From Letharia columbiana (Eukaryota; Ascomycota; Lecanoromycetes; Lecanorales; Parmeliaceae), in assembly GCF_014066305.1 (NCBI RefSeq), contig NW_023501060.1, positions 248,001 to 312,000 of the forward strand: DNA of 64,000 bases, read 5' to 3'. Shown here in pieces: positions 1 through 64,000 of this stretch. Under the pieces are notes generated by a model. The model saw nothing but the letters and a program-made list of their open reading frames with translations. It did not search any database and had not been told where the DNA came from. Within the stretch, counting starts at the first letter, position 1. Each line of letters begins with the position of its first letter. A program made the position numbers and the translations under genes.

Positions 1-373
1 CGGACATTCAGCCCTATGATTCGCGACTTCTTGAGATTCTGAGCGCGTCGGTCTTGGAGATCAGCATCTTGTCAATATCGATATTCTCTATCTCTAATTC
101 TCAGCCTGTTTTTCTGATTTTCATGAGGCTGATTGTACAGAGCAGCGCGCCTTCTATTTCACGTCTACCTCTCAAGTGAGCTTGACTGCTAGATCCTGGA
201 TTACTGCAAACCATTTCTCCATGCCGAGTGCCCCTTCTACCGGTACATGCTTCTTGTGCATTTTTCTGTGACCGTTGTGGAAATATTGAAAGAGATGCTG
301 GTGGATCTTCGTCGTAAATTCTCAGCTTCGTTGCGCCTTCAGAACCAGATCAGGTACGAAACAAGAGCGCGTC
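1..373. other. Region upstream of CDC45
   Basis: No gene is supported here. One frame stays open from the window edge to a TGA near 176 (Ile/Ser-rich), which could be the tail of a gene lying outside the window or chance. The rest is taken as 5' flank of CDC45. Confidence 0.4.
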
Positions 374-3023
374 ATGTACCTCCCACGCAATCTGATCTCC
401 CACCTCTACCAACATCTCCAACGGAACAATCACCCTCTGTCACCCCCTGTCCTAATCTTAGTCGCACTAGAGCCCGATGCTCTCTGCGCCTGTCGAATAC
501 TCACAGCGCTCCTCAAACGCGACTACATACTGCACAAGATCCAACCCATCTCCGGCTATGGGGATCTTACACAAGCGGGGAGAACCATGGTGCAGCCCAT
601 GAAGATACAACAAGGTGGGAGCGGAGGGGTGGTGGTATGTCTCGGTGTAGGGGGACTCGTCGATATGTCAAGTGAACTCGGACTGGACTCGGGTGACCCA
701 GGAGAAGACTTGTCCGGAGGCGTCGAAGTATGGCTCATTGACGCGCGACGGCCGTGGAATCTGGGGAATGTCTTTGAAGGAGATCCAACCGCTGTTGCTC
801 TCCGAGAGATCAGCGGCGATGCTGCGGCAATAAATCCAGTTGTTGATAATGGACGAATACAACCGTCATACAAGCCTGGCCGAGGCGGAATTATAGTGTA
901 TGATGATGGAGATATTGATGAAGAGTTGGGTGCTGAGCGAGAGGCTTACTGCGAACTCACCAGGATGCAAGGCGTAGAGGATTATGGCGAGGACTCTGGT
1001 GACTCAGGCGACGAGAGCGATGTAGTAGATTCAATCGAGGGTGGGCAGCGCTCAAGGAAGCGTAAGTCTTGGTCGGACCGAGATGAGGAGGACGAGGAGA
1101 GTCAAGATGAGAACAGAAGACCTCGTCAAAGGCCGAGAAGTAACTCTGTATGTGTGATCTTCCTTCGTACATTTCTAAAAAACATGCTAACACAAAAAAC
1201 AGAGTGGCTCCATATCTAAATCACCCGGTCGTCACCGCCAAGAGAGCTCAAGAACTGTACGAGGCTCCTCCGAAACGTCACCTCTCCCTCCATTGCAAGC
1301 TTCGTCGCCAGGACCACCGAAAGGACCAACGATAGGATCACTGCGTCGAAAGCTCCTCCGTGATCGTCGAAAGTACACTGCCACTCTCGAGAAGTATTAT
1401 TCGGGTGGTGCGACCTACTCAGAGCCCATCTCATCAATTCTCTACTCCCTGGCTGAGGATCTTGGCCGCGAAGATAACGATCTCCTATGGCATGCCATTG
1501 TTGGGGTCAGCTCGCTGGAACTATACGGGCGAAGCATGACTGGGGTTGGAATATCGACCTCTCTAGATGCTGGTGGCTCAGCGGGCTGGGGAGGCGAACG
1601 AGGGGAACGAATACGGCAAGTACTACGAGACGAAGTCCGCCGATTGAATCCGCCAGATCCTAGCGAAGCATCTCGAGAGAATGGTCGCGGAGAGAGTTCA
1701 GGCGTCATACCCACCACAGCTCGCTCACCCACCGATACTTCAATCCGACTATCTCCTGAACCCCGTTTCCTCATGATCAGACATTGGTCGTTATATGACA
1801 GCATGCTTCATTCTCCCTATTTAGCTTCTCGGTTGCACATATGGAGCGATGTTGGTAGAAAAAGACTGCATAAGCTTCTGGCCAAAATGGGAGTCAGTCT
1901 GAGTCAATGCAAACAGAGCTACACGCACATGGATATGGACCTCAAGCGAGGCTTACGGGAGAGGTTACTAACCTATGCTCCCTTGTATGGACTAGATGGC
2001 TTAGTACCGCCAAGAGCTAGCACTGGTCGTGGAAGAGAAGGCTGGGGTTTCGTAAGAAGCTGGGGCTGGAAAGCATGCTTAAGTGCACAAGACGTCGGCG
2101 TAATAGTTGGAGCGATCCTTGAGGTGGGAAAGTCTGGCGTTGCAGCAGGCGATTCGTCGAGGAACTGGGACCGTGGAAGGGGTGAGCAGAAAGAGCTGGT
2201 GGATGAAGATGGCAAAGCAGAGGGTGAAGAGTGGGTGCGGAGGTTCTGGGAGGCGTATGATGCTCTTGAAAAGTAAGTCAAGATTCTGAGATATCCTTCA
2301 CTTCTACATAATTCTGACTTGTAACACAGCATCGAAGCACTCAAACACGCACTTCCCACTGCCCAGCATCTCCATAAAGCTATCCTCCGCACCGGCACCT
2401 CCCTCATCGAAAAGCGCCAAATTCGCCATCTACGCGCTTTCCGAATGGCTGTCGTCAAAGAGGGCCCCGATGTCCAGATGTTCACCCATCCAGCAGCTCT
2501 AACCAAACTCGCCCTCTGGGTTGGCGAAGCTATTGCCGAACAGGAGCGAGATCAACGCGGCAAGATAAGGAAAGATGGCTGGGGCACTCCCCTCGTCTTG
2601 GCTAGTCTCAACGAGGCCAGGGGCGTATTCGTGGTCGTCGGCACAGGGGGAGGTGGCGGCGTAGTCGACTTCGCAGCTCGAGCTAAGCGAAAATCGAGGT
2701 TGGAGGAGAAAGCAATGGCTCGAGCCGCTAAGCTCGCCGAGAAGGAGCGGAAACGGCAGGAGAGAGAGGAGAGGGAAGAAAACGACGGCGAGCAAGAAAG
2801 CGAAGAAGAGGATGACGACGAGGATGAAAGCGATGACGATGATGATGACGATGCTGGGAATGGTTATGGGAAGAACCGATTTGGTAATGCGTTTGAGGAA
2901 GTTGCCCAAGAGACCAATGCCAGAGTCAGGATTGACAGCTTCGAGCATTGCGTTGTCGAGGTCAAGAAGGAGGATCTGGGTGGCTTTCTGGAAAATTTGA
3001 GCGTGAAAGCTGTGGTTGGCTGA
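374..3023 (+). CDS. CDC45: DNA replication initiation factor Cdc45
   Basis: Cdc45 is the CMG helicase subunit that joins Mcm2-7 and GINS at replication origins in the nucleus. The model is join(374..1147,1203..2272,2330..3023), giving 845 aa, close to the usual fungal length. The introns run GTATGT..CAG (55 bp) and GTAAGT..CAG (57 bp), and the frame is continuous across both. The N-terminus begins MYLPRNLISHLYQHL and continues through PVLILVALEPDALCACRIL, the family's most conserved stretch (DHH-phosphoesterase-like fold without catalysis). An acidic/basic low-complexity linker lies around residues 225-260. The middle has the conserved type of segment with SLYDSMLHSPYLASRL, and the C-terminal part carries FRMAVVKEGPDVQMFTHP, a family hallmark. 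Lys/Glu- and Asp-rich tracts lie near residues 740-790. The start is the first ATG of the conserved N-terminus. No break is seen. Confidence 0.96.
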
Positions 3024-3758
3024 TCCAGAGACAAGGATGGATTGGTAATGCATAGGCTGGTGTTCTTGCAAGCGAGCATCTGTTTTTTGGCTTCCATTGA
3101 GCTTGCTGAGAGCCATGCTGTATAGGAAAACGGACATACACAATATGTACATGAAACCCGGCCACGATAGCCTCCTACCCATAACCGTGCTTCTCAGGTC
3201 ATTCAATGCCCCACATTGAGACCCTGCGGTCTGAGGACAGTGCTGTTGTGACAAAGAAATGCAGAGAAAGTGTAACAGACTCACACCTTTTCACACCAAT
3301 TCCCTCTCCTACTCGCAACCACCACCTCTTGCACCACCCTGCGAGACTCATCAATATACCATTTTACTGTCTAATGCACATGCTAAATGCAACACCCTGA
3401 ATCATCCAGTTGCAGCCTGTCCGGCGACCATCCCCCTTTGTTTACCTTTTTCGTTTACATCCAACCGCACTATTCGCCCCGACGATAATCTGACCAGGCT
3501 AGACAGATACAACACCAGCAATCTATTTCCCTCTGACAGAATGATCCCTTCCTCTTCATCATCACCTGCTGCCATCGATACCAGAGCATCTGTGTCGCAC
3601 CTGGCATCAGCTTTCCGCATCTCATCATTACTCTTCTCATCTCAGCGCCACCCTACGCTTCAAAACACACAACACCATTCACCAAACTCCCGCAAGGTAC
3701 CCTCCCCCTTCCTCCCCCTTCCATCCCACCCTCTAACCCTTTCTCCCTCTCAGCAAAG

Positions 3759-4298
3759 ATGCCCGTCCTCCTCTTCCCCCACGCCGCCTACTTCCTCCTC
3801 AAAGCCTACCGCCCCGTCAAGGACCCCCTTACAGGTCGCATCACCTACCAGCACGTCGGGCTCGAATGGATCAAACGCGACCTTTATGATCCCGTGCAGA
3901 GAGAGCAGGCGCATAATTACTACCTTTCGTTGTGTTCCGAGGTGAGAAGATTCGATCGATCCATTTATCCATTTTACCTTACAGAGGAAGAAGAAGAAGA
4001 AGAAGAAGAAGATGATGATGATGATGATGATGATGATGACAATTTTTGGTGTGCTGATGTGGTTATGTGTGTGTAGGTTAGTCAGGAGGATAGAGATAGG
4101 CTGGCGAGCGAGTGGGCGGATATTCGGCACGCGAGGGAGGCGGAGGAGGAGGAGGAAGTGGAGAGGGAGAGGAGGATCGACGCGTTGGTCGAGGAGAGTG
4201 AGGGCGTGGCGTGGAATATTGCGAAAGTGGAGAAGGGGTTGAGGATTGCTGGGGGGAAGAAGACGGGGGAGGGGATGGATGTGGTGAGGGGTGATTGA
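3759..4298 (+). CDS. Small conserved-looking protein, function unknown
   Basis: The model is join(3759..3941,4077..4298), encoding 134 aa. The first exon is globular in composition, with a hydrophobic start (VLLFPHAAYFLLKAYRP) and motifs such as DPLTGRITYQHVGLEWIKR. The second exon continues in frame with an acidic helical stretch (EAEEEEEVERERRID) and a Gly/Lys-rich tail. The splice sites are GTGAGA and TGTAG, and the joined frame has no stop. The intron is 135 bp, longer than its neighbours, because it holds GAA and GAT triplet runs. I do not recognise the family. Codon bias shifts strongly to GGG/GCG-type codons in exon 2. It lies about 740 bp downstream of CDC45 on the same strand with its own leader. 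Confidence 0.7.
3985..4041 (+). repeat. GAA/GAT triplet microsatellite inside an intron
   Basis: About eight GAA-type triplets are followed by about ten GAT triplets within the single intron of the 134-aa gene. If the intron were retained, the run would encode poly-Glu/poly-Asp in the same frame as exon 1. Confidence 0.85.
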
Positions 4299-5053
4299 TT
4301 GGTGTCATGGACGGATGGGGGTGTATTCGAAGGGAGGGAAGGGAAGGGAAGGCAAAGGGGGATTGTGGAATAGCTTGCTGAGATAGATGATCGAAGGGGA
4401 GTAGTGCTTAATCAAGGGCTCACTCAATTTGCTTGAAAACAGCATAGATATCGCCACTGGAGCTAGGAATGAGGTTGAAAGCTCTCGGTATGAAGCCCAG
4501 AATGCCAAGACCAGTCACGTACCAAAGTGGCCATCTTCGCCGTCGGGCAACCGAACGGATGTCAGCATATCGGGGCTTCCTGTTCAAATGGCATCTCTGA
4601 TACGGAGCCCTCGACGATGTTGCTACACTCGGGTTGGCATAGGTGATTTGATAGGACTTGGCGCATGCACGAACCCTCACAAGGGTCAAGTAGGCTTTTC
4701 GGTCTTCTCGAATAGTTAGTGCTGCCGGGATGCGAGTTGCGGGGTGTGTCAAAGAGCAAACAAGCAAACAATCATTTTGCCATTTTTGATTGTTTGATAT
4801 GGGTCCTCGGTCTAAAGAAATGTGTCTGAAACCACACAACAGGACCCGATCAGCGGAACTCGACATCGCGATCTCGGGTTTTCAAACGTTAATTTTGCTT
4901 CCGAAAAGACGAAAAGGCAAACCTCAGTCAGCGAATAGAGTATTGGCAAACAACCCAACTCACGTATAATAACAGCAGGGACCTCTCCAACCCTTCGTCT
5001 CCAGACATCCTCAGCATTACTATCTCAGGCCTACATCTCACATTCAAATCACA
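4299..5053. other. Intergenic region
   Basis: Only short overlapping open frames on both strands are present, without domains or a convincing splice structure. The region probably holds the 3' UTR of the 134-aa gene and the promoter of the following charged protein. Confidence 0.5.
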
Positions 5054-5422
5054 ATGTCTGGGAATCCATCCGAAAACACCGGGGACCCCTCCGGACACAA
5101 TGCTCCCCCCGGCGTTAAAAAGCCCCCTCAGTGGCTGATCGACGTCAACTGGATGACCAACCATTTGGCTGTCGAGGAACGAGATCGAGAGTGGGAGAAA
5201 CAGAAAGAGGCGGAAGAGAAACGCAGGAAGGAGGAGATGGAAGCCGAGAGGCAAGAGCGAGAGAGGGAGCAGAAGAGAGATGCGAAATGGAGACGCAGAA
5301 AGGCGGAGAAGGAAGCCGAGAGGCGAGATCAAGAGAGGAAGGAAAAGAAAGAGGCGGAAGAGAAACGCAGAAACGAGAAGAAGGAAGACGGTGCAAGCAT
5401 CAAACAAGAGGAAGTCGAATGA
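5054..5422 (+). CDS. Charged coiled-coil protein, unknown
   Basis: This is a single exon of 122 aa. The first 45 residues are Pro/Gly/Asn-rich with a short motif PPQWLIDVNWMTNHLA. Residues 50-118 are almost entirely Glu, Lys, Arg and Gln with Ala spacers, predicted as one long charged helix or coiled coil. The strand choice rests on the Met start preceded by CAAATCACA, a plausible fungal start context, and on the sensible N-terminal part; the opposite-strand frames are Ser/Pro/Leu shadows. No enzyme motif is visible. The function cannot be given. It could be a fragment of a larger nuclear scaffold protein. Confidence 0.55.
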   Translation: MSGNPSENTGDPSGHNAPPGVKKPPQWLIDVNWMTNHLAVEERDREWEKQKEAEEKRRKEEMEAERQEREREQKRDAKWRRRKAEKEAERRDQERKEKKEAEEKRRNEKKEDGASIKQEEVE

Positions 5423-5758
5423 GGCGCTTGATCCGGTGCCCCATAGTTGCAGCAAGGTATGAATTTGTGCCTCATTGCTTGCTGAGAGGAGAGCTCAAAT
5501 GCTGTTAGAGGCTAAGGAAGGGACTTTCCGGTGGCGACAAGGTCTGCCATTTCAACAGTCCGTACCAAAGTACATGGGAGCATCATGGGTCCAAGTAATG
5601 CACTTTTGCCGTCGATCAATAGGCTCAATAACTATGCACGTGGTCAATAATACATTTCTGGCATGCCTCCTGACGGCAGAACCACAGGTCTATAGCCCTT
5701 TGTATCGTTGCTCATCAACGGTCATCATCCATGATCATCCATCTTCCCCCTAGGCAGC
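5423..5758. other. Intergenic between convergent genes
   Basis: This is the presumed 3' UTR space between the charged protein on the plus strand and the CCDC124-type gene on the minus strand. No other feature is seen. Confidence 0.5.
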
Positions 5759-6537
5759 TCACCGTGCCGCCAACCTCGCCTCTACCTTATCCCTCTCCTG
5801 GTCTTTCATCTCCCTCAGCTCCTCCTTCGTAGTGTCAAACCTCGCGTTCGCCTGGTTGAACGGATTCTCCGGACTCCGCTCAAACTCCTTTCGAATCATA
5901 TCCTCCCTCTGCTTCTTCCTTAGCCCCTTATGCTCTTCCTCCAACTCGGGCATGCGTCGGGCCTCGTACGCCGCATACGCAGCCTTGAATCTTCTCTCCG
6001 GATGTCTGTCGATCTTTTCCGAAGGGTTGGCGGAGGCGAGGGAGAGGGCGTCGAGGGCGTTGTCGATACCGGTGGCGTTGAGGGCCGGGTTGCCTTTTGA
6101 GATAGAGGATGAGGGTTCGTCGTCGTCGAGTGAGGAGAGGTCGAGGCCTTTAGTCTTTTTGACTGCGGTTTTGGTGTTTTTGGGTGTGGGGCGGGCGTCT
6201 TTCTCTTCAGCGGCGAGGAGGGCATCTTTCTCCGCTTTTTTACGCGCTGCCTCTTGCTTCTTTGCTTCGGCTTCCTCTCTGTAAGTATGGTTAGATTGAA
6301 TCGAGGGCGGAGGGAGAGGTGTGTACTTCTTAGCGTTGGATTTTGCGCCTTTGCCCCATTCCTGATCTTCAGAGGCTGCTTTCTTCGCACCCTCAGCTGT
6401 GGCTTTTTGGTTTGTTACTTCGGCTTTCTGAAGGGGCGATCAGCTACCAGGCCCTCAATGGACAAAGCAACGCAGCATCGGACCTTTGCATTGCCGGCAG
6501 CCTTTTTGCTATTCTCTCCCGCCTGCTTCTTGGGCAT
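5759..6537 (-). CDS. CCDC124/Oxs1-family coiled-coil protein (DUF1014)
   Basis: Homologue of human CCDC124 and fission yeast Oxs1, ribosome- and stress-associated proteins. The model is complement(join(5759..6278,6327..6427,6484..6537)), encoding 224 aa. The N-terminus (MPKKQAGENSKKAAGNAK) and the Lys/Ala/Glu coiled-coil part through about residue 90 match the family layout. The C-terminal conserved block starts with HPERRFKAAYAAYEARRMP and includes IRKEFERSPENPFNQ, the diagnostic DUF1014 stretch. Intron 2 (48 bp, GTACAC..CAG) is clear. Intron 1 (56 bp) has a rarer GTCCGA donor but joins the frame exactly and has a CTGAT branch site. The gene is convergent with the upstream charged-protein gene. 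Confidence 0.9.
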
Positions 6538-6896
6538 ACTGGATCTTGTCGGCGGCAGACTCCTCGAGCCGTGACGCCCAGTCTTTCGAGTCTGAGGGCC
6601 CCGTGGTAGTGAGAAAATCAGTATCTAGGTTGTAGGGTATCTACGAGAGTCGAAGGGTCAAGTTTTAATTGGTGGAGCCGCTTCGTCCCCATCAAAACAT
6701 CATCGAGCGCCAAGGCCAAAGCCCTAAGGCTCTTAGGGCTCCATTTCTAGCGGCTGCTTCAGAGGTGGTAATGGCATAATGTTCCACTCGTACGAGTACC
6801 ACCAAACTTCATGATACCCAGAAGTCCGTTCTGTCAAATCAGGTCTCTGTCTGTCGGACGTCTTATAGATACTAGTGCTCTAAAGTCACATCAATC
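6538..6896. other. Intergenic region
   Basis: This is the 5' flank of the CCDC124-type gene. No gene or repeat is seen. Confidence 0.45.
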
Positions 6897-7180
6897 ATGG
6901 TGGGGTTCTCCGATCTCTCCGACGAGCTCTCCTCATGATATGGGATTTCGTTGAATTGGATGATATTTACATCTTTTCTACAGTCTCTAAAAAAGTCGAC
7001 TTTCTAACCCACGAGCTACTGCGCGAGCACTGCAGGCTCGCTTTCAAAAGCGCAACTTACCATTTTCAGGCTACTCTATGTAAGAGCAAGCTTCGTATCC
7101 GTCAATGCGGGGATGACGTTCAAATGCCAGGCTCAATGGAGCGTATCTCAAGGAATCACGCAGGTCACTTTAGCTAAACG
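6897..7180 (+). pseudogene. F-box gene fragment, frameshifted
   Basis: An ATG at 6897 begins a short peptide ending in LSDELSS and is stopped by TGA at 6936. One base over, the frame starting at 6935 continues as MIWDFVELDDIYIFSTVSK, followed by LTHELLREHC. Together they read like an F-box start of the type '(F)SDLPDELLLMIWDFV..DDIYNFS'. A shift of the frame inside the F-box and the lack of any downstream LRR or substrate domain indicate a truncated relic. The region after 7180 gives no continuation. F-box identification is from the motif pattern only. Confidence 0.5.
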
Positions 7181-7280
7181 CTTCGTCGACATAACTCCCC
7201 ATTCATTAATTAAAGACGCTTTGACCGTCCGAAACTTCCAAATACCAAGACAAGAAAAAACGTTAAGTATCGTTTCCCAA

Positions 7281-8408
7281 TCACTGGATGGGATCGCCAG
7301 CTGCATCGGACGTAGTTGACCAAGTCTGCTGCTGCAACCCCGCCGGGAATCCCGATGTGTCGAATCCTCCACCACCGCTATTACCATTGTAGTATCCGTC
7401 TCCCACTCCTCCGCCGCCGCCGCCGCCGCCGCCGAGAACCTGATTAGCAACATTCGCAACTTTGGCCATGCCAGAGAGCACTTTTGGCAGACTCGTACCG
7501 GAGGCAGAAGACCCTCGCGCTGGCGAGCGCACCAGTGATTGCATCACGGCGGATTGCATGTTGGGCATATTTGAAGTCACGACTCCGAACCTCTCTCCGT
7601 GTCCGTCCGGGCACAAGCCTTCAGCCGCGCCACTCTTCATGACGAGCATGTACAAGGGATCGTCGACATCGCCGCTCGCGGAGATCGAGTTGTATGTGGA
7701 TAAGGAGAGGTACTGTTCCTCTTCGTCAGTAAAATGATCGAAATGTCCGATGTGAGGCATCCGCCTCGGTCCGTAGAAGATCGACCAAGAATATGTCACC
7801 TACATGAACGTTCCCAAGACTGGGCATGCCCGCAAGCAATTTCTCAAGACCTGGGAACCTGCCCCTCAAACTCCGCAAGCCGGACCCATCAGTATTGATG
7901 ATGACGAACGAATCGTCTATCCCCAGAGTGACCAGTCGGGTGCGATGCGTTCCGAAGCTGTTCAAGCGGGCCGCAAGGGCATCCAGAACTCCGCACCACT
8001 GCATCTTGTTTTTGTCTTTGACGACATAGCTTCCCTTTGGTCCCAGCGTAACCATTGTCGTACGGATGTCGTGTTCCACGAAGCCTTTAGCGTTGGTTGA
8101 GAGCCATTTTGTCAAGTGGAAAGGGAGTCCGTGGTTCATGCAGTATGTCTTGTTATCGTTGTCAAGGTAGCCGATATAGTAAGAACCAGACGGACCGATG
8201 ACCAATTCATAGATGTTCTTGATAGGGAGGCTGTTTCGTGAAGAGATTCTCGACGGCCGCAGGTAAATTGTGACTATGGTAGTCCTTGTCAGTCCTTCGC
8301 ATTCTTGGCATACAAAGAGAAATAAGCTTTGACGAACCGAGTCCATTTTGTCGGACAATTACACAGATAGCTATTCTCGGGCCCAAAGGCAAAGCATACA
8401 TTCGACAT
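7281..8408 (-). pseudogene. LGP-repeat protein gene with two apparent +1 frameshifts
   Basis: The first exon (complement, from 8408) encodes MSNVCFAFGPENSYLCNCP and is joined over a 64-bp intron (8274..8337, GTTCGT..TAG) to HNLPAAVENLF. The frame then shifts by one extra base near 8230 to give IKNIYELVIGPSGSYYIGY, and by one more near 7808 to reach TYSWSIFYGPRRMPHIG. Three copies of a motif like 'LVxLGPxGSYxV' are seen (FAFGPENSY, VIGPSGSYY, TLGPKGSYV, with a fourth weaker LGIDDSF), suggesting a beta-repeat fold. The last 80 residues are low-complexity with a poly-Gly run from CCG triplets. I believe this is a fungal-only family without assigned function. Either a recent pseudogene or sequence errors; neither insertion lies in a long homopolymer. 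Confidence 0.6.
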
Positions 8409-10121
8409 GGTGAAGACAAAAAACCTTCAAATATGCGAAAACTGCAAGAGAAGATAGTGCTGAACTTATACTTGAGTCACTCCCGCCGAGAGAAAAAAGT
8501 CTGTGTGACACGAGAAGAACTTTGAAGTCCTCAGGATAATGCATACCTTTATAATGAGGCTATAACCCACACTGACCCTCCTCGGCACAAGGCTGAACGA
8601 CACCATCACCACATCAAGCCAAGCCTGGGGACGCCACCTCAGCGTCCAGACGCATGTCACCAATATCAATATACAGCTAGAGCTGGTGAGATTTTAGTAA
8701 GAAAAAGACAAGCAGTAGCAAGTATCGTGCTATCGCGCTTTCATGAAGTTATCATCTCCTTTGTGGAAATCTGACGAGGCACTTCACTTCGGCCTAGTCG
8801 CTTAATCCTCGAAACCTCGAGAGCGGAGGGTCGTGGCCTGGCAAATGCTTGAGCCTCTTTCTTTATTTCAACAATGTACCTGGAAAGGTCCTGTCCCCTA
8901 ACCTACTATAGGCAGAGCTGCGATATGCACGTTCGCCTCCTGCTTTCTCAAAGAAGTGGAGTACAGTCACGGGATAGGTTTCTCGGTCAAAGTAACGCGG
9001 TGGATTACTGACGGATGTTGTGATCTTGGAGTCGTTTCGTAATGAAGAATGGAGGGTGGGCCAAAGCGAGCTAACGCCACAGGCTTAGCGAATGCAGCCA
9101 TCTTGCCAATTCAGGCTGCTTACGCTGCGCCCTATGTCGTACAGGCAGCAATTAAAGGCTTCTTTCAGCTTGCTTTCCAACGAACGAAAGCGGAGATGGT
9201 GAATTATACCGTCGCTTTGGAAGCTGAAACTCTTTACCTTCTTATCAAATGTGCAAGGAACCGGAAATCGAAGCGGGATTGTGAAGGACGAGAACTTGAA
9301 GACAGTGGATTAGTAATCTGTGTACAGGAGAGGAGGGGCGCCTTTATCGATCTGAGTCTAAACTGTTCACAGGGAATTGTAAAGAGGGAGAGATTTATGG
9401 AGGGTTCCTAAAAGTAGATGCAGGTCTTATATACAACTTTATGAGCAGACTTTAGATGAGCTTGGGGGTATCTGTGATAGCGAGAAGACGGATGCCGAAG
9501 TCGAAGGAGAAGACGTCGGAATACGCGCAGATGGTTCTGTCTGCCCAACTTAACTTTATTATGATGCATAGAGGTCAGAGATGTTAGAAGTGACATACGA
9601 CGGGGTTGAGGGACTGGCCTGTGTTGCGATATCTCAGAGCAAAGTTATTCCCAGATACCATCGCCGGCGCCGAATTCGCTCTTCCTCTCATCCGACCTAC
9701 GGCCGGAAACACATCGTCTACTTCACTTGAAGGTTATCGAAGAAGAGGCCGATGGTCAGCCGTCAACCAAGAAGTTGAAGAGCAGAACAAAAAAGAATTC
9801 AAACAACGAGTCCGCCGCAGGATATGACTAGGAAAAGACACATCCTACCCAGCGACTATCCGTATGGAGAGCTCGACGACAAGTGTACTCTGCGGTGGAA
9901 ATCTCGGTCATACGCTCTCTTAGAGCATACTACGGCATCATCACGGCCTGCGTGGGTGAAGTCGCAGTCGCCATTGGCCTTGCCCCTGCTCGTTCTGCCG
10001 ACATGACCACTAAAGCGGATGCCGGTTGCAGCAGATCCGCGTATGCGCCAAAGTACATATACCCTTCACTGCGTCCTGCGCTGCGGTGGTCTCAATCCAC
10101 GGTCATCATCGGGCGCCAAGA
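8409..10121. other. Region without a supported gene
   Basis: Several open frames exist, for example 9049..9411 plus (120 aa, Ala-rich then basic) and a Lys/Ser-rich frame near 9730-9828, but none shows a recognised domain or a consistent exon structure. The basic tail near 9780-9828 (KKLKSRTKKNSNN in one frame) looks like a nuclear-protein C-terminus and may be a gene remnant. Confidence 0.35.
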
Positions 10122-10655
10122 ATGATTTTACAAACTCTCCCACTATTTGCATTGATAGCTACTTGTTTCACCCTTTCTATACCTCTAGAAGCCTCAGCCG
10201 TGCGACTCCCATTACACTTACAGAACGAGACGATACCGTCATCACCGGCCAACGCGACGAACGCCGGCCTGGGCACATGGCCCGATACTCCCTTTAATAG
10301 GCACCTCGGCTGGGACACCGGCATCGAAATCATCAGTTGCACACCCGCTTCCCCTGCAGACCCTACTTCCGAAATGGGTGTTCTCGAAGGAATCAGCATC
10401 ATCGGCGCGAAAGCTCGCTCCCAGAGTCGCCTGGCTCTCATTGAAAACTTCCACGAGGACAGTGGCCCCGTGACGTTTGATTTCCATGCAACAGAAGATC
10501 TTTTTCGCGGATCAGACGTTGGCAAGATTCTCGATGTACTCTGGGAGATGACAAACCAGTATGGAAAGGGCGGAGTCTATGGATGTCTTGTCATGGAGGA
10601 TATCCACACTGCATATTTCAATCTTGCACTCAAGAAAGTGGCTGTGGCGAAGTGA
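10122..10655 (+). CDS. Small secreted protein, unknown
   Basis: This is a single exon of 177 aa. The chosen ATG gives a classical signal peptide (MILQTLPLFALIATCFTLSI, cleavage probably after the Ala-rich site near residue 26). An upstream in-frame open stretch exists, but starting there would bury the signal. The mature part has few Cys (two visible) and two possible N-glycosylation sites near its start. I do not recognise a domain. It lies about 1 kb upstream of another secreted gene on the same strand. An apoplastic or cell-surface role is only an inference from the signal peptide. Confidence 0.7.
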   Translation: MILQTLPLFALIATCFTLSIPLEASAVRLPLHLQNETIPSSPANATNAGLGTWPDTPFNRHLGWDTGIEIISCTPASPADPTSEMGVLEGISIIGAKARSQSRLALIENFHEDSGPVTFDFHATEDLFRGSDVGKILDVLWEMTNQYGKGGVYGCLVMEDIHTAYFNLALKKVAVAK

Positions 10656-11636
10656 AAAGCGTTTGATTACCGTGTTGGCTACTTCTGGATTTTGAAGTAT
10701 ACAAGGCGTTCCCACGACCCATCATGCCGGCCGCCGGGTCTTACTGCACGAGGTTGGGTCATTTCATGTCAGACTTGAGATAGAGAACTTCATGAGACTC
10801 ATGGTGAAAACTAGAGACCGTAAGATACGTACGCTTTTTGATGTGAAATGATTGGCTCGCGGCACCTTTGGACCTGAGATCGCGAGTTTCCAAAAATCAA
10901 CAGCTACAAAGCCTGGCAGAGAGTTGGCCGGAAAGCAGCCCGAAATCAATTTCCTGCAACAAGCGCACAAGATGCCTCCACCGCGAAAGCTACTGTTACC
11001 TTGCACGGTTCATCCTGGTTGATGGTCCTTTTTTTCTCAGCTTCAATGCAGCTACTCTCACCTTACAAAAGAGGATTGAAAGCGTTCAATGGACTGTGTC
11101 AGGGCGTCGATGTGAGCAAAATCCATTTTTGAGCAGTGACATGCATAGAACTTATCATTCTGCTCGCGAGTTATTACTCGCTAGTGAGAATATAAGGGAA
11201 CCTTGAGTATATCGGCAGCGACATCAGCCACAATTAGCAACCCTCTTGCCTTCTACATGTATAAGTCCACCATGGCTGGTTTTGACCTTTGAATGAACCG
11301 ACATTCAAGACTTACCACTTCTTCTACAGCTTAGGTGGCCCTCACATCCACAGTCGAGTGGACTGGATGACTTGTGCGGATTGTTAAGCGCACGGCAATT
11401 CACACGTGCGACGCTATCGAGGGTCTGCGCCTAAGATACTCCCAAGGCAATGAAACGGGATGGAAATGATTACAAGCGCTTCAAGAATCAACTGAGTAGC
11501 TATCTAAGCGACTGCAACAGCGCCATTTAACCCTATATGCGAAAGAACGGCCACTACACAGAACCTGTTGTCGTCACTGGTCCTCTAGAGCGTACCTTTT
11601 TCCGTTCCCTGCTCCGTGGCGGCATGGAAACTAACC
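10656..11636. other. Intergenic region between two secreted-protein genes
   Basis: There are no open frames of note beyond chance-length ones and no repeats. The proximal 200 bp contains the likely promoter of the five-exon secreted gene. Confidence 0.5.
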
Positions 11637-12815
11637 ATGTCTTACATTCCCTTGATTCTCGCAGGGTTTGCTGCTTCAACTGTCGTATCGCTAGCTCTAA
11701 TTCCTCTGCAAGCCATTGTGACCCCCGCAAACCATTCCGTCACAGAGGTAGCATTCAACTCGTCCAATCCAACCAGCCAGAGCATCCTCTCCTCCACTTC
11801 TGCCTATGTGCCTTCGGTCTCTGCATCCAACCACTCATCCGAATCGTTAGCATACGGATACTACCAATGCAACGCAAAGAAGTTCGGTCAACCCAAATTC
11901 AATAGCTGCCGAGAGGCCTTACATCAGATGCCGAATGGCTGGGACTTGAGCACTTATGGAGATCGCACCGTTTTCGGCGGTAGTGTTGATTTTCCACTGC
12001 CTGCCAGATACGCCAGCAGTAAGCAAGAGCGGATTCTCGGAGATCGGTGAGGCATCTACGAGCTGATTCCAGGAATAGTCGATGGGGCTTGCATTATCGA
12101 GGTGTTTGCAGCGAAGCAAGGTGCAATCGACAGACTGGAACCGTCCCATTTGAAGATGAGCATCCGTTATCTCCTTGATAAGTGTGTGCGGGACGAGGAG
12201 CACGAAGGCGGGTTTGCGAAGTACTTGGGTTAGTATCGATTTGCCCTTTCTAAAAGTTGCGGATTGAATTAGTGTGAAGTAACAATGAGCCTTCAGGAGA
12301 AAATGGGCGTCTCTCCGTCTTCGTAAAACAGTCTACTACACAGTTCAAGTGTTTCGTACCCATGGGTTTATCTCCAATAGGCTCTGCGTGTCAGTTACCG
12401 TTGAACACAATGCCTGTATCCAATTCAACGGAGCTGTTCGGTGAAAGGGGTACGCAAGGTATCGACGTCGGTCTTCCGCTGAGATACACAGACCGTGAGT
12501 AAATGCCTACGATCTACCTTTTTCTGCTCTCTCGGCTCATTCCAAATGTAGCCCGTGATGAATGTGCAATCGATGTTGTGATCGAAGGACCACCAATCCG
12601 GGCTGATTGGTATGACCTTTGGGGTGCTGCTGCGATCGTTGTCGCTGTCTGCGCCAGGCGTGGCAAAGATGGCGTCTTTGCCAAAACAGGTATTGAGTTC
12701 TCCCATCTTCACGAATCTTGTATTATGTTAAGACTCGGTGGTAGTTGGCGAGACGGAACTTGCGGTCTGGGTTTCTGGAGGTAACTCGCTGCCTATGCCG
12801 GAAAATACGGCGTGA
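11637..12815 (+). CDS. Secreted protein with two copies of one domain, five exons
   Basis: The model is join(11637..12018,12073..12228,12297..12494,12552..12689,12745..12815), encoding 314 aa. The N-terminus is a signal peptide (MSYIPLILAGFAASTVVSLA). Two similar halves follow the pattern Cys-(Arg/Gln).. , YGDRTVFG or LFGERGTQG, (D)xxLPxRY, then after an intron 'DGACIIEVF' or 'DECAIDVVI', a helical stretch with a second Cys (DKC, AVC), then after another intron 'LGENGRLSVFV' or 'VGETELAVWV'. All four introns are phase 1 and exons 2-4 are multiples of three, so the exon set could duplicate without breaking the frame. Such cysteine-patterned secreted proteins are common in plant-associated fungi. 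An effector role is inference only. Confidence 0.75.
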
Positions 12816-13301
12816 GTTATCACAAGGGTAGTAAGTTGGCGCTCTTTTGGTTCAAGAGCAGTAATTATTGGGCGTATCTCATCCGATATCAAAGATATGG
12901 ATCGATGCTGGCTAGGATTTAGACCAGATGCTGCCAACACAATGACGGCAAACGCAGCTCCTGTTATCTTATGATACACTTCTTACTTCGCAACTAAAGC
13001 ATCATGGATACTAATCTCCTTAAGAGCAGCCTTTCCGTTCTTCATCCTACCTTCCTAAATCCAGCTGCTCATCTGCTAATTTGCCAAAGGTGACGCCTTC
13101 AACTTCAGGATTCTCTGCTACTTCTACCGCATCATCAGCAATGCTCCGGCTCCTCATCGCACGCCAGTCTCTACAATCTCGGAAATTTGGCCGGCAGGTA
13201 GGCTCTCTGAAAGTCTCAAGCCTGACATGGAGAACTCGTCAAGAGCAAAGTTCATAATGACATTTTCGACCATGTAGAATTATGACTTGGAACTGTCTTA
13301 C
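12816..13301. other. Intergenic region
   Basis: A minus-strand frame (12728..12979, 83 aa) begins with a hydrophobic, signal-like stretch, but it overlaps the last exon of the five-exon secreted gene and has no other support. Otherwise nothing is seen. Confidence 0.4.
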
Positions 13302-15989
13302 CTACCACGATTGTCTCGAGAAAAAAGGCCCCGGCACTATGAACCACATGAGTAGCATAATTGCTGTCATTGCTGCTGGACAATATAAAGGGACTTGGAC
13401 CCTGTCTCCGCGTCCCAGAAAAACAACCGAGCCGCCAGCCGGTCCCGTAGTATTCTTCTGTGTCTGATTAGAGGCTGTCGATCCTGCTGTAGTAGGTAAT
13501 GGCACAAGGCCACCATTCAACCCAGCAGAGATGAAACCGCCGATACCGTATGACAGTGGGGATACGCCCACGATGCTTTGATACGGTATCGTTGACGTGC
13601 CACCAATCACCAATGCCGAGCTGTCTAGAGCGACCGGTGTTCCCGAGATTCTTATTGCGGGTTGCCCGAGTTGGATTGTTGTGCCTGCGATGGAAACTCC
13701 GTTAGCAGCTTGAGATATGGCGTACGTTTGACCTGCGATGGTGATTATCGAGGTTGGCGGTAAGGATGGCAGGGGAATCGTCGATGTGCCCACTACTAGA
13801 TGATCGGCCCCGAAGGATATAGGCGTCCCTGCCAAAGTAATAGCGGGTGCGTTCGCGGTAAATGTTGTTCCGGCGATAGCTACGTGGTTTGGGAGGATAG
13901 TAAATGGTTGACCCGCTGCCGTAATTACTGTTATCGGTAGTATCGAGGTATCATGGCTTAGTGGAATAGTGTTCGTTCCTATTTGCAGCTCAGAATCGCC
14001 AAGAGAAACGATCGTGCCGTCAATAGAAATGTCGGGATCATTAGGTCTCAGCGTTGTACCGGCAGCTATGAGGCTGTTTGAGGATAAAGTTAGGGTTTGG
14101 CTGCCTACTGTGAAGACTGTAGCGGATGTAGGTACTAGGCTTGAGAGAAAACCTGGGACTGTTGAAGTGCCGAGCACAAGGTTCCCGTTCGAATGTAAAG
14201 CGATAGGGGTGCCAGAGACTGTTATCGGATCTCCCCCACGGGTAACAGAATGTCCATCAACGAGAATGCCGCCGGGAAAAGGGGCCGCTTGAATTAAATG
14301 TCCGCCGACTGCAGTGATGAAGGGCGCTAGGCTTGGGAGAATAGTTTGAGCTATCAAAGTGCCAAGCATCAAGTCTCCATTGGAATGTAGAGCAATGGAG
14401 GTACCGGAGACGGTTATTGAACTTCCCCCACGAGCAATGGATTGCTCATCTACGAGAATACCGTTGGCGGAGGACGCGGCCTGAACTACGTGTCCGCCCA
14501 CCGTAATGGTGAAAGGCGCTCCTGCTTCAGCTGGATCATTGTTGATGAATTTCCCCCCAGCCGGAAATTGGCCAGGTTGTTGATTAGCGAGCGCAGAGTC
14601 TTTGGAAGGATCTACATTTCCACTATTCGGGTATGGTAGATTTTGCCCTGCCTGCGGGTCGTTCCCTGGAACATCGCCAACTAACGGATCTTTTCCTTCT
14701 GGGGAACCGTTTCCTGCTGCATTGGTTCCTGTTGGTGGATCATTTTTTGGTCCGCTAATTGCGTTAGATCCGCTTGGAGGAGCTGTCTTCAGCGGCAGTG
14801 TGTGCGAAGCCAGAGAAACGGGGGCAGCGGCCGACGTAGGGCTTGCTTCTTTAGTCTGAGCAGGGCCCAAAACAGCGGCTGGTATTAATGCCCGTGGAGG
14901 GTCGATTACGTAGCCTGTGTCATCTGCCTCCATAGTATCCACGCAAGTTGACCAGGCTGGATTTACTGATTGTAGTCCGGTAGGTAGTTGAAGTAAAGGG
15001 GAGCAATGAGTGGCATCGTAAGAAGTTTCCGCCACGGAGCTTTGATTATGGCCTTGAATAGTCGCAGGATTCGTGCAATTGGTGAAAAGATCTGCGTAGT
15101 TAACGGCGGTGGGATTGGCCGATTGGGGAAAGTCCAAATTGGTCGAGAGGTCGGTTTGATGGTAGGACAAGGTGATGCTGGAATAGGAAGACCCTAGTAT
15201 ACCGCATTGGCCGGTCGCATGAAGACTTTTATAGACTAGATAGACCGAGGGAGAAGTACTGGGATTTGATCCGTCAGCTTGGGATACTCACGTCAGTTTT
15301 GACCCTGCTCACTAAATGAAACCGTCCGGTCCAACTACAGTAGTGATGTTGGGATATGGCGCTGGAGTAGGCCAAAAGTATAATTGAACGGCCGAAGCGA
15401 CAATATTGCAAAGAGTGCCACAGCATGGTTGCGTTAGCGTGGGCGTCCATACTGGGGGCTCTGTGAGGGTTGTTCCGTTCCACCCAACAGCAGTGGTGGA
15501 AGTGGGGTCGGCGGCCGCCCAGCTACTGTAATTCGACCTCTCGAGCGATAGACAATGTTGTTTTTCGCTAGCATTAATACCATAGAGCCAAGGTCCGATG
15601 GACTCGCCAACCTCTGTCGTTTCATCGTAGTTTTCACACCAATATTGTTCAAATGGTATGGTTGAAGAAGAGGCCGCTGGGTTAACAGAGGCTAGAGAAG
15701 CAAGCCCTTCTGTAGTACTTGCCACTATGGTAGTTGGTGAGGCTATAAGCCATGAGGAGTCTGTAGGTCATTAGGGTATGCTTACCGTCTGCGATAGGTG
15801 ATACCAACAGCTTGAGCAATCGATAAATAGGTCTTGACGACGACTAATGGAGTAGCCATCATCCTCAGCAAAATCTGCGATCTCAAATGCTTTAGTCGGG
15901 TTGTTGGTGTGATTATTATGCAATATTGCGTTTGTGATAGTCGAGACAAGCAGGAAGGGAAAAAGGTTCTTCATCTTTCGGGTGCTCAT
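13302..15989 (-). CDS. Large Ser/Thr-rich cell-surface protein with beta-repeats
   Basis: Three exons are proposed: 15989..15786, then to 15323, then 15277..13302 (intron 15278..15322 is 45 bp and joins the frame). The first exon encodes a signal peptide (MKNLFPFLLVSTITNAIL) and a Cys pair (DCSSCW). Exon 2 has a Cys-containing domain ending near NITTVVGPDG. Exon 3 contains PSVYLVYKSLHATGQCG, a Pro/Asn-rich linker, then about five repeats of 50-65 residues, each built as '(I/V)xxxG(Q/G)xxx..G..ISGTxIxL...LxxGT', and ends with a hydrophobic tail (AAMTAIMLLMWFIV) that could be a membrane or GPI-anchor signal. The exon 1/exon 2 junction does not fit: the donor leaves phase 0 but every acceptor near 15760 requires phase 1, so an indel or an unrecognised small exon is likely. 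The function is unknown; wall or surface location is inferred. Confidence 0.65.
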
Positions 15990-17141
15990 CTTCAGGCGTA
16001 AAGTTTCCAGAAATCACTTATGACCGCAACTAAAAAGTGTGCAAGAGTACGAAATATGATATTGCAAGGACGGGCTGCCGAATTTCAAGCAGCCTTGTGG
16101 ATGAGAGATGCAACCCTGCATGCACAGCCCCTATATTGCATCCCATCGCATGCTGGTCTTAGATGGGATTTTGACCCCACCAGCAGCCAAATTTTTCAAT
16201 GCGCAATCCAGTGGAACATGTTATCTGACCACCTCGTGTATACTCTTATATTCTGGGGATCGTAAAATGGCAGGACGCCGGGAAATGAAATCATAATGCA
16301 CGCACAGCCTCCATGTTTCATGTGACGTGGTTTAGGCTTAGGTTGAGCAGACCGATTGGGCTGTTAACGTGCCTAGGCAGGATTCGGGCAACCCGTGCCA
16401 TCAACATGCATAGGGAGGACTTTGCTTTGAGCAGCGAACGTCTGGTTGAAATGGCTAAACGAGAGGAAGGTCCGGAGCAGCGTCGCGTCTTCGCAAAGAC
16501 TTATGACTCTCTGCACGTTCGCGTTCGCAATGCTTCGTCTTGAAAAAAGGATGGAAATGTATGCCGCCACGGTCTGTAGAGTGGGCATGGCGGGCGAAGA
16601 ATTTGCTGTGCCGCTAATGCGGTCATGCTTTGGAAATCCCGGCGGCATAGTCGTTAGACATCTTGACCTGTCAATGACCGAGGTACTATCACGAGGCGGC
16701 CAGCGAAGGATGAGGCCCAACCTGCTTATGGTAAATAGAGGCTTCACTCAGCGCGTCCAGGGTAGTACCTTTATATCAACACCAGCTGTGTTATGTCCGA
16801 CTCGCAAAATAAGCGCTCTTGATCATGGGACCGTACCTCGTTAGTAGTGGCACAATCCATTTACCATATAATCCAGCTTACTCAGTGGTACTCAGGCTGC
16901 GGAATCTGACTTGTATTTGTGAAGTGAGTAATTCGGATCGATGCCTTCGAGGCGTTGCGTGACAAGACCCAATGCCAAGACTGTACAGCCTCAGCACTAC
17001 CTGAGATATCTTATAGGCATCTTGCTTCAATAGAGACGCGTATGACAACTTTCCCATCCAGTCATTTCATCGAGCATAGTTCTCGACCCGTTGCCCACGT
17101 CGAGAACTTCGCTCCCTTGCCTCGCCCTCCACATCGCGCAA
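15990..17141. other. Region without a supported gene
   Basis: Overlapping frames on both strands near 16,370-16,850 reach about 130 codons, but neither shows a domain, a good start context or splice continuation. No repeats are visible. Confidence 0.4.
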
Positions 17142-17547
17142 TCATCTCACAACTTCATCCCCCTTCCCACCGCCACTTCTCTTACCGACTCCTTTCTTCA
17201 TACTATCCTCCCATGTCTTCGTCTCTTCGCCTGCCGTTAGCCCCTGTCCATACGTCTTACTACCCTTCTTGAACAACCTCCTCAACTGTCCCGACGCACT
17301 ATTCGCCTCTCTTTGCGCCACCAAGGTAAGAAATTTGGCGTTGGGATCTTCGTTGCTGTGGAAGACCCCATCAGTAGCCTACCTCCTCATGGGATGAACC
17401 ACAGGAAACCCAAAATCAGAATTAAGGAAGGACCTACCGCGCAACAGCCTCCTGCCTCTCTCTATTCCATTTCTCGTAGTAAGCAGCGTCACAATGGACC
17501 GGGAGCTGGGCGTAGGAGGAGTCGCAGCCCAGAGCGCCATCAGCCAT
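17142..17547 (-). CDS. Small conserved fungal-type protein, unknown
   Basis: The model is complement(join(17142..17355,17438..17547)), encoding 107 aa, with an 82-bp intron (GTAGGT..CAG, CTGAT branch). The protein has a short Cys-containing start (MADGALGCDSSYAQLPVHC), then YYEKWNRERQEAVA, and after the intron a Lys/Gly-rich tail with QLRRLFKKGSKTYGQG. The frame stays open upstream of the chosen Met (Pro/Ala-rich), and a good acceptor (TCTAACTGACAG) sits about 130 bp upstream, so another 5' exon is possible. The Lys-rich tail suggests nucleic-acid contact, but the family is not recognised. Confidence 0.7.
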
Positions 17548-17885
17548 CGTGGATGGGGCGGCAATGGGTTTGTGGTTGGCGGGAGGATCGGTGGCGGGCT
17601 GGGGTGGAGGTGTGGCAGCTTGTCTTTTTTGTAGAGTTGGTTGGATTCCTGTCAGTTAGATGTCTGGCATTATGAAGGATGTGGAATGATGTGAGGTTTG
17701 CATATTAATCACACAGTGGGTGGGTGGGTGTGGAAGGGAACCTTTGGCAACGTGTTTACATAACCTCATGCAACCTGATTACTGCTGCATACATCTATGG
17801 AGGTCAGCGCTAGGCCGGGTCTAGCTTAGCATTTGGAAGCCGACTAACATTTCTTAGGCACAGGGAACTCAAAGAATCATTTCTT
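17548..17885. other. Intergenic region
   Basis: This may include an upstream exon of the 107-aa gene. It contains a short TGGG repeat tract near 17,717 (complement CCCA). Nothing else is seen. Confidence 0.45.
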
Positions 17886-18522
17886 TCAATTGCTGCAGCG
17901 CCTAGGTGACCACTGCCAGCGACTCAGCCCAGTCGGATCGCTGTTCTCTGCAAACAATTGAATCAGCCGATTGATGGTACTGCGCATCTTATCAAGTACC
18001 GAATCCCTCATGATGAACCCTTCTATTTGGAGTTTCCCTCCCAAAGGCTTCGTCGGTTCATTGCTTACCCCAAGGTTTTCAGCTGTACAGTATCTACCGA
18101 GCAGTCAGTGACCAGCATTTGATCGGGTAACTCGAAGTCGATTGTAGCTTTGAGACCAAAGGCGTGGGCTGGGATCGGATCGATGGGAGACGGCAACATT
18201 TGGGTCTTGCTGTTGGGCTACGCCATGCTTAGCGCAGGTGACTGTCGTTACTTCAAGATCAAAGATATGTGATATTTGTTCGCACGTCCAGCACTGTGGT
18301 TTCTCGACAGTTGCCCGACAAAAGGTAGTCGATCTGTTGCAGAACATCCGCATGTTCCAGTAATCCACTGCCAGTGGTGGGGCTAATGGGCTCTTGAGGA
18401 TTTGTCTAATCAAACTTTGTCGGCATGGCATGACGCTCCCTTCTCCAATCTCGAAATGACCTACGCATTATGTTATTGCTTCTATCCCAACATGCGTTTC
18501 GAGCTTCGTTATTGGATCGCAT
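17886..18522 (-). pseudogene. Decayed or frameshifted gene, unknown family
   Basis: Reading the minus strand, a coding-like frame runs from about 18,415 down (EPISPTTGSGLLEHADVLQQ, then IDYLLSGNCRETTVLD). It is joined over a possible 73-bp intron (GTGCGA..GCGTAG) to IPAHAFGLKATIDFELPDQ and ends VDTVQLKTLG at a TAA. One base over, the frame continues as KPLGGKLQIEGFIMRDSVL and RSTINRLIQLFAENSDP to a TGA at 17,886. The shift lies at a run of four G. A possible 5' start is the Met at 18,522 with a further intron. The amino-acid pattern reads as real protein, but I do not recognise it. It may be a pseudogene or a base-count error in the G run. Confidence 0.45.
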
Positions 18523-18701
18523 GTTTTTCACAGAATAAGCATATACATACAGAAGAACGTGGGAACACATGAAGACGAAATTATCCAATGCAAGAAGAAC
18601 TAAAGAAATTTATTTCTCACCAAATATGTATCTTCCCTTTAGTACGTACCATCCATGCTGCTTGACCCATCCGCCCCCCTTCTGCGACCTCGAGGAACTG
18701 C

Positions 18702-19508
18702 CTAGTACGGGTATGCAGACCACATCCACCGCGTTTCATCGAAAACATAACCCTGCGAACGAAGTATGTGCCATCTTTCATTGTTACTCTGCACCTCATC
18801 GAGAACACCCCTAAAAGCTCCCTTCCCGCACAGACGTCGAAATATAGAGGCTTCACACTCACCAGACAGCCGACCTGGAGGCCCGTTCAGCAACTCCGGA
18901 GTGAAGCGGAGGGTTGAATGACGTATCACGTAGAGGTAAGACTCCCGGAAGGACAGAGTTCGGATCGCTGATGCCAGTGGCTCAAGTTCAGTATCCGATT
19001 CTGTTTCAGACCAGCACACCGTCCTTGTATCTGCTGGCACTTCCGACCATCCTGTTCGCCTGAAAAGATCTTCGCGGGCCGTCCTCGCGTGGGTTATGGC
19101 CTCCTCGTTTACGTCGATTGCTGCCTTGCCCCATTGCACGAACCATTGTTGCCATTGTTGCATGAGATCCGGAGTAGCCCCTACGCTTCCCAAGTACGAG
19201 CTGAAAACATGCCACTGGTCGAGCCAGCGCTCGAATCGGTCTCCGTGGTCGCCTAGAATGGTCGCGGCGAGAAACTCAGTTCGGCAGTATGGGCAGGAGT
19301 GTCTGTTCATGTCAGATGAAAACCAAGACGAGATACAATTGGATCCGACTATGTGTCCACCTGGGCATGGTAGACGCACTGCTTCCTCGGCAGGCTCGCT
19401 ATCTGAGGGTGCCGTACCGTATTCTTCGTGGCATATAATGCAGGCTTTTTCTTCGGATAGTTCTTCCTTTGGGACTCTAGGAAGTTGAGCGAGGAAGAAC
19501 TCTGTCAT
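18702..19508 (-). CDS. RING-finger protein
   Basis: This is a single exon of 268 aa, starting MTEFFLAQLPRVPKEELSEE. The RING-type zinc finger occupies residues 23-76: CIIC (C23, C26), then PCPGGH (C48, H52), NC (C58) with W62, and SCPYCR (C72, C75). The C-x-GGH..C..W..CPYCR spacing is the form often found in fungal accessory RING proteins, probably an E3 ubiquitin ligase module. The remaining 190 residues are helical, with Trp-rich motifs (QQWQQWFVQWGKAA) and no known domain. The start was chosen at the first ATG; an upstream TTG in frame is not a credible start. The partner and target are unknown. Confidence 0.8.
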   Translation of the reverse strand: MTEFFLAQLPRVPKEELSEEKACIICHEEYGTAPSDSEPAEEAVRLPCPGGHIVGSNCISSWFSSDMNRHSCPYCRTEFLAATILGDHGDRFERWLDQWHVFSSYLGSVGATPDLMQQWQQWFVQWGKAAIDVNEEAITHARTAREDLFRRTGWSEVPADTRTVCWSETESDTELEPLASAIRTLSFRESYLYVIRHSTLRFTPELLNGPPGRLSGECEASIFRRLCGKGAFRGVLDEVQSNNERWHILRSQGYVFDETRWMWSAYPY

Positions 19509-20394
19509 AGTGAGATTCAATTATGGAGTCTGGAGCCTGAGTCTTTGTCAGTTGAGGCTTTGGAAGAGTGAACCACCTGGATGTCTGGAGAAAAGATGAT
19601 GGTACTTAAAAGGTCAAACTTCGGAAGCGACCACAAATGCATCGTTAGCACAATGACAAGAAAGGCTTTGAAGGCTGCTTGAACGGGTACGACTGGAAGC
19701 CGAAACAAAGCCCAGCGATGTCTCCAACTTTGTTCGAATGAAAGAATGCATAGTTGTTTTGTTTTCTAGCTTCTGTTTCTCATAACCGAACGCTGAATTT
19801 CATGGAACTAGTGGCTCTTTTCGGCGCCCGCAATTCATTTCCCAAGGTTAAACTAGAATGTCACAAAACAGATTCCGAGATATGCTTAGTGGCTGTTCAA
19901 AGTCGAATTATGGTTTAGATTTCGATGACGCCTTCGCGAAGTCCACATTGCAGCCGCCTTGAGAATTCTGCACTAGTCGGCTTGATCTCATTATTTGAAG
20001 AGTAGATACAATCTTACCGCTGACCGACCTTTATCTGATATTTTGAGCATCCTTCAGGGCTCTTGGGGCGGACGTAAGGGTAAGGAAATGCGCAAATGAA
20101 CACACACAAGAGATAACACAGAGGGAATTTGGATGGAAGATCGAGAACAGGGATTGAGCGACGGAACTTTGATGTATGTTACGATTCATGGGGATCATAG
20201 CGACTAGCTTTGTGACACTCCTCCTCTCTCGAAAGCTGTCGTATCCATATAATCTCCCTTGTGGTGCTTTGTCTGGCTGTCAATCCTAGACTAAGGAAAT
20301 GTCGCGGCATGGACTTCTCCGGTCTGTCCTTTTCTTATGAGCGCTCTCTTTTTCTCAGAGACATAGCTAGGAGACTGACCTCAATTAATGGTCC
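19509..20394. other. Intergenic region
   Basis: No gene or repeat is supported. The proximal part is the RING gene's 5' flank. Confidence 0.45.
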
Positions 20395-20830
20395 CTATGC
20401 AGAAACTCGAGACGCTGCGGCTCTCTGCATAATGATTTTGAGAATACTATGACAAGCTTCTATTTTCTCTAGGCTATTAGGATCGTCGAGTTTGACACTC
20501 GAAAGACGTTCTTTTATCGAAGCATGTTCCGGAGTCAACTGCTCGCGACCGGCTGGATCTGTTTGGTCCAGAGCATCAACCTGGCTCATGGTCGCAGTGA
20601 GCTCCGTCTGCAAAACATCTTCAGGCCCCGAAGGCCCTTTTTTGCCATAGTCGTGGCTACCTTCGGAAGAGGTTTCGTCATAGAATTTCCAACCTGCATA
20701 GGGTTTAGTTACAGTGGTGAAGGAGATCTTTTCCATGTGTTGACCCAGATGACGTCCAAGAGTACGTGATCCCCCGGGTTTGATGGTTATACGTGAGAGA
20801 CATAGGGCTGAAAATCAGTAGGCCACGAAT
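20395..20830 (-). pseudogene. 3' fragment of a C2H2/GRHM-type nuclear protein gene
   Basis: The frame ending at 20,395 (TAG) contains LGRHLGQHMEKISFTTVTKP followed by YAGWKFYDETSSEG. The same pattern (VGRHMEEIALMALPRNTEE) occurs after the zinc fingers of the intact C2H2-PHD protein at 54.7-56.9 kb, so this looks like the tail of a related protein. A CAG acceptor precedes the frame near 20,810, but no upstream zinc-finger exon is seen, so the gene is truncated. The Met at 20,736 gives a 113-aa peptide if it is used. Confidence 0.5.
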
Positions 20831-20992
20831 TAGTCTACTGTGCGTCCCTGGCATTCGACTCTCTCTTGGAATTCAGCATCTCAGCCCTAGTGTGCTTGGC
20901 AACAACTATAAATAGCAGTACTCCTCCATAGAAAAACAATAAGCCGTCATCAACTTCAACACTCTCTCTAGATGTATATTTTTCTTAAAGTT

Positions 20993-21056
20993 AAGCAAGT
21001 AAGTAAGTAGGTCAGTAAGTAAGTAAGTAAGTAAGTAAGTAGATAAGTAAGTAGGG
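20993..21056 (+). repeat. AAGT/TAAG tetranucleotide microsatellite
   Basis: About fourteen imperfect copies of a four-base unit (AAGT register) are seen. No gene overlaps. Confidence 0.85.
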
Positions 21057-21774
21057 TATCGATAACGATAGTCTGATGGGGTATAATAGTGGTCGGGTTT
21101 GACCCTCGCGGAGTCGAAATTTCATTAACTCGGCTTTCATCTGATATTTTTAGACTAATGCAATTCTTATCAAATACGATTACAGAAACTCTCTCACTTC
21201 TATGGTTAGACAGACCGAATCGCGCATTATCTCCTTCGTAGTTTAAGCCTCTTTAATGACCTACTAAATCATACCCCATGCAATAGCAAATTACTGAATC
21301 ATACCTCCTATTTGGGTCGAATTTGGTGTAGGGGTATCATTCAGTAGTTAGGGGTATGATTCGGTAAGGATTCGTACTTTCGGGGTATGATCCGGTAATC
21401 TGCCCATTCGGTAAGGGTCTATACTTTTGGGGTATGAATTAGTAATTCGCCCCGGATCCCTCTCTGTCGTTAATTTCAAGCACCTGCTCCGAAGGGTCAA
21501 ATTCAGATGGACCACGTCGCGTGCCATTCCAACTAGTTGTCCGAGAGTTGACAGAGGAAGCAGGAGAAGTTGCTCTCGGCGATGAGCTGGGTTTTTCGCG
21601 AGAATGTCGACTAATAAAATAATAAGGCTTGGATACAAAGGCATGCTCGCCGCAATGCGCTAGTGTTATGTCCCTGTGGCTTTCTTGGGCAGTGTGATTG
21701 GAAATAGGGGGCAAAGCATAGGATTGACTTCTTTTCGAGGGGAGACCATTTTGAGGGCGCTACGAGTAATTTTA
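21057..21774. other. Non-coding region with dispersed GGGGTATGA-type motifs
   Basis: Between 21,270 and 21,450 the words 'catacccc' and its complement 'ggggtatgat' recur about six times at short spacing, next to 'cggtaa' or 'cagtaa'. The same kind of motif recurs at 46.3-46.9 kb. This suggests relics of a small repeated element. Confidence 0.45.
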
Positions 21775-22324
21775 GCGTGTGCAGAAAACGTTGGAATACT
21801 TGGCACTGAGATTCTCACACACACCCCACCAAAAGTAGTACTGAGTAGATGAATCTTCTCCCATATCGCATTCTACCACCTTCCTCATCATATTTGAAGC
21901 TCCTGTATATCTCGCTTAGCCGATCCTTGGTGTTTTGCCTTAGTGTTTCGAAATGCCTCCCAATCGACGCAGTCAGGGGCCCCCCCCCCTACCGACCTCC
22001 CCTCCGGCCAGACAGTCCAAGAGGCCTAAGAAGGCGTCCTCCCGTGCCCAAGCGATTGCTGAGGATAGCCAGCCGGGCCCCAGCAACAGTCAGCCAAGCG
22101 CAGCTACCCCCGCTCCCAGACCTGAAGGCCCTCATGCCAAAGCCGCCCGTGAACGTGCGGCCCTGGAAGACAATTGGCTAAGCGAGATATACAGGAGCTT
22201 CAAATATGATGAGGAAGGTGGTAGAATGCGATATGGGAGAAGATTCATCTACTCAGTACTACTTTTGGTGGGGTGTGTGTGAGAATCTCAGTGCCAAGTA
22301 TTCCAACGTTTTCTGCACACGCTA
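21773..22324. mobile_element. 548-bp foldback element with perfect 147-bp inverted repeats
   Basis: The left arm 21775..21921 and right arm 22176..22322 are exact reverse complements over all 147 bp, starting GCGTGTGCAGAAAACG. Immediately outside each arm is TA (21773-21774 and 22323-22324), consistent with a TA target duplication as made by Tc1/mariner-type transposases. The 254-bp centre contains the start of an open frame (next entry). Non-autonomous: no transposase domain is present. Identical arms mean a recent origin or gene conversion, in contrast to the RIP-decayed element 2 kb away. Confidence 0.85.
21953..22282 (+). CDS. Open frame inside the foldback element
   Basis: 109 aa starting MPPNRRSQGPPPLPTSPP. 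The first 70 residues are Pro/Ser/Ala-rich and basic, with the motif RAALEDNWLSEIYRSFK at the edge of the right arm. The last 35 codons lie within the inverted repeat. It may be a captured first exon of a transposase or host gene. The arm part read in the left arm is antisense to this frame. Expression is doubtful. Confidence 0.35.
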   Translation: MPPNRRSQGPPPLPTSPPARQSKRPKKASSRAQAIAEDSQPGPSNSQPSAATPAPRPEGPHAKAARERAALEDNWLSEIYRSFKYDEEGGRMRYGRRFIYSVLLLVGCV

Positions 22325-22578
22325 ATTGTAGGGCTGAGTGGGCTTGGCAGCATAACCTTTCCATACATTACTTGTTTGAGTACCAGGTCCTAACAGTGGG
22401 AGGGTACTGTGTTCGGTAGCGATCTTAATCTTCACAGAAGTGCTGTCAACCTGATTTTGACCATTCTATCTCCCAAATACTGAAAATGTGCTACGCTATT
22501 AGTTTCTTTGCCATCGGCCTACAAAGTGCAATCCCATACAATGGATCCGCAAAATCAGGCTCCTCGAAAAACTCAGCC

Positions 22579-23727
22579 TTAGAAAGGTTCTATCGGTTTG
22601 TCAAATCCAAGCATGCGATCGTGGATCAGACCTCGGGCCTTCTCCACCTCTTGCAACACTTTTCCAGGCTCCTGAACCATCACCTTCTCCTCGACATCAC
22701 CGTTTGTGAGATAATTTTTCATGACCACCCTAGTCGCCATCTTGCCGTTGGGGAGTGTGATGCGTTCTGCAGCCGTTGTTTGACCCAAAAAGTAAGGACG
22801 CTCAGGGACCTTGGTCCAGAGTGTAGGCCGGTCTGGCGGAAGCTGCGGAGAGCTACTCCCAATAACGCTTTGACGGTCATCCACCGGTTCGGCTGGAGGC
22901 TGATCTGATACCTTGTACAAAGGTGGCCCAGGGCTTCCTACCCCCAAGGGTTTTCCTTCTTCGAAATGCTCGCTTAGCTCACGTTCGGTACAGCCAAAGC
23001 CACCGGAGTCTTCTGAAGCTTCTAAATCCTTGCCTAGACGAATGAAAGCTCCGTGTTCGGTGTCTTCTAGTGTAGATTCCCAGCCCCTCAACGCACCGCC
23101 GGTGATAAGAGACGCCATCCATTGGCCCCGATCTTTGTGTCTACTAGCCGACCAATCTCTGCGGGTTTCTTCCATGGCCTTGAAGGTCATGGCGACTGCG
23201 ACGCGAAGCTGCATCATTTCTCGCATCTCGTTGACCGTCTGGTCCAGCCAGGAAATGATGGAAGAGTCTGTCTGATATTCCGGAGACTTGGCGTTGCTGA
23301 GAGTTGTCTGCGCGAGACTAAAGACGTGGGCATCTCGTGTATTCAACTTGTTGATCTTTTCGATGCAGTGATTTGCCCTTTCCCAACTGAGTTTTGCAGC
23401 AACAGCCTTTTCTTGCTTCCTACTTTCATAGCTAATCATTTCGACACCAGACTCCAGAGCGAGTAAGTCTTCGAAAGCGTTGCGCCAATCGCGCTTTGGG
23501 AGCTCCTGCTCAACCCGAAATGGAGAGTATGGACTTCCTACTATGTATCCGACAGGCCATAACTGTGGACTCAACTGCCATTCCTTCATGAACTGGCGCA
23601 GTCTATCACCGTATGCTACGTTCTCTGTGTTTTGAGATGGCTCGAGAACAGAATTCTTGCATTTATCGCAGAGCACTGAGCCTGGATCTGGGCCTGAAGA
23701 CGGCCCAGGACCAGATGTAGACGCCAT
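22579..23727 (-). CDS. Hypothetical protein, 382 aa
   Basis: This is a single exon starting MASTSGPGPSSGPDPGS, followed by a Cys pair (LCDKCKNS). The middle is helical with many charged and Trp residues (WSASRHKDRGQWM). A Pro-rich linker lies near residues 265-300, and the C-terminal part has a small beta-rich stretch (LPNGKMATRVVMKNYLTNGD) of the kind seen at the end of fungal proteins with hairpins of 'KxxLPxGxxxTxVVxKxxxxDG' pattern. I do not recognise a named domain. The start is the first ATG of the frame with a clean upstream stop. It lies 257 bp from the foldback element. Confidence 0.7.
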   Translation of the reverse strand: MASTSGPGPSSGPDPGSVLCDKCKNSVLEPSQNTENVAYGDRLRQFMKEWQLSPQLWPVGYIVGSPYSPFRVEQELPKRDWRNAFEDLLALESGVEMISYESRKQEKAVAAKLSWERANHCIEKINKLNTRDAHVFSLAQTTLSNAKSPEYQTDSSIISWLDQTVNEMREMMQLRVAVAMTFKAMEETRRDWSASRHKDRGQWMASLITGGALRGWESTLEDTEHGAFIRLGKDLEASEDSGGFGCTERELSEHFEEGKPLGVGSPGPPLYKVSDQPPAEPVDDRQSVIGSSSPQLPPDRPTLWTKVPERPYFLGQTTAAERITLPNGKMATRVVMKNYLTNGDVEEKVMVQEPGKVLQEVEKARGLIHDRMLGFDKPIEPF

Positions 23728-24160
23728 AAGAATGGCCGGAGCGCCGAGCGGTCAATTACAATAGGAAGTTGTTGGAGATGACATGGAGAGTATCACATAC
23801 TGTCAACGCGCACGACTCCGAAGTTGAGTTATTGACGAGATTCAAGAAAATACATGAATAACAGAGAAAAAATCGCTCTCGCGTCGACGCCGATCTCCCG
23901 CTCTAGTTGATGGGGGTTGCCTAGCCAACATGACTAGTGGGCCTTGGCCACAGTAGATATCTGGCCTTGCACCAGCCTTACATAGTTCAGTTATCCTTCT
24001 ACCTCTGGACAGAAAATAAAAAGCACCGCAACACCATTCTACCAGCGCCATTAGGAATCGAACCTAATACGAACTAAATATCTCCAACATGGCCCTTGGT
24101 TCTTTTTTTCTCTCCCCCGGGGAAAAAAAAATCGGACGCCAAGACATGGGTCCAGGTAGG
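23728..24160. other. Intergenic region bordering the AT-rich block
   Basis: Near 24,041-24,070 the minus strand shows a 5-bp stem and 7-base loop resembling a tRNA T-arm with a B-box-like GGTTCGATTCC, but no anticodon arm or matching acceptor 5' half was found. A run of A follows a CCCCGGGG palindrome at 24,115-24,122. Confidence 0.4.
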
Positions 24161-25336
24161 CCTCATTGGTTTCCTTTCTTATTATTTCTTATTTAGATAT
24201 TTAATCGTTAATAGTCCTTACTATCTAATAATATAGCGAAGAATATCGCGGTTATTATAAATCTATAATAGATTATTAGCGTCGATTAACTACGTAATTA
24301 GATCGATAAGAAGTCTAATTAATTTCTTATTATACTCCGCGACCTTCGCTATTAACGAGATTAGTTTCGAGATATAGCTAAATAGTATATTAACTTTAAA
24401 ACTGAGAAGGATAAGATAGTAAACTAATAAGATAAGGCTTAATAACGCTTAAAGTAAGTTAGTATTAAGGTCGAGAAGCTATAAGAATAGAATAGAGAGC
24501 TTCGATAATAGCTAATAGTAATATAATTAAATATACTTAGAAATCTATAAATCACCTCTAAAATACAAGCGTTAACTCTAATAAAGCCCGTTTAAGTTTT
24601 ATACTCTATCTATAGAAAAGAGAAGTCTATTAAGCTATCGAATTCTCTCTTCTTTATTAACGATAAAAACCCCGTATAAGAGAATTAGTTAGTTAAAATA
24701 AAGGAAAAGTTATTAGATAATAAGAATTACTATCTTATCGAGACGTTTTAGATTATTTATCTCCTATTACGTATAGATAGAGAAGCGATTATTTATACTC
24801 TAAATAGAAGACGTAGAGGTATTATAAACCTCTATACGTTAGTTAGCGAGGTTATAAATCAACTAACTAAGATCTATAAAGAGATAAATCGTCGTAAAAA
24901 AGTAAGATATAATTATAATTCTCTTTAATAGATAACTTAGCCCTTTAATAGATTTTATATAGAACTTATTAGACTCGGTTTCATACTTAACTATAACGAA
25001 ATCTATTTGAGGAATAATTTAAATATTAAGCTACGAATATATATTCGACTTTACTTTATTTTTATAATTCTTTCTAATTATAAGTCTATATCTCTAAAAG
25101 ATATTAAGAAATATCTTATAAATAATAATAACTTATAGTGTATAGGCTATAAACTATATCTAGCTTAAATCGTCGATAAAACGACTTCTAAAACTACTAT
25201 AACTCGGATAAGAAAAACGATTACCGTTATAATCGAGGATTATACATCTTTCACTACTAAATCGAGTACTTATACCTCAAATACCTTTTAGAGTATATCG
25301 AAAGCGATAGCCGATATAGATTTGAGGAACTTAATA

Positions 25337-25381
25337 TATTTTAATTATAGAAAGACGAGCTATATAAAGCGTAATTATTTA
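25337..25381 (+). pseudogene. RIP-altered gag zinc knuckle
   Basis: The translation reads YFNYRKTSYIKRNYL. The spacing fits a CX2CX4HX4C knuckle in which the three Cys and the His positions now read Tyr, as G:C to A:T changes would produce. Its place upstream of the polymerase domains fits gag. Confidence 0.65.
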
Positions 25382-26234
25382 ATATAGGGATAGATTAACG
25401 CTAATAAGAAGGCCTTATAGAAGATAAAAATCTATAAATTTATTATCGATAACGAATATAAGATAAATCTACTAGCCGACGCTTATGAAGTCTCTAAAGA
25501 TTTAGAAAACGAATAGCCTCTATTAAAGTCACGGTAAGGGGAACCTATAACGTATATCTATTAAATGCTTCTAATAATTCTTTAGCACGCCGTCCTTTTA
25601 GAATATAAGTAACGCTATCGTCACAGAAACGGAAATACTTACTTCAAAACGCTCTTATCGATAATGAATATACTAGAGCATATATAGTTATTAATGAGTT
25701 TCTGGTTTATAGGGTTTGCGAAGAATTGCTATTGGAACCGATTTCACTATCGAAATCTAAATCTCTGAAGGGTTACGATAGCCGGATCGCGAAGAAGCTT
25801 ATTACCCACTGTCTACTTTTGATAATGATAGTAAATAATTATTAAAAGAAAATATATTCTATACTCATCGCCCCCCTTACATATAATATAATTCTAAGAA
25901 AACTATAAATGAATAAGTATGGGGTGCTCCTCGATATAATGAAAGATAAGATTCTTTTTATACCAGACCGCTGCAATCATAACGATAACGAGACCTCGAC
26001 AGTAGAGGATCTCGCTATCTTACCAGATTTGAAACCGAAACCCCCTACCCTATAGGCTATCTTAAAGAAAAAACCTCCTCCCCAATCTATATATAACGAC
26101 GACTCGAATATTTCTAGCGAATTAATTAATGAGAAGAGGTTAATATCTACTTCTCGAGACGTAAGATAAAAACGAGATATAGATTTATAATCTATTAATA
26201 TCGTCGAAATTAGTATTATATTATACTATCAACA

Positions 26235-28460
26235 AGTAAAGGCCCATGAATTAAATTCATGGAGTTGGATTTTTCATTTTTCTAAGTCAAATGGAGTTGG
26301 ATTTTTCTAAGTCAAATCGAATTTTAGCCCTAGCCCTAAGTCAAATCGAACTCTGATCGCTTGCTGTGCGTTTTTGACCTACTTCCACCACTACAAAATT
26401 GATTTAATCTATGTGGTATACAGGCATATATGTGCGGAGAGAGGTACGCTAAGGCCTGATTGATCCGTAATAATTGCCCACAAAAAATAGAGAAAGGCCA
26501 TGTTCTTATGGCAAGAAGTATCGAAATACCGGAAAGAAATGGAGACAACGTGCTAATTAGTGGTGTGAATCTCACAATATCTCCTGCCGCAGTGAAATTT
26601 TTCGAATAATGAAATAGCTGTAGACATCGGATGGTTTTAATTCGTTTAAATATGCATTGGAGAGCATATGACGTGGGATCTTGGAGAGCTGAGCCGTGTT
26701 CTTGGTGCTGGGGGCCTTGTTGCCGCTTGGTTTCTCCGCAGTGTTCTCCGCATTTGCCTGTTGTAGTTCCTCCTCTTGCTCCTCCTCTTGTAGAGTATCA
26801 GACTGAGTGGCTAGCTGAGTGGCTGACTGAGTGGATGACTGATATGACGTGGGATCTTGGAGAGCTGAGCCGTGTTCTTGACGATGGTGGCCTTGTTGCC
26901 GCTTGGTTTCTCCGCAGTGTTCTCCGCATTTGCCTGTTGTAGTTTCTTCTCTTGCTCCTTCTCTTGTAGAGTATCAGACTGAGTGGCTAGCTGAGTGGCT
27001 GACTGAGTGGATGACTGATATGACGTGGGATCTTGGAGAGCTGAGCCGTGTTCTTGACGATGGTGGCCTTGTTGCCGCTTGGTTTCTCCGCAGTGTTCTC
27101 CGCATTTGCCTGTTGTAGTTCCTCCTCTTACTCCTTAATGCAGTGGGGATGACAGGCTAAGTTGCAGTGGTGTTCTCCGCTTGCTGAGTGATGATTTGAT
27201 GTGGAACCGTGGAGAGCATGATGTGGGATCTTGGAGAGCTGAGCCGTGTTCTTGGTGCTGGGGGCCTTGTTGCCGCTTGGTTTCTCCGCAGTGTTCTCCG
27301 CATTTGCCTGTTGTAGTTCCTCCTCTTGCTCCTCCTCTTGTAGAGTATTAGACTGAGTGGCTAGCTGAGTGGCTGACTGAGTGGATGACTGATATGACGT
27401 GGGATCTTGGAGAGCTGAGCCGTGTTCTTGACGATGGTGGCCTTGTTGCCGCTTGGTTTCTCCGCAGTGTTCTCCGCATTTGCCTGTTGTAGTTCCTCCT
27501 CTTGCTCCTCAATGCAGTGGGGATGATAGGCCAAGTTGCAGTGGTGTTCTCCGTTTGCTGAGTGATGATTTGATGTGGAACCGTGGAGAGCATATGACGT
27601 GGGATCTTGGAGAGCTGAGCCGTGTTCTTGACGATGGTGGCCTTGTTGCCGCTTGGTTTCTCCGTAGTGTTCTCCGTAGTGTTCTCCGCAGTGTTCTCCG
27701 CATTTGCCTGTTGTAGTTCCTCCTCTTGCTCCTCCTCTTATAGAGTATCAGACTGAGTGGCTAGCTGAGTAGGGGCTCTTTTTGAGGGCTTTTCAACGCG
27801 TTTATGAGCAGTAGTAGGTAGCTGTTAGGCTCGCTTGCGGCCTCGATTGCCAGTAGTAGCGGATTCGCCGAGGGGTAGCCTGAGAACGATGTTCAGGATC
27901 TAATACGCGTTGAGAGGTTTTAAAATAGGGTGATGAAGAATGGGTAGGGGAGGAAGACGCGTCTTGGGAGGGCGTCAGTAGGGGCTCTAAGAGGCGGGTA
28001 AAGGGGTATACATGCCTTAGACGTCGAGTAACCTTTGGGCGAGGAGTACCGAAGACGATTGTGTTTATATTGGTGGAATTGGTAGAATTAATAGAATTGA
28101 TAGAATGGTGGAAGAAGAATGGTTACACAAACAGGTGGAAGGATTATTATCCGATCCCGGACGCGTCTGGTGTAACTATCATTGAATGTCCATTTAATTC
28201 ATTAATAGTAGGCCAAACTTCATAATTTTTACAGCGTTAGAAAGCGCAAAGCGAGCTTTACAATTTGAGGAATTATGAAGTAACTGTAAGTATCGCAAGC
28301 TGAGTACTTCAAAGTGTAAAACTTCTACACACAAATTTTTGATGAGGGAGCTCGGGAGGGCTAGCGGGCTAACTCAGCCGGTCTAACTAAAGAGCGTAGT
28401 AACCCTGAATTGATGATTGGCTGCACATACAAATTCAAGGTTTCCAAGCTCAGCCCTACC
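26235..28460. mobile_element. GC-normal insertion nested in the RIP-mutated element
   Basis: Base composition returns to about half GC between two RIP-decayed halves of the Gypsy element, so this DNA arrived after RIP or escaped it. The left end has a palindrome (CCATGAATT/AAATTCATGG near 26,251). The right part on the minus strand has a Pro/Ser/Arg-rich frame (TPRPKVTRRLRHVYPFTRLL near 28,000) and a basic stretch (NRGRKRA) leading into the minisatellite frame (Gln/Glu-rich). This resembles the C-terminal tail of a DNA-transposon protein, but no catalytic domain is visible. The class is not assigned. Confidence 0.5.
26664..27770. repeat. Minisatellite, about 176-bp unit, six copies with two linker types
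   Basis: The core motif ACGTGGGATCTTGG (or ATGTGGGATC) starts at 26671, 26847, 27023, 27221, 27397 and 27597. Spacing is 176 bp with linker type A (GAGTGGCTAGCTGAGTGG) and 198-200 bp with linker type B (GTGATGATTTGATGTGG). The linker order is A, A, B, A, B, A (partial). Copies 1 and 4 share a GGTGCTGGGGG variant; the others carry GACGATGGTGG. The sixth copy has an extra short triplication (TCCGTAGTGTTC). Confidence 0.9.
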
Positions 28461-28899
28461 TTATTCTTTTATATATACTGATTAGCGCGTAATAAGGAAA
28501 ACCAACTATTTATTCTTATTATAAACGAGATCTATAACTCGCTATTAAAAGAGTTATCTCCTCGAAAGAAACTACGTAATTCTCGCGTATCGGTTAATAA
28601 GCTATATTCTTATAACTTAGAAAAGAAGTATAAGAGGTACTGTAAATCGAATTATCTTATTTAAATTAGCGCTATCAAAATCGTTAGCCCTAAAGATATT
28701 AAACGAAAACTCTCTATCGAGTATTACGACTATTTAGATATTTTTAATAGAACGAAAACGAATAAACTATCACTATACCGCCTTTATAATTATAAATTGG
28801 AATTTATAAAGGTCGATATCGTTAAACTATCGAAGAGTCGAGTCTATTCTATATTAGAATATAAGTTGGAATAAATTAAGAAGTATTTAGATAAGCATC

Positions 28900-29420
28900 T
28901 AAAAAAGGGTTTTATAACACCTAGTTATACTTCGTTCGCATTCTCTATTCTATTTACCGAGAAATTAAACAAAAGCCTACGCTTTTATATAGACTATCGA
29001 AGGCTAAATATTATTATTAAGAGAAATCGATATTCAATTTCATTAATAGACGAGATTCTCGCGAGAATTTAGGGCTGTAAATACCTTACTCGATTAGATA
29101 TTATAGTCGCATTTAATAAATTACGTATATACCCCGATAATAAGAATTTTACTATATTCGTTACCTCCCTCGGCGTATATAAGTATCGAATACTCCCCTT
29201 TAGTCTGACTAATGGCTTAGCCACCTATTAGCAATATATAAATAATATTCTATTCGAGTATCTAAACGACTTCTATTAAGTCTATCTCGACGATATTCTT
29301 ATTTATAGTCGATCGAGAAAGGAATATATTACGTATATTCGAAAGATTCTTTAGAAGCTATAAGAGATCGGATTACAGGTAGATATCCTCAAATACGAAT
29401 TTCATGTTCAGAAGACGAAA
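28900..29420 (+). pseudogene. Reverse transcriptase remnant (Ty3/Gypsy)
   Basis: Frame 3 (codons starting at positions divisible by 3) contains LRFYIDYRRLN, LDIIVAFNKLRI, GVYKYRILPFSLTNGLATY and, at 29,280-29,309, VYLDDILIYS with the catalytic YLDD box. A TAG at 29,229 sits where Gln is expected before another Gln. The gene is not functional. Confidence 0.85.
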
Positions 29421-29689
29421 TTTTTAGGTCTTCTTATTTCGATTAATGGTCTATAAATAGACTCTATTAAAATTTAAGCTATTATTAAATAATCTACACC
29501 TATTAATTTAAAGGAGATATAGGCCTTTATTAGCTTTTATAACTTCTATTATTAATTTATAAGAGACTTCTCGAAGATCGTAAAACTAATAATAAAACTT
29601 ATAGTTAAGAAAGTAATATTTAATTAATTATCGGCCTATTAGAAAGCCTTTTATTTACTAAAGATAGCTATTATAAGAGCTTCGATTCT

Positions 29690-30090
29690 ATACTATTTCG
29701 ATAGATCGAAGAATATTATACTCGAAATAAACTTCTCTAATTACGTTAATAATAGTATTCTATTCTAATATAATAATAACGAAGTCTTATACCCGATAAT
29801 TTTCTATAATAAAAACTTTATTTTAACTAAGTGTAATTATTAGATCTATAATAAGAAGTTATTAATTATTATTTACTATCTAGAATACTAGTATTCTAAA
29901 TTAGAATATATTAATATTTCTATTAAGATCTTTACGGATTATAAGAACTTAATATACTTTACTAAAGAAAGAGACCTAAGCTATCGCTAAACCCGCTATT
30001 TAAATATACTATCTAAATTTAATATTAAAATTATCTATCATTTAAGGCCTTAGAACGTTAAGGCTAACGTATTTATATATATAGCCGATT
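29690..30090 (+). pseudogene. RNase H remnant
   Basis: Stretches such as YFDRSKNIILEI, YNKKLLIII, IKIFTDYKNLIYFTKER and YLNILSKFNIKIIYH follow the reverse transcriptase and match the Ty3/Gypsy RNase H layout. Several stops interrupt the frame. Confidence 0.75.
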
Positions 30091-30399
30091 TTAAGCTAAA
30101 TAGTCTAGAGAATAAACGCTTAAAGTAGTAATACTAGACGATACTTATATCTAACCGCTTAAAACTTAATAATAAAGATATTAAGATTTATATTATTAAT
30201 AACTCTATCTTCTATAGAATAGCTTAGGAAAATAAAGCGAATAAGTTCTATAACGAAATTCGTAAGGTAATTATAAAAGATAAGAATAAACTTCGCGGAG
30301 TTATACTTAATAAGTACTTTATAAAGAATAGAGTACTCTATTATAAGAATCGCTTATAAATATTAGAAGATCTATATACCGACGTTATTCGCGAAGTAT

Positions 30400-31010
30400 A
30401 TAATTAACTCTTATATAGATATTTCGATATAGCCCGTATTTATAAGCTACTTAAGCGAGAATACTATTAACGAGATATAAAAGTTATTATTATTATTTAT
30501 ATTCGAAACTACTATATCTACTATAGATCTAAGACCTCTCGCGATTAAGAATATAATTTATTATAATCTCTATTAATTTCTTAAAAGCGATAATAGAATA
30601 TCTCGATAGACTTTATAACGGGTTTATCTATATTCGATAAATATAACGCTATCTAAGTAGCGATAAATTAACTTATTAAGAAATAATATTATATCGCGTA
30701 CTCTAATATAGATAAAAGAATTATAATCAAAAAGATAGTTAACATATTATTTAAGAAGGTCTTTCGCTTATATAGTCTATCGATATTAATAATTTCAAAT
30801 AGAGGTTCTTAATTCATATTAATAATATGAAAAGTCTTTTATAAACGACTTAGAATTAAGGCTAAGCTATTAATAGTCTTTTATCTTAAAATTAACGAAT
30901 AAACTAAATAGGCTAATTAGAATATAAAACGCTATCTTTAAATATATTATAATTATATATAGAACGATTAATCTAGATAATTATCTATTACTAAGTTCGC
31001 TAATAATAAT
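30400..31010 (+). pseudogene. Integrase remnant
   Basis: A decayed zinc-binding part (RYFDIARIYKLLKREYY, then YIRNYYIYYRSKTSRD with Tyr at the Cys positions) is followed by a catalytic core remnant with DFITGLSIFDKYNAI near 30,608, ILIISNRGS near 30,785, and INE*TK*ANQNIKRYL-like sequence near 30,890. The order agrees with Ty3/Gypsy integrase. Confidence 0.75.
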
Positions 31011-31472
31011 ACTACTTCCGCAGCGATAGATATTCTATTATTCTTTACGAATAAGGGCTTTTACTCTCGAATAAATTTTAGCTTAGATACTATTAACTAT
31101 AATATCACTCGTAAACGTCTTAATATTACTCGAGTAAAAGATATTATTAAATATATATAATAAGTTCTTAATTATATTCGGAATAATATGAATCGCGCTT
31201 AAAAGACTATAGTAATCTAGGCTAATAAATGACGCTAGAAGATTACTTTTAAAGTAAGCGATATAATCTTTCTTAGTAGTAAGAATATTATCTTAGATTA
31301 ATCGTCTTAAAAATTAAATAATAAGAGATATAACTTATTTAAAGTAATAGATCTTATAAAAACCTCGTATCGCTTAAAGCTTTTAGTGAGTATAAAGATT
31401 TATAATATATTTTACTCTAATCTCTTAAGCCTCATATCGATAAACCCCTTATCTAAATAGATTAATCCTCCA

Positions 31473-31630
31473 CCGAAGTACGTCACTGTCGAGGGCCGAA
31501 TTGAATAGATAATAGAGGAGATCATCGCCTTTAAATTCATTAACGGCCGCCTTAAGTACCGGGTGAAATAAGAGAGTCTCGATAAGGACCTTAAATAGTA
31601 TAACTCGAACAATGGCGAATTTGAAAATTG
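31473..31630 (+). pseudogene. Chromodomain remnant, less mutated than flanks
   Basis: The frame reads PKYVTVEGRIE, stop, IIEEIIAFKFINGRLKYRVK, stop, ESLDKDLK, stop, YNSNNGEFEN. The three stops fall at Gln or Trp positions. The pattern (VEGxxEyxVEeIlasr...RLKYrVkW) is the C-terminal chromodomain of fungal chromoviruses. The segment is visibly more GC-rich than sequence on either side. Confidence 0.7.
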
Positions 31631-32355
31631 TTAAGATATGATCGATGATTTCCATAAGCGATACCCGTAAGCAGTCTACTAAGCCCGATAATACCTTAGA
31701 TATCGCGTTTTTAAACGAATTAAAATCGTCCGATATTTTATAACGACTTTATTTTCTTCGCGTTCGCAATTCGATTCCTCAGGCCTATATTACTTTATAA
31801 CAACCTCATTTTAGACTTATTAAGCCGTCTCCCCTTATTAATATAATTCTTAATATATTTCGAAGTTATATTAGATTATACGCGGACCTCACTATCGCTA
31901 TCGCTAGGTATAATCGATATCGATTAGATAGCTTATTACGGAGAAGCCTACATTAAACTAATTTGATATTAAATTAAAGTTTAGCGTCTATAACTCGATT
32001 TGATTCGAGATCTCTCAATTAATCAACTCGCATTATTTTATTAATATCCTTTACGCTAGAATATCAACTCGAGAATTATTATTATTCATTAAAATACTTA
32101 TATTCACTACTCGTCTATTATTACACTAATTCCTTTTAGACTAGGATTTCTATACTCGCTATATCTCTAACTAGCGACGACGTTAACGCGAAGGTTAAGA
32201 TATAAGCTCTCGCTATCTATACTACCGCCGAGGAAGACCGTAGTATTAGAGATTCTAGATACTAAAAGTTCTTTGTTATTTTATTAATTTTTAAGCGAGC
32301 GTGTATATATACTATTTTTACTACTCTTTCACTTATTAATTATAAGGGTATAATT

Positions 32356-32690
32356 CTATAAGGGGGGGGGGATAGTGTTATAATCGTATTCTATATCTCT
32401 CTTAATATATTATTTAGTCTTATAATCTATTAGAGTCTAGCGTATCTTAATAGAGCTATCTACTATTATCTAATATCTTCTATCTATATAGCTATTCGAT
32501 ATCTAGTTATCTTATTTAATATATCTATATTAATATTATATCTATATCGATTCTAATATTACTATTCTCTATTTTAATTATATTTTATTAATATATCTAA
32601 TATTTAAAGTATTAATTATAATAATAAAACTCGAATTTAAATATTTACTAAGTCTTATTAATTATAAATAAAACGTTATACTATTTAAAA
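32356..32690 (+). repeat. Polypurine tract and putative 3' LTR
   Basis: A purine tract with ten G (32,361-32,371) ends in GATAG directly before TGTTATAATCG at 32,376, the expected TG start of an LTR. The LTR body is AT-rich, and its 3' end merges with an A-rich block, so the end is uncertain. Confidence 0.6.
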
Positions 32691-32764
32691 AAAAATATTA
32701 AAAATTTATAAGAAAGACAAAAAAAAAAAAATATTTTTTTAAAATTAAAAATTTTTTTAAAAGA

Positions 32765-32803
<39 letters not shown>

Positions 32804-32904
32804 AAAAAAATAAATTTTTAAAAAAATAAAAAAAATAAAAAAAAAAAAAAAAAAAAAAAAAAATAAATAAAAAAAAAAAAAAAAAAAAAAAAAAATAAAA
32901 AAAT

Positions 32905-32983
<79 letters not shown>
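32691..32983. repeat. Extreme A-rich low-complexity block
   Basis: Nearly 290 bp of almost only A with scattered T, ending in an uninterrupted run of more than 60 A. Then AATTTTTCGC leads into normal sequence. It is adjacent to the retrotransposon LTR. It could be an assembly artefact. Confidence 0.8.
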
Positions 32984-32986
<3 letters not shown>

Positions 32987-33172
32987 TCGCATTTTTAGGG
33001 TTTTTCCCCCCCTCGGGGGGGCTAGTCCATTGACACGAATGTCCTCAGCAAAATAGCACTTACATAGCTAGGTACACAATTCAAGCACTCTACTAAGCCC
33101 CGAAATTGTCCCTAACTTACTCTTGCACCGTTACCATCGAGCTTGTAGCGCCAACTTGCCTCGGGCAGTATA

Positions 33173-34345
33173 GTGCTCTCCATCCATTTAACCTCGACTC
33201 TTCAACTCCAGTTTTGCGGAACTGTCGCCCAAAATCGGGTGCTACACACGTCTTATAGGCTACCCTTGCTCTCTATACGTAGACCTGCCATAATCGATCA
33301 ACCATGCCAGCTTGCTTCAGCTCTTTGCCGCCAGAGGTCTCGACTCAGGTCAAGTCTTTCCCGAATACAGCAGAAAAGTTGGGCTGGACTTTTGAAGAAA
33401 GGCGATGAAGATGCATACGTCGCGTTGTTACTCTCCTCGCTGCCGATTGTAAAAAGCCTGGATCTAAGAATACCTGGTGATGGCTTTAAAGAATTGGACC
33501 GGACGGCCATCAAGGGCGGGAATTCTCTTCCGGACCCAACCAGCCTTTCCTTCGCTGAGAGTGGTGGTCATTAATTGCAAGGAAGAGAGAGGGGAAGCAC
33601 TTGATGTGCTATCCAACTTCCTCCAACTGCCCTCGCTCCGCGAGTTCTTCGGTCAAAGGCTGGTAGCTACAATGATAGAGCCCACGAGGGTCTAGCCACG
33701 CTCGAAACTGCCGCTATTCCACTTGTTTGCCTTGAACTCAGAGACAGCAGACTCAACGCAACAGATTTGACAAATGTTCTTCGAGCATCCAAAGAGCTCA
33801 AAACGTTAGTCTACGAATTGAGCTGGAACTGGGTCTATCCCAGAACCTGTAGCTATAGCTGGGCAGAGCTTTAGTTTGGGCTGATACACTCACTGGCTCG
33901 ACTATGAGGGGGAAAGGTTTATTTTGTCGACGAAGATTACTCGCCCATGAGCACTCTTTCTAGCTTCAAGGTACTGTGGAACCTGAGAATGGGTATGTAC
34001 CTATAGTTTGGTGTCGAGGGAGTCGGCACTATCTGGGCTGGGGCTCACGATCAGGACCGTGCTCCCAATCTTGCAACCCTAATGCCGGCATCGATTGAGA
34101 CGCTTTACTTCTCACGCACGCGGCAGGGTCAAAGTGCTTACGACTGCATTAGAAAGGTTACTCCAGGCGTAAGAGTCGTGCACGCCGAAGCTGCGGAGGA
34201 TAGCTTTTGAAGCGGACATCATGGGGAGGGATGACATGCTTGACTACTCACGCTTGGACCTTCTGGCCAAGGAAGTGGAGGTTGATATCGCGAAAATCGA
34301 TGTTAAAGGGACCGAGAGAGGCTGGTGTAATTATGGACCTTTAAC
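33173..34345 (+). pseudogene. Broken leucine-rich-repeat (F-box-type) gene
   Basis: Segments in shifting frames read as one LRR protein: WAGLLKKGDEDAYVALLLSS and LPIVKSLDLRIPGDGF (33,390-33,480), then PSLRVVVINCKEERGEALD and LSNFLQLPSLREFFG (33,560-33,655), IPLVCLELRDSRLNATDLTN (33,715-33,770), ASIETLYFSRTRQGQS (34,090-34,135), and a tail with LLAKEVEVDIAKIDVKG and ERGWCNYGPL ending near 34,345. The order and the tail fit fungal F-box/LRR proteins. At least three frame changes and several stops make it a pseudogene. No F-box was found at the 5' end. Confidence 0.65.
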
Positions 34346-34687
34346 TGTGAGTACCCACCCTGACTGGTTTAATCCCCTACTGTACCAATTTCCGGTTCAT
34401 TAGACATGTCTGAGGAGTAGAGACACATGTCTTGCTCCTCAAACATGTCATCAGACTCAAAAATCCATCTAAGGAGAGAGACGCTGACTCCACATGATGT
34501 AGTGTGCTGCTGAATTGACGGCGAAATGAGAACGTGATCTTTCTGCCTATGTCAATGCGGGAAGATGATGGACAAGATCTGCGACGGGCCAAGGTATGAC
34601 GGATTGGTCGACGATTTCAATATCAAACAAGGAGATGAGAGAGGCGGGATGCTTGGCAAGTAACATGTATTGAAGACCCTCATAGCA
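34346..34687. other. Short region between two broken genes
   Basis: No gene is supported. Short inverted words (ACATGTCT/AGACATGT) near 34,403-34,430. Confidence 0.4.
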
Positions 34688-35242
34688 CTAAGCAATAGTG
34701 AAATGTAAGAATTTTAACGATTGAAATATAGCAATAGGCTCAGAGCGACGGAGTGCGGGACGGCGGGGACGATGTGCCGAAACCTTTCCCGCGCCAGGAA
34801 AAGCGTTCGATCTTGTGTGGACACCTAGAAGCGCTGAACACGGATTTCTTGCAATAATAAAGTCATCGTGACTGAGGATAATGATCGCTGATAAACCAAA
34901 AGAATCTTGACGCGTCCGCAGATGGATGGAGCTATTCCGAAAAAGAGCCATCAGCTCGCGGAATCCATCAGGGTGAAACTCTTGACCAATCGCTGTCTTC
35001 TTGGCAAGTGAATGCAGTTGGATCAGTCACTCGGTTTCGTAATTCGCTTTCTGTTTGTTGTGGTCCAGGGCCTCCAGGATTGTCAACCAATGCTCGGTAA
35101 TACTTGAATTCTGCCATTGGATCCGGGAGTGTCTATGGCGGGTGTGAGTAGCCAGCAGTCTGCTCGCAACTTCTTCCAATCCACGCTTGCAGAAACTGTG
35201 GTGGTTATTCTCCAAATCCTTTCCTCTTAATGTGCAAGGCAT
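34688..35242 (-). pseudogene. Gene interrupted by one in-frame TGA
   Basis: The minus-strand frame from the Met at 35,242 (MPCTLRGKDLENNHHSFCKR) to the stop at 34,688 is open for about 184 codons except a single TGA at 35,027. After it the text continues plausibly (LIQLHSLAKKTAIGQEFHP, DGFRELMALFRNSSIHL, FGLSAIIILSHDDFIIARN). CGA to TGA is one transition and would restore nothing else. It may be a pseudogene, a sequence error, or two chance frames. The family is not recognised. Confidence 0.4.
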
Positions 35243-35408
35243 GTCGGATGTTGGGTAAGGCTGCGCTTAAGCGCTTCTTTCGCATGCTATGATCCGTCCA
35301 CAACATGCTCTATAAGACCGAGACCTGCAGATCTACTTCCGCGTAATTCTCTCATGTGCAGCTTCTACTGTCCAGCTTCCACAGTCTTCACTGTTATTGT
35401 ACCGCAGC

Positions 35409-36131
35409 ATGTTCCAATCTTCGCTTTTACTGCTGTTCGCACCGTTCACCATCTACACACTCTCTCAAGCAGCAATATGTACCCCTGCCCCTGGCCTTCT
35501 ACCTACCGTTAGCGACTGTACAGATCTGCTAGAGGCGATCAGCTGGCTGTCTCGCATGCCAGGCGAGAACAATATGAAGGCTTGGGGCCGCAGGCTTCCC
35601 ACAACCCTTGACACACAGAAGGTACCGAAGGTCTACTGGATCTCTGGGCGTGGTCCAACCACTTGTGCCGTTCATGTGGACGTGGACTCATACGATCTAT
35701 GGGCCGTCGATGACTTCAGACTGGCGGATGTAGCGTCAGCTGGGGAAGAGGTGGTTGCTCAGTGCTTGTCTGCGAAGAGTAAGGTTGGTTTGGCATATCC
35801 AGCTGGAGCGGACGGACTTGTGCATGCTAAGGTAAGGAGTTCGGTGGCAGACCCATCTACGTAATTGAATATCTGAGAAGGTTATACATGTACCTGCCTT
35901 GATGAGTGTCAATCTCTTGGGAGAAAAGCTAATCTGCGGAATTTTGGTTAGGTGGTGAGAACGGACTCGCCGTTTGGACTGGAATCTTTTAACCAATCCG
36001 ATGTGCAGAGGTTTGCGCTACCAGGTACAGTGGAGGCACTACAGGCTGCAACAGTCGACCCAGCTATGTTGATATTGCTCGGCTTTCACCCTCTATCAAA
36101 TGTCACAGCAAATATGCTGCGGGTGGATTAG
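35409..36131 (+). CDS. Secreted protein, two exons, unknown
   Basis: The model is join(35409..35831,35952..36131), encoding 200 aa. The signal peptide is MFQSSLLLLFAPFTIYTLS, with cleavage likely before AAICTPAPG. The mature part has Cys at CTP, SDCTDLL, TTCAVHVD and AQCL, a pattern of four Cys often seen in fungal extracellular proteins with 'C..LL..I......PR.w......CAVxVD.D......D.F...D...A...vv..CL'. The intron is 120 bp (GTAAGG..TTAG), and the second exon extends the frame to a TAG with good codon character. The single-exon alternative stops soon after the donor. The function is unknown; extracellular location is inferred. Confidence 0.75.
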
Positions 36132-36948
36132 TGGTGCGAGTGCTGAGATCATGACGGTACCCGAAATTTAATCTCGGTATTGCTGTGACATGATGGTGCA
36201 GAGCGTATGCAATGTGTCTCTAGTCATGACTCATGAGACATAGGAAGCCGTCTTGGTCACTAAATATCTACGTCGCTAGCGTTCGGATTTCAATCATCGT
36301 TAGACAAGGTACAACGAGATTTTAGTTGCTACTCTGATAACAAACTTTCACTGCAATCTGCTAGCAATGTTCAAACATGAAAATATCAAAACAAAAGGAA
36401 GCAAAAGTATGAGAGAGGAAGGTGAAGATCCAGGCACATGGGCTTGCAAGGATTTAAGTAAAGTAAGACCGCCTTGACCGGGGTGCCATGCGGCAGGCGG
36501 AGATCTCCCGGATCCCGGCGATGGCGCTAAATTGTTGCCGAGCACTGCCCGTGAGCCCCATTTCAACAGCTTTTCTGTTTCACCAATCACCAAACACAAT
36601 GTCACCAACGGTCTAATTGAAAAAATTCAGTGACCTTCCACAAGACAAAGGCACCCGTCCATAGCTATTGGAGGCCGTCAGGAAATTCACCCCAGCATGC
36701 TTCGATGAAATACGGGCTGGATACTATTCCCAAGCGTTGTGCATAAGGCAGGAAGGTGCCACGGCTGAAGCGGCATCGGTGTCTTCGTACCACCTTCTGC
36801 ATCTACATCTACAACGATCCTTCACATGGAATGATTTCGACCCAAAAGACGTACATACGCCTAGCTTGCTTTCTTTCACAGGAACTCACATCTTACACTT
36901 CTAAGCCAACCACCAACCGATTATCCATCTCCATCTTCGCCACCCGCT
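36132..36948. other. Intergenic region
   Basis: No gene is supported. The last 100 bp are pyrimidine-rich leader sequence for the F-box gene. Confidence 0.45.
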
Positions 36949-39900
36949 ATGAGCGCTTCCAAGTCAGACGTGTCAGGGCCAAGCAGGCGCTTCAAGGGCA
37001 AATCCGTCGTCATGCAGAGACCGGAGGGCAGATTGTACCTCCTAGATCTACCTTTGGAAACACAGAAGCAGATTATTGCACAGGTAAGCCCTCTGGGCAT
37101 TCTTGATACCCATATGTTAACAGTAATTCTAGGTCAGCCGCAAAGACCTTTTCTCATTTCAACGAGTGTCTCCGCATTTCCTCTCCCTCGCCAGCGCTGA
37201 GATATATCGAGACCTGGACCTGAAGATCACCAACTCTGGGGATGAGGAGAATGGAGTGCCCAGCTCGCACGCGGCGGATGCTCTTCAAACTGTTTGCGCA
37301 AGCGAACACGATTATGGGCAACACATCAAGAGCTTTCGGCTTGGGGTGAATGAAGACAGTATCGAATACGCGCCTAGGAGCCTTGGTCACGTCGGACAAG
37401 ACCCATTTCTGATGACACGGCTGCTATGGGACTCAAAGTCCGACTCTAGCAAGTTTCTCAATACCGCATTGCTCCTGGTGGCTCGGAGGCTCCGCATCCT
37501 CGAAACATTTCAGTAAGAATGCTCGATACTGATTGACATGCGACATCTACTGACAGAAATCCAGATGGGATGCGCCTATTGAGATAAGCGGAGCAGTATA
37601 CCAAGCTCTTCACAAGATTCAAAGCCTACGCTGCCTTCGAATCAGGCTTGATATATCGCCGTCGCCGAAGCTGATCATTCGCCCTAGTCCGTCTCCACCG
37701 AACCCTTCACTTGCGATGCAACAAGCTATGCAAGCACAGATGCAGAACCAGCCACCTCTGGCCATTCCAACACAATTCGTCCCGCCTCCGCCGGGCCCAG
37801 CAAGCGCTCCGAATCCTTATCCAAACCATACGGCAGCCAAAATCAACAACATCAAACGGAAAAAGGCTGGAAGTGGTGGAGGACTCAATTATTGGGCAAA
37901 TGGCAGGGCATTCTCTGGCTTCAAGTCTCTCCATACCTTGACAATCGTCGGCATGTCCAACCACGACTGCTTATCTGAGATAGCAGAGTGCATCAAAGCC
38001 TCGTCCGCTTCCCTCAAGTGCCTGACCTTGTCCCTTTCCACGGAGCTAGCACGGAAATCCCGGAAACCTATGCCGATAAATAATCCTGAATTGGATGATC
38101 CATCCGACACGGAAATGGATGACGAAGACGAGTTGAGTCAACCACCGCAGCCTCCTACGGGTTCTTCCCAAGCTGCTACCACCACAAATGAGGCCGACAT
38201 CCGGAGGGAAAAGCTTGCACAAGAAAGCATACTAGCCAAAGTGTTCGATCTCCAGAGTGTATCTGCCGAAGGGAAGAAGCTAGAGAAGACTCTGTCGCTA
38301 TCCGGAGGACAGTTCCGAGAGGAAGAAGACAGCCAGGAGAGCATCAGAATGGTCAATCAGCTAATGAAATCGTTGATGGACTCTCCACTAGCAGCAGGCT
38401 CCGACGCCACTTCCCTCGAGATTCGCTTGCAGCATCTGAAGATGATAAAAGATGTTGCCGAAAGATACATCTCAAATCAAGAGACACAGAAACTGAAGAA
38501 ACTTCTGACCGAACAAAACAAGCCGCCTACGCCAACTGCAAAGAAAGCAGCGTCTAAGCCTCTGAATCCTCTCGCGTCGGGTTTCAAGCCGTCGTCGACC
38601 ACCAAGGGTCCCAATGTCATCGATCACGATTTTGAAACCCTTTCAAGTCCAACGAGCCCATACTTCGCTTCTGGGCCTGGAGACTCCTTGTCCAACGGGA
38701 CGCCGAAGCCTTTTCCCCCTAGCGGCCCCTTCTCTTCTTTGGATCAATCTACTCTGCTCTCTTATCTTCCTGGGGGCAGCAGTTCCAAGCCTGTTAGCTC
38801 TCAACCATACACGTCACCGTACGTCGCGGGATCTTACGCAGCGTCTGCCAACCAGCTTATTAATTTCCCATATGAGCACAGCAACCACAGCACCACGGGT
38901 TTCCATTCTCCTCCGGGGTACTCCTCACCCCTTCAGGCACCCAGCAGTGGGGCATGGGGCATCACTGCCTCCAACAAAGACGCGCCTCCGAGCACACACA
39001 AGTATGTATCAAATATCGGGCAAAACCAAAAGACAAAGCACAAGCCACCGAAAAAGCCGACTCCCGCCAAAAAAGGCTATCCTTTCAGCTCCGAAGATGA
39101 ATCCGAGGGTACGAAAACCCCACCGTCGGCACCGCAGCCCTTCTTCGCGGCCAGCGTAGATACAGAAGCTCTGGAAGGGTCTATGGATGTCGATATGGAA
39201 CATCCTGACGACGATACCACGGATCTGGGGGAAGATCAGGAGATCATTGCTGGTTCAGAAGGTGCTGAAGAGACCGGAACTCCAAGAAAGCGAGCTAAAG
39301 TCGGCTTGGCGGAAATAGGAAGCTCTTCTAATACAACCAGCCTAGAACCGAATCCGTCAGCAGAAGACAATTCGACACCAGCGATGTCCTCGGACGAGGC
39401 AATGCAAGCATACATACGTGCAACACATGGTTTACAGCTCGAGGAACTCTCACTTGAATGGGTTCCATTGAAAGCTTCCATTGTAGCAAGAGCTCTAGAC
39501 CTGAGTGTTCTAAAGCGTCTGACGCTTCTCGAGGTTGGCCCCCAGGACGCTTTCTGGACTCTTCTCGTACGGCTGCAAAGCGCTACTCAGGTTATTGCTT
39601 TCAAGAGCATCCATACGGACAACGTATCGCTTCCATTCGTGAAGTTTCTCGCAACTTTTGAAGGTCTGGAAGAGCTTTTCATGCTCGAACGGAACAAGAA
39701 GCAGGCGGCCGAGCCTGAGTCTGAGTCAACAGTTACGATTTCGACCATACGCAAGGGTGCCCTTCGAAAGCATATGCCAACGTTGCAGCGGCTATCGCTC
39801 CGAAACGAGCGTAATGAGCAGTGGGACGTGGACCCAAAAACGCTACGAGGTCTGGCACTCAAAGGGACGAAACTTAGGGAGTTGGCTTTCAGCCTCAGTC

Positions 39901-40405
39901 TGAAGACTTATGTAAGCTATTCCATCCCACAGCAAACGAGTCATGCTGATGAACACAGCACATTCTCATGCAGCTCCTTCCACATTTGAAAAGCCTCTAC
40001 GCCCTACACATCATTACACTACGCTCCACCGACCGCAGCGTTCAGCTACCAACCGAAAGCATCAGTTTTGCAGTCGATAACCTCTCGCACTGCCCCAACA
40101 TGAAGCTTCGATACATCGCCATGATGAATCAAGTCACGGCGCTGGAGGCAAAGCCTGAACAATTTCGGCGACATTTGAAGGCTGTCATGGACAAACGCAA
40201 AGATAGGAAGGGCAAAGGGAAAGCTCCGGCGGATGTCACTCTAGGCCTCTTCGTTCCTGCAACGGATGACTCGGGTTCCGATGATGTGGACGATATCCTA
40301 GCCGACATGGGAGCTGGGGAGACGAAGCTTAAATTCTCGACGAGATTCGCGGATGTGAAGGACGTGAAGATCTTCTCAAAGGAGGTTAGGGGCGGGAAGT
40401 TGTAA
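36949..40405 (+). CDS. F-box/LRR-type protein, 1102 aa
   Basis: The model is join(36949..37083,37133..37512,37565..39911,39959..40405). The three introns are 47-52 bp with clear GT..AG ends, and the frame is continuous. An F-box-like motif lies at about residues 28-70 (LYLLDLPLETQKQIIAQVSR, then FLSLASAEIYRDLDL). Leucine-rich stretches follow at about 150-330 (SLRCLRIRLDIS, SLHTLTIVGMSN). The middle third is disordered, Pro/Ser/Lys-rich with acidic patches and a nuclear-type basic motif (PRKRAKVG). A second LRR part is C-terminal (LQLEELSLEWVPL, VLKRLTLLEVG, LEELFMLERNKK). The last 80 residues are Lys-rich and then acidic. F-box proteins recruit substrates to SCF ubiquitin ligases. The family is clear as a type, but the target is unknown. 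Confidence 0.8.
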
Positions 40406-41922
40406 CTGGGGTTCACTCATGGAACTTTCGAGCAGGCGTCATTAGCGTAGCATTCTCGGAAGCATGCATGGCATTGATCATTCACAGGGTATGGCTACTT
40501 GACGGCTGTGTATATGGAGCCGATGCATGGCGGTGAGGGCGCTTCATAGGAAAGTCGTTTCATTGTGTGCATAGCAAACATAGCTTATACCCCTTTCCGC
40601 ATCGGCAGATGATGAGAGAAGCAGGCAGTAATTACACGAAGCAGTTCTCAAACCATCGCGCTGCTATATCAAAGCAGTCGCACTATAATTGATCTCTGTC
40701 TCGAAGCACCCATGCCCCCCACTCATCATTTCCCTCTTCGTCAGCCTTCTGGAACACGCTACCCAGGCCCAAGCCCATGCCCACAGCCCACTTTTCCATT
40801 CGATCCTCCCGGTCCGCACCGTCATCGTCATCGTCCGCCGACTCTTCCTCTCCGGCCCTGTCATCACCCCACGAGAAGCCCGTTCATCGTTCCGTCGAGA
40901 CGGACAGCGCTGATCGTCCTCTTCTGGCTAGTTGGCTTGAGTAGACTTGGCCACGTTGGTGACGTGGGTCTTGGGGGGGATGGTGTTGGGGGGGATGGTG
41001 TTGGGTTTACGGGTGTTGTTAAGGAGATTGGAAATGAATGAATGAACGATGGGAGAGCTCAGCTTCGGCTTTACTATTGAAGGCAATGCGAGCTGCTCGG
41101 ATGGTACGAGTGTTGCGGTTCAGCGGCCGGATTGAACCTTAAAGAAACGTCAAGGAAATGGAAAGGTTGTTGGTGTTTTGCTTGGAGGACGGGCGCGGTG
41201 ATGTGCCAAACTTACGAAAAATTTTCAAAAAAAAATGAACATGCTTTGGCAGATCAATTGCTAGGATTATTTTCAAAGTCTGGCATCATGGAGCATGCTT
41301 TCTTGCCCGGTATTGATGTCTCCCACCTTCTCTGCTCGTTCGGTGTAGCTTCTTCGATTCTCAAGCTTCGGGGACAGTCCAGCATTCTTTGTCACAAACT
41401 TTGGTCTCGTACTGCAGTTGATCAGTCTCTTGATCATGATCGCCGTACGGGAATCGACCCGGCTTGGATTTCCACAGGCTTCGCCTCTCCCAGAGACGGA
41501 ATACTCATGCTTTCATGACACACGTGGGGACAGAATACTTGCCTCGAATGGATATCCTACCACTTCATGGAGCAGTTCATAGATTGACGATGCTGGACGG
41601 CAGAGTCGTTTGGGCTTTCCGCGGTCGACAGCGCTTCTTCACACTTCACCAATCAGGTTTAGAATGGGCACGTGGCGAATGACAAAGGATGCTCCAACAG
41701 AGCGACGGCAGATTAGGGTTTGGTGGCGAATATTCGTTTCATTCGTCACACTCGCATGCCACTATTTACAGGACCAATTATCCTCATGCCCCGATCGTAG
41801 CTCATCATTGCATCCATCAGATCAAGATCCTGCTTCGACGCTAGAGTGAGAAGCGTCAGTGGAAAAGCCACCCCCCTTTGCCCTTTAGGATGCCGTCTGA
41901 GATGCTGTTCAGGAGACTCTCC
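40406..41922. other. Region without a firm gene; possible decayed gene at 40,688-40,930
   Basis: On the minus strand the stretch 40,880 to 40,688 reads DDRAGEEESADDDDDGAD, then MEKWAVGMGLGLGSVFQKA and WGAWVLRDRDQL before a TAG, which looks like a protein C-terminus. Upstream the frame is stopped or shifted (TGA near 40,888). The rest, including a plus-strand frame at 41,132-41,518, has no domain. A GGGGGGGATGGTGTT unit is repeated near 40,975. Confidence 0.4.
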
Positions 41923-42825
41923 TCATGGGAATATCGGGCCTTTAGACCCGGCGCCACCCATAGGAGCGCGCTCGGTTTCGGAGGCATCGTCTGAGTTGCT
42001 GTCGATGAGAGAGCAGCCGCTGTATGATCTGGCCTCCAGGCCAGGAGATTCGATCGTCTCCTTGAGCCATTTCCAGAAACCGCGCTTGGCTTTGAAGCCA
42101 CCCTCCGTGCGTTTTACATTGAGACCTTCGTAGACAGCCTTCAAATCAGTCAAGGTCGCCGCGAGATCAGGACCGAGTGCTTCTTCAAAAGATGTCTGAA
42201 AAGGTTCCCTGTCAGCTCTATCCTTCCTGGCGAAGGACAAAACTTACGGAGTTGAAGACGGGAGATCTGATCTTCAGACCGGGGGATTCGAATGCATCCT
42301 TGAGCCACTTCCAAAAGTCGCGCTTGGCTTTGATGCCGCTCTCCGTGCGTTTCACATCGAGGCTATCGTAGACAGCTTTCAAATCAGTCAAGGTCGCAAT
42401 GAGATCAGGACCGAGTGCTTCGTCATAGGATGTCTGAAACAATTTTGTGTCAGCTCTGTTGTTCTTCACACGGGTCAGACCTTACAGAGTTGGAGACGGG
42501 AGATCTAATCTTCAGACCAGGAGATTCAATTGCATCCTTGAGCCACTTCCAAAAACCGCGCTTGGCTATTGAGGAACCACTAGGTTTGGGTTCATTGACA
42601 CTGTCATAGACCGCCTTCAATTTGGTCAAGGCCGCGACTGGATCGGAACCCAGGGTATTATTAGCTGGCGTCTGTGGGGTCATGGTGTCAGCCGTGGCCT
42701 TTTCCGGTAGGGACTGGACTTACAAAGGGAGGAGCGCGGGCTTCTAGGGCAGCTGTCGAGAAGGGTGGGAGCGGTCCGGCCGCTGCGAGGGTGGAGAGCG
42801 CTAGGAGGACGAGGGAGAGACGCAT
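41923..42825 (-). CDS. Secreted tandem-repeat precursor with Kex2-like sites
   Basis: The model is complement(join(41923..42195,42248..42433,42486..42671,42724..42825)), encoding 248 aa. Exon 1 encodes a signal peptide (MRLSLVLLALSTLAAAG) and a short pro-region ending LEARAPPF. Each of exons 2, 3 and 4 starts with one copy of a 62-residue repeat; exons 2 and 3 are exactly 186 bp, and all three introns are exactly 52 bp, phase 0, each with GCTGACA as branch site. Every repeat contains (A)LGxDxxATLTxLKAVY, then a dibasic site AKR at repeat positions 36-38, followed by (G/D)FWKWLKDAxESPGL. Repeats 2 and 3 also have VKR at 27-29. Repeat 3 is followed by a Ser/Asp/Gly-rich tail. Secretion and Kex2-type processing would release similar Trp-rich amphipathic peptides. 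No modifying enzyme gene is adjacent. Function is inferred, not known. Confidence 0.85.
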
Positions 42826-44220
42826 TTTGATGTTGAATGGAGGTCTGGGTATGTAATGGTGAATGTATGTACTAGGTATCAGACCTGCTGATGACGAATG
42901 AAATTGTGCAAAGAAAGTGTGAAGTATGTGTGTGTATGTACAAATAGGCGCTGGTTATCAGACCTGCTGATACTGAAGAAAATGTATTGAACAAAAGAAG
43001 GAATGATGAAAGTATTCTGATGGTGGAGAAAAAAAAGATGAAGAGAAAATGTCTAGAGAAGATATATCGATTCTTCCGAAGCTTGGACCAAGTCCCACGT
43101 GACTTGGCGCCAGCGGGTTTCATCTGCTACTGACATGGCTATTCTTGGTTCGCGATCCGGGATCGGTAAACGCCTATCAAATATCAGTGTCGAACTTTGA
43201 GTATGGCAATCTTGTTTCACAGCTCGCGCGAGGACGTTTGAAGCTCTCGATGTAGGCGCGCACTGGTCGATGAGAAATATGGGATTGTGAGGGGAGGGGG
43301 AATGGAGAGGATGAAGTGGCGAAGTCGTCGTGGCATGACTTGCGCGATTGGCCCTCATCCTCTCCGTTCAGGCATGCATGGATATGTTTTTTGATTCTTT
43401 GCCAACTAGCTTCAATATTATCACAATAGCGATAAGCCATCCATTACCAGCGAAGGCATCATACAAGAGACTGGCAGTCCGAGCGATACTTCATTAGGGA
43501 CGAGATCGTGCTATCTTAAATTTCAAGTAAGCACGAACAGTGGAGGCGGAAGAGCGGCCCAGCTCCAGGAGTACATATCGGCACCAACCATCATCAGATC
43601 CACTGTTGATTGGTGCAGTCGAGTTGTCGCCGCGCCTAGCCTTCTTTGTTGATGACACCGAAGTTGACGTTTCGTTGTATGTCGTAATACTAAGGTCTCT
43701 TTTTGTTGGTCTGAGTTCTTGAATGATTCTGGCATAACGAGCGATTGATTTTAGTCCGATACTACCGCTATCACGTGACAATAAAGAGACTAAATCCTAC
43801 AATCAACGTCATATTCTGAAGGTATTAGATCGTGCGAGCGGTTCTGATATAGAAGATAACCTCGTATATCTAAGTTTGTTTAAGCTTTAAGGAGGAGATA
43901 CTAAGGCAGGCCGGGTCATCTCTCGATTCACATTGCGAGCCTCATCTTGGATTGTGCCAACGGTCGGCTCGGTTTGATCACACGCTTTCAATCACGTCAA
44001 CCAGGCAAAATCGACGAGAGGATGAACACTTACAGCTGTCCTTCCAATCTCGCGGATCAGACCCATTAGTACTTCAAGACCCATGAGTGCTTCATGGTGT
44101 TTAGAACTCGCGTCCGGCTTCCTTTCTGAGGGATTGATGGAGGCGATGTTGTGATAACTAGCAATAAGTCATTGCAAGAGGAAGGCAGGAGGTACAGGGG
44201 ATACTTACTTGGTAGACGAC
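42826..44220. other. Region without a supported gene
   Basis: Minus-strand frames at 43,177-43,440 and 43,494-43,781 (up to 95 aa) have no domains or splice support. The first 200 bp are the promoter side of the tandem-repeat precursor and contain a duplicated 'GGT(T)ATCAGACCTGCTGAT' word at 42,875 and 42,952. Confidence 0.4.
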
Positions 44221-44805
44221 TCATCCCTCTCGCGCGCCAAACCCACCTGCGTCACTCACTACTTTCTCCACCAGCCGCTCAATCTCCTTCACGGCCTCTT
44301 TCTTCTTCGACTTACTCCTTCCCCCTGCCAATTGTGATTCTGTAGCGGCGATGCACCTGTCGAGATATTGGCCCATCAGCCGTCTGTCGAGCGCCGGATT
44401 GGGGTTTGCAATCGTATTCCGTAGGCGGAGATCGTCGTCTTCGACTCTCTCCTTGTCTGTTCGATCAGCGGACAACGGCACCTTGGTAGGCCAAGTACGA
44501 CTCCGGGGGCTTATATGCGGCTCGTCGGCTAGCGAACTATCAGAGGATGCGGGTCTCCGGCTCCGGGCGAAATTCCAGCGCCGTTGCTTGATTTTGAGAT
44601 CTGCGAGATCTACTTCGGCGCGGAATTTGTCTTCATCGTGACTGGACGTGTCCTTTGAGAAGTCAGACGTGCGATCAGTGGCGGATGTTTGCGCGGGCTG
44701 TTTCGCTTCACTTTGCTTCCAGCTAGTTGAAACGGCTGTGCTTTTCGATGTTCTTACTGTCATGAAAGGCGCTTGAGCATATCTGCCCCAGTCTTCCTCT
44801 TGCAT
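44221..44805 (-). CDS. Basic/acidic nuclear-type protein, unknown
   Basis: 194 aa from the Met MQEEDWGRYAQAPFMTVRTS. The protein is rich in Ser, Lys, Arg and Asp, with a helical motif DLADLKIKQRRWNFARSRR, a conserved-looking part NPALDRRLMGQYLDRCIAAT, and a Lys-rich C-terminal helix (SKSKKKEAVKEIERLVEKVV). The frame stays open without a Met for about 95 codons upstream (to near 45,095), with plausible text such as DPILANLGQRVFDTIAA directly before the Met, so a 5' exon is probably missing from this model. No named domain is seen. Confidence 0.6.
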   Translation of the reverse strand: MQEEDWGRYAQAPFMTVRTSKSTAVSTSWKQSEAKQPAQTSATDRTSDFSKDTSSHDEDKFRAEVDLADLKIKQRRWNFARSRRPASSDSSLADEPHISPRSRTWPTKVPLSADRTDKERVEDDDLRLRNTIANPNPALDRRLMGQYLDRCIAATESQLAGGRSKSKKKEAVKEIERLVEKVVSDAGGFGAREG

Positions 44806-46330
44806 TGCTGCGATAGTGTCGAAAACTCGCTGCCCGAGGTTTGCTAAGATTGGATCTTGTGGAGGTGGAAGATGGGAGATTTTATGGATTTGCTCGACTG
44901 GATGTTGATGAGAGTGTTGTGTCGGTAAGTTTTCGTTGTTTCGATTTCGGACGTGTTGAAGTGAGAGGACATTGCGTGGGTCAAGTGAAAGAAACTGTGA
45001 GGCAGTTGTTCGACAATGGATCTGACAAGGACGAGTCTTGTCTCCTTTGTTTCCGATGCATTGTAGGCACAGAAAAGAAAGTGGTCAAGACGTTTCCTTG
45101 TTCGGAATACACACTATTGACGTCCCCCTTTGTAACGTGATGTCGGGAGGACATGCCAGTCGTAATGCATACTATCCGCAGGTGTTCTCAGGTAAGAAGC
45201 AGCGCCGCGAGGTACATGCCTGGTCAATAAAGCGTCCACTCCGTTCAGAACCAAAAGACGAACCCAGGTGCTGCCATCCTGAAAATAAAATCCCCACCAC
45301 ATTTTACTACCTCAACATCACTCCCAAGGACGAGAATAGGAATACTGTAGATGGCGTGCCGAGCGCCTTGGCGCTTGATGATTCGGCGGCTTCGACTCAT
45401 AGCAAAGTGCTTCCTGTGCTTGAGGTCAGGCACAGAAGTAGGACAGTGATCCTTTACTTAACAGCCATGACAGCACGAGCTGAGATACGTTTTAGTATCT
45501 GTGGTGTGATATGGGGAAGGATAGTGATGAGTGATGCTAATAGGGGAAAGAGTGAGGACCAACGTGGATTAATTTACAAAGGTCGTCCTTACATGTGATT
45601 TACCCCGGTCTCAGTATAGTCGGATTATCATCTGAAAGAATCAGCTTAACGCCGCTACCTTGTTCTGAGAACACGGTGTGCTGACAACCTTTTCAGCGCA
45701 CTTATAGCCCGGTATTAGTCTCCGTACTATCATTTGGATCAGCGGGCCCCCGAATCCGCAACGCAACATTCACCACCGTTTCCGTAGGGCCGTGAAACAC
45801 AACTGCTTTGAACTTCCCCGTGAAACCTCTCTTGGTTGCATTTGCCCTAATGAAGGCTATCAAGTCTCAGGAGACTTCGGCAGAGTCGCACATGAAGTCC
45901 AAGTGCAAGTCTAGTATAGAAAGGGACACTACTTTCAGAGGGCTCATCATTAGAGCGTATTCGTGGACGCGTTCAAGCACACGCTCGTAAAAACCCTCAA
46001 GTAAAGCAGCTGAAAAGGGGGGGGGGGGGGGTAAAAAAAAAAAAAGAACTTTCATTAGCCAGGCGTTCTTTAGGACGTGAGTGTCATCGCCACGTCCGTG
46101 CAGAGAGCTGAGGGTACTCGCACGCTAAGCTCGGCTTTGTTGCAAGCCAAGGAGGAGTGTGGGCGGTTTTTCTTGTCAGTAGTCTGGTGAGTCCTAGCTA
46201 GCTCTGCCCTAATTTCGTAATTTTGGGCGGAGGCGGCAAATTTGACGCCGCTAAGTATATTACATTGAGCTGGGAGCAAGCAAAGATGAAGCAGGCTAAC
46301 TGATAGCATCGTACAGGTGGTTGAGGGCGA
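44806..46330. other. Region without a firm gene
   Basis: The upstream extension of the previous gene probably occupies 44,806-45,095. A plus-strand frame at 45,038-45,598 (186 aa) has no domain. A poly-G run of 14 followed by poly-A (46,017-46,045) marks a homopolymer hazard. Confidence 0.4.
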
Positions 46331-46900
46331 ATTACATTTTCATACCCCAATATGGGATTTTACAAATTATACCATCTTACATTTTCATACCCCAATGGGG
46401 TATAAATGTAAGATACCATTGACAGGGTATGATTTTGTAAGATACCATTTATAGGGGTATGATTTTGTAAGTTGCCATCTATAGGGCGGGTTGGTGTTAG
46501 GAATTATTCCTCCGTCTTAGGGTGTTCAGGTGAAGTGTAAACACCTCTATTTAACCCTTTAGCGGTAACTCGGTTACTAACAATTGGGGTAGATAGCCTG
46601 AAACACCCTAAAATACCCTTCTAATGATTTATAGGTATAGGTATAGGGATGTTGTGTTAGAACTAGCTAAAAACTTGGTCCCGGGGTGTCTGCGCTTGAC
46701 TCCTATTTGGACCTAAATAGGGCCCCGTAGGCTCCTGGGACGTCGCAGGCCGTAAGGGCTGCTGCTAAATGTTAATGGTATTTACATTTTCATACCCCAG
46801 AAATGAATTAAAATTATACCCAAGACTGCAACTTAAAATTATACCCCATTTTTTGTGAGTATAAATGTAATGGGGTTATTTTAAGAATCATATTTGGTAT
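46331..46900. repeat. Cluster of CATTTTCATACCCC-type motifs in both orientations
   Basis: The word TACATTTTCATACCCCA occurs at about 46,333, 46,378 and 46,784, and the complementary type GGGGTATGATTTTGTAAG at about 46,426-46,470. Between them lies 300 bp of unique non-coding sequence. This could be a degraded small inverted-repeat element related to the motifs at 21.3 kb. Confidence 0.5.
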
Positions 46901-48308
46901 GATTTTAATTTGCCGGTGGTTGGAAATCTCAAGTAAAGAGAGCGGACGACATGATAGGGAAGTAGGCGACGGAGGAGAGAGTATCGACATATATTGCTGT
47001 GCGTACTGATACAGTATCAAGTGATTGTACGGAGATGCTCGGTGGGTGTACAGTATTCCAGCGTGCATACCACTCTCACCGAGGTCCGTGAACAGCGCTT
47101 TGGGCGTCTTCAGGCCTAACGTCTTATCTCATGCTTGCATGATAGTCTGGCATCTGGACTACGATAAGCGAATCTAACCCAGACCTATCGAGTTGTTGCT
47201 TAAGTGCATGGCAATGCTGTTGGGGATAGCGCAAGTAGAAAATGAGCGAGACAAAATTCCCGTTCACCACCCGGCGTTCGCTTCTCGTTTTCTCGAAAAA
47301 CACACTCCGGGCAACCATGAGCCATCTATCTGAAACCGCACCAAAGGCCAGTGACTCAACTCGAGTCCGGATGGAAGCGAAATAATAAATGCAAGGTGTG
47401 CGGCTACCTAGAAGATCTGAATTCAAATCGCCGCACGTACATCTTGGAGGAGACGCGAATGACATGCCAGTTGGGTTCTCGCTACCGTGGACAGCACGAA
47501 TGCAAATCAATCACTAATTCGTTCGGACAGGCGCACCATCCACACGAGACCCAGCTACTCTCTATCGTTTACTCTGGACATCGCGACCTCCAGTCCGGAC
47601 ACAGTCTCTTCTTCACAGATCCTCCCAATTTGAAATTCGGTTCCGCGCATAAGAGCACATCGGCTCAGGAGGTCCGAAGACGACTGGAGGTTTCAGGCCA
47701 GGAGACTTCCGCCGATTTCTCAGCCACTCCACTGCCATCAAGAGTCTTCACATCCAGTCGTTATGACCTTGTTCTTAGATGCGTAATAGAATTTCCGAGC
47801 TGGAAGCAGGAATTGTGACACGACACATGGACCGAGAATTGACATGGAGGTCTTATGTTGGCGGCTCTCATCGAAGCAGCGGGCCGGAAGCTTGATGTTG
47901 GTGATTTTGACTGAGGAACTAGCTGTTATAGCGTAGACTACTTCCGGACAGGAGAAGCAACGCTGCAAGATGAGAAATGACTAGGAGCGACAAGACCGTT
48001 CGTCTCAAGTGGTATGTTGTATTCCCGACCTCATGATTGGGCCGTCCGGAATTTTTGCCTGACCTCCAAGATAAGGTCGCTTTGAAAACCAACATGGCCC
48101 ATGTTGACGCTGCTGCTGGGACGAGCATGCTACAGCGCTACATTCGGAGGTTTGATGGAGGTGTGACAGAAGCTTACGGACCGCTCATGCGCTGTATGGC
48201 TCAATACTGGGCCTTCCTCAAAAGTGAAGACCCTCTTAACACTTTCTTCCCACTTAATTCATCCACACGCACAAAATAGCACTCGTACAAGTAATAACTC
48301 TTTCTGAT
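46901..48308. other. Region without a supported gene
   Basis: Open frames exist on both strands (for example 47,351-47,818 plus, 155 aa, with a CxxC near its start; 47,124-47,510 minus), but they overlap each other and show no domain. Nothing else is seen. Confidence 0.35.
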
Positions 48309-49556
48309 ATGTATATGCTATTTTTTAGGCTATTTATTTATATTGAGCTTATACTCATCTCTATTATCGTGGTGGTCCATAGATTTCTTCCTTCAAGCGG
48401 AGTCGTGTCATCATGTACCACTGACTTGAATGAACCGGCCACCGTGCACAGTAATTCAACCGCGAAGTCATTGGATAACATTGACAATCGAGAGAACAAG
48501 CAACAACAGTCCCAAACATCGTTCATTTCGTCCACATTATCAAACCCAAGGAGAAGCCGGCCTTCCTACCTTCGGATTCGAATTCCGCCACTTCATTGCC
48601 ATATACTCTGCATGGCACTTCCTCAAACCAGAGACCATCTACATCCACACCAATGTGGTGGACGACATTGTCAAAAAGGAGATTGCGACCGCCATCGACC
48701 CATACATGCAAGCCAGCGGCAAGATATCCCAACCTTAAATCTGTCCATTGCACACCTCCTACGAACACCACGACAGGCAAAACAGTCGTAGCACTACCCA
48801 ACATGTCCGATTTTGTCCGCACTGATGCGCTCGTAAATACGGGAGTATCTTCCTCGACGAGGACTCCTACGTCCTCCGAGACCTGAAACCACTTCGCGGC
48901 ACCGGTTTCGAAAATGTCATAGGAAGACAGATGAATGGCCAGATTTGTCCCGCAGTCCTCCTATCCACGCGCGACAACAAACTCATGAAAGCCTACCACG
49001 CCCTTCAAGACTTCATCTTCGACGGACAATGGGCGACCCACGTAACGTGGCTGCTGACCACTCTAGCCAAGGATTTCAGCCCCGCTGATAATCAAGTGCT
49101 GGTGCTGCCGCAAGACTCCTTCTTCCCTTCGTCGTGGGAAATGCAAGATCTAAAGGAATTATACGGCGTACATGAGGACGCCGGCGAGCCTGCTGTCAAC
49201 AACCACCCTATCGACAACCTGACAGACTTCATCGAGAACTTCCAGCTCATTCCGCCAAACACCTGGCAGAGAGATTGGCGCTTATCGTACACGCTGCACC
49301 GATGGACTTCTTCGCTGCTTGGTGGCACGCAACGTTGCTATCTACGGATGAGAGTAAGGAGATCTTTGGCGCTTTTGATGGCATCAGTTCCGAATATGTG
49401 CTCGCGCAGAACAGTAACTTTGCGCGGCTTGTGTATCCGGCTGTGAAGCATGCGCTGGATAATGGGTTTCTGGATGGGGCCAAGGGTCACGTCATTGATC
49501 AAGGAAGCACCGCAGCGGGGGCAGCAGAAGGAGCTGGGCGGAGCAGCGGCTGATTG
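48309..49556 (+). pseudogene. Glycosyltransferase (DXD sugar-binding, GT32-like) pseudogene
   Basis: The parts of a type II membrane glycosyltransferase are present in order but in changing frames: a membrane anchor (LFIYIELILISIIVVV), VPNIVHFV near 48,512, FGFEFRHFIAIYSAWHFL and PETIYIHTNV (48,570-48,655), KTVVALPNMSDFVRTDALV (48,778-48,835), then IFLDEDSYVLRDLKPLRG (DXD motif, about 48,848) and GQICPAVLLSTRDNKLMKAY to LSYTLHRWTS, and in another frame FGAFDGISSEYVLAQNSNFA. At least five frame changes are needed; one is a missing A in GTAAATACGG. The family normally adds sugars in the Golgi. This copy cannot make the full protein as sequenced. Confidence 0.75.
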
Positions 49557-50671
49557 AAGTCAAGGGCGCATTGTTGATACATGGGATCAACGCGTCTCAA
49601 CGCGCGAAGAAAAATGCGTTAAATAAAGATGCGATACTTAAAGCTCGACTTGATATTGTATAGAGAGGGGTAGATTAAAAGGAGAGTACGAAATTCAATA
49701 TTAGCAGGGTTCGACACTGATTATGTTGAAAGTTCCAATCTAATTGTTGCTTTAGGAAAAATATACTGAAGGGCGGCGCTTAAAGGCGAGGAATAGAAGA
49801 TGAGTTGAATGGAAAGCACAGAGTTATAAGTAGCGGTGCTCAAGACAGATTGTATTGAGAGTGTCGATTTGACGTTGTATTGAAGAGTAACGCCCGAGCG
49901 CGAGGTAAAGAAGATGGGATGGACGAACATTGCGATACCAAATCAGGCGAAAGAACTGTGTCCAAAACACCAGAGTAGAGGATGTAAAGACCGAGTACGT
50001 AATGATAAGGAACTCCACCAGAAACGTAATTCTGTCCGAGAGTGCCAGAGCTGCGCATTCGCGCAGCAACAGCTTTCCAAATACCCAAAACCTCCGCGAA
50101 CCGTGAGCGACTTCTCCTCCTAAACCTACTCGATCTGTTGAGCTTATTGCCTATCGCAACCGCCATCAGTAAAGTCGCTCCAGCTGGCTGGTCCAAGGAA
50201 GCGTCCAACTTAAGGTCACATTCCATGTCACAGTCCCCAGGTTCAGTCAGGAAGACAGTGCTGATCCCAAACACCCGTCACAATGACCTCGGGTGGGGAC
50301 CACGCCTACTCTGCACAGCATTGCATTTCTGCTGCAAAAAGGTCGAAAGGCTGACCGTACCACTCCGGACATCAAACGGCACATACGAAGCTCGCTGCAA
50401 GATCTCATCCAATAGATACTGATGTAGCTTTTCATACGTCTGGATTCGGCCAGCCATGACCATATGACAGGTCGTCAGGACAGCGGTCGAAGGGTGAAGT
50501 TGAGGGGCGGAGGAAGGTGGCCCCCCGGAGAAAAGGCAGGCTTGGCAAGCCTGTGTGCCTCGGCTGTCGATCCTCAACCCAAATTCCACAATTGCGTCCC
50601 ACAACAAGAAGCTCCCATTCCCCTTTTTTCTCTTCACGTTCTTGTCTTTTCTCTCCTTTCTGCGCTAAAAC
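49557..50671. other. Region without a firm gene
   Basis: Two minus-strand frames (49,840-50,274, 144 aa; 50,278-50,637, including LLDEILQRASYVPFDVRSG) could be parts of one frameshifted gene reading away from the carrier gene, but the family is not recognised. The last 150 bp are the carrier promoter with pyrimidine-rich leader. Confidence 0.35.
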
Positions 50672-51818
50672 ATGTCTTCCTCTTCGTCATCGTCGACCGG
50701 CCCTTCAATACCTTCCGCAGAGGAAGTCAGAACTGAAGTCGTCGAAGCCTCAAAACAAACGCTCTCCAGTTTCCGCTCCCTTATCGCCGGGGGTGTTGGT
50801 GGAATATGTGCTGTCATCGTGGGACATCCCTTCGATTTGGTGAAGGTGCGAATGCAGACGGCGGAGAAGGGAGTTTATAGTGGGGCTCTCGATGTTGTGA
50901 GGAAGACTGTTGCTCGGGAAGGTTTACGGAAGGTAGGCATTCAAGGGCATGTGGAAGAAATGAATCACCATGCTGATTGAACTTGGTAGGGGCTATATGC
51001 GGGTGTATCGGCACCTCTAGTAGGCGTGACGCCGATGTGTGAGAGCTCCAGAACTTCCAGCTCATTGCCCCAAGACTGACGATTTCCTCTTACAGTCGCT
51101 GTCAGCTTCTGGGTACGCGATCTCCACCGTCCGCCTCCAAGCACCCACTGAATGTACCCAGGGCTATGATGTTGGTCAAAAGCTCGTCCGAGCATTCTCC
51201 CCCCAAACAAACTCCGACGCCCATTTCACAATCGGCCAAACCTCGACCGCCGGCTTCTTTTCCGCCATCCCCATGACCATCATAACAGCTCCCTTCGAAC
51301 GCGTAAAAGTTCTCCTCCAGATTCAAGGCCAGAAACAACTCGCACCAGGCGAAAAGCCCCGCTACTCAGGCGGCATGGACGTCGTGCGTCAGCTTTACAA
51401 AGAAGGCGGCATACGATCCGTCTACCGCGGCTCTGCAATGACGCTCGCAAGAGATGGGCCTGGTAGCGCTACATATTTTGCCAGTTATGAATACGTGAAG
51501 AGAAAGATGACGCCGAAAGACGCAGATGGGAACCCGTCAGGGGAGTTGAGCTTGACGGCAGTGATGACTGCGGGTGGGGCAGCGGGTGTGGCCATGTGGA
51601 TACCTGTTTTCCCGATTGATACGATCAAGAGTCGATTGCAAAGTGCTGAGGGACGACCAACGATTGGCGGCACTATAAGAGGACTTTATGCGAGTGGAGG
51701 CTTTAAGGCGTTCTTTCCCGGCATGGGGCCGGCGATGGCGAGGGCCGTACCGGCGAATGCTGTGACCTTTCTGGGGGTGGAGTTGGCGCATAAGGCTATG
51801 AACAATGCGTTTGGGTAG
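50672..51818 (+). CDS. acuH: Mitochondrial carnitine/acylcarnitine carrier
   Basis: An inner-membrane antiporter exchanging acylcarnitine for carnitine, needed to use acetyl and fatty-acyl units in mitochondria. The model is join(50672..50932,50990..51038,51096..51112,51162..51818), encoding 327 aa, normal for the family. Three solute-carrier repeats are visible, with signatures PFDLVKVRMQ, PFERVKVLLQIQG and PIDTIKSRLQ, each with the expected Gly-rich helices (AGGVGGICAVIVGHP). After splicing, the first repeat reads GLYAGVSAPLVGVTPMFAVS then FWGYDVG, typical of the carnitine carrier subfamily. Exon 3 is only 17 nt. The four-exon frame has no stop. The N-terminal Ser run is a short matrix or intermembrane extension. 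The thiolase gene follows 290 bp downstream on the same strand. Confidence 0.92.
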
Positions 51819-52108
51819 GGTGGGACTGGGTTCGCATGAAACAAAGGGAATGAGTGTTGCATGTTCAAGAAGTCGGCGTTGGAAGCATGTGCATACGCTT
51901 CAAGAGGTCTAGACTAAACAACAATGTACGATAGTCACAAAGCTCCTATCTTGATGAGTAAATACCCCCGTCTGTGAATAACGAAAAGCAAGCCTCGAAA
52001 GCCATTTATTTACCGGCTTTTAGCGGAGATAAGCCCCACATTTTCTGGCCTCGGTACAATGCAAGAGACTCTCCCGAACTTTCCTTCCTTCAGACATCAT
52101 CATCAGAC
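51819..52108. other. Intergenic between carrier and thiolase genes
   Basis: Short spacer holding the carrier 3' UTR and the thiolase promoter. Nothing else is seen. Confidence 0.5.
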
Positions 52109-53471
52109 ATGTCTTCCACATTACCAAGAACCTCGCAGCGTTTGCTGTCGTCCCACTCAGCAGGCCACTCTCCCCTACAACGCGTTGCTCAAGTCAGACG
52201 GCATCTCTCCACCAGTCCTGCTTCGAGGGGCGAGATCCGGGACGCATACATCCTCAGCGCCGCCCGGACTCCTACCGGCAAAGTATTGCTCTGTCTTTGC
52301 TCATTGACGTCCTTGCACTAATACGAACCAGTTCAACGGCTCCTTTGTCCCAGTCCCCGCCCCCCAACTCGGCGCAACAGCCATTACCTCCGCCCTGAAG
52401 AAGTCCGGCGTTCCCGCGTCCAAGATTACCGATGTTTACATGGGCAATGTTCTGCAAGCCTCCGTCGGACAGTCACCTGCTCGGCAAGCTTCCATGCTCG
52501 CTGGCCTCTCCCCTTCGGTGGATGCAGTCACCATCAACAAAGTATGTGCCTCAGGCTTGAAAGCCGTGGTATTTGCGGCACAGAATATACAATTGGGCCT
52601 CGCGGAAGCACAAGTTGCAGGAGGCATGGAGAATATGAGCCGTGTACCTTATTATATGCCCAGGTCAAATCAGCATCCGCCTTTCGGGACTATTAGTATG
52701 GAGGACGGACTGATTAAGGATGGGTTGTGGGATGTTTATAATCAATTCCACATGGGTGTTTGTGCTGAAGAAACCGCCAAGAAACACAACATCTCTAGAC
52801 AAGAGCAGGATGAGTATGCGATTCAAAGTTTCCACCGTGCACAGAAAGCGTGGAAGGACGGTAAGTTTGCTGATGAGATTGCGCCTGTGACGATAAAAGG
52901 GAAGAAAGGGGAGACGGTCATTGAAAAAGACGAGGGCTACGATAACCTGAGGGAAGAGAAGGTGCCCACACTCAAGCCTGCGTTTGTGAAGGATGGCGGA
53001 ACAGTCACGGCAGCGAACTCGTCAACTTTCAACGACGGTGCCTCAGCGCTAGTCTTGGGCAGCAAAGACGTTGCAGCTGAATATGGCTCCGGCAGCCGTG
53101 TCCTCGCCCGCATCGTTTCTTCCGCCGACGCAGCAGTCGATCCGGTGGATTTTCCCGTCGCGCCCGCTAAAGCTGTACCGATCGCGCTGGAAAGAGCGGG
53201 AATCTCGAAAGATCAAGTTTCGGTGTGGGAATTCAACGAAGCGTTTGCGGCCGTTATCAAAGCGAACCAGAAGATTCTGGGCTTGGATGGTGGGAATGTA
53301 AATATGCTTGGTGGTGCGATAAGTCTGGGTCATGCGCTAGGGAGCTCGGGGAGTAGGATATTGACGACGCTGTTGCATCAGTTGGAGGTGGGGGAGTATG
53401 GAGTCGCTGCTATCTGCAATGGGGGCGGGGCGGCAACGGCGATGGTTGTGCAGAGAATTGGGAAAGTCTGA
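52109..53471 (+). CDS. ERG10: Acetyl-CoA acetyltransferase (thiolase), mitochondrial type
   Basis: Condenses two acetyl-CoA to acetoacetyl-CoA, or the reverse. The model is join(52109..52282,52332..53471), encoding 437 aa, with one 49-bp intron (CACTAATAC branch). The first 40 residues are Ser/Arg/His-rich without acids ([19 protein letters not shown]), as in a mitochondrial presequence; the thiolase fold begins [19 protein letters not shown]. The acyl-enzyme Cys is in [14 protein letters not shown], followed by [17 protein letters not shown] sequence; [21 protein letters not shown] (catalytic His) and [11 protein letters not shown] (second Cys) are all present. Length and motifs point to the organellar ERG10A-type rather than peroxisomal 3-ketoacyl thiolase. 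The gene is intact and adjacent to the carnitine carrier. Confidence 0.95.
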
Positions 53472-53860
53472 GGCATAGACAACAGAGAAAGAAAACGTCA
53501 TAGAGCTTGTCGGGACAGAAATGGAAAAGCCATGATGTATGGATGTGTACGCCTCGTATATACAAGTAAGAGAATGTAGCAAAAGTCATGTATAGAGTGA
53601 ATATCAATTCACAATAGGAAGGACGAAATACTTTGAAAAGATGAAAATTCGTCACAGGTAAAACAACGATTTTGTTTCGGAAACATTGTCAGGGTTTCCA
53701 TCCTCATCCTGCCCACCAGATGCAGGTTGAGCCACCCCAGAGCCCTTGGCTGTCCCTGGCTCGAACGGAAAGTCTGCAATATTATCATTGGCATCACCAG
53801 TGCGGTAAACGCTTTGGCCATCCGAGAAGATGGAGTTCCCATAGACAGGACGACGTGGTG
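53472..53860. other. Space between convergent thiolase and ankyrin-PHD genes
   Basis: A minus-strand frame continues from inside the ankyrin-PHD gene end (53,954) to 53,652 in another register, Pro/Gly/Asp-rich, and could be an alternative C-terminus reached by splicing. Otherwise this is 3' UTR. Confidence 0.4.
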
Positions 53861-54640
53861 TCAATGTGGCACTCGCATATTCTCTTTTCGCCGGGCCCAC
53901 TGTCGCTCGGTGGCCCATTTTGCATTGAGCGATCTTGGTCGGCAATCTGCGCAAAAGTGATCGAAATCTTCGAGTTCCTCTTTTGTGGGCACATTACCGT
54001 GCTTGTCTGTATAGTAACATTGGGTATGCTGCCAAGTGTCACACGGGTCGCAGTACACGGTGTTCCCATCATCCTCTGGAAAGCCGCAGATGCATTTTAT
54101 GATGTAGCCTCCGACTTCATTTTCGACGTCAGGTCCGAAATGGGCGAGACTTGCCTCAAGTGCTTCTCGCATCTTGTCCGCGTTATCGTGACTCGTATTA
54201 ATTAGGCCTAATATCGTCTTTCCACGCGAGTCAGTCTGCTTTGGATTACATCCTGCCCTCAGCAGCATCTTTGCTACCTCCAGGTGACCATTCTCAACGG
54301 CATCAACGAGTGGAGTGTCCTTGATCATGTTCTCGCAACTGATGTCGCATCCAGCAGTCAACAGAAGCTGGACAATCTCGGTCCTACCCTCGAGGGCAGC
54401 GGTCTGTAGTGGCGTATTACCTGCATAGTCAGGTACATTGATATTCGTCGGACATTCTTTTAAACATTTCTCAGCTTCTTCTATGCTGCCGAATTTACAT
54501 GCTCTTGCGAGTGGTGTCTCATCATTTCCATCTCGGTTCAACGGTGCGCTGGTGGTATCGTTGTGGGCCAAGTCAACTGAGTCAACTGACGTTTTGCTTC
54601 CAAGCACAAAAACAGGAGTTGACTTTTGCTTCGAGGCCAT
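53861..54640 (-). CDS. Ankyrin-repeat and PHD-finger protein
   Basis: This is a single exon of 259 aa from MASKQKSTPVFVLGSKTS. Ankyrin repeats occupy about residues 40-165 (GNDETPLARACKFGSIEEAE, AGNTPLQTAALEGRTEIVQL, KDTPLVDAVENGHLEVAKM, RGKTILGLINTS). A PHD finger follows at about 180-240: CIC, YCDPCDTWQHTQCYY, CADC, the Cys4-His-Cys3 pattern that often reads histone tails. The frame is open further upstream to 54,814 across the end of the neighbouring gene, but that Met would overlap its last exon, so the internal Met is preferred. It ends with a basic tail (ERQWARRKENMRVPH). It lies 58 bp after the C2H2-PHD gene on the same strand and probably acts in the nucleus. Confidence 0.8.
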   Translation of the reverse strand: MASKQKSTPVFVLGSKTSVDSVDLAHNDTTSAPLNRDGNDETPLARACKFGSIEEAEKCLKECPTNINVPDYAGNTPLQTAALEGRTEIVQLLLTAGCDISCENMIKDTPLVDAVENGHLEVAKMLLRAGCNPKQTDSRGKTILGLINTSHDNADKMREALEASLAHFGPDVENEVGGYIIKCICGFPEDDGNTVYCDPCDTWQHTQCYYTDKHGNVPTKEELEDFDHFCADCRPRSLNAKWATERQWARRKENMRVPH

Positions 54641-54698
54641 TTTCTGCGACTGATGGACAGGAAGATAAAGAGAGTATTTCCGCCTACCACTCGTCTTA

Positions 54699-56860
54699 TT
54701 AGCATGGTTCAACGAGACCCCCGAGGGGTACGTACCCTTTGACTGTCGTCTTAATATCGTGCAAGCCTGGGCAGCACTGCTCACAGGTGTATTCTTCTGG
54801 GCATGTGGATTCATCCATTATGCCGACGCAGCCTCCGTGTTGCCAAACATTGCAGCTATCGCATTGAATGTACCATCCAGTGGCATCTTCTCGAAAAGCC
54901 GCAGGATCTGAATAAACTTTGGCGCCTCCTTTGCTAGGTTCGCCAGAGGATACAGGCAGTCCTGGGTACTCTTGATTGCCGCAAATGCATCTTGTCACCT
55001 CTTCGTCCTCATCCTCGATATCGTCCTTTTGGGAATGATCCCACTCACGGTTGAGTCTAGCAGCTTCTAATTCTTGATCAGCTACTCCTGGTTGATTGGT
55101 GGTAAGACTAGTCGCACCGTATTCAGTCTGATGACTGCTCATGTCCTCACGCGCTTCAAGGCCTGTCTCGGCAGCCAGCATCTCATATTTTTCTAATCCG
55201 ACAGAGATCTGATCTGTACTGATAGAGCCGTCACTCGAGTCTTCTTCCGTATTCCGGGGCAGGGCCATTAACGCGATCTCTTCCATGTGTCGTCCAACGT
55301 GTTTAACAAATGCTCGGCGGGACTTCCCAACAATGATACGACACAGGGGACATTCTTCAGTCGCGATTGGTCTCGGCTGTATCTGGTACGCCGTGTTCTT
55401 GGCTACATGGAGCTGAAGCCCGCTAAATACACGTCGATGAAATTCCTGAAGGTGTTGCTCCCAGTCTGAGGCACTGGTAAATCTCTTCGAACACTCCAGA
55501 CACTTCCACGCCCGGTCATTGCGATGCTCAGTAAATTCATGATCGGCCCACGCTACCCGGGTAGCGAACTGGGCTAGCTCGTCACCACAGTCTGAGAACG
55601 TGCAAATGTATGGTTGTAGGTCGGCAAAAACGTGCATCCTAGGACTGCATTAGTTTTAGATTCCTTAACGACAGGAACAGATTGCTGGGACCTACTTCCA
55701 GTCCACCCGATTTTTGACGTTTGAAATAATGCGTCTGCACAAAAAACATTGGAATCGTTTTCTGGCACCGACTTCAGGGGGTTCTCTAGGTACTCGAGGC
55801 GAGTTTCGTTCTCCTTCGCTGTTGCTCGATTGAAAGGAGGTATGGGATGGAGCATACTCGGTTTGCGCTGGAATAGTTGTGCCAATTCCAGAATCGTGGA
55901 AATCTGAATATGGTCGAAAAATGGACGATGCAGTACCTGTTTCACGAGCAAGATTCTTTGTTCCCTCAAGGGAGTGTTCCGTGTTCTCCATCTTCTCCCG
56001 AACATCTTTGTGCCTCTGCCAATTGGCTTCTCCTAGTCGTTCAACCAACTTGTAGTGTGCCTTTTTGAACTTCTCTCGAATTAATGACACATATATCGTG
56101 GCAGGGCCAGAAACAGAGAAAGGTACAATTGTGGGGTATGAATGCTGGACTCGAGCATTTTCAGCTTGTTTAAGATTCTGCTCCAGACTTGGTCCAAGCT
56201 CCATAATGCACGTAGTGGTAAAGTCAAGGTCTTCAAATATATCGTAGCTGCCGCTGTCCGACGAGCCTTCTCTTCCAGGACCATATTCCTCATCGCTATC
56301 ATGACCATTCTGCGGTATCTCGTGCTGGTCTCCAGATATTATGAGCTTTCCTTGCTTGATGGCAGACTCAAGTTCTTCAACTTGCTTCGACGGCTGATGT
56401 GGGGCTTTCGAAAGAGGAACCGACTTTGCCAGTTCTTTTCAGAGATGTTAGCAAAGTCTCATTCGACGACTGAAGGCTTACCGTGCAGAAGAAGCTTCCC
56501 AATATGAACGAGGCGCTCTACTACATCATTTCTCAACTCATCAGACTGTTCCAGTGCTCTGTCAAGCTCCCCAACGCCAAAGGGTTCGCCCCACAGATAA
56601 AGCCTCCCGAGACACTCTCTCAGGACAATTGAGCGCGATCTAGAGCTGCGTTTATTGCGTTCTTGACGATAGAAATCTTGCAGTGCGCGGAGACAAAGGT
56701 GATAGAGGGGAGCGGCAAAGCCCTGGCTGTCTTCGCCACCAGCAGGAATTCGATTGTCTGCTATAGGGCCAGAGACGTCCGCATGGAGCCACTGTAGCAT
56801 GTAGTCATTACATCCGTCGCCCCCCTTCTTGTATATACCATCCTGCATATCTTGCGGCAT
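54699..56860 (-). CDS. C2H2 zinc-finger protein with C-terminal PHD finger
   Basis: The model is complement(join(54699..55638,55696..56434,56482..56860)), encoding 685 aa with introns of 57 and 47 bp; the frame is exact across both. The N-terminal 120 residues (LYHLCLRALQDFYRQERNK, CLGRLYLWGEPFGVGELDRA) match the start of a large fungal family of C2H2 proteins. The middle has an acidic linker, then C2H2-type fingers (CTFSDCGDELAQ, H..H; WKCLECSKRFTSASDWEQHL), then CPLCRIIVGKSRRAFVKHVG and RHMEEIALMALP. A PHD finger is near the end: CIC, YIQCDSCNVWQHGGCVGI, YTCEQC. The start at 56,860 is the first Met of the conserved part; an earlier exon is possible (acceptor TTCTTGCAG just upstream). Its nuclear role is inferred from the fingers. 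Divergent from the DUF7580-type gene. Confidence 0.82.
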
Positions 56861-57177
56861 GAACTGCAAGAAGAGAAGAGGGTACAGATGCCTAGCCCAT
56901 AGCCTCCAACATTAAGCAAGAAAGACCAGCAAAGAGCGCATTGGTCCCGCGCTCAGCCTTGCAGCTATTGCGCCCTGCATGACAGCCTCGTTGCCTTCTT
57001 GACCGTGATAGGCCAGGCGGATGAACATATCGGGCTGTGCTTTAGAAGCTTGTCGTTGTACTCTAGTGCAGAAGCAGCAGACTCTATCCTCGACTGTCAC
57101 TAGCACGATCATTTCTGATCGTTTCCCCTTCAATGTAGTCGAGGATGGTTTCTGCTTGTAGAACTTGAGGAGCCTCA
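56861..57177. promoter_or_regulatory. Divergent promoter region
   Basis: A 317-bp space separates the starts of the C2H2-PHD gene (minus) and the DUF7580-type gene (plus). No clear TATA box was identified. A minus-strand frame through it is a shadow of the coding strand. Confidence 0.4.
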
Positions 57178-59072
57178 ATGTCTGGAGTCGAGACTGTAGC
57201 GGGCTTGGCGCTCGGGGTTCTTCCGCTCCTGACATCTGCTGCTGAACACTACGACGACTGCTTGCGCCCCTTCATACGCTATAAAAACTTTGCGAAAGAA
57301 GCAGACCGATTCCGCAATTTGCTGGGTATCCAGAAGACCATCTTCAGGAACCAATGCCGTATCCTGCTTGAAGAGATTGTTGAGCATGATGTCGCGTCCA
57401 GCATGCTCAATGGCCCCTCAGGCGCAAACCACCCTTCATGGTCAGAGGTTGAGTTGGAGAAGCAGCTTTCTCACCTGCTTGGTAACTCCAGAGATGCGTG
57501 CATTACGACAGTTGAGATGATTGAGGAGCGACTTCGAGACATTGAGGGCGAGAGTCAAGACCTCGAGACTACCATTGATCAGGATTCTAGGGTATGCTAT
57601 CATGGTCCCATGCTTCTGGCAAACGTGCTGACAAAAGGCTTCGACAGGATACAGCAGACATCGTCGGAAGCAAACCCTGGAGGCGGCGTATAGCTAAGAA
57701 GCTCCGCTTCAGCTTTTCAAAGCCGCGACTAGACCAAACCCTTTGTGATCTTCGTTCATTGAACGATGACTTCCGAACTCTATCGACACAGACATTGAAA
57801 TCAACCTCTCTGCAGTCACAAAGACAAGCAGCCCCTCCTGTAAAGCCATGCCAAGAGGTGGAAAGATATCAGATTATAGGGCAAGCTTCTCGCCAGGTCT
57901 ACGAAGCTCTCGGCCGAGCCTGTACGAAACATACAGAGCATCAGGCTCATTTCTGTGTCGAAGTCGAGCAAGCAAACATCACAGGAGATCATAGTGCCCA
58001 AGTAAAGTTCAGAATGGCATACACACATTTGACCCTGGCCGGCTCGGCTGACCAAAGCGATCTGATATGGTTCGTTGTGGACTCGACAAGCGGTGACGCT
58101 ATGGAGCTTAGTAGTTCTCATACTACCAGTATTTACCACGATGGCCTCAGTCAGTCCCTAAAACGACAGATTGAACCTGCATCAGGCGCTACACAGAAAA
58201 AGGCCAAGAAGAGCGTGAGATTCCAGCCAGCGGCATTAGCGCCAGCATGTATGCCACCAACCTTGTCCACTGCTGCAATAGCCAACGCCATTCTATCCGG
58301 TGATAGTATGCGCAAAGACTTTTGCGATTTCATTCGCAGGCGTCTTCGAGAACCACTTCATGCGAGCGAGTGTGTAGGTGTGCTAGACGATACAGACAAG
58401 TGCAGAAATTCCGTCTACCCATCGTCAAACAAACGTTGCCGTCAGACGCGGCAGGCTGTTTCACTTGGACAGATCATATTGAATGTGTCAAAGCGAAAGA
58501 ATGTTGGTGGAATTTCCCTTTACGAGCGCCTACACCTCGCCAAAACCCTGGCCATTGCAGTCCTTCAGTACCATTCAACACCCTGGCTTAGGATGTCGTG
58601 GCGGAGCGAGGATGTGTACTTCTTCGGCAATGAGTTGGCTTCGGTACAGGACATGCCAAGTCTTACATCGCCTCATCTGAACGTTAAAGTCAAAGGACCC
58701 TGTGGACAGCTTTCCCGTGCTTCAATGCTTCAACCCCATAATCTGGCTCGCAATCCACTGCTCTTCAGCCTTGGCGTTGTACTTCTTGAGATCGCCTACA
58801 CTTCCACACTGGAAAGCCTGCAAAGCCTCGCGGACCTCGACAACGGCCGAGAGAACCAGTATACCGAATTTTTTGCAGCCAGAAGGCTGGCGAAGTCTGC
58901 GAAAACTGATATGGGCAGTAGTTTTCACAAGATTGTCGAAAGATTGGTGGAATGTGATTTTGGATGCGGAACGGACCTGAAGAACCCTGAGTTGCAAGCT
59001 GCGTTCCATCGCGATGTGATTTGTCCCCTGGAGAGACTTGAGCAAAAGTTATATGAATTTCACTTCGATTGA
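57178..59072 (+). CDS. DUF7580-type fungal protein with helical N-terminus
   Basis: The model is join(57178..57591,57648..59072), encoding 612 aa, with one 56-bp intron (GTATGC..CAG, CTGAC branch). The N-terminus MSGVETVAGLALGVLPLLTS and HYDDCLRPFIRYKNFAKEAD are typical of the helical N-terminal region of this fungal family, which resembles HeLo/NLR-associated domains. The C-terminal half contains LYERLHLAKTLAIAVLQYHS, PWLRMSWRSEDVYFF and NPLLFSLGVVLLEIAYTSTL, a pattern like a degenerate protein-kinase C-lobe without catalytic residues. A nuclear-type Lys patch (KKAKKSVRFQP) lies in the middle. Such proteins occur near incompatibility-type genes, but a role in allorecognition is only a guess. 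The gene is intact. Confidence 0.82.
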
Positions 59073-61681
59073 CCAAGTTCGAAAACCCATAGGACTTCGG
59101 TACTGTAGGATCATAGAGGGCATTGCGAAGAATCCGATGGATAGTGCATATGTGCGCTTCAAGCTTGTGATAAAGGCCAATCTCGGCTTGAGCAAGCCTA
59201 CTCAGGCGGGAAAGGATGTCTACGTCTCATCCGTGTGCCGCGGATTTTCTCTTTGCTTATTTCTTCTTCTTTTACAGCGATGTGAGCACAAGAGCTTCAC
59301 AAAGAGAGATTGAGAAGACAAGAGAAGCTCAGACCAGCAGGAATTTCGGGGAATGCAGCAAATTTCCATGTTCTTATGGCGGCTACATCTGGTGCTATAG
59401 GGAAATGAGTTCGCTTGGGTGAGACTGAAGAAACGTCAGACGAAGACGCTGATCGAACATTCACGGGGCTAAAATGTGGTTATAAGATCAAGGTGAAGAT
59501 AGATAGCAACACGATCTAGACAGGGAGTACCAGAAAGTAAACAGAGCAGAGAACGTCCGAGGTCATAATCCGATGGTCGAATATGAGAGCGTACTTGATT
59601 CTGGTGACACAGATGACTCCGACAAAGACGAGAAAGAACCATTTGTGACTTCGTCCTCGAATCAACCATCTGCGACAAAGCGTCCTCGCGCCTCAGACAA
59701 TGAGGACCGTGAAACGAATGAAGTCAGAGAGCCCAGCTCTCGGAGCTCCCAGAAATGGAAGCTGGATGGTCAAAGCAAACGATCGGAAATAGCTTTTGCG
59801 TATAATCTTTAAGACCTAACCTTGGCCGAATCTTCGACTGTCTATTTCATCAAGACAGCAGTGACCCTGCTTCTCTTCTGCCAGCATCTCCGCGTAGATT
59901 GCCGCCTCCTGAGTTATTCCTTGCCATGGACGAGTATTTCGCGTCCTAATTTATGGGTTTCATGACTTTGTGGACACGAACGACAGCACAAGCTCGTTTG
60001 CGAAAGTCCCGAGTGACCATAACCTGACCATGGTCATACAGGGCTGACTTCTAATGAGGGTAGCAGCTAAAAGGACAATGCCTTGGTGTGAAACGCATTC
60101 TTGATCTAAGAATCCTCTGTAACACCTCTAGAGGAAGCAGGCTCACCGTCAGTCAATGACTCTCTTTTCCCATTTGCGCGGTGAACGCGGGAGCGCATGA
60201 TCCTATGCAGGTGGTCCACCTTGGGTGGCCTCAGCCACAAGGCTTTTTAAAATCTTGAGGGAAACTTTTCAGACCCAAAGAACATTGAAACAATCTTTCG
60301 GCAACCTACTCTTTTCCGCTCCGCACGAAAGCTTGAATAGACTATTGTAATTAACACAGAGGAGGTCAAGAGAGGGAGATTGCCTGCTGAGAGAACGCCA
60401 GAAGATCGGAAGCGCTCGATACCTATCGGTCCGGCCAGGCGTAATATGTGACGGACAAGGTACACCTTTCGATATCATCAATTGATTTACTCGGTGGTGT
60501 GATGACGGGTGTTGAGCGTATGCTTTGAACTCGAGGTCGTTAAGAAAGAGTATTGATAGACTGTCACATTATGATGTCGTTGGAGATCACATGACTACGT
60601 CGGAAATGATGATTTTCCTAAATTCATCTCGCAACCTCCCAGTTTCATTCTATCGTGTTCTCAATGAGAACGCCGTGAACGCAACGATTAACCGACCACA
60701 ATCTGATCATGAATAACGACAGCATGTCAACGGACCTGACCAAAGAGCTAAGATCCGGCTGATCTATCCCATCGTCTGGCGCCTTGGAGGTAAAATGTCT
60801 TGGCAGAACATTAAAATACCATACTTTCGCAGCCCAATAACTTTCTAATGACAACCTTTCTTCGGTAACTACAGTACCTTATTTTTTTCTAATGACAACC
60901 TTGTACAGTAGAGTTTTTTTTAGACACAGACATATTAAAAAAACCATATTTAGTAAAAAATTTAAAAAAAAAACCTTTTAAAACCTTCAGTCGCGAAGTT
61001 CAAGATCTGCTTAAGAAAAATAAATGCGAAACTATAAACTTTTCTATGGGGGTCCTCGTTATTGAGTTATGGTGAGTTGCAAGACGGGACTTTTTGATGT
61101 TCGGTCGGAACCCCTGAATTTTACCCCCTGCCAGACGATGGGATAGCGCACCAATCTCCACGGTCAACTCAGGATGGCGGAGAATCCTTCAGTAGTCAGA
61201 AGAAATCGCGAGAGCGCTCAACGTACTCGTATAGATGCACGACCATTTCATTGCGCATACAGTTTCTCCGATTTGATAAGACAGCGAGCTCAAATCGGGT
61301 TGGCGTGAATCTGCCATGGTTCAATCTCCTCTTTTGCTTACGTGTCGGGGCTGATGTCTGTAAGAGAGATGTTTTGCTTCTGCCTTCCCCAACTTTCTTG
61401 CCGGCTGGCTTTGCCTCATGCTCCAGCCCTTACTCGTATTCAAGGATCTTGGTGTGCCTCGTTGGCCCTTATTCAAGGATCTTGGTTGCCTCGTTGGCCC
61501 GTATTCAAGGATCTTGGTGTGCCTCTCTGCCAAGTGCCTGTCTTTGTTCACCGAGGTTTATCCGAGATCCCGCTAGAAAGACGCGACCGCGACTTTTTCT
61601 TTCATCAAGTCTGCAAGAGCTCCACCAAATGTTATCCGGCCGCATTCAGAGTGTGTTCATGCTCAGAGCTTGTTGAGTTCC
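59073..61681. other. Long region without a supported gene
   Basis: A plus-strand frame at 59,573-59,812 (79 aa, Ser/Asp/Lys-rich) could be a gene fragment; no partner exon was found. 60,880-60,990 is T/A-rich. The sentence-like unit TTTCTAATGACAACC occurs twice (60,841 and 60,887). The last 250 bp contain the 32-bp tandem repeat listed separately. Confidence 0.4.
61435..61532 (+). repeat. Three tandem copies of a 30-33-bp unit
   Basis: The unit containing TATTCAAGGATCTTGG then TGTGCCTCGTTGGCCC is present three times with small length changes just upstream of the phosphotransferase-family gene. Confidence 0.85.
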
Positions 61682-62635
61682 ATGGAACTATCCATTGCGC
61701 TGCCATTCATAGCAGCCGATGTCCCAAGCGCCCTGCCCACGAATGCAGAAATCGAAGCATCAAAGGATGTGATCGCCGTTACTGGAGGCCGGCGAGTTGT
61801 CAGAGTTGGCACGCATTTCGTGGTAAAATATGGCCTTGGTGTTACCATCCTCGAAGGAGAGAACATGCTCTTTGTCCGTAGCACTACCACTATACCAATT
61901 CCCAAGGTCTACGCTCTCTACACGGAAACAGACACAAAGAAGAACTATATCGTCATGGAGAACATCGAGGGTCACACGCTAGCTTACAAATGGCCTTCTC
62001 TTACCGAATCACAGAAGAAGGCTATTGCTACGAAGCTCAAATTATGCTTTGATGAGTTACGGCAGCTTCCATCTCCGGGCTACTTTGGAAGCCTTGGCAA
62101 GCGTCCATTGCTTGATGATATCTTCTGGACCAGCCAAAAAAAATCCTCTATAAATGGGCCATTCGAAAACGAAGATGCCGTTAATGAAGCTATGGCGCAA
62201 AAGTACACATTTGAGGTTTATGGCCGAACAAATTATGTTGCCGATTTCTACCGCCAGGCTCTGCCTCATGTACTTTGTGGACACGCGCCAACACTCACAC
62301 ACGCCGACTTTCAGCGCAAAAATATCATTGTTCAAGTTGTCCCTCCAAAAGTCGGCTTGTGGAATGACTGTCAGCACCAACCCAACGGAATTCGGGATGC
62401 TCCACCAAGAGATGGCCTTTGGACTGCGAAGCGCCCTGTTGAAGAAGAATTCAAGGTGACTATTATCGACTGGGAGAAGGCAGGCTGGTATCCAAGTTAC
62501 TGGGAATATGGGACCGCTCTCTATGCCGTTGGAAGATGGGACGATGATTGGGGATTATTCTTGCGCGACATGTTGAGTCCTTATTATTCCGAAGCCCGCT
62601 GGCTCCAGACGCTGCGCTTTGAGTTGTGGTCTTGA
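61682..62635 (+). CDS. Phosphotransferase-family (APH/choline-kinase-like) protein
   Basis: This is a single exon of 317 aa from MELSIALPFIAADVPSALP. It has the fungal aminoglycoside-phosphotransferase-like fold: a nucleotide-binding N-lobe with HFVVKYG and (E)GENMLFV, TTTIPIPKVYALY, IVMENIEGHTLAYKWPSL, then the catalytic loop THADFQRKNIIV (D as base) and IDWEKAGWYPSYWEYG (metal-binding D). These features suggest ATP-dependent small-molecule phosphorylation or a protein-kinase-like activity; the substrate is unknown and not antibiotic resistance by default. The start is the first in-frame ATG after the repeat tract; a non-ATG extension was ignored. Confidence 0.85.
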   Translation: MELSIALPFIAADVPSALPTNAEIEASKDVIAVTGGRRVVRVGTHFVVKYGLGVTILEGENMLFVRSTTTIPIPKVYALYTETDTKKNYIVMENIEGHTLAYKWPSLTESQKKAIATKLKLCFDELRQLPSPGYFGSLGKRPLLDDIFWTSQKKSSINGPFENEDAVNEAMAQKYTFEVYGRTNYVADFYRQALPHVLCGHAPTLTHADFQRKNIIVQVVPPKVGLWNDCQHQPNGIRDAPPRDGLWTAKRPVEEEFKVTIIDWEKAGWYPSYWEYGTALYAVGRWDDDWGLFLRDMLSPYYSEARWLQTLRFELWS

Positions 62636-63625
62636 TGCCGGTTTGACCAACTTTCCTCGCCACGTCCAAGACGCTGTCACTCTGTAGCTCGTCTCGAACA
62701 AAGTTCATACTGGTAATTACAGGGCTCTAGAAAGCGCTTGCATAAACTCGCAAGCTTTTCTCTTAAGTCTCTCGTCGAAATATCAGCTAAGAGGCTTCAG
62801 GGGTTCGATGGTCAGCACACTCCGTCAATCCGCTAATATCATTCCATGAGGGAGCCGGTGAAAAACTTTCCGATAAAGAATACTGGAGGCCAGTAGTGAC
62901 AGAAAACCAAGGTGTGATGCAGTAGAGCTCAGGTACAAGAATTCTTTGTCTCAGTGCATATGACCGCTGAAATGGTCATCCCCAACATGAATCCTTGGCC
63001 AGTTTTGAGGTTATTGAGATACTTTGTCTTATAAGAGACGCGTCCAACCATGCTGCAGAAGTTACGTGACGGCTCCCCTCAGTCCGTCGATCTATTTTCT
63101 GGGTCTCACCTCTTACAAAATCTTGAGTTTTTCACTCGGATCAAGATTGATCAAGAACGCAGTGATCGCTGTTTACTTGTGAATCTTGTTCCTCCCTCCT
63201 CCTCAGAACCCCAAGCTCCTGGCCTGCTAACCAGCAACTCATCATACGACGTGCTTTGCTTTGAGGCAAGCTGCTTTCTCAAAGTATCAGCCGGGAAAGC
63301 GAATTCGCGAGCTAATTTCGCCTGCACAGTAGCTAAAGACAGCCCTTTCGGTGGCATCGGTGGGGATTTCCCGGAAACGTCTACGCACGTAAGTCTCTTG
63401 CTCGACTCGGCCGTAGAATAGCGTCGATGATCTGCTCCTTGAAGCTTGAATAAACTTAGATATACGGGGTTATTCCCCACACAAGAACCGCTCGCACGGT
63501 CTGGTACCCTCATAAATGGTGTTGATCGTGGGATTTGGCCTCTTTCTTATCACATGATAGCGGTAATGTCGGACTAAGATAAAGCATGATGAAGAAAGCG
63601 ACCACAATAGAAGCCAAGCTGACCA
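62636..63625. other. Region without a firm gene
   Basis: Opposing frames at 63,050-63,421 (plus) and 63,151-63,513 (minus) exclude each other, and neither has a known domain. Otherwise nothing is seen. Confidence 0.4.
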
Positions 63626-64000
63626 TCACATCACAAGCCAATTCAACAGAATCCACGCCCCGATGCTGGTCCAGCCAAACATCAACACCAGTATTCCCAA
63701 CGCAACACCAGTCTCCACCCTGCCCCCGGCTCCCTTGTATCCAACCGGACTCTGAACAGTTGCCGCATTATTCCCCATTAACCCTCCTGGAAGGGTGACA
63801 TTCGAACTCTCAAACCCCAGAGTGTCTCCTCCAGCTCCCAGAAAGGTCCAGAGTAGAGTAATCGTCAAGCTACAGACGAGCACAGCAACGACAGCGGCGA
63901 GGAATTTGCGCGACGACCAGCCTTCCACAAGCTCTAGTGCGATGCGCTCGTTGTTCACGGGCTCGATGTTGGAGTTTTCGGGGAGGGTAGTTACCCATTC
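63626..64000 (-). CDS. 3' part of a membrane protein gene cut by the window end
   Basis: The minus-strand frame is open from the window edge to the stop at 63,626 and contains NSNIEPVNNERIALELVEGW, a transmembrane segment (FLAAVVAVLVCSLTITLLWT), a Gly/Asn-rich loop, and a second transmembrane segment (VALGILVLMFGWTSIGAWIL). This two-helix tail with 'ELVEGWS' is common at the end of fungal membrane proteins of unknown function. The N-terminal portion lies beyond the window, so the start is missing. Confidence 0.7.
   Translation of the reverse strand, partial: EWVTTLPENSNIEPVNNERIALELVEGWSSRKFLAAVVAVLVCSLTITLLWTFLGAGGDTLGFESSNVTLPGGLMGNNAATVQSPVGYKGAGGRVETGVALGILVLMFGWTSIGAWILLNWLVM

Follow-up and report, generated by a model that had tools for sequence, protein, structure and literature searches.

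The question raised by this locus is what is made by a gene whose protein carries three similar repeats, each opening a new exon, and how that product would be processed. The window is a stretch of 64,000 nucleotides from the lichen fungus Letharia columbiana, and coordinates refer to it unless another contig is named; the contig of the gene is called C25 below.

Gene structure and repeat units

The gene model has four exons on the minus strand, running from an ATG at 42825 to a stop at 41923 and coding for a protein of 248 residues. An exon for the signal peptide and pro-segment is followed by three units of 62 residues, with one exon start per unit. The processing of the 18-residue peptides listed here is predicted from in-silico cutting.

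42724..42825 (-): exon 1, 102 nt; signal peptide (by eye) and short pro-segment, ending LEAR-APPF
42736..42747 (-): LEAR in the leader, a possible LxxR-type Kex2 site from the sequence and in-silico cutting (motif as in PMC8528282)
42672..42723 (-): intron 1, 52 nt, phase 0
42486..42671 (-): exon 2, 186 nt; repeat unit 1 (62 aa)
42504..42557 (-): predicted 18-residue peptide 1, GFWKWLKDAIESPGLKIR, from AKR to a cut after LKIR
42434..42485 (-): intron 2, 52 nt, phase 0
42248..42433 (-): exon 3, 186 nt; repeat unit 2 (62 aa)
42347..42355 (-): VKR, second dibasic site of unit 2, from the sequence and in-silico cutting
42266..42319 (-): predicted 18-residue peptide 2, DFWKWLKDAFESPGLKIR
42196..42247 (-): intron 3, 52 nt, phase 0
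41923..42195 (-): exon 4, 273 nt including the stop; repeat unit 3 (first 186 nt) and a non-repeated C-terminal tail
42109..42117 (-): VKR, second dibasic site of unit 3, from the sequence and in-silico cutting
42028..42081 (-): predicted 18-residue peptide 3, GFWKWLKETIESPGLEAR

A putative signal peptide is recognised by eye as MR, a hydrophobic run and AAA-G. All three introns begin with GTAAG(T/G), end with CAG, and have the word GCTGAC at an identical offset; 52 is not a multiple of three, so that retention of an intron would shift the frame. The first-pass annotation of this DNA had described a signal peptide with three 62-residue repeats each opening an exon, two exons of 186 bp (exons 2 and 3), and three 52-bp introns sharing a branch word. 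All of this is borne out by the gene model. The observation of a repeat precursor gene is thus confirmed, while the interpretation placed on it is partly supported.

A repeat finder gave a 238-nt repeat in three copies, spaced by 238 and 238 nt, and Tandem Repeats Finder gave a matching period. At the protein level the units share 38 (units 1 and 2), 33 (units 1 and 3) and 44 (units 2 and 3) of 62 residues; the corresponding exons share 127 (exons 2 and 3), 122 (exons 2 and 4) and 147 (exons 3 and 4) of 186 nucleotides. Searches of the genome (52.2 Mb, 161 contigs) with DNA and with protein, in which the best candidates were scored, revealed the repeat nowhere else.

The first-pass annotation had proposed that the 238-bp exon and intron were duplicated as a block, and for this the introns are the informative part. 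Introns 2 and 3 are identical at 34 of 52 positions (p 1e-4 by shuffling with the splice and branch words held fixed). Under the same shuffling, introns 1 and 2 and introns 1 and 3 agree at 28 of 52 each, which is marginal (p 0.048 and 0.056, respectively). In a control drawn from the window, the score of introns 2 and 3 was reached by one of 120 pairs and the other two scores by three of 120; the 120 pairs come from 19 candidate introns less the three of the gene, and the control is weak, as overlapping candidates were kept. An earlier intron control had three background pairs only. The identity of introns 2 and 3 indicates that the younger duplication copied exon and intron together, and block copying in this last duplication is well supported by the sequences. 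For the older duplication, which involves intron 1, the equal length and the GCTGAC offset are suggestive of block copying. The copy number would have grown by tandem duplication of the 238-bp exon-plus-intron unit, with phase and frame preserved. A repeat unit that comprises an exon and its intron suggests a route by which the number of peptide copies can rise without loss of frame.

Predicted processing

The best explanation of the gene, to which we give a probability of about 0.57, is a secreted multi-copy precursor that would be cut by Kex2 into unmodified Trp-rich peptides. As had been noted in the first-pass annotation, AKR stands directly before a Trp-rich amphipathic stretch, [G/D]FWKWLK, and it does so in all three units. 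The protein contains KR five times, against 0.9 expected from its composition, and KK, RK and RR not at all; VKR is present in units 2 and 3 and absent from unit 1. LKIR, LKIR and LEAR end 18 residues past the AKR of units 1, 2 and 3, respectively, and fit the extended L-x-x-R motif of Kex2, of which the leader also has an example (LEAR). The dibasic site is the canonical Kex2 motif and LxxR an extended one (PMC8528282), and a peptide of a Kex2-processed repeat precursor (KEP) that ends at a single Arg is known (PMC9769878). The first-pass annotation had mentioned neither the LxxR and VKR sites nor the genes, described below, that share the leader.

Cutting in silico at both KR and LxxR yields GFWKWLKDAIESPGLKIR, DFWKWLKDAFESPGLKIR and GFWKWLKETIESPGLEAR, each lying within one exon; the third copy has LEAR alone behind it and no dibasic site downstream. 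With the terminal R included, the three 18-mers have net charges of +2, +1 and 0, and the acidic stretch that follows each has a net charge of -2 to -3. The suggestion that the peptides are antimicrobial is a weak guess given a predicted net charge of 0 to +2. The 12 best 11-residue helical hydrophobic moments of the whole protein are all in windows over FWKWLK, and the moments of the three 12-mers are matched by 3-4% of shuffles. A structure model of unit 2 has helices at 8-24 and 31-49, at low confidence (mean pLDDT 66, from three sequences only). For the processing enzyme, the genome has a candidate in a single P-domain match of the proprotein-convertase type, which covers 58 of 86 positions of that domain.

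The pathway we propose would begin with removal of the N-terminus by signal peptidase. Kex2 in the Golgi would then cut after the AKR of each of the three units, and probably also at the L-x-x-R that follows 18 residues on in all three, and a Kex1-like carboxypeptidase would trim the basic ends. The products would be three short peptides, nearly the same in sequence, rich in Trp, amphipathic and helical, secreted without cross-linking, with the acidic stretch behind each serving as a spacer or pro-piece. Their likeliest target would be the membrane or a receptor of another cell.

Conservation and alternative explanations

Each unit exon has a single open frame on the coding strand; its two other frames there contain 3 to 7 stops. 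By the NG86 method, dN is lower than dS in all three whole-unit pairs (0.29/1.09, 0.41/0.67 and 0.19/0.46), the test being based on just three copies of 62 codons. For codons 34-58, which span AKR, FWKWLK and RSP, the values are 0.09/0.48, 0.18/0.69 and 0.19/0.84; for codons 1-33 they are 0.12/0.28 and 0.55/0.79, and undefined for exons 2 and 3. The ratio is thus lower in codons 34-58 than in codons 1-33, at 0.23 v 0.43 for exons 3 and 4 and 0.27 v 0.69 for exons 2 and 4. None of the three units departs from the others at AKR, at FWKWLK or at the L and R of LxxR.

A curated Pfam search of the protein listed ten families up to E 10, none of them above its own cut-off. The best was DUF6574, at 25.2 bits against a cut-off of 27.1, in three stretches; it was rejected as being below the cut-off and spread over the repeat copies. 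An Rfam scan of the window gave no match, and neither did a promoter and terminator scan, whose models are bacterial and not applicable to a fungus.

The most serious competitor, though unlikely, is that Kex2 cuts at the dibasic KR only. Cutting in silico in this way gives fragments of 56, 53, 9, 53, 9 and 52 residues, that is, two 53-residue peptides of two helices each, two 9-residue spacers and the end pieces. Each 53-mer would combine the FWKWLK helix with the acidic helix of the next unit, across an exon junction. It is the canonical motif that is used here (PMC8528282), and the acidic helix is conserved as well, columns 15-22 being invariant bar one; on the other side, all three units retain both the L and the R of LxxR, and this site bounds an 18-mer within one exon. 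Quite unlikely too is that the protein is a secreted repeat protein of a cell-wall, surface or effector-like kind, active intact or after loss of one pro-domain, in which the KR sites are incidental. In line with this, conservation extends over the whole unit, including LTxLKAVY, and not every comparison has the FWKWLK block as its most conserved part. Exons 3 and 4 differ by 8 amino-acid changes in the 25 codons of the block and by only 7 in the 33 codons 1-33, whereas in the other two exon pairs the block is the tightest part (4/25 and 7/25, against 19/33 and 19/33 outside). Effectors that are processed by removal of a pro-domain at KR or LxxR are, moreover, common (PMC8528282). What speaks against an intact protein is that KR is about five-fold over expectation, and that AKR is invariant at one place.

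The remaining two explanations are much weaker. Alpha-type mating pheromone precursors of filamentous ascomycetes have the pattern W-C...G-Q.C. The gene resembles such a precursor in its signal peptide, repeats and Kex2-type sites, but its repeated peptide has neither Cys nor this pattern, and a pheromone is very improbable. A genome search for the pattern gave three matches (two for a control pattern), none of them precursor-like, and did not locate the pheromone gene. Barely credible, finally, is that there is no gene at all and that the open frames arise by chance across a tandem repeat. One frame of exon 3 is open on the antisense strand too, no Pfam family exceeds its cut-off, and a PDB search gave one match, at E 1.9; against this stand the phase-0 splice sites at every unit edge, the excess of dS over dN in all three whole-unit comparisons, and the similar leader in another gene.

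Comparison with known precursors

One published definition of KEPs has three parts: a signal peptide, at least four fragments on cutting at KR/RR, and at least three similar fragments, the C-terminal one excluded (PMC6339444). The gene gives six fragments, or five without the C-terminal one. Among these, counted by reading, are two 53-mers and two 9-mers, with the third copy inside the C-terminal fragment; there are not three similar fragments because dibasic cutting bounds only two copies on both sides. An alternative definition has at least three tandem repeats of at least 8 aa between KR/KK/RK/RR, none longer than 100 aa (PMC7329392). By this the gene is borderline, with three 62-aa units each having AKR, the last copy having no dibasic site behind it. 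Given one fragment rule that agrees, one that does not, and one borderline case, we call the gene KEP-like rather than a proven KEP. A Kex2-processed repeat precursor, as the first-pass annotation had it, is still the best reading of the protein.

The gene shares with KEPs (PMC6339444, PMC7329392) a putative signal peptide (here by eye), units of fewer than 100 residues, and KR sites in register. It differs in that no more than two copies are flanked by dibasic sites at both ends, every unit has an LxxR-type site and forms an exon by itself, the introns that go with the units are equal in length, and the leader is common to genes with different cargo.

In its predicted manner of working, the closest analogue is Ece1p, the candidalysin precursor of Candida, for which cleavage by Kex2 after Arg and trimming by Kex1 have been shown (PMC5784256). 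Both are single preproproteins of similar length (271 residues for Ece1p and 248 here); no relation in sequence is claimed. The three peptides of the present gene are near copies of one another, unlike those of Ece1p, and they are predicted only. Precursors with one pro-domain likewise have KR and LxxR after the signal peptide, with the difference that their cargo is one protein and here it is repeated. Frog antimicrobial peptide precursors are reportedly described in terms of a 'conserved signal peptide' and a 'hypervariable mature' part (PMC7106915, PMC6887943). They share with the genes described below a conserved leader with different cargo, but they are animal genes and the likeness is one of layout only.

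Fungal KEPs number 7878, of which 2560 stand alone (PMC7329392), and their functions are described as largely unknown (PMC9769878). Exact-word searches of the open-access literature for the FWKWLK core, for exon duplication mentioned together with Kex2, and for introns and repeats mentioned together with it gave no match. Exon-plus-intron units in Kex2 precursors are not claimed to be undescribed, and any claim of novelty is confined to this genome. Expression, cleavage and activity of the peptides are predictions from sequence.

A leader shared with other genes

The leader recurs in three more genes of the genome, one on contig C19 and, probably, two in tandem on contig C8 (C8a and C8b).

C8:283197-283852: tandem leader genes, starts 494 nt apart

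Aligned with exon 1, the C19 leader has 75% DNA identity in 125 columns that start at the ATG and extend about 14 nt beyond the exon; it was matched in genome-wide DNA searches at E 4.8e-14 and 2.4e-14. As read here, the C19 gene has a phase-0 intron behind the leader and a single Cys-containing cargo peptide after LLKR. In C8b, RR near the end precedes a short Trp-rich peptide that has two Cys; in C8a the frame stops after 53 codons.

The C8 leaders were found by protein search, at E 0.0095 and 0.0136. Leader protein scores are 58-86 in five of the six family pairs and 32 for C19 with C8b, compared with at most 35 for 12 decoy starts, a weak control because the starts were picked mechanically at ATGs and two pairs of them overlap. 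The pair of C19 and C8b thus scores below the best decoy (35), and is joined only via the other members. In pairwise DNA comparison the likeness lies in the leader, with about 34 nt before the ATG added in the C19/C8b alignment; a 206-nt identity of C8a and C8b is an overlap of the extracts, and the pairwise E-values are for one short subject. Searched against the genome, the C8a leader DNA matched only itself, and the C19 leader DNA matched itself and the gene on C25 but not C8. Because the genome-wide DNA searches gave no link, that of the C8 leaders rests on pairwise alignment, protein E-values and decoys, from which the C8 genes probably belong to the leader family. A leader pattern had 18 matches in the genome (10 for a control pattern), of which four are exact by construction, the pattern having been built from the four genes. 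The other 14, with two mismatches each, are not signal-peptide-like by eye and were set aside.

The cargoes have no persuasive likeness to the repeat. Shuffling gave uncorrected p values of 0.022, 0.057 and 0.209 for the C19 cargo against units 1, 2 and 3; a KRDF/KRDV likeness to the repeat is visible and is not claimed as homology. No likeness to units 1, 2 and 3 was found for the cargo of C8b (p 0.265, 0.405 and 0.647) or of C8a (p 0.532, 0.324 and 0.507), nor between the cargoes of C19 and C8b (p 0.813). A common leader with different cargo may reflect reuse of a leader exon or fast divergence of the cargo. We tentatively suggest, at less than even odds, that these genes form a small family in fungi, whose single kind of leader exon (signal peptide and pro-segment ending near AR-AP) has come to precede secreted cargo peptides of unrelated sequence. 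In one member, exon-plus-intron block duplication would then have multiplied the cargo, each exon being one processable peptide module. A leader of this kind would help to find precursors that repeat-based searches miss, because in the C19 and C8 relatives, on our reading, the cargo is present once.

Genomic surroundings

UstYa (DUF3328) has 35 matching pieces in the genome, with none on C25, C19 or C8, and so the UstYa gene near the precursor by which ustiloxin-type RiPPs are recognised is not found here. The earlier remark that no UstY-like gene lies near the precursor can be extended to the whole 733-kb contig C25 (0 of 35). Dikaritin and epichloecyclin RiPP precursors are likewise secreted, cut by Kex2 and multicore (PMC9233826, PMC7329392); the present gene differs in the lack of a UstYa match on its contig and of Tyr in its predicted 18-residue cores. 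Ten pieces chosen from 35.3-59.1 kb were searched against Pfam, and five had matches: a mitochondrial carrier, a thiolase, an ankyrin/PHD piece, a second PHD piece and a DUF7580 piece. No biosynthetic cluster was seen among these ten neighbouring pieces, and no tyrosinase among their Pfam matches. Around the C8 and C19 genes, five of eight pieces had a Pfam match (amidohydrolase, IBR, fungal transcription factor, NACHT and ankyrin).

It is worth adding that a 15-mer, ATCAGCAGGTCTGAT, whose arms ATCAG and CTGAT are complementary, is present twice upstream of the gene.

42878..42892 (-): ATCAGCAGGTCTGAT, copy 1, about 53 nt before the ATG
42957..42971 (-): ATCAGCAGGTCTGAT, copy 2, about 132 nt before the ATG

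The genome has three exact copies of it, these two included, and 11 matches with at most one mismatch, compared with three for a control pattern; it may be a regulatory site. The same upstream region (42872-42983) has a 33-nt stretch in two copies 79 nt apart, which contains the 15-mer.

Elsewhere in the window there is a stretch of about 224 nt of almost pure A (32759-32982), and strong tandem repeats at 26666-27676, with periods of 176 and 374 nt and 12-nt subrepeats. On another contig, C7:26657-26811 is a copy of 5.8S rDNA that is AT-rich and looks degraded, presumably as a result of repeat-induced point mutation.
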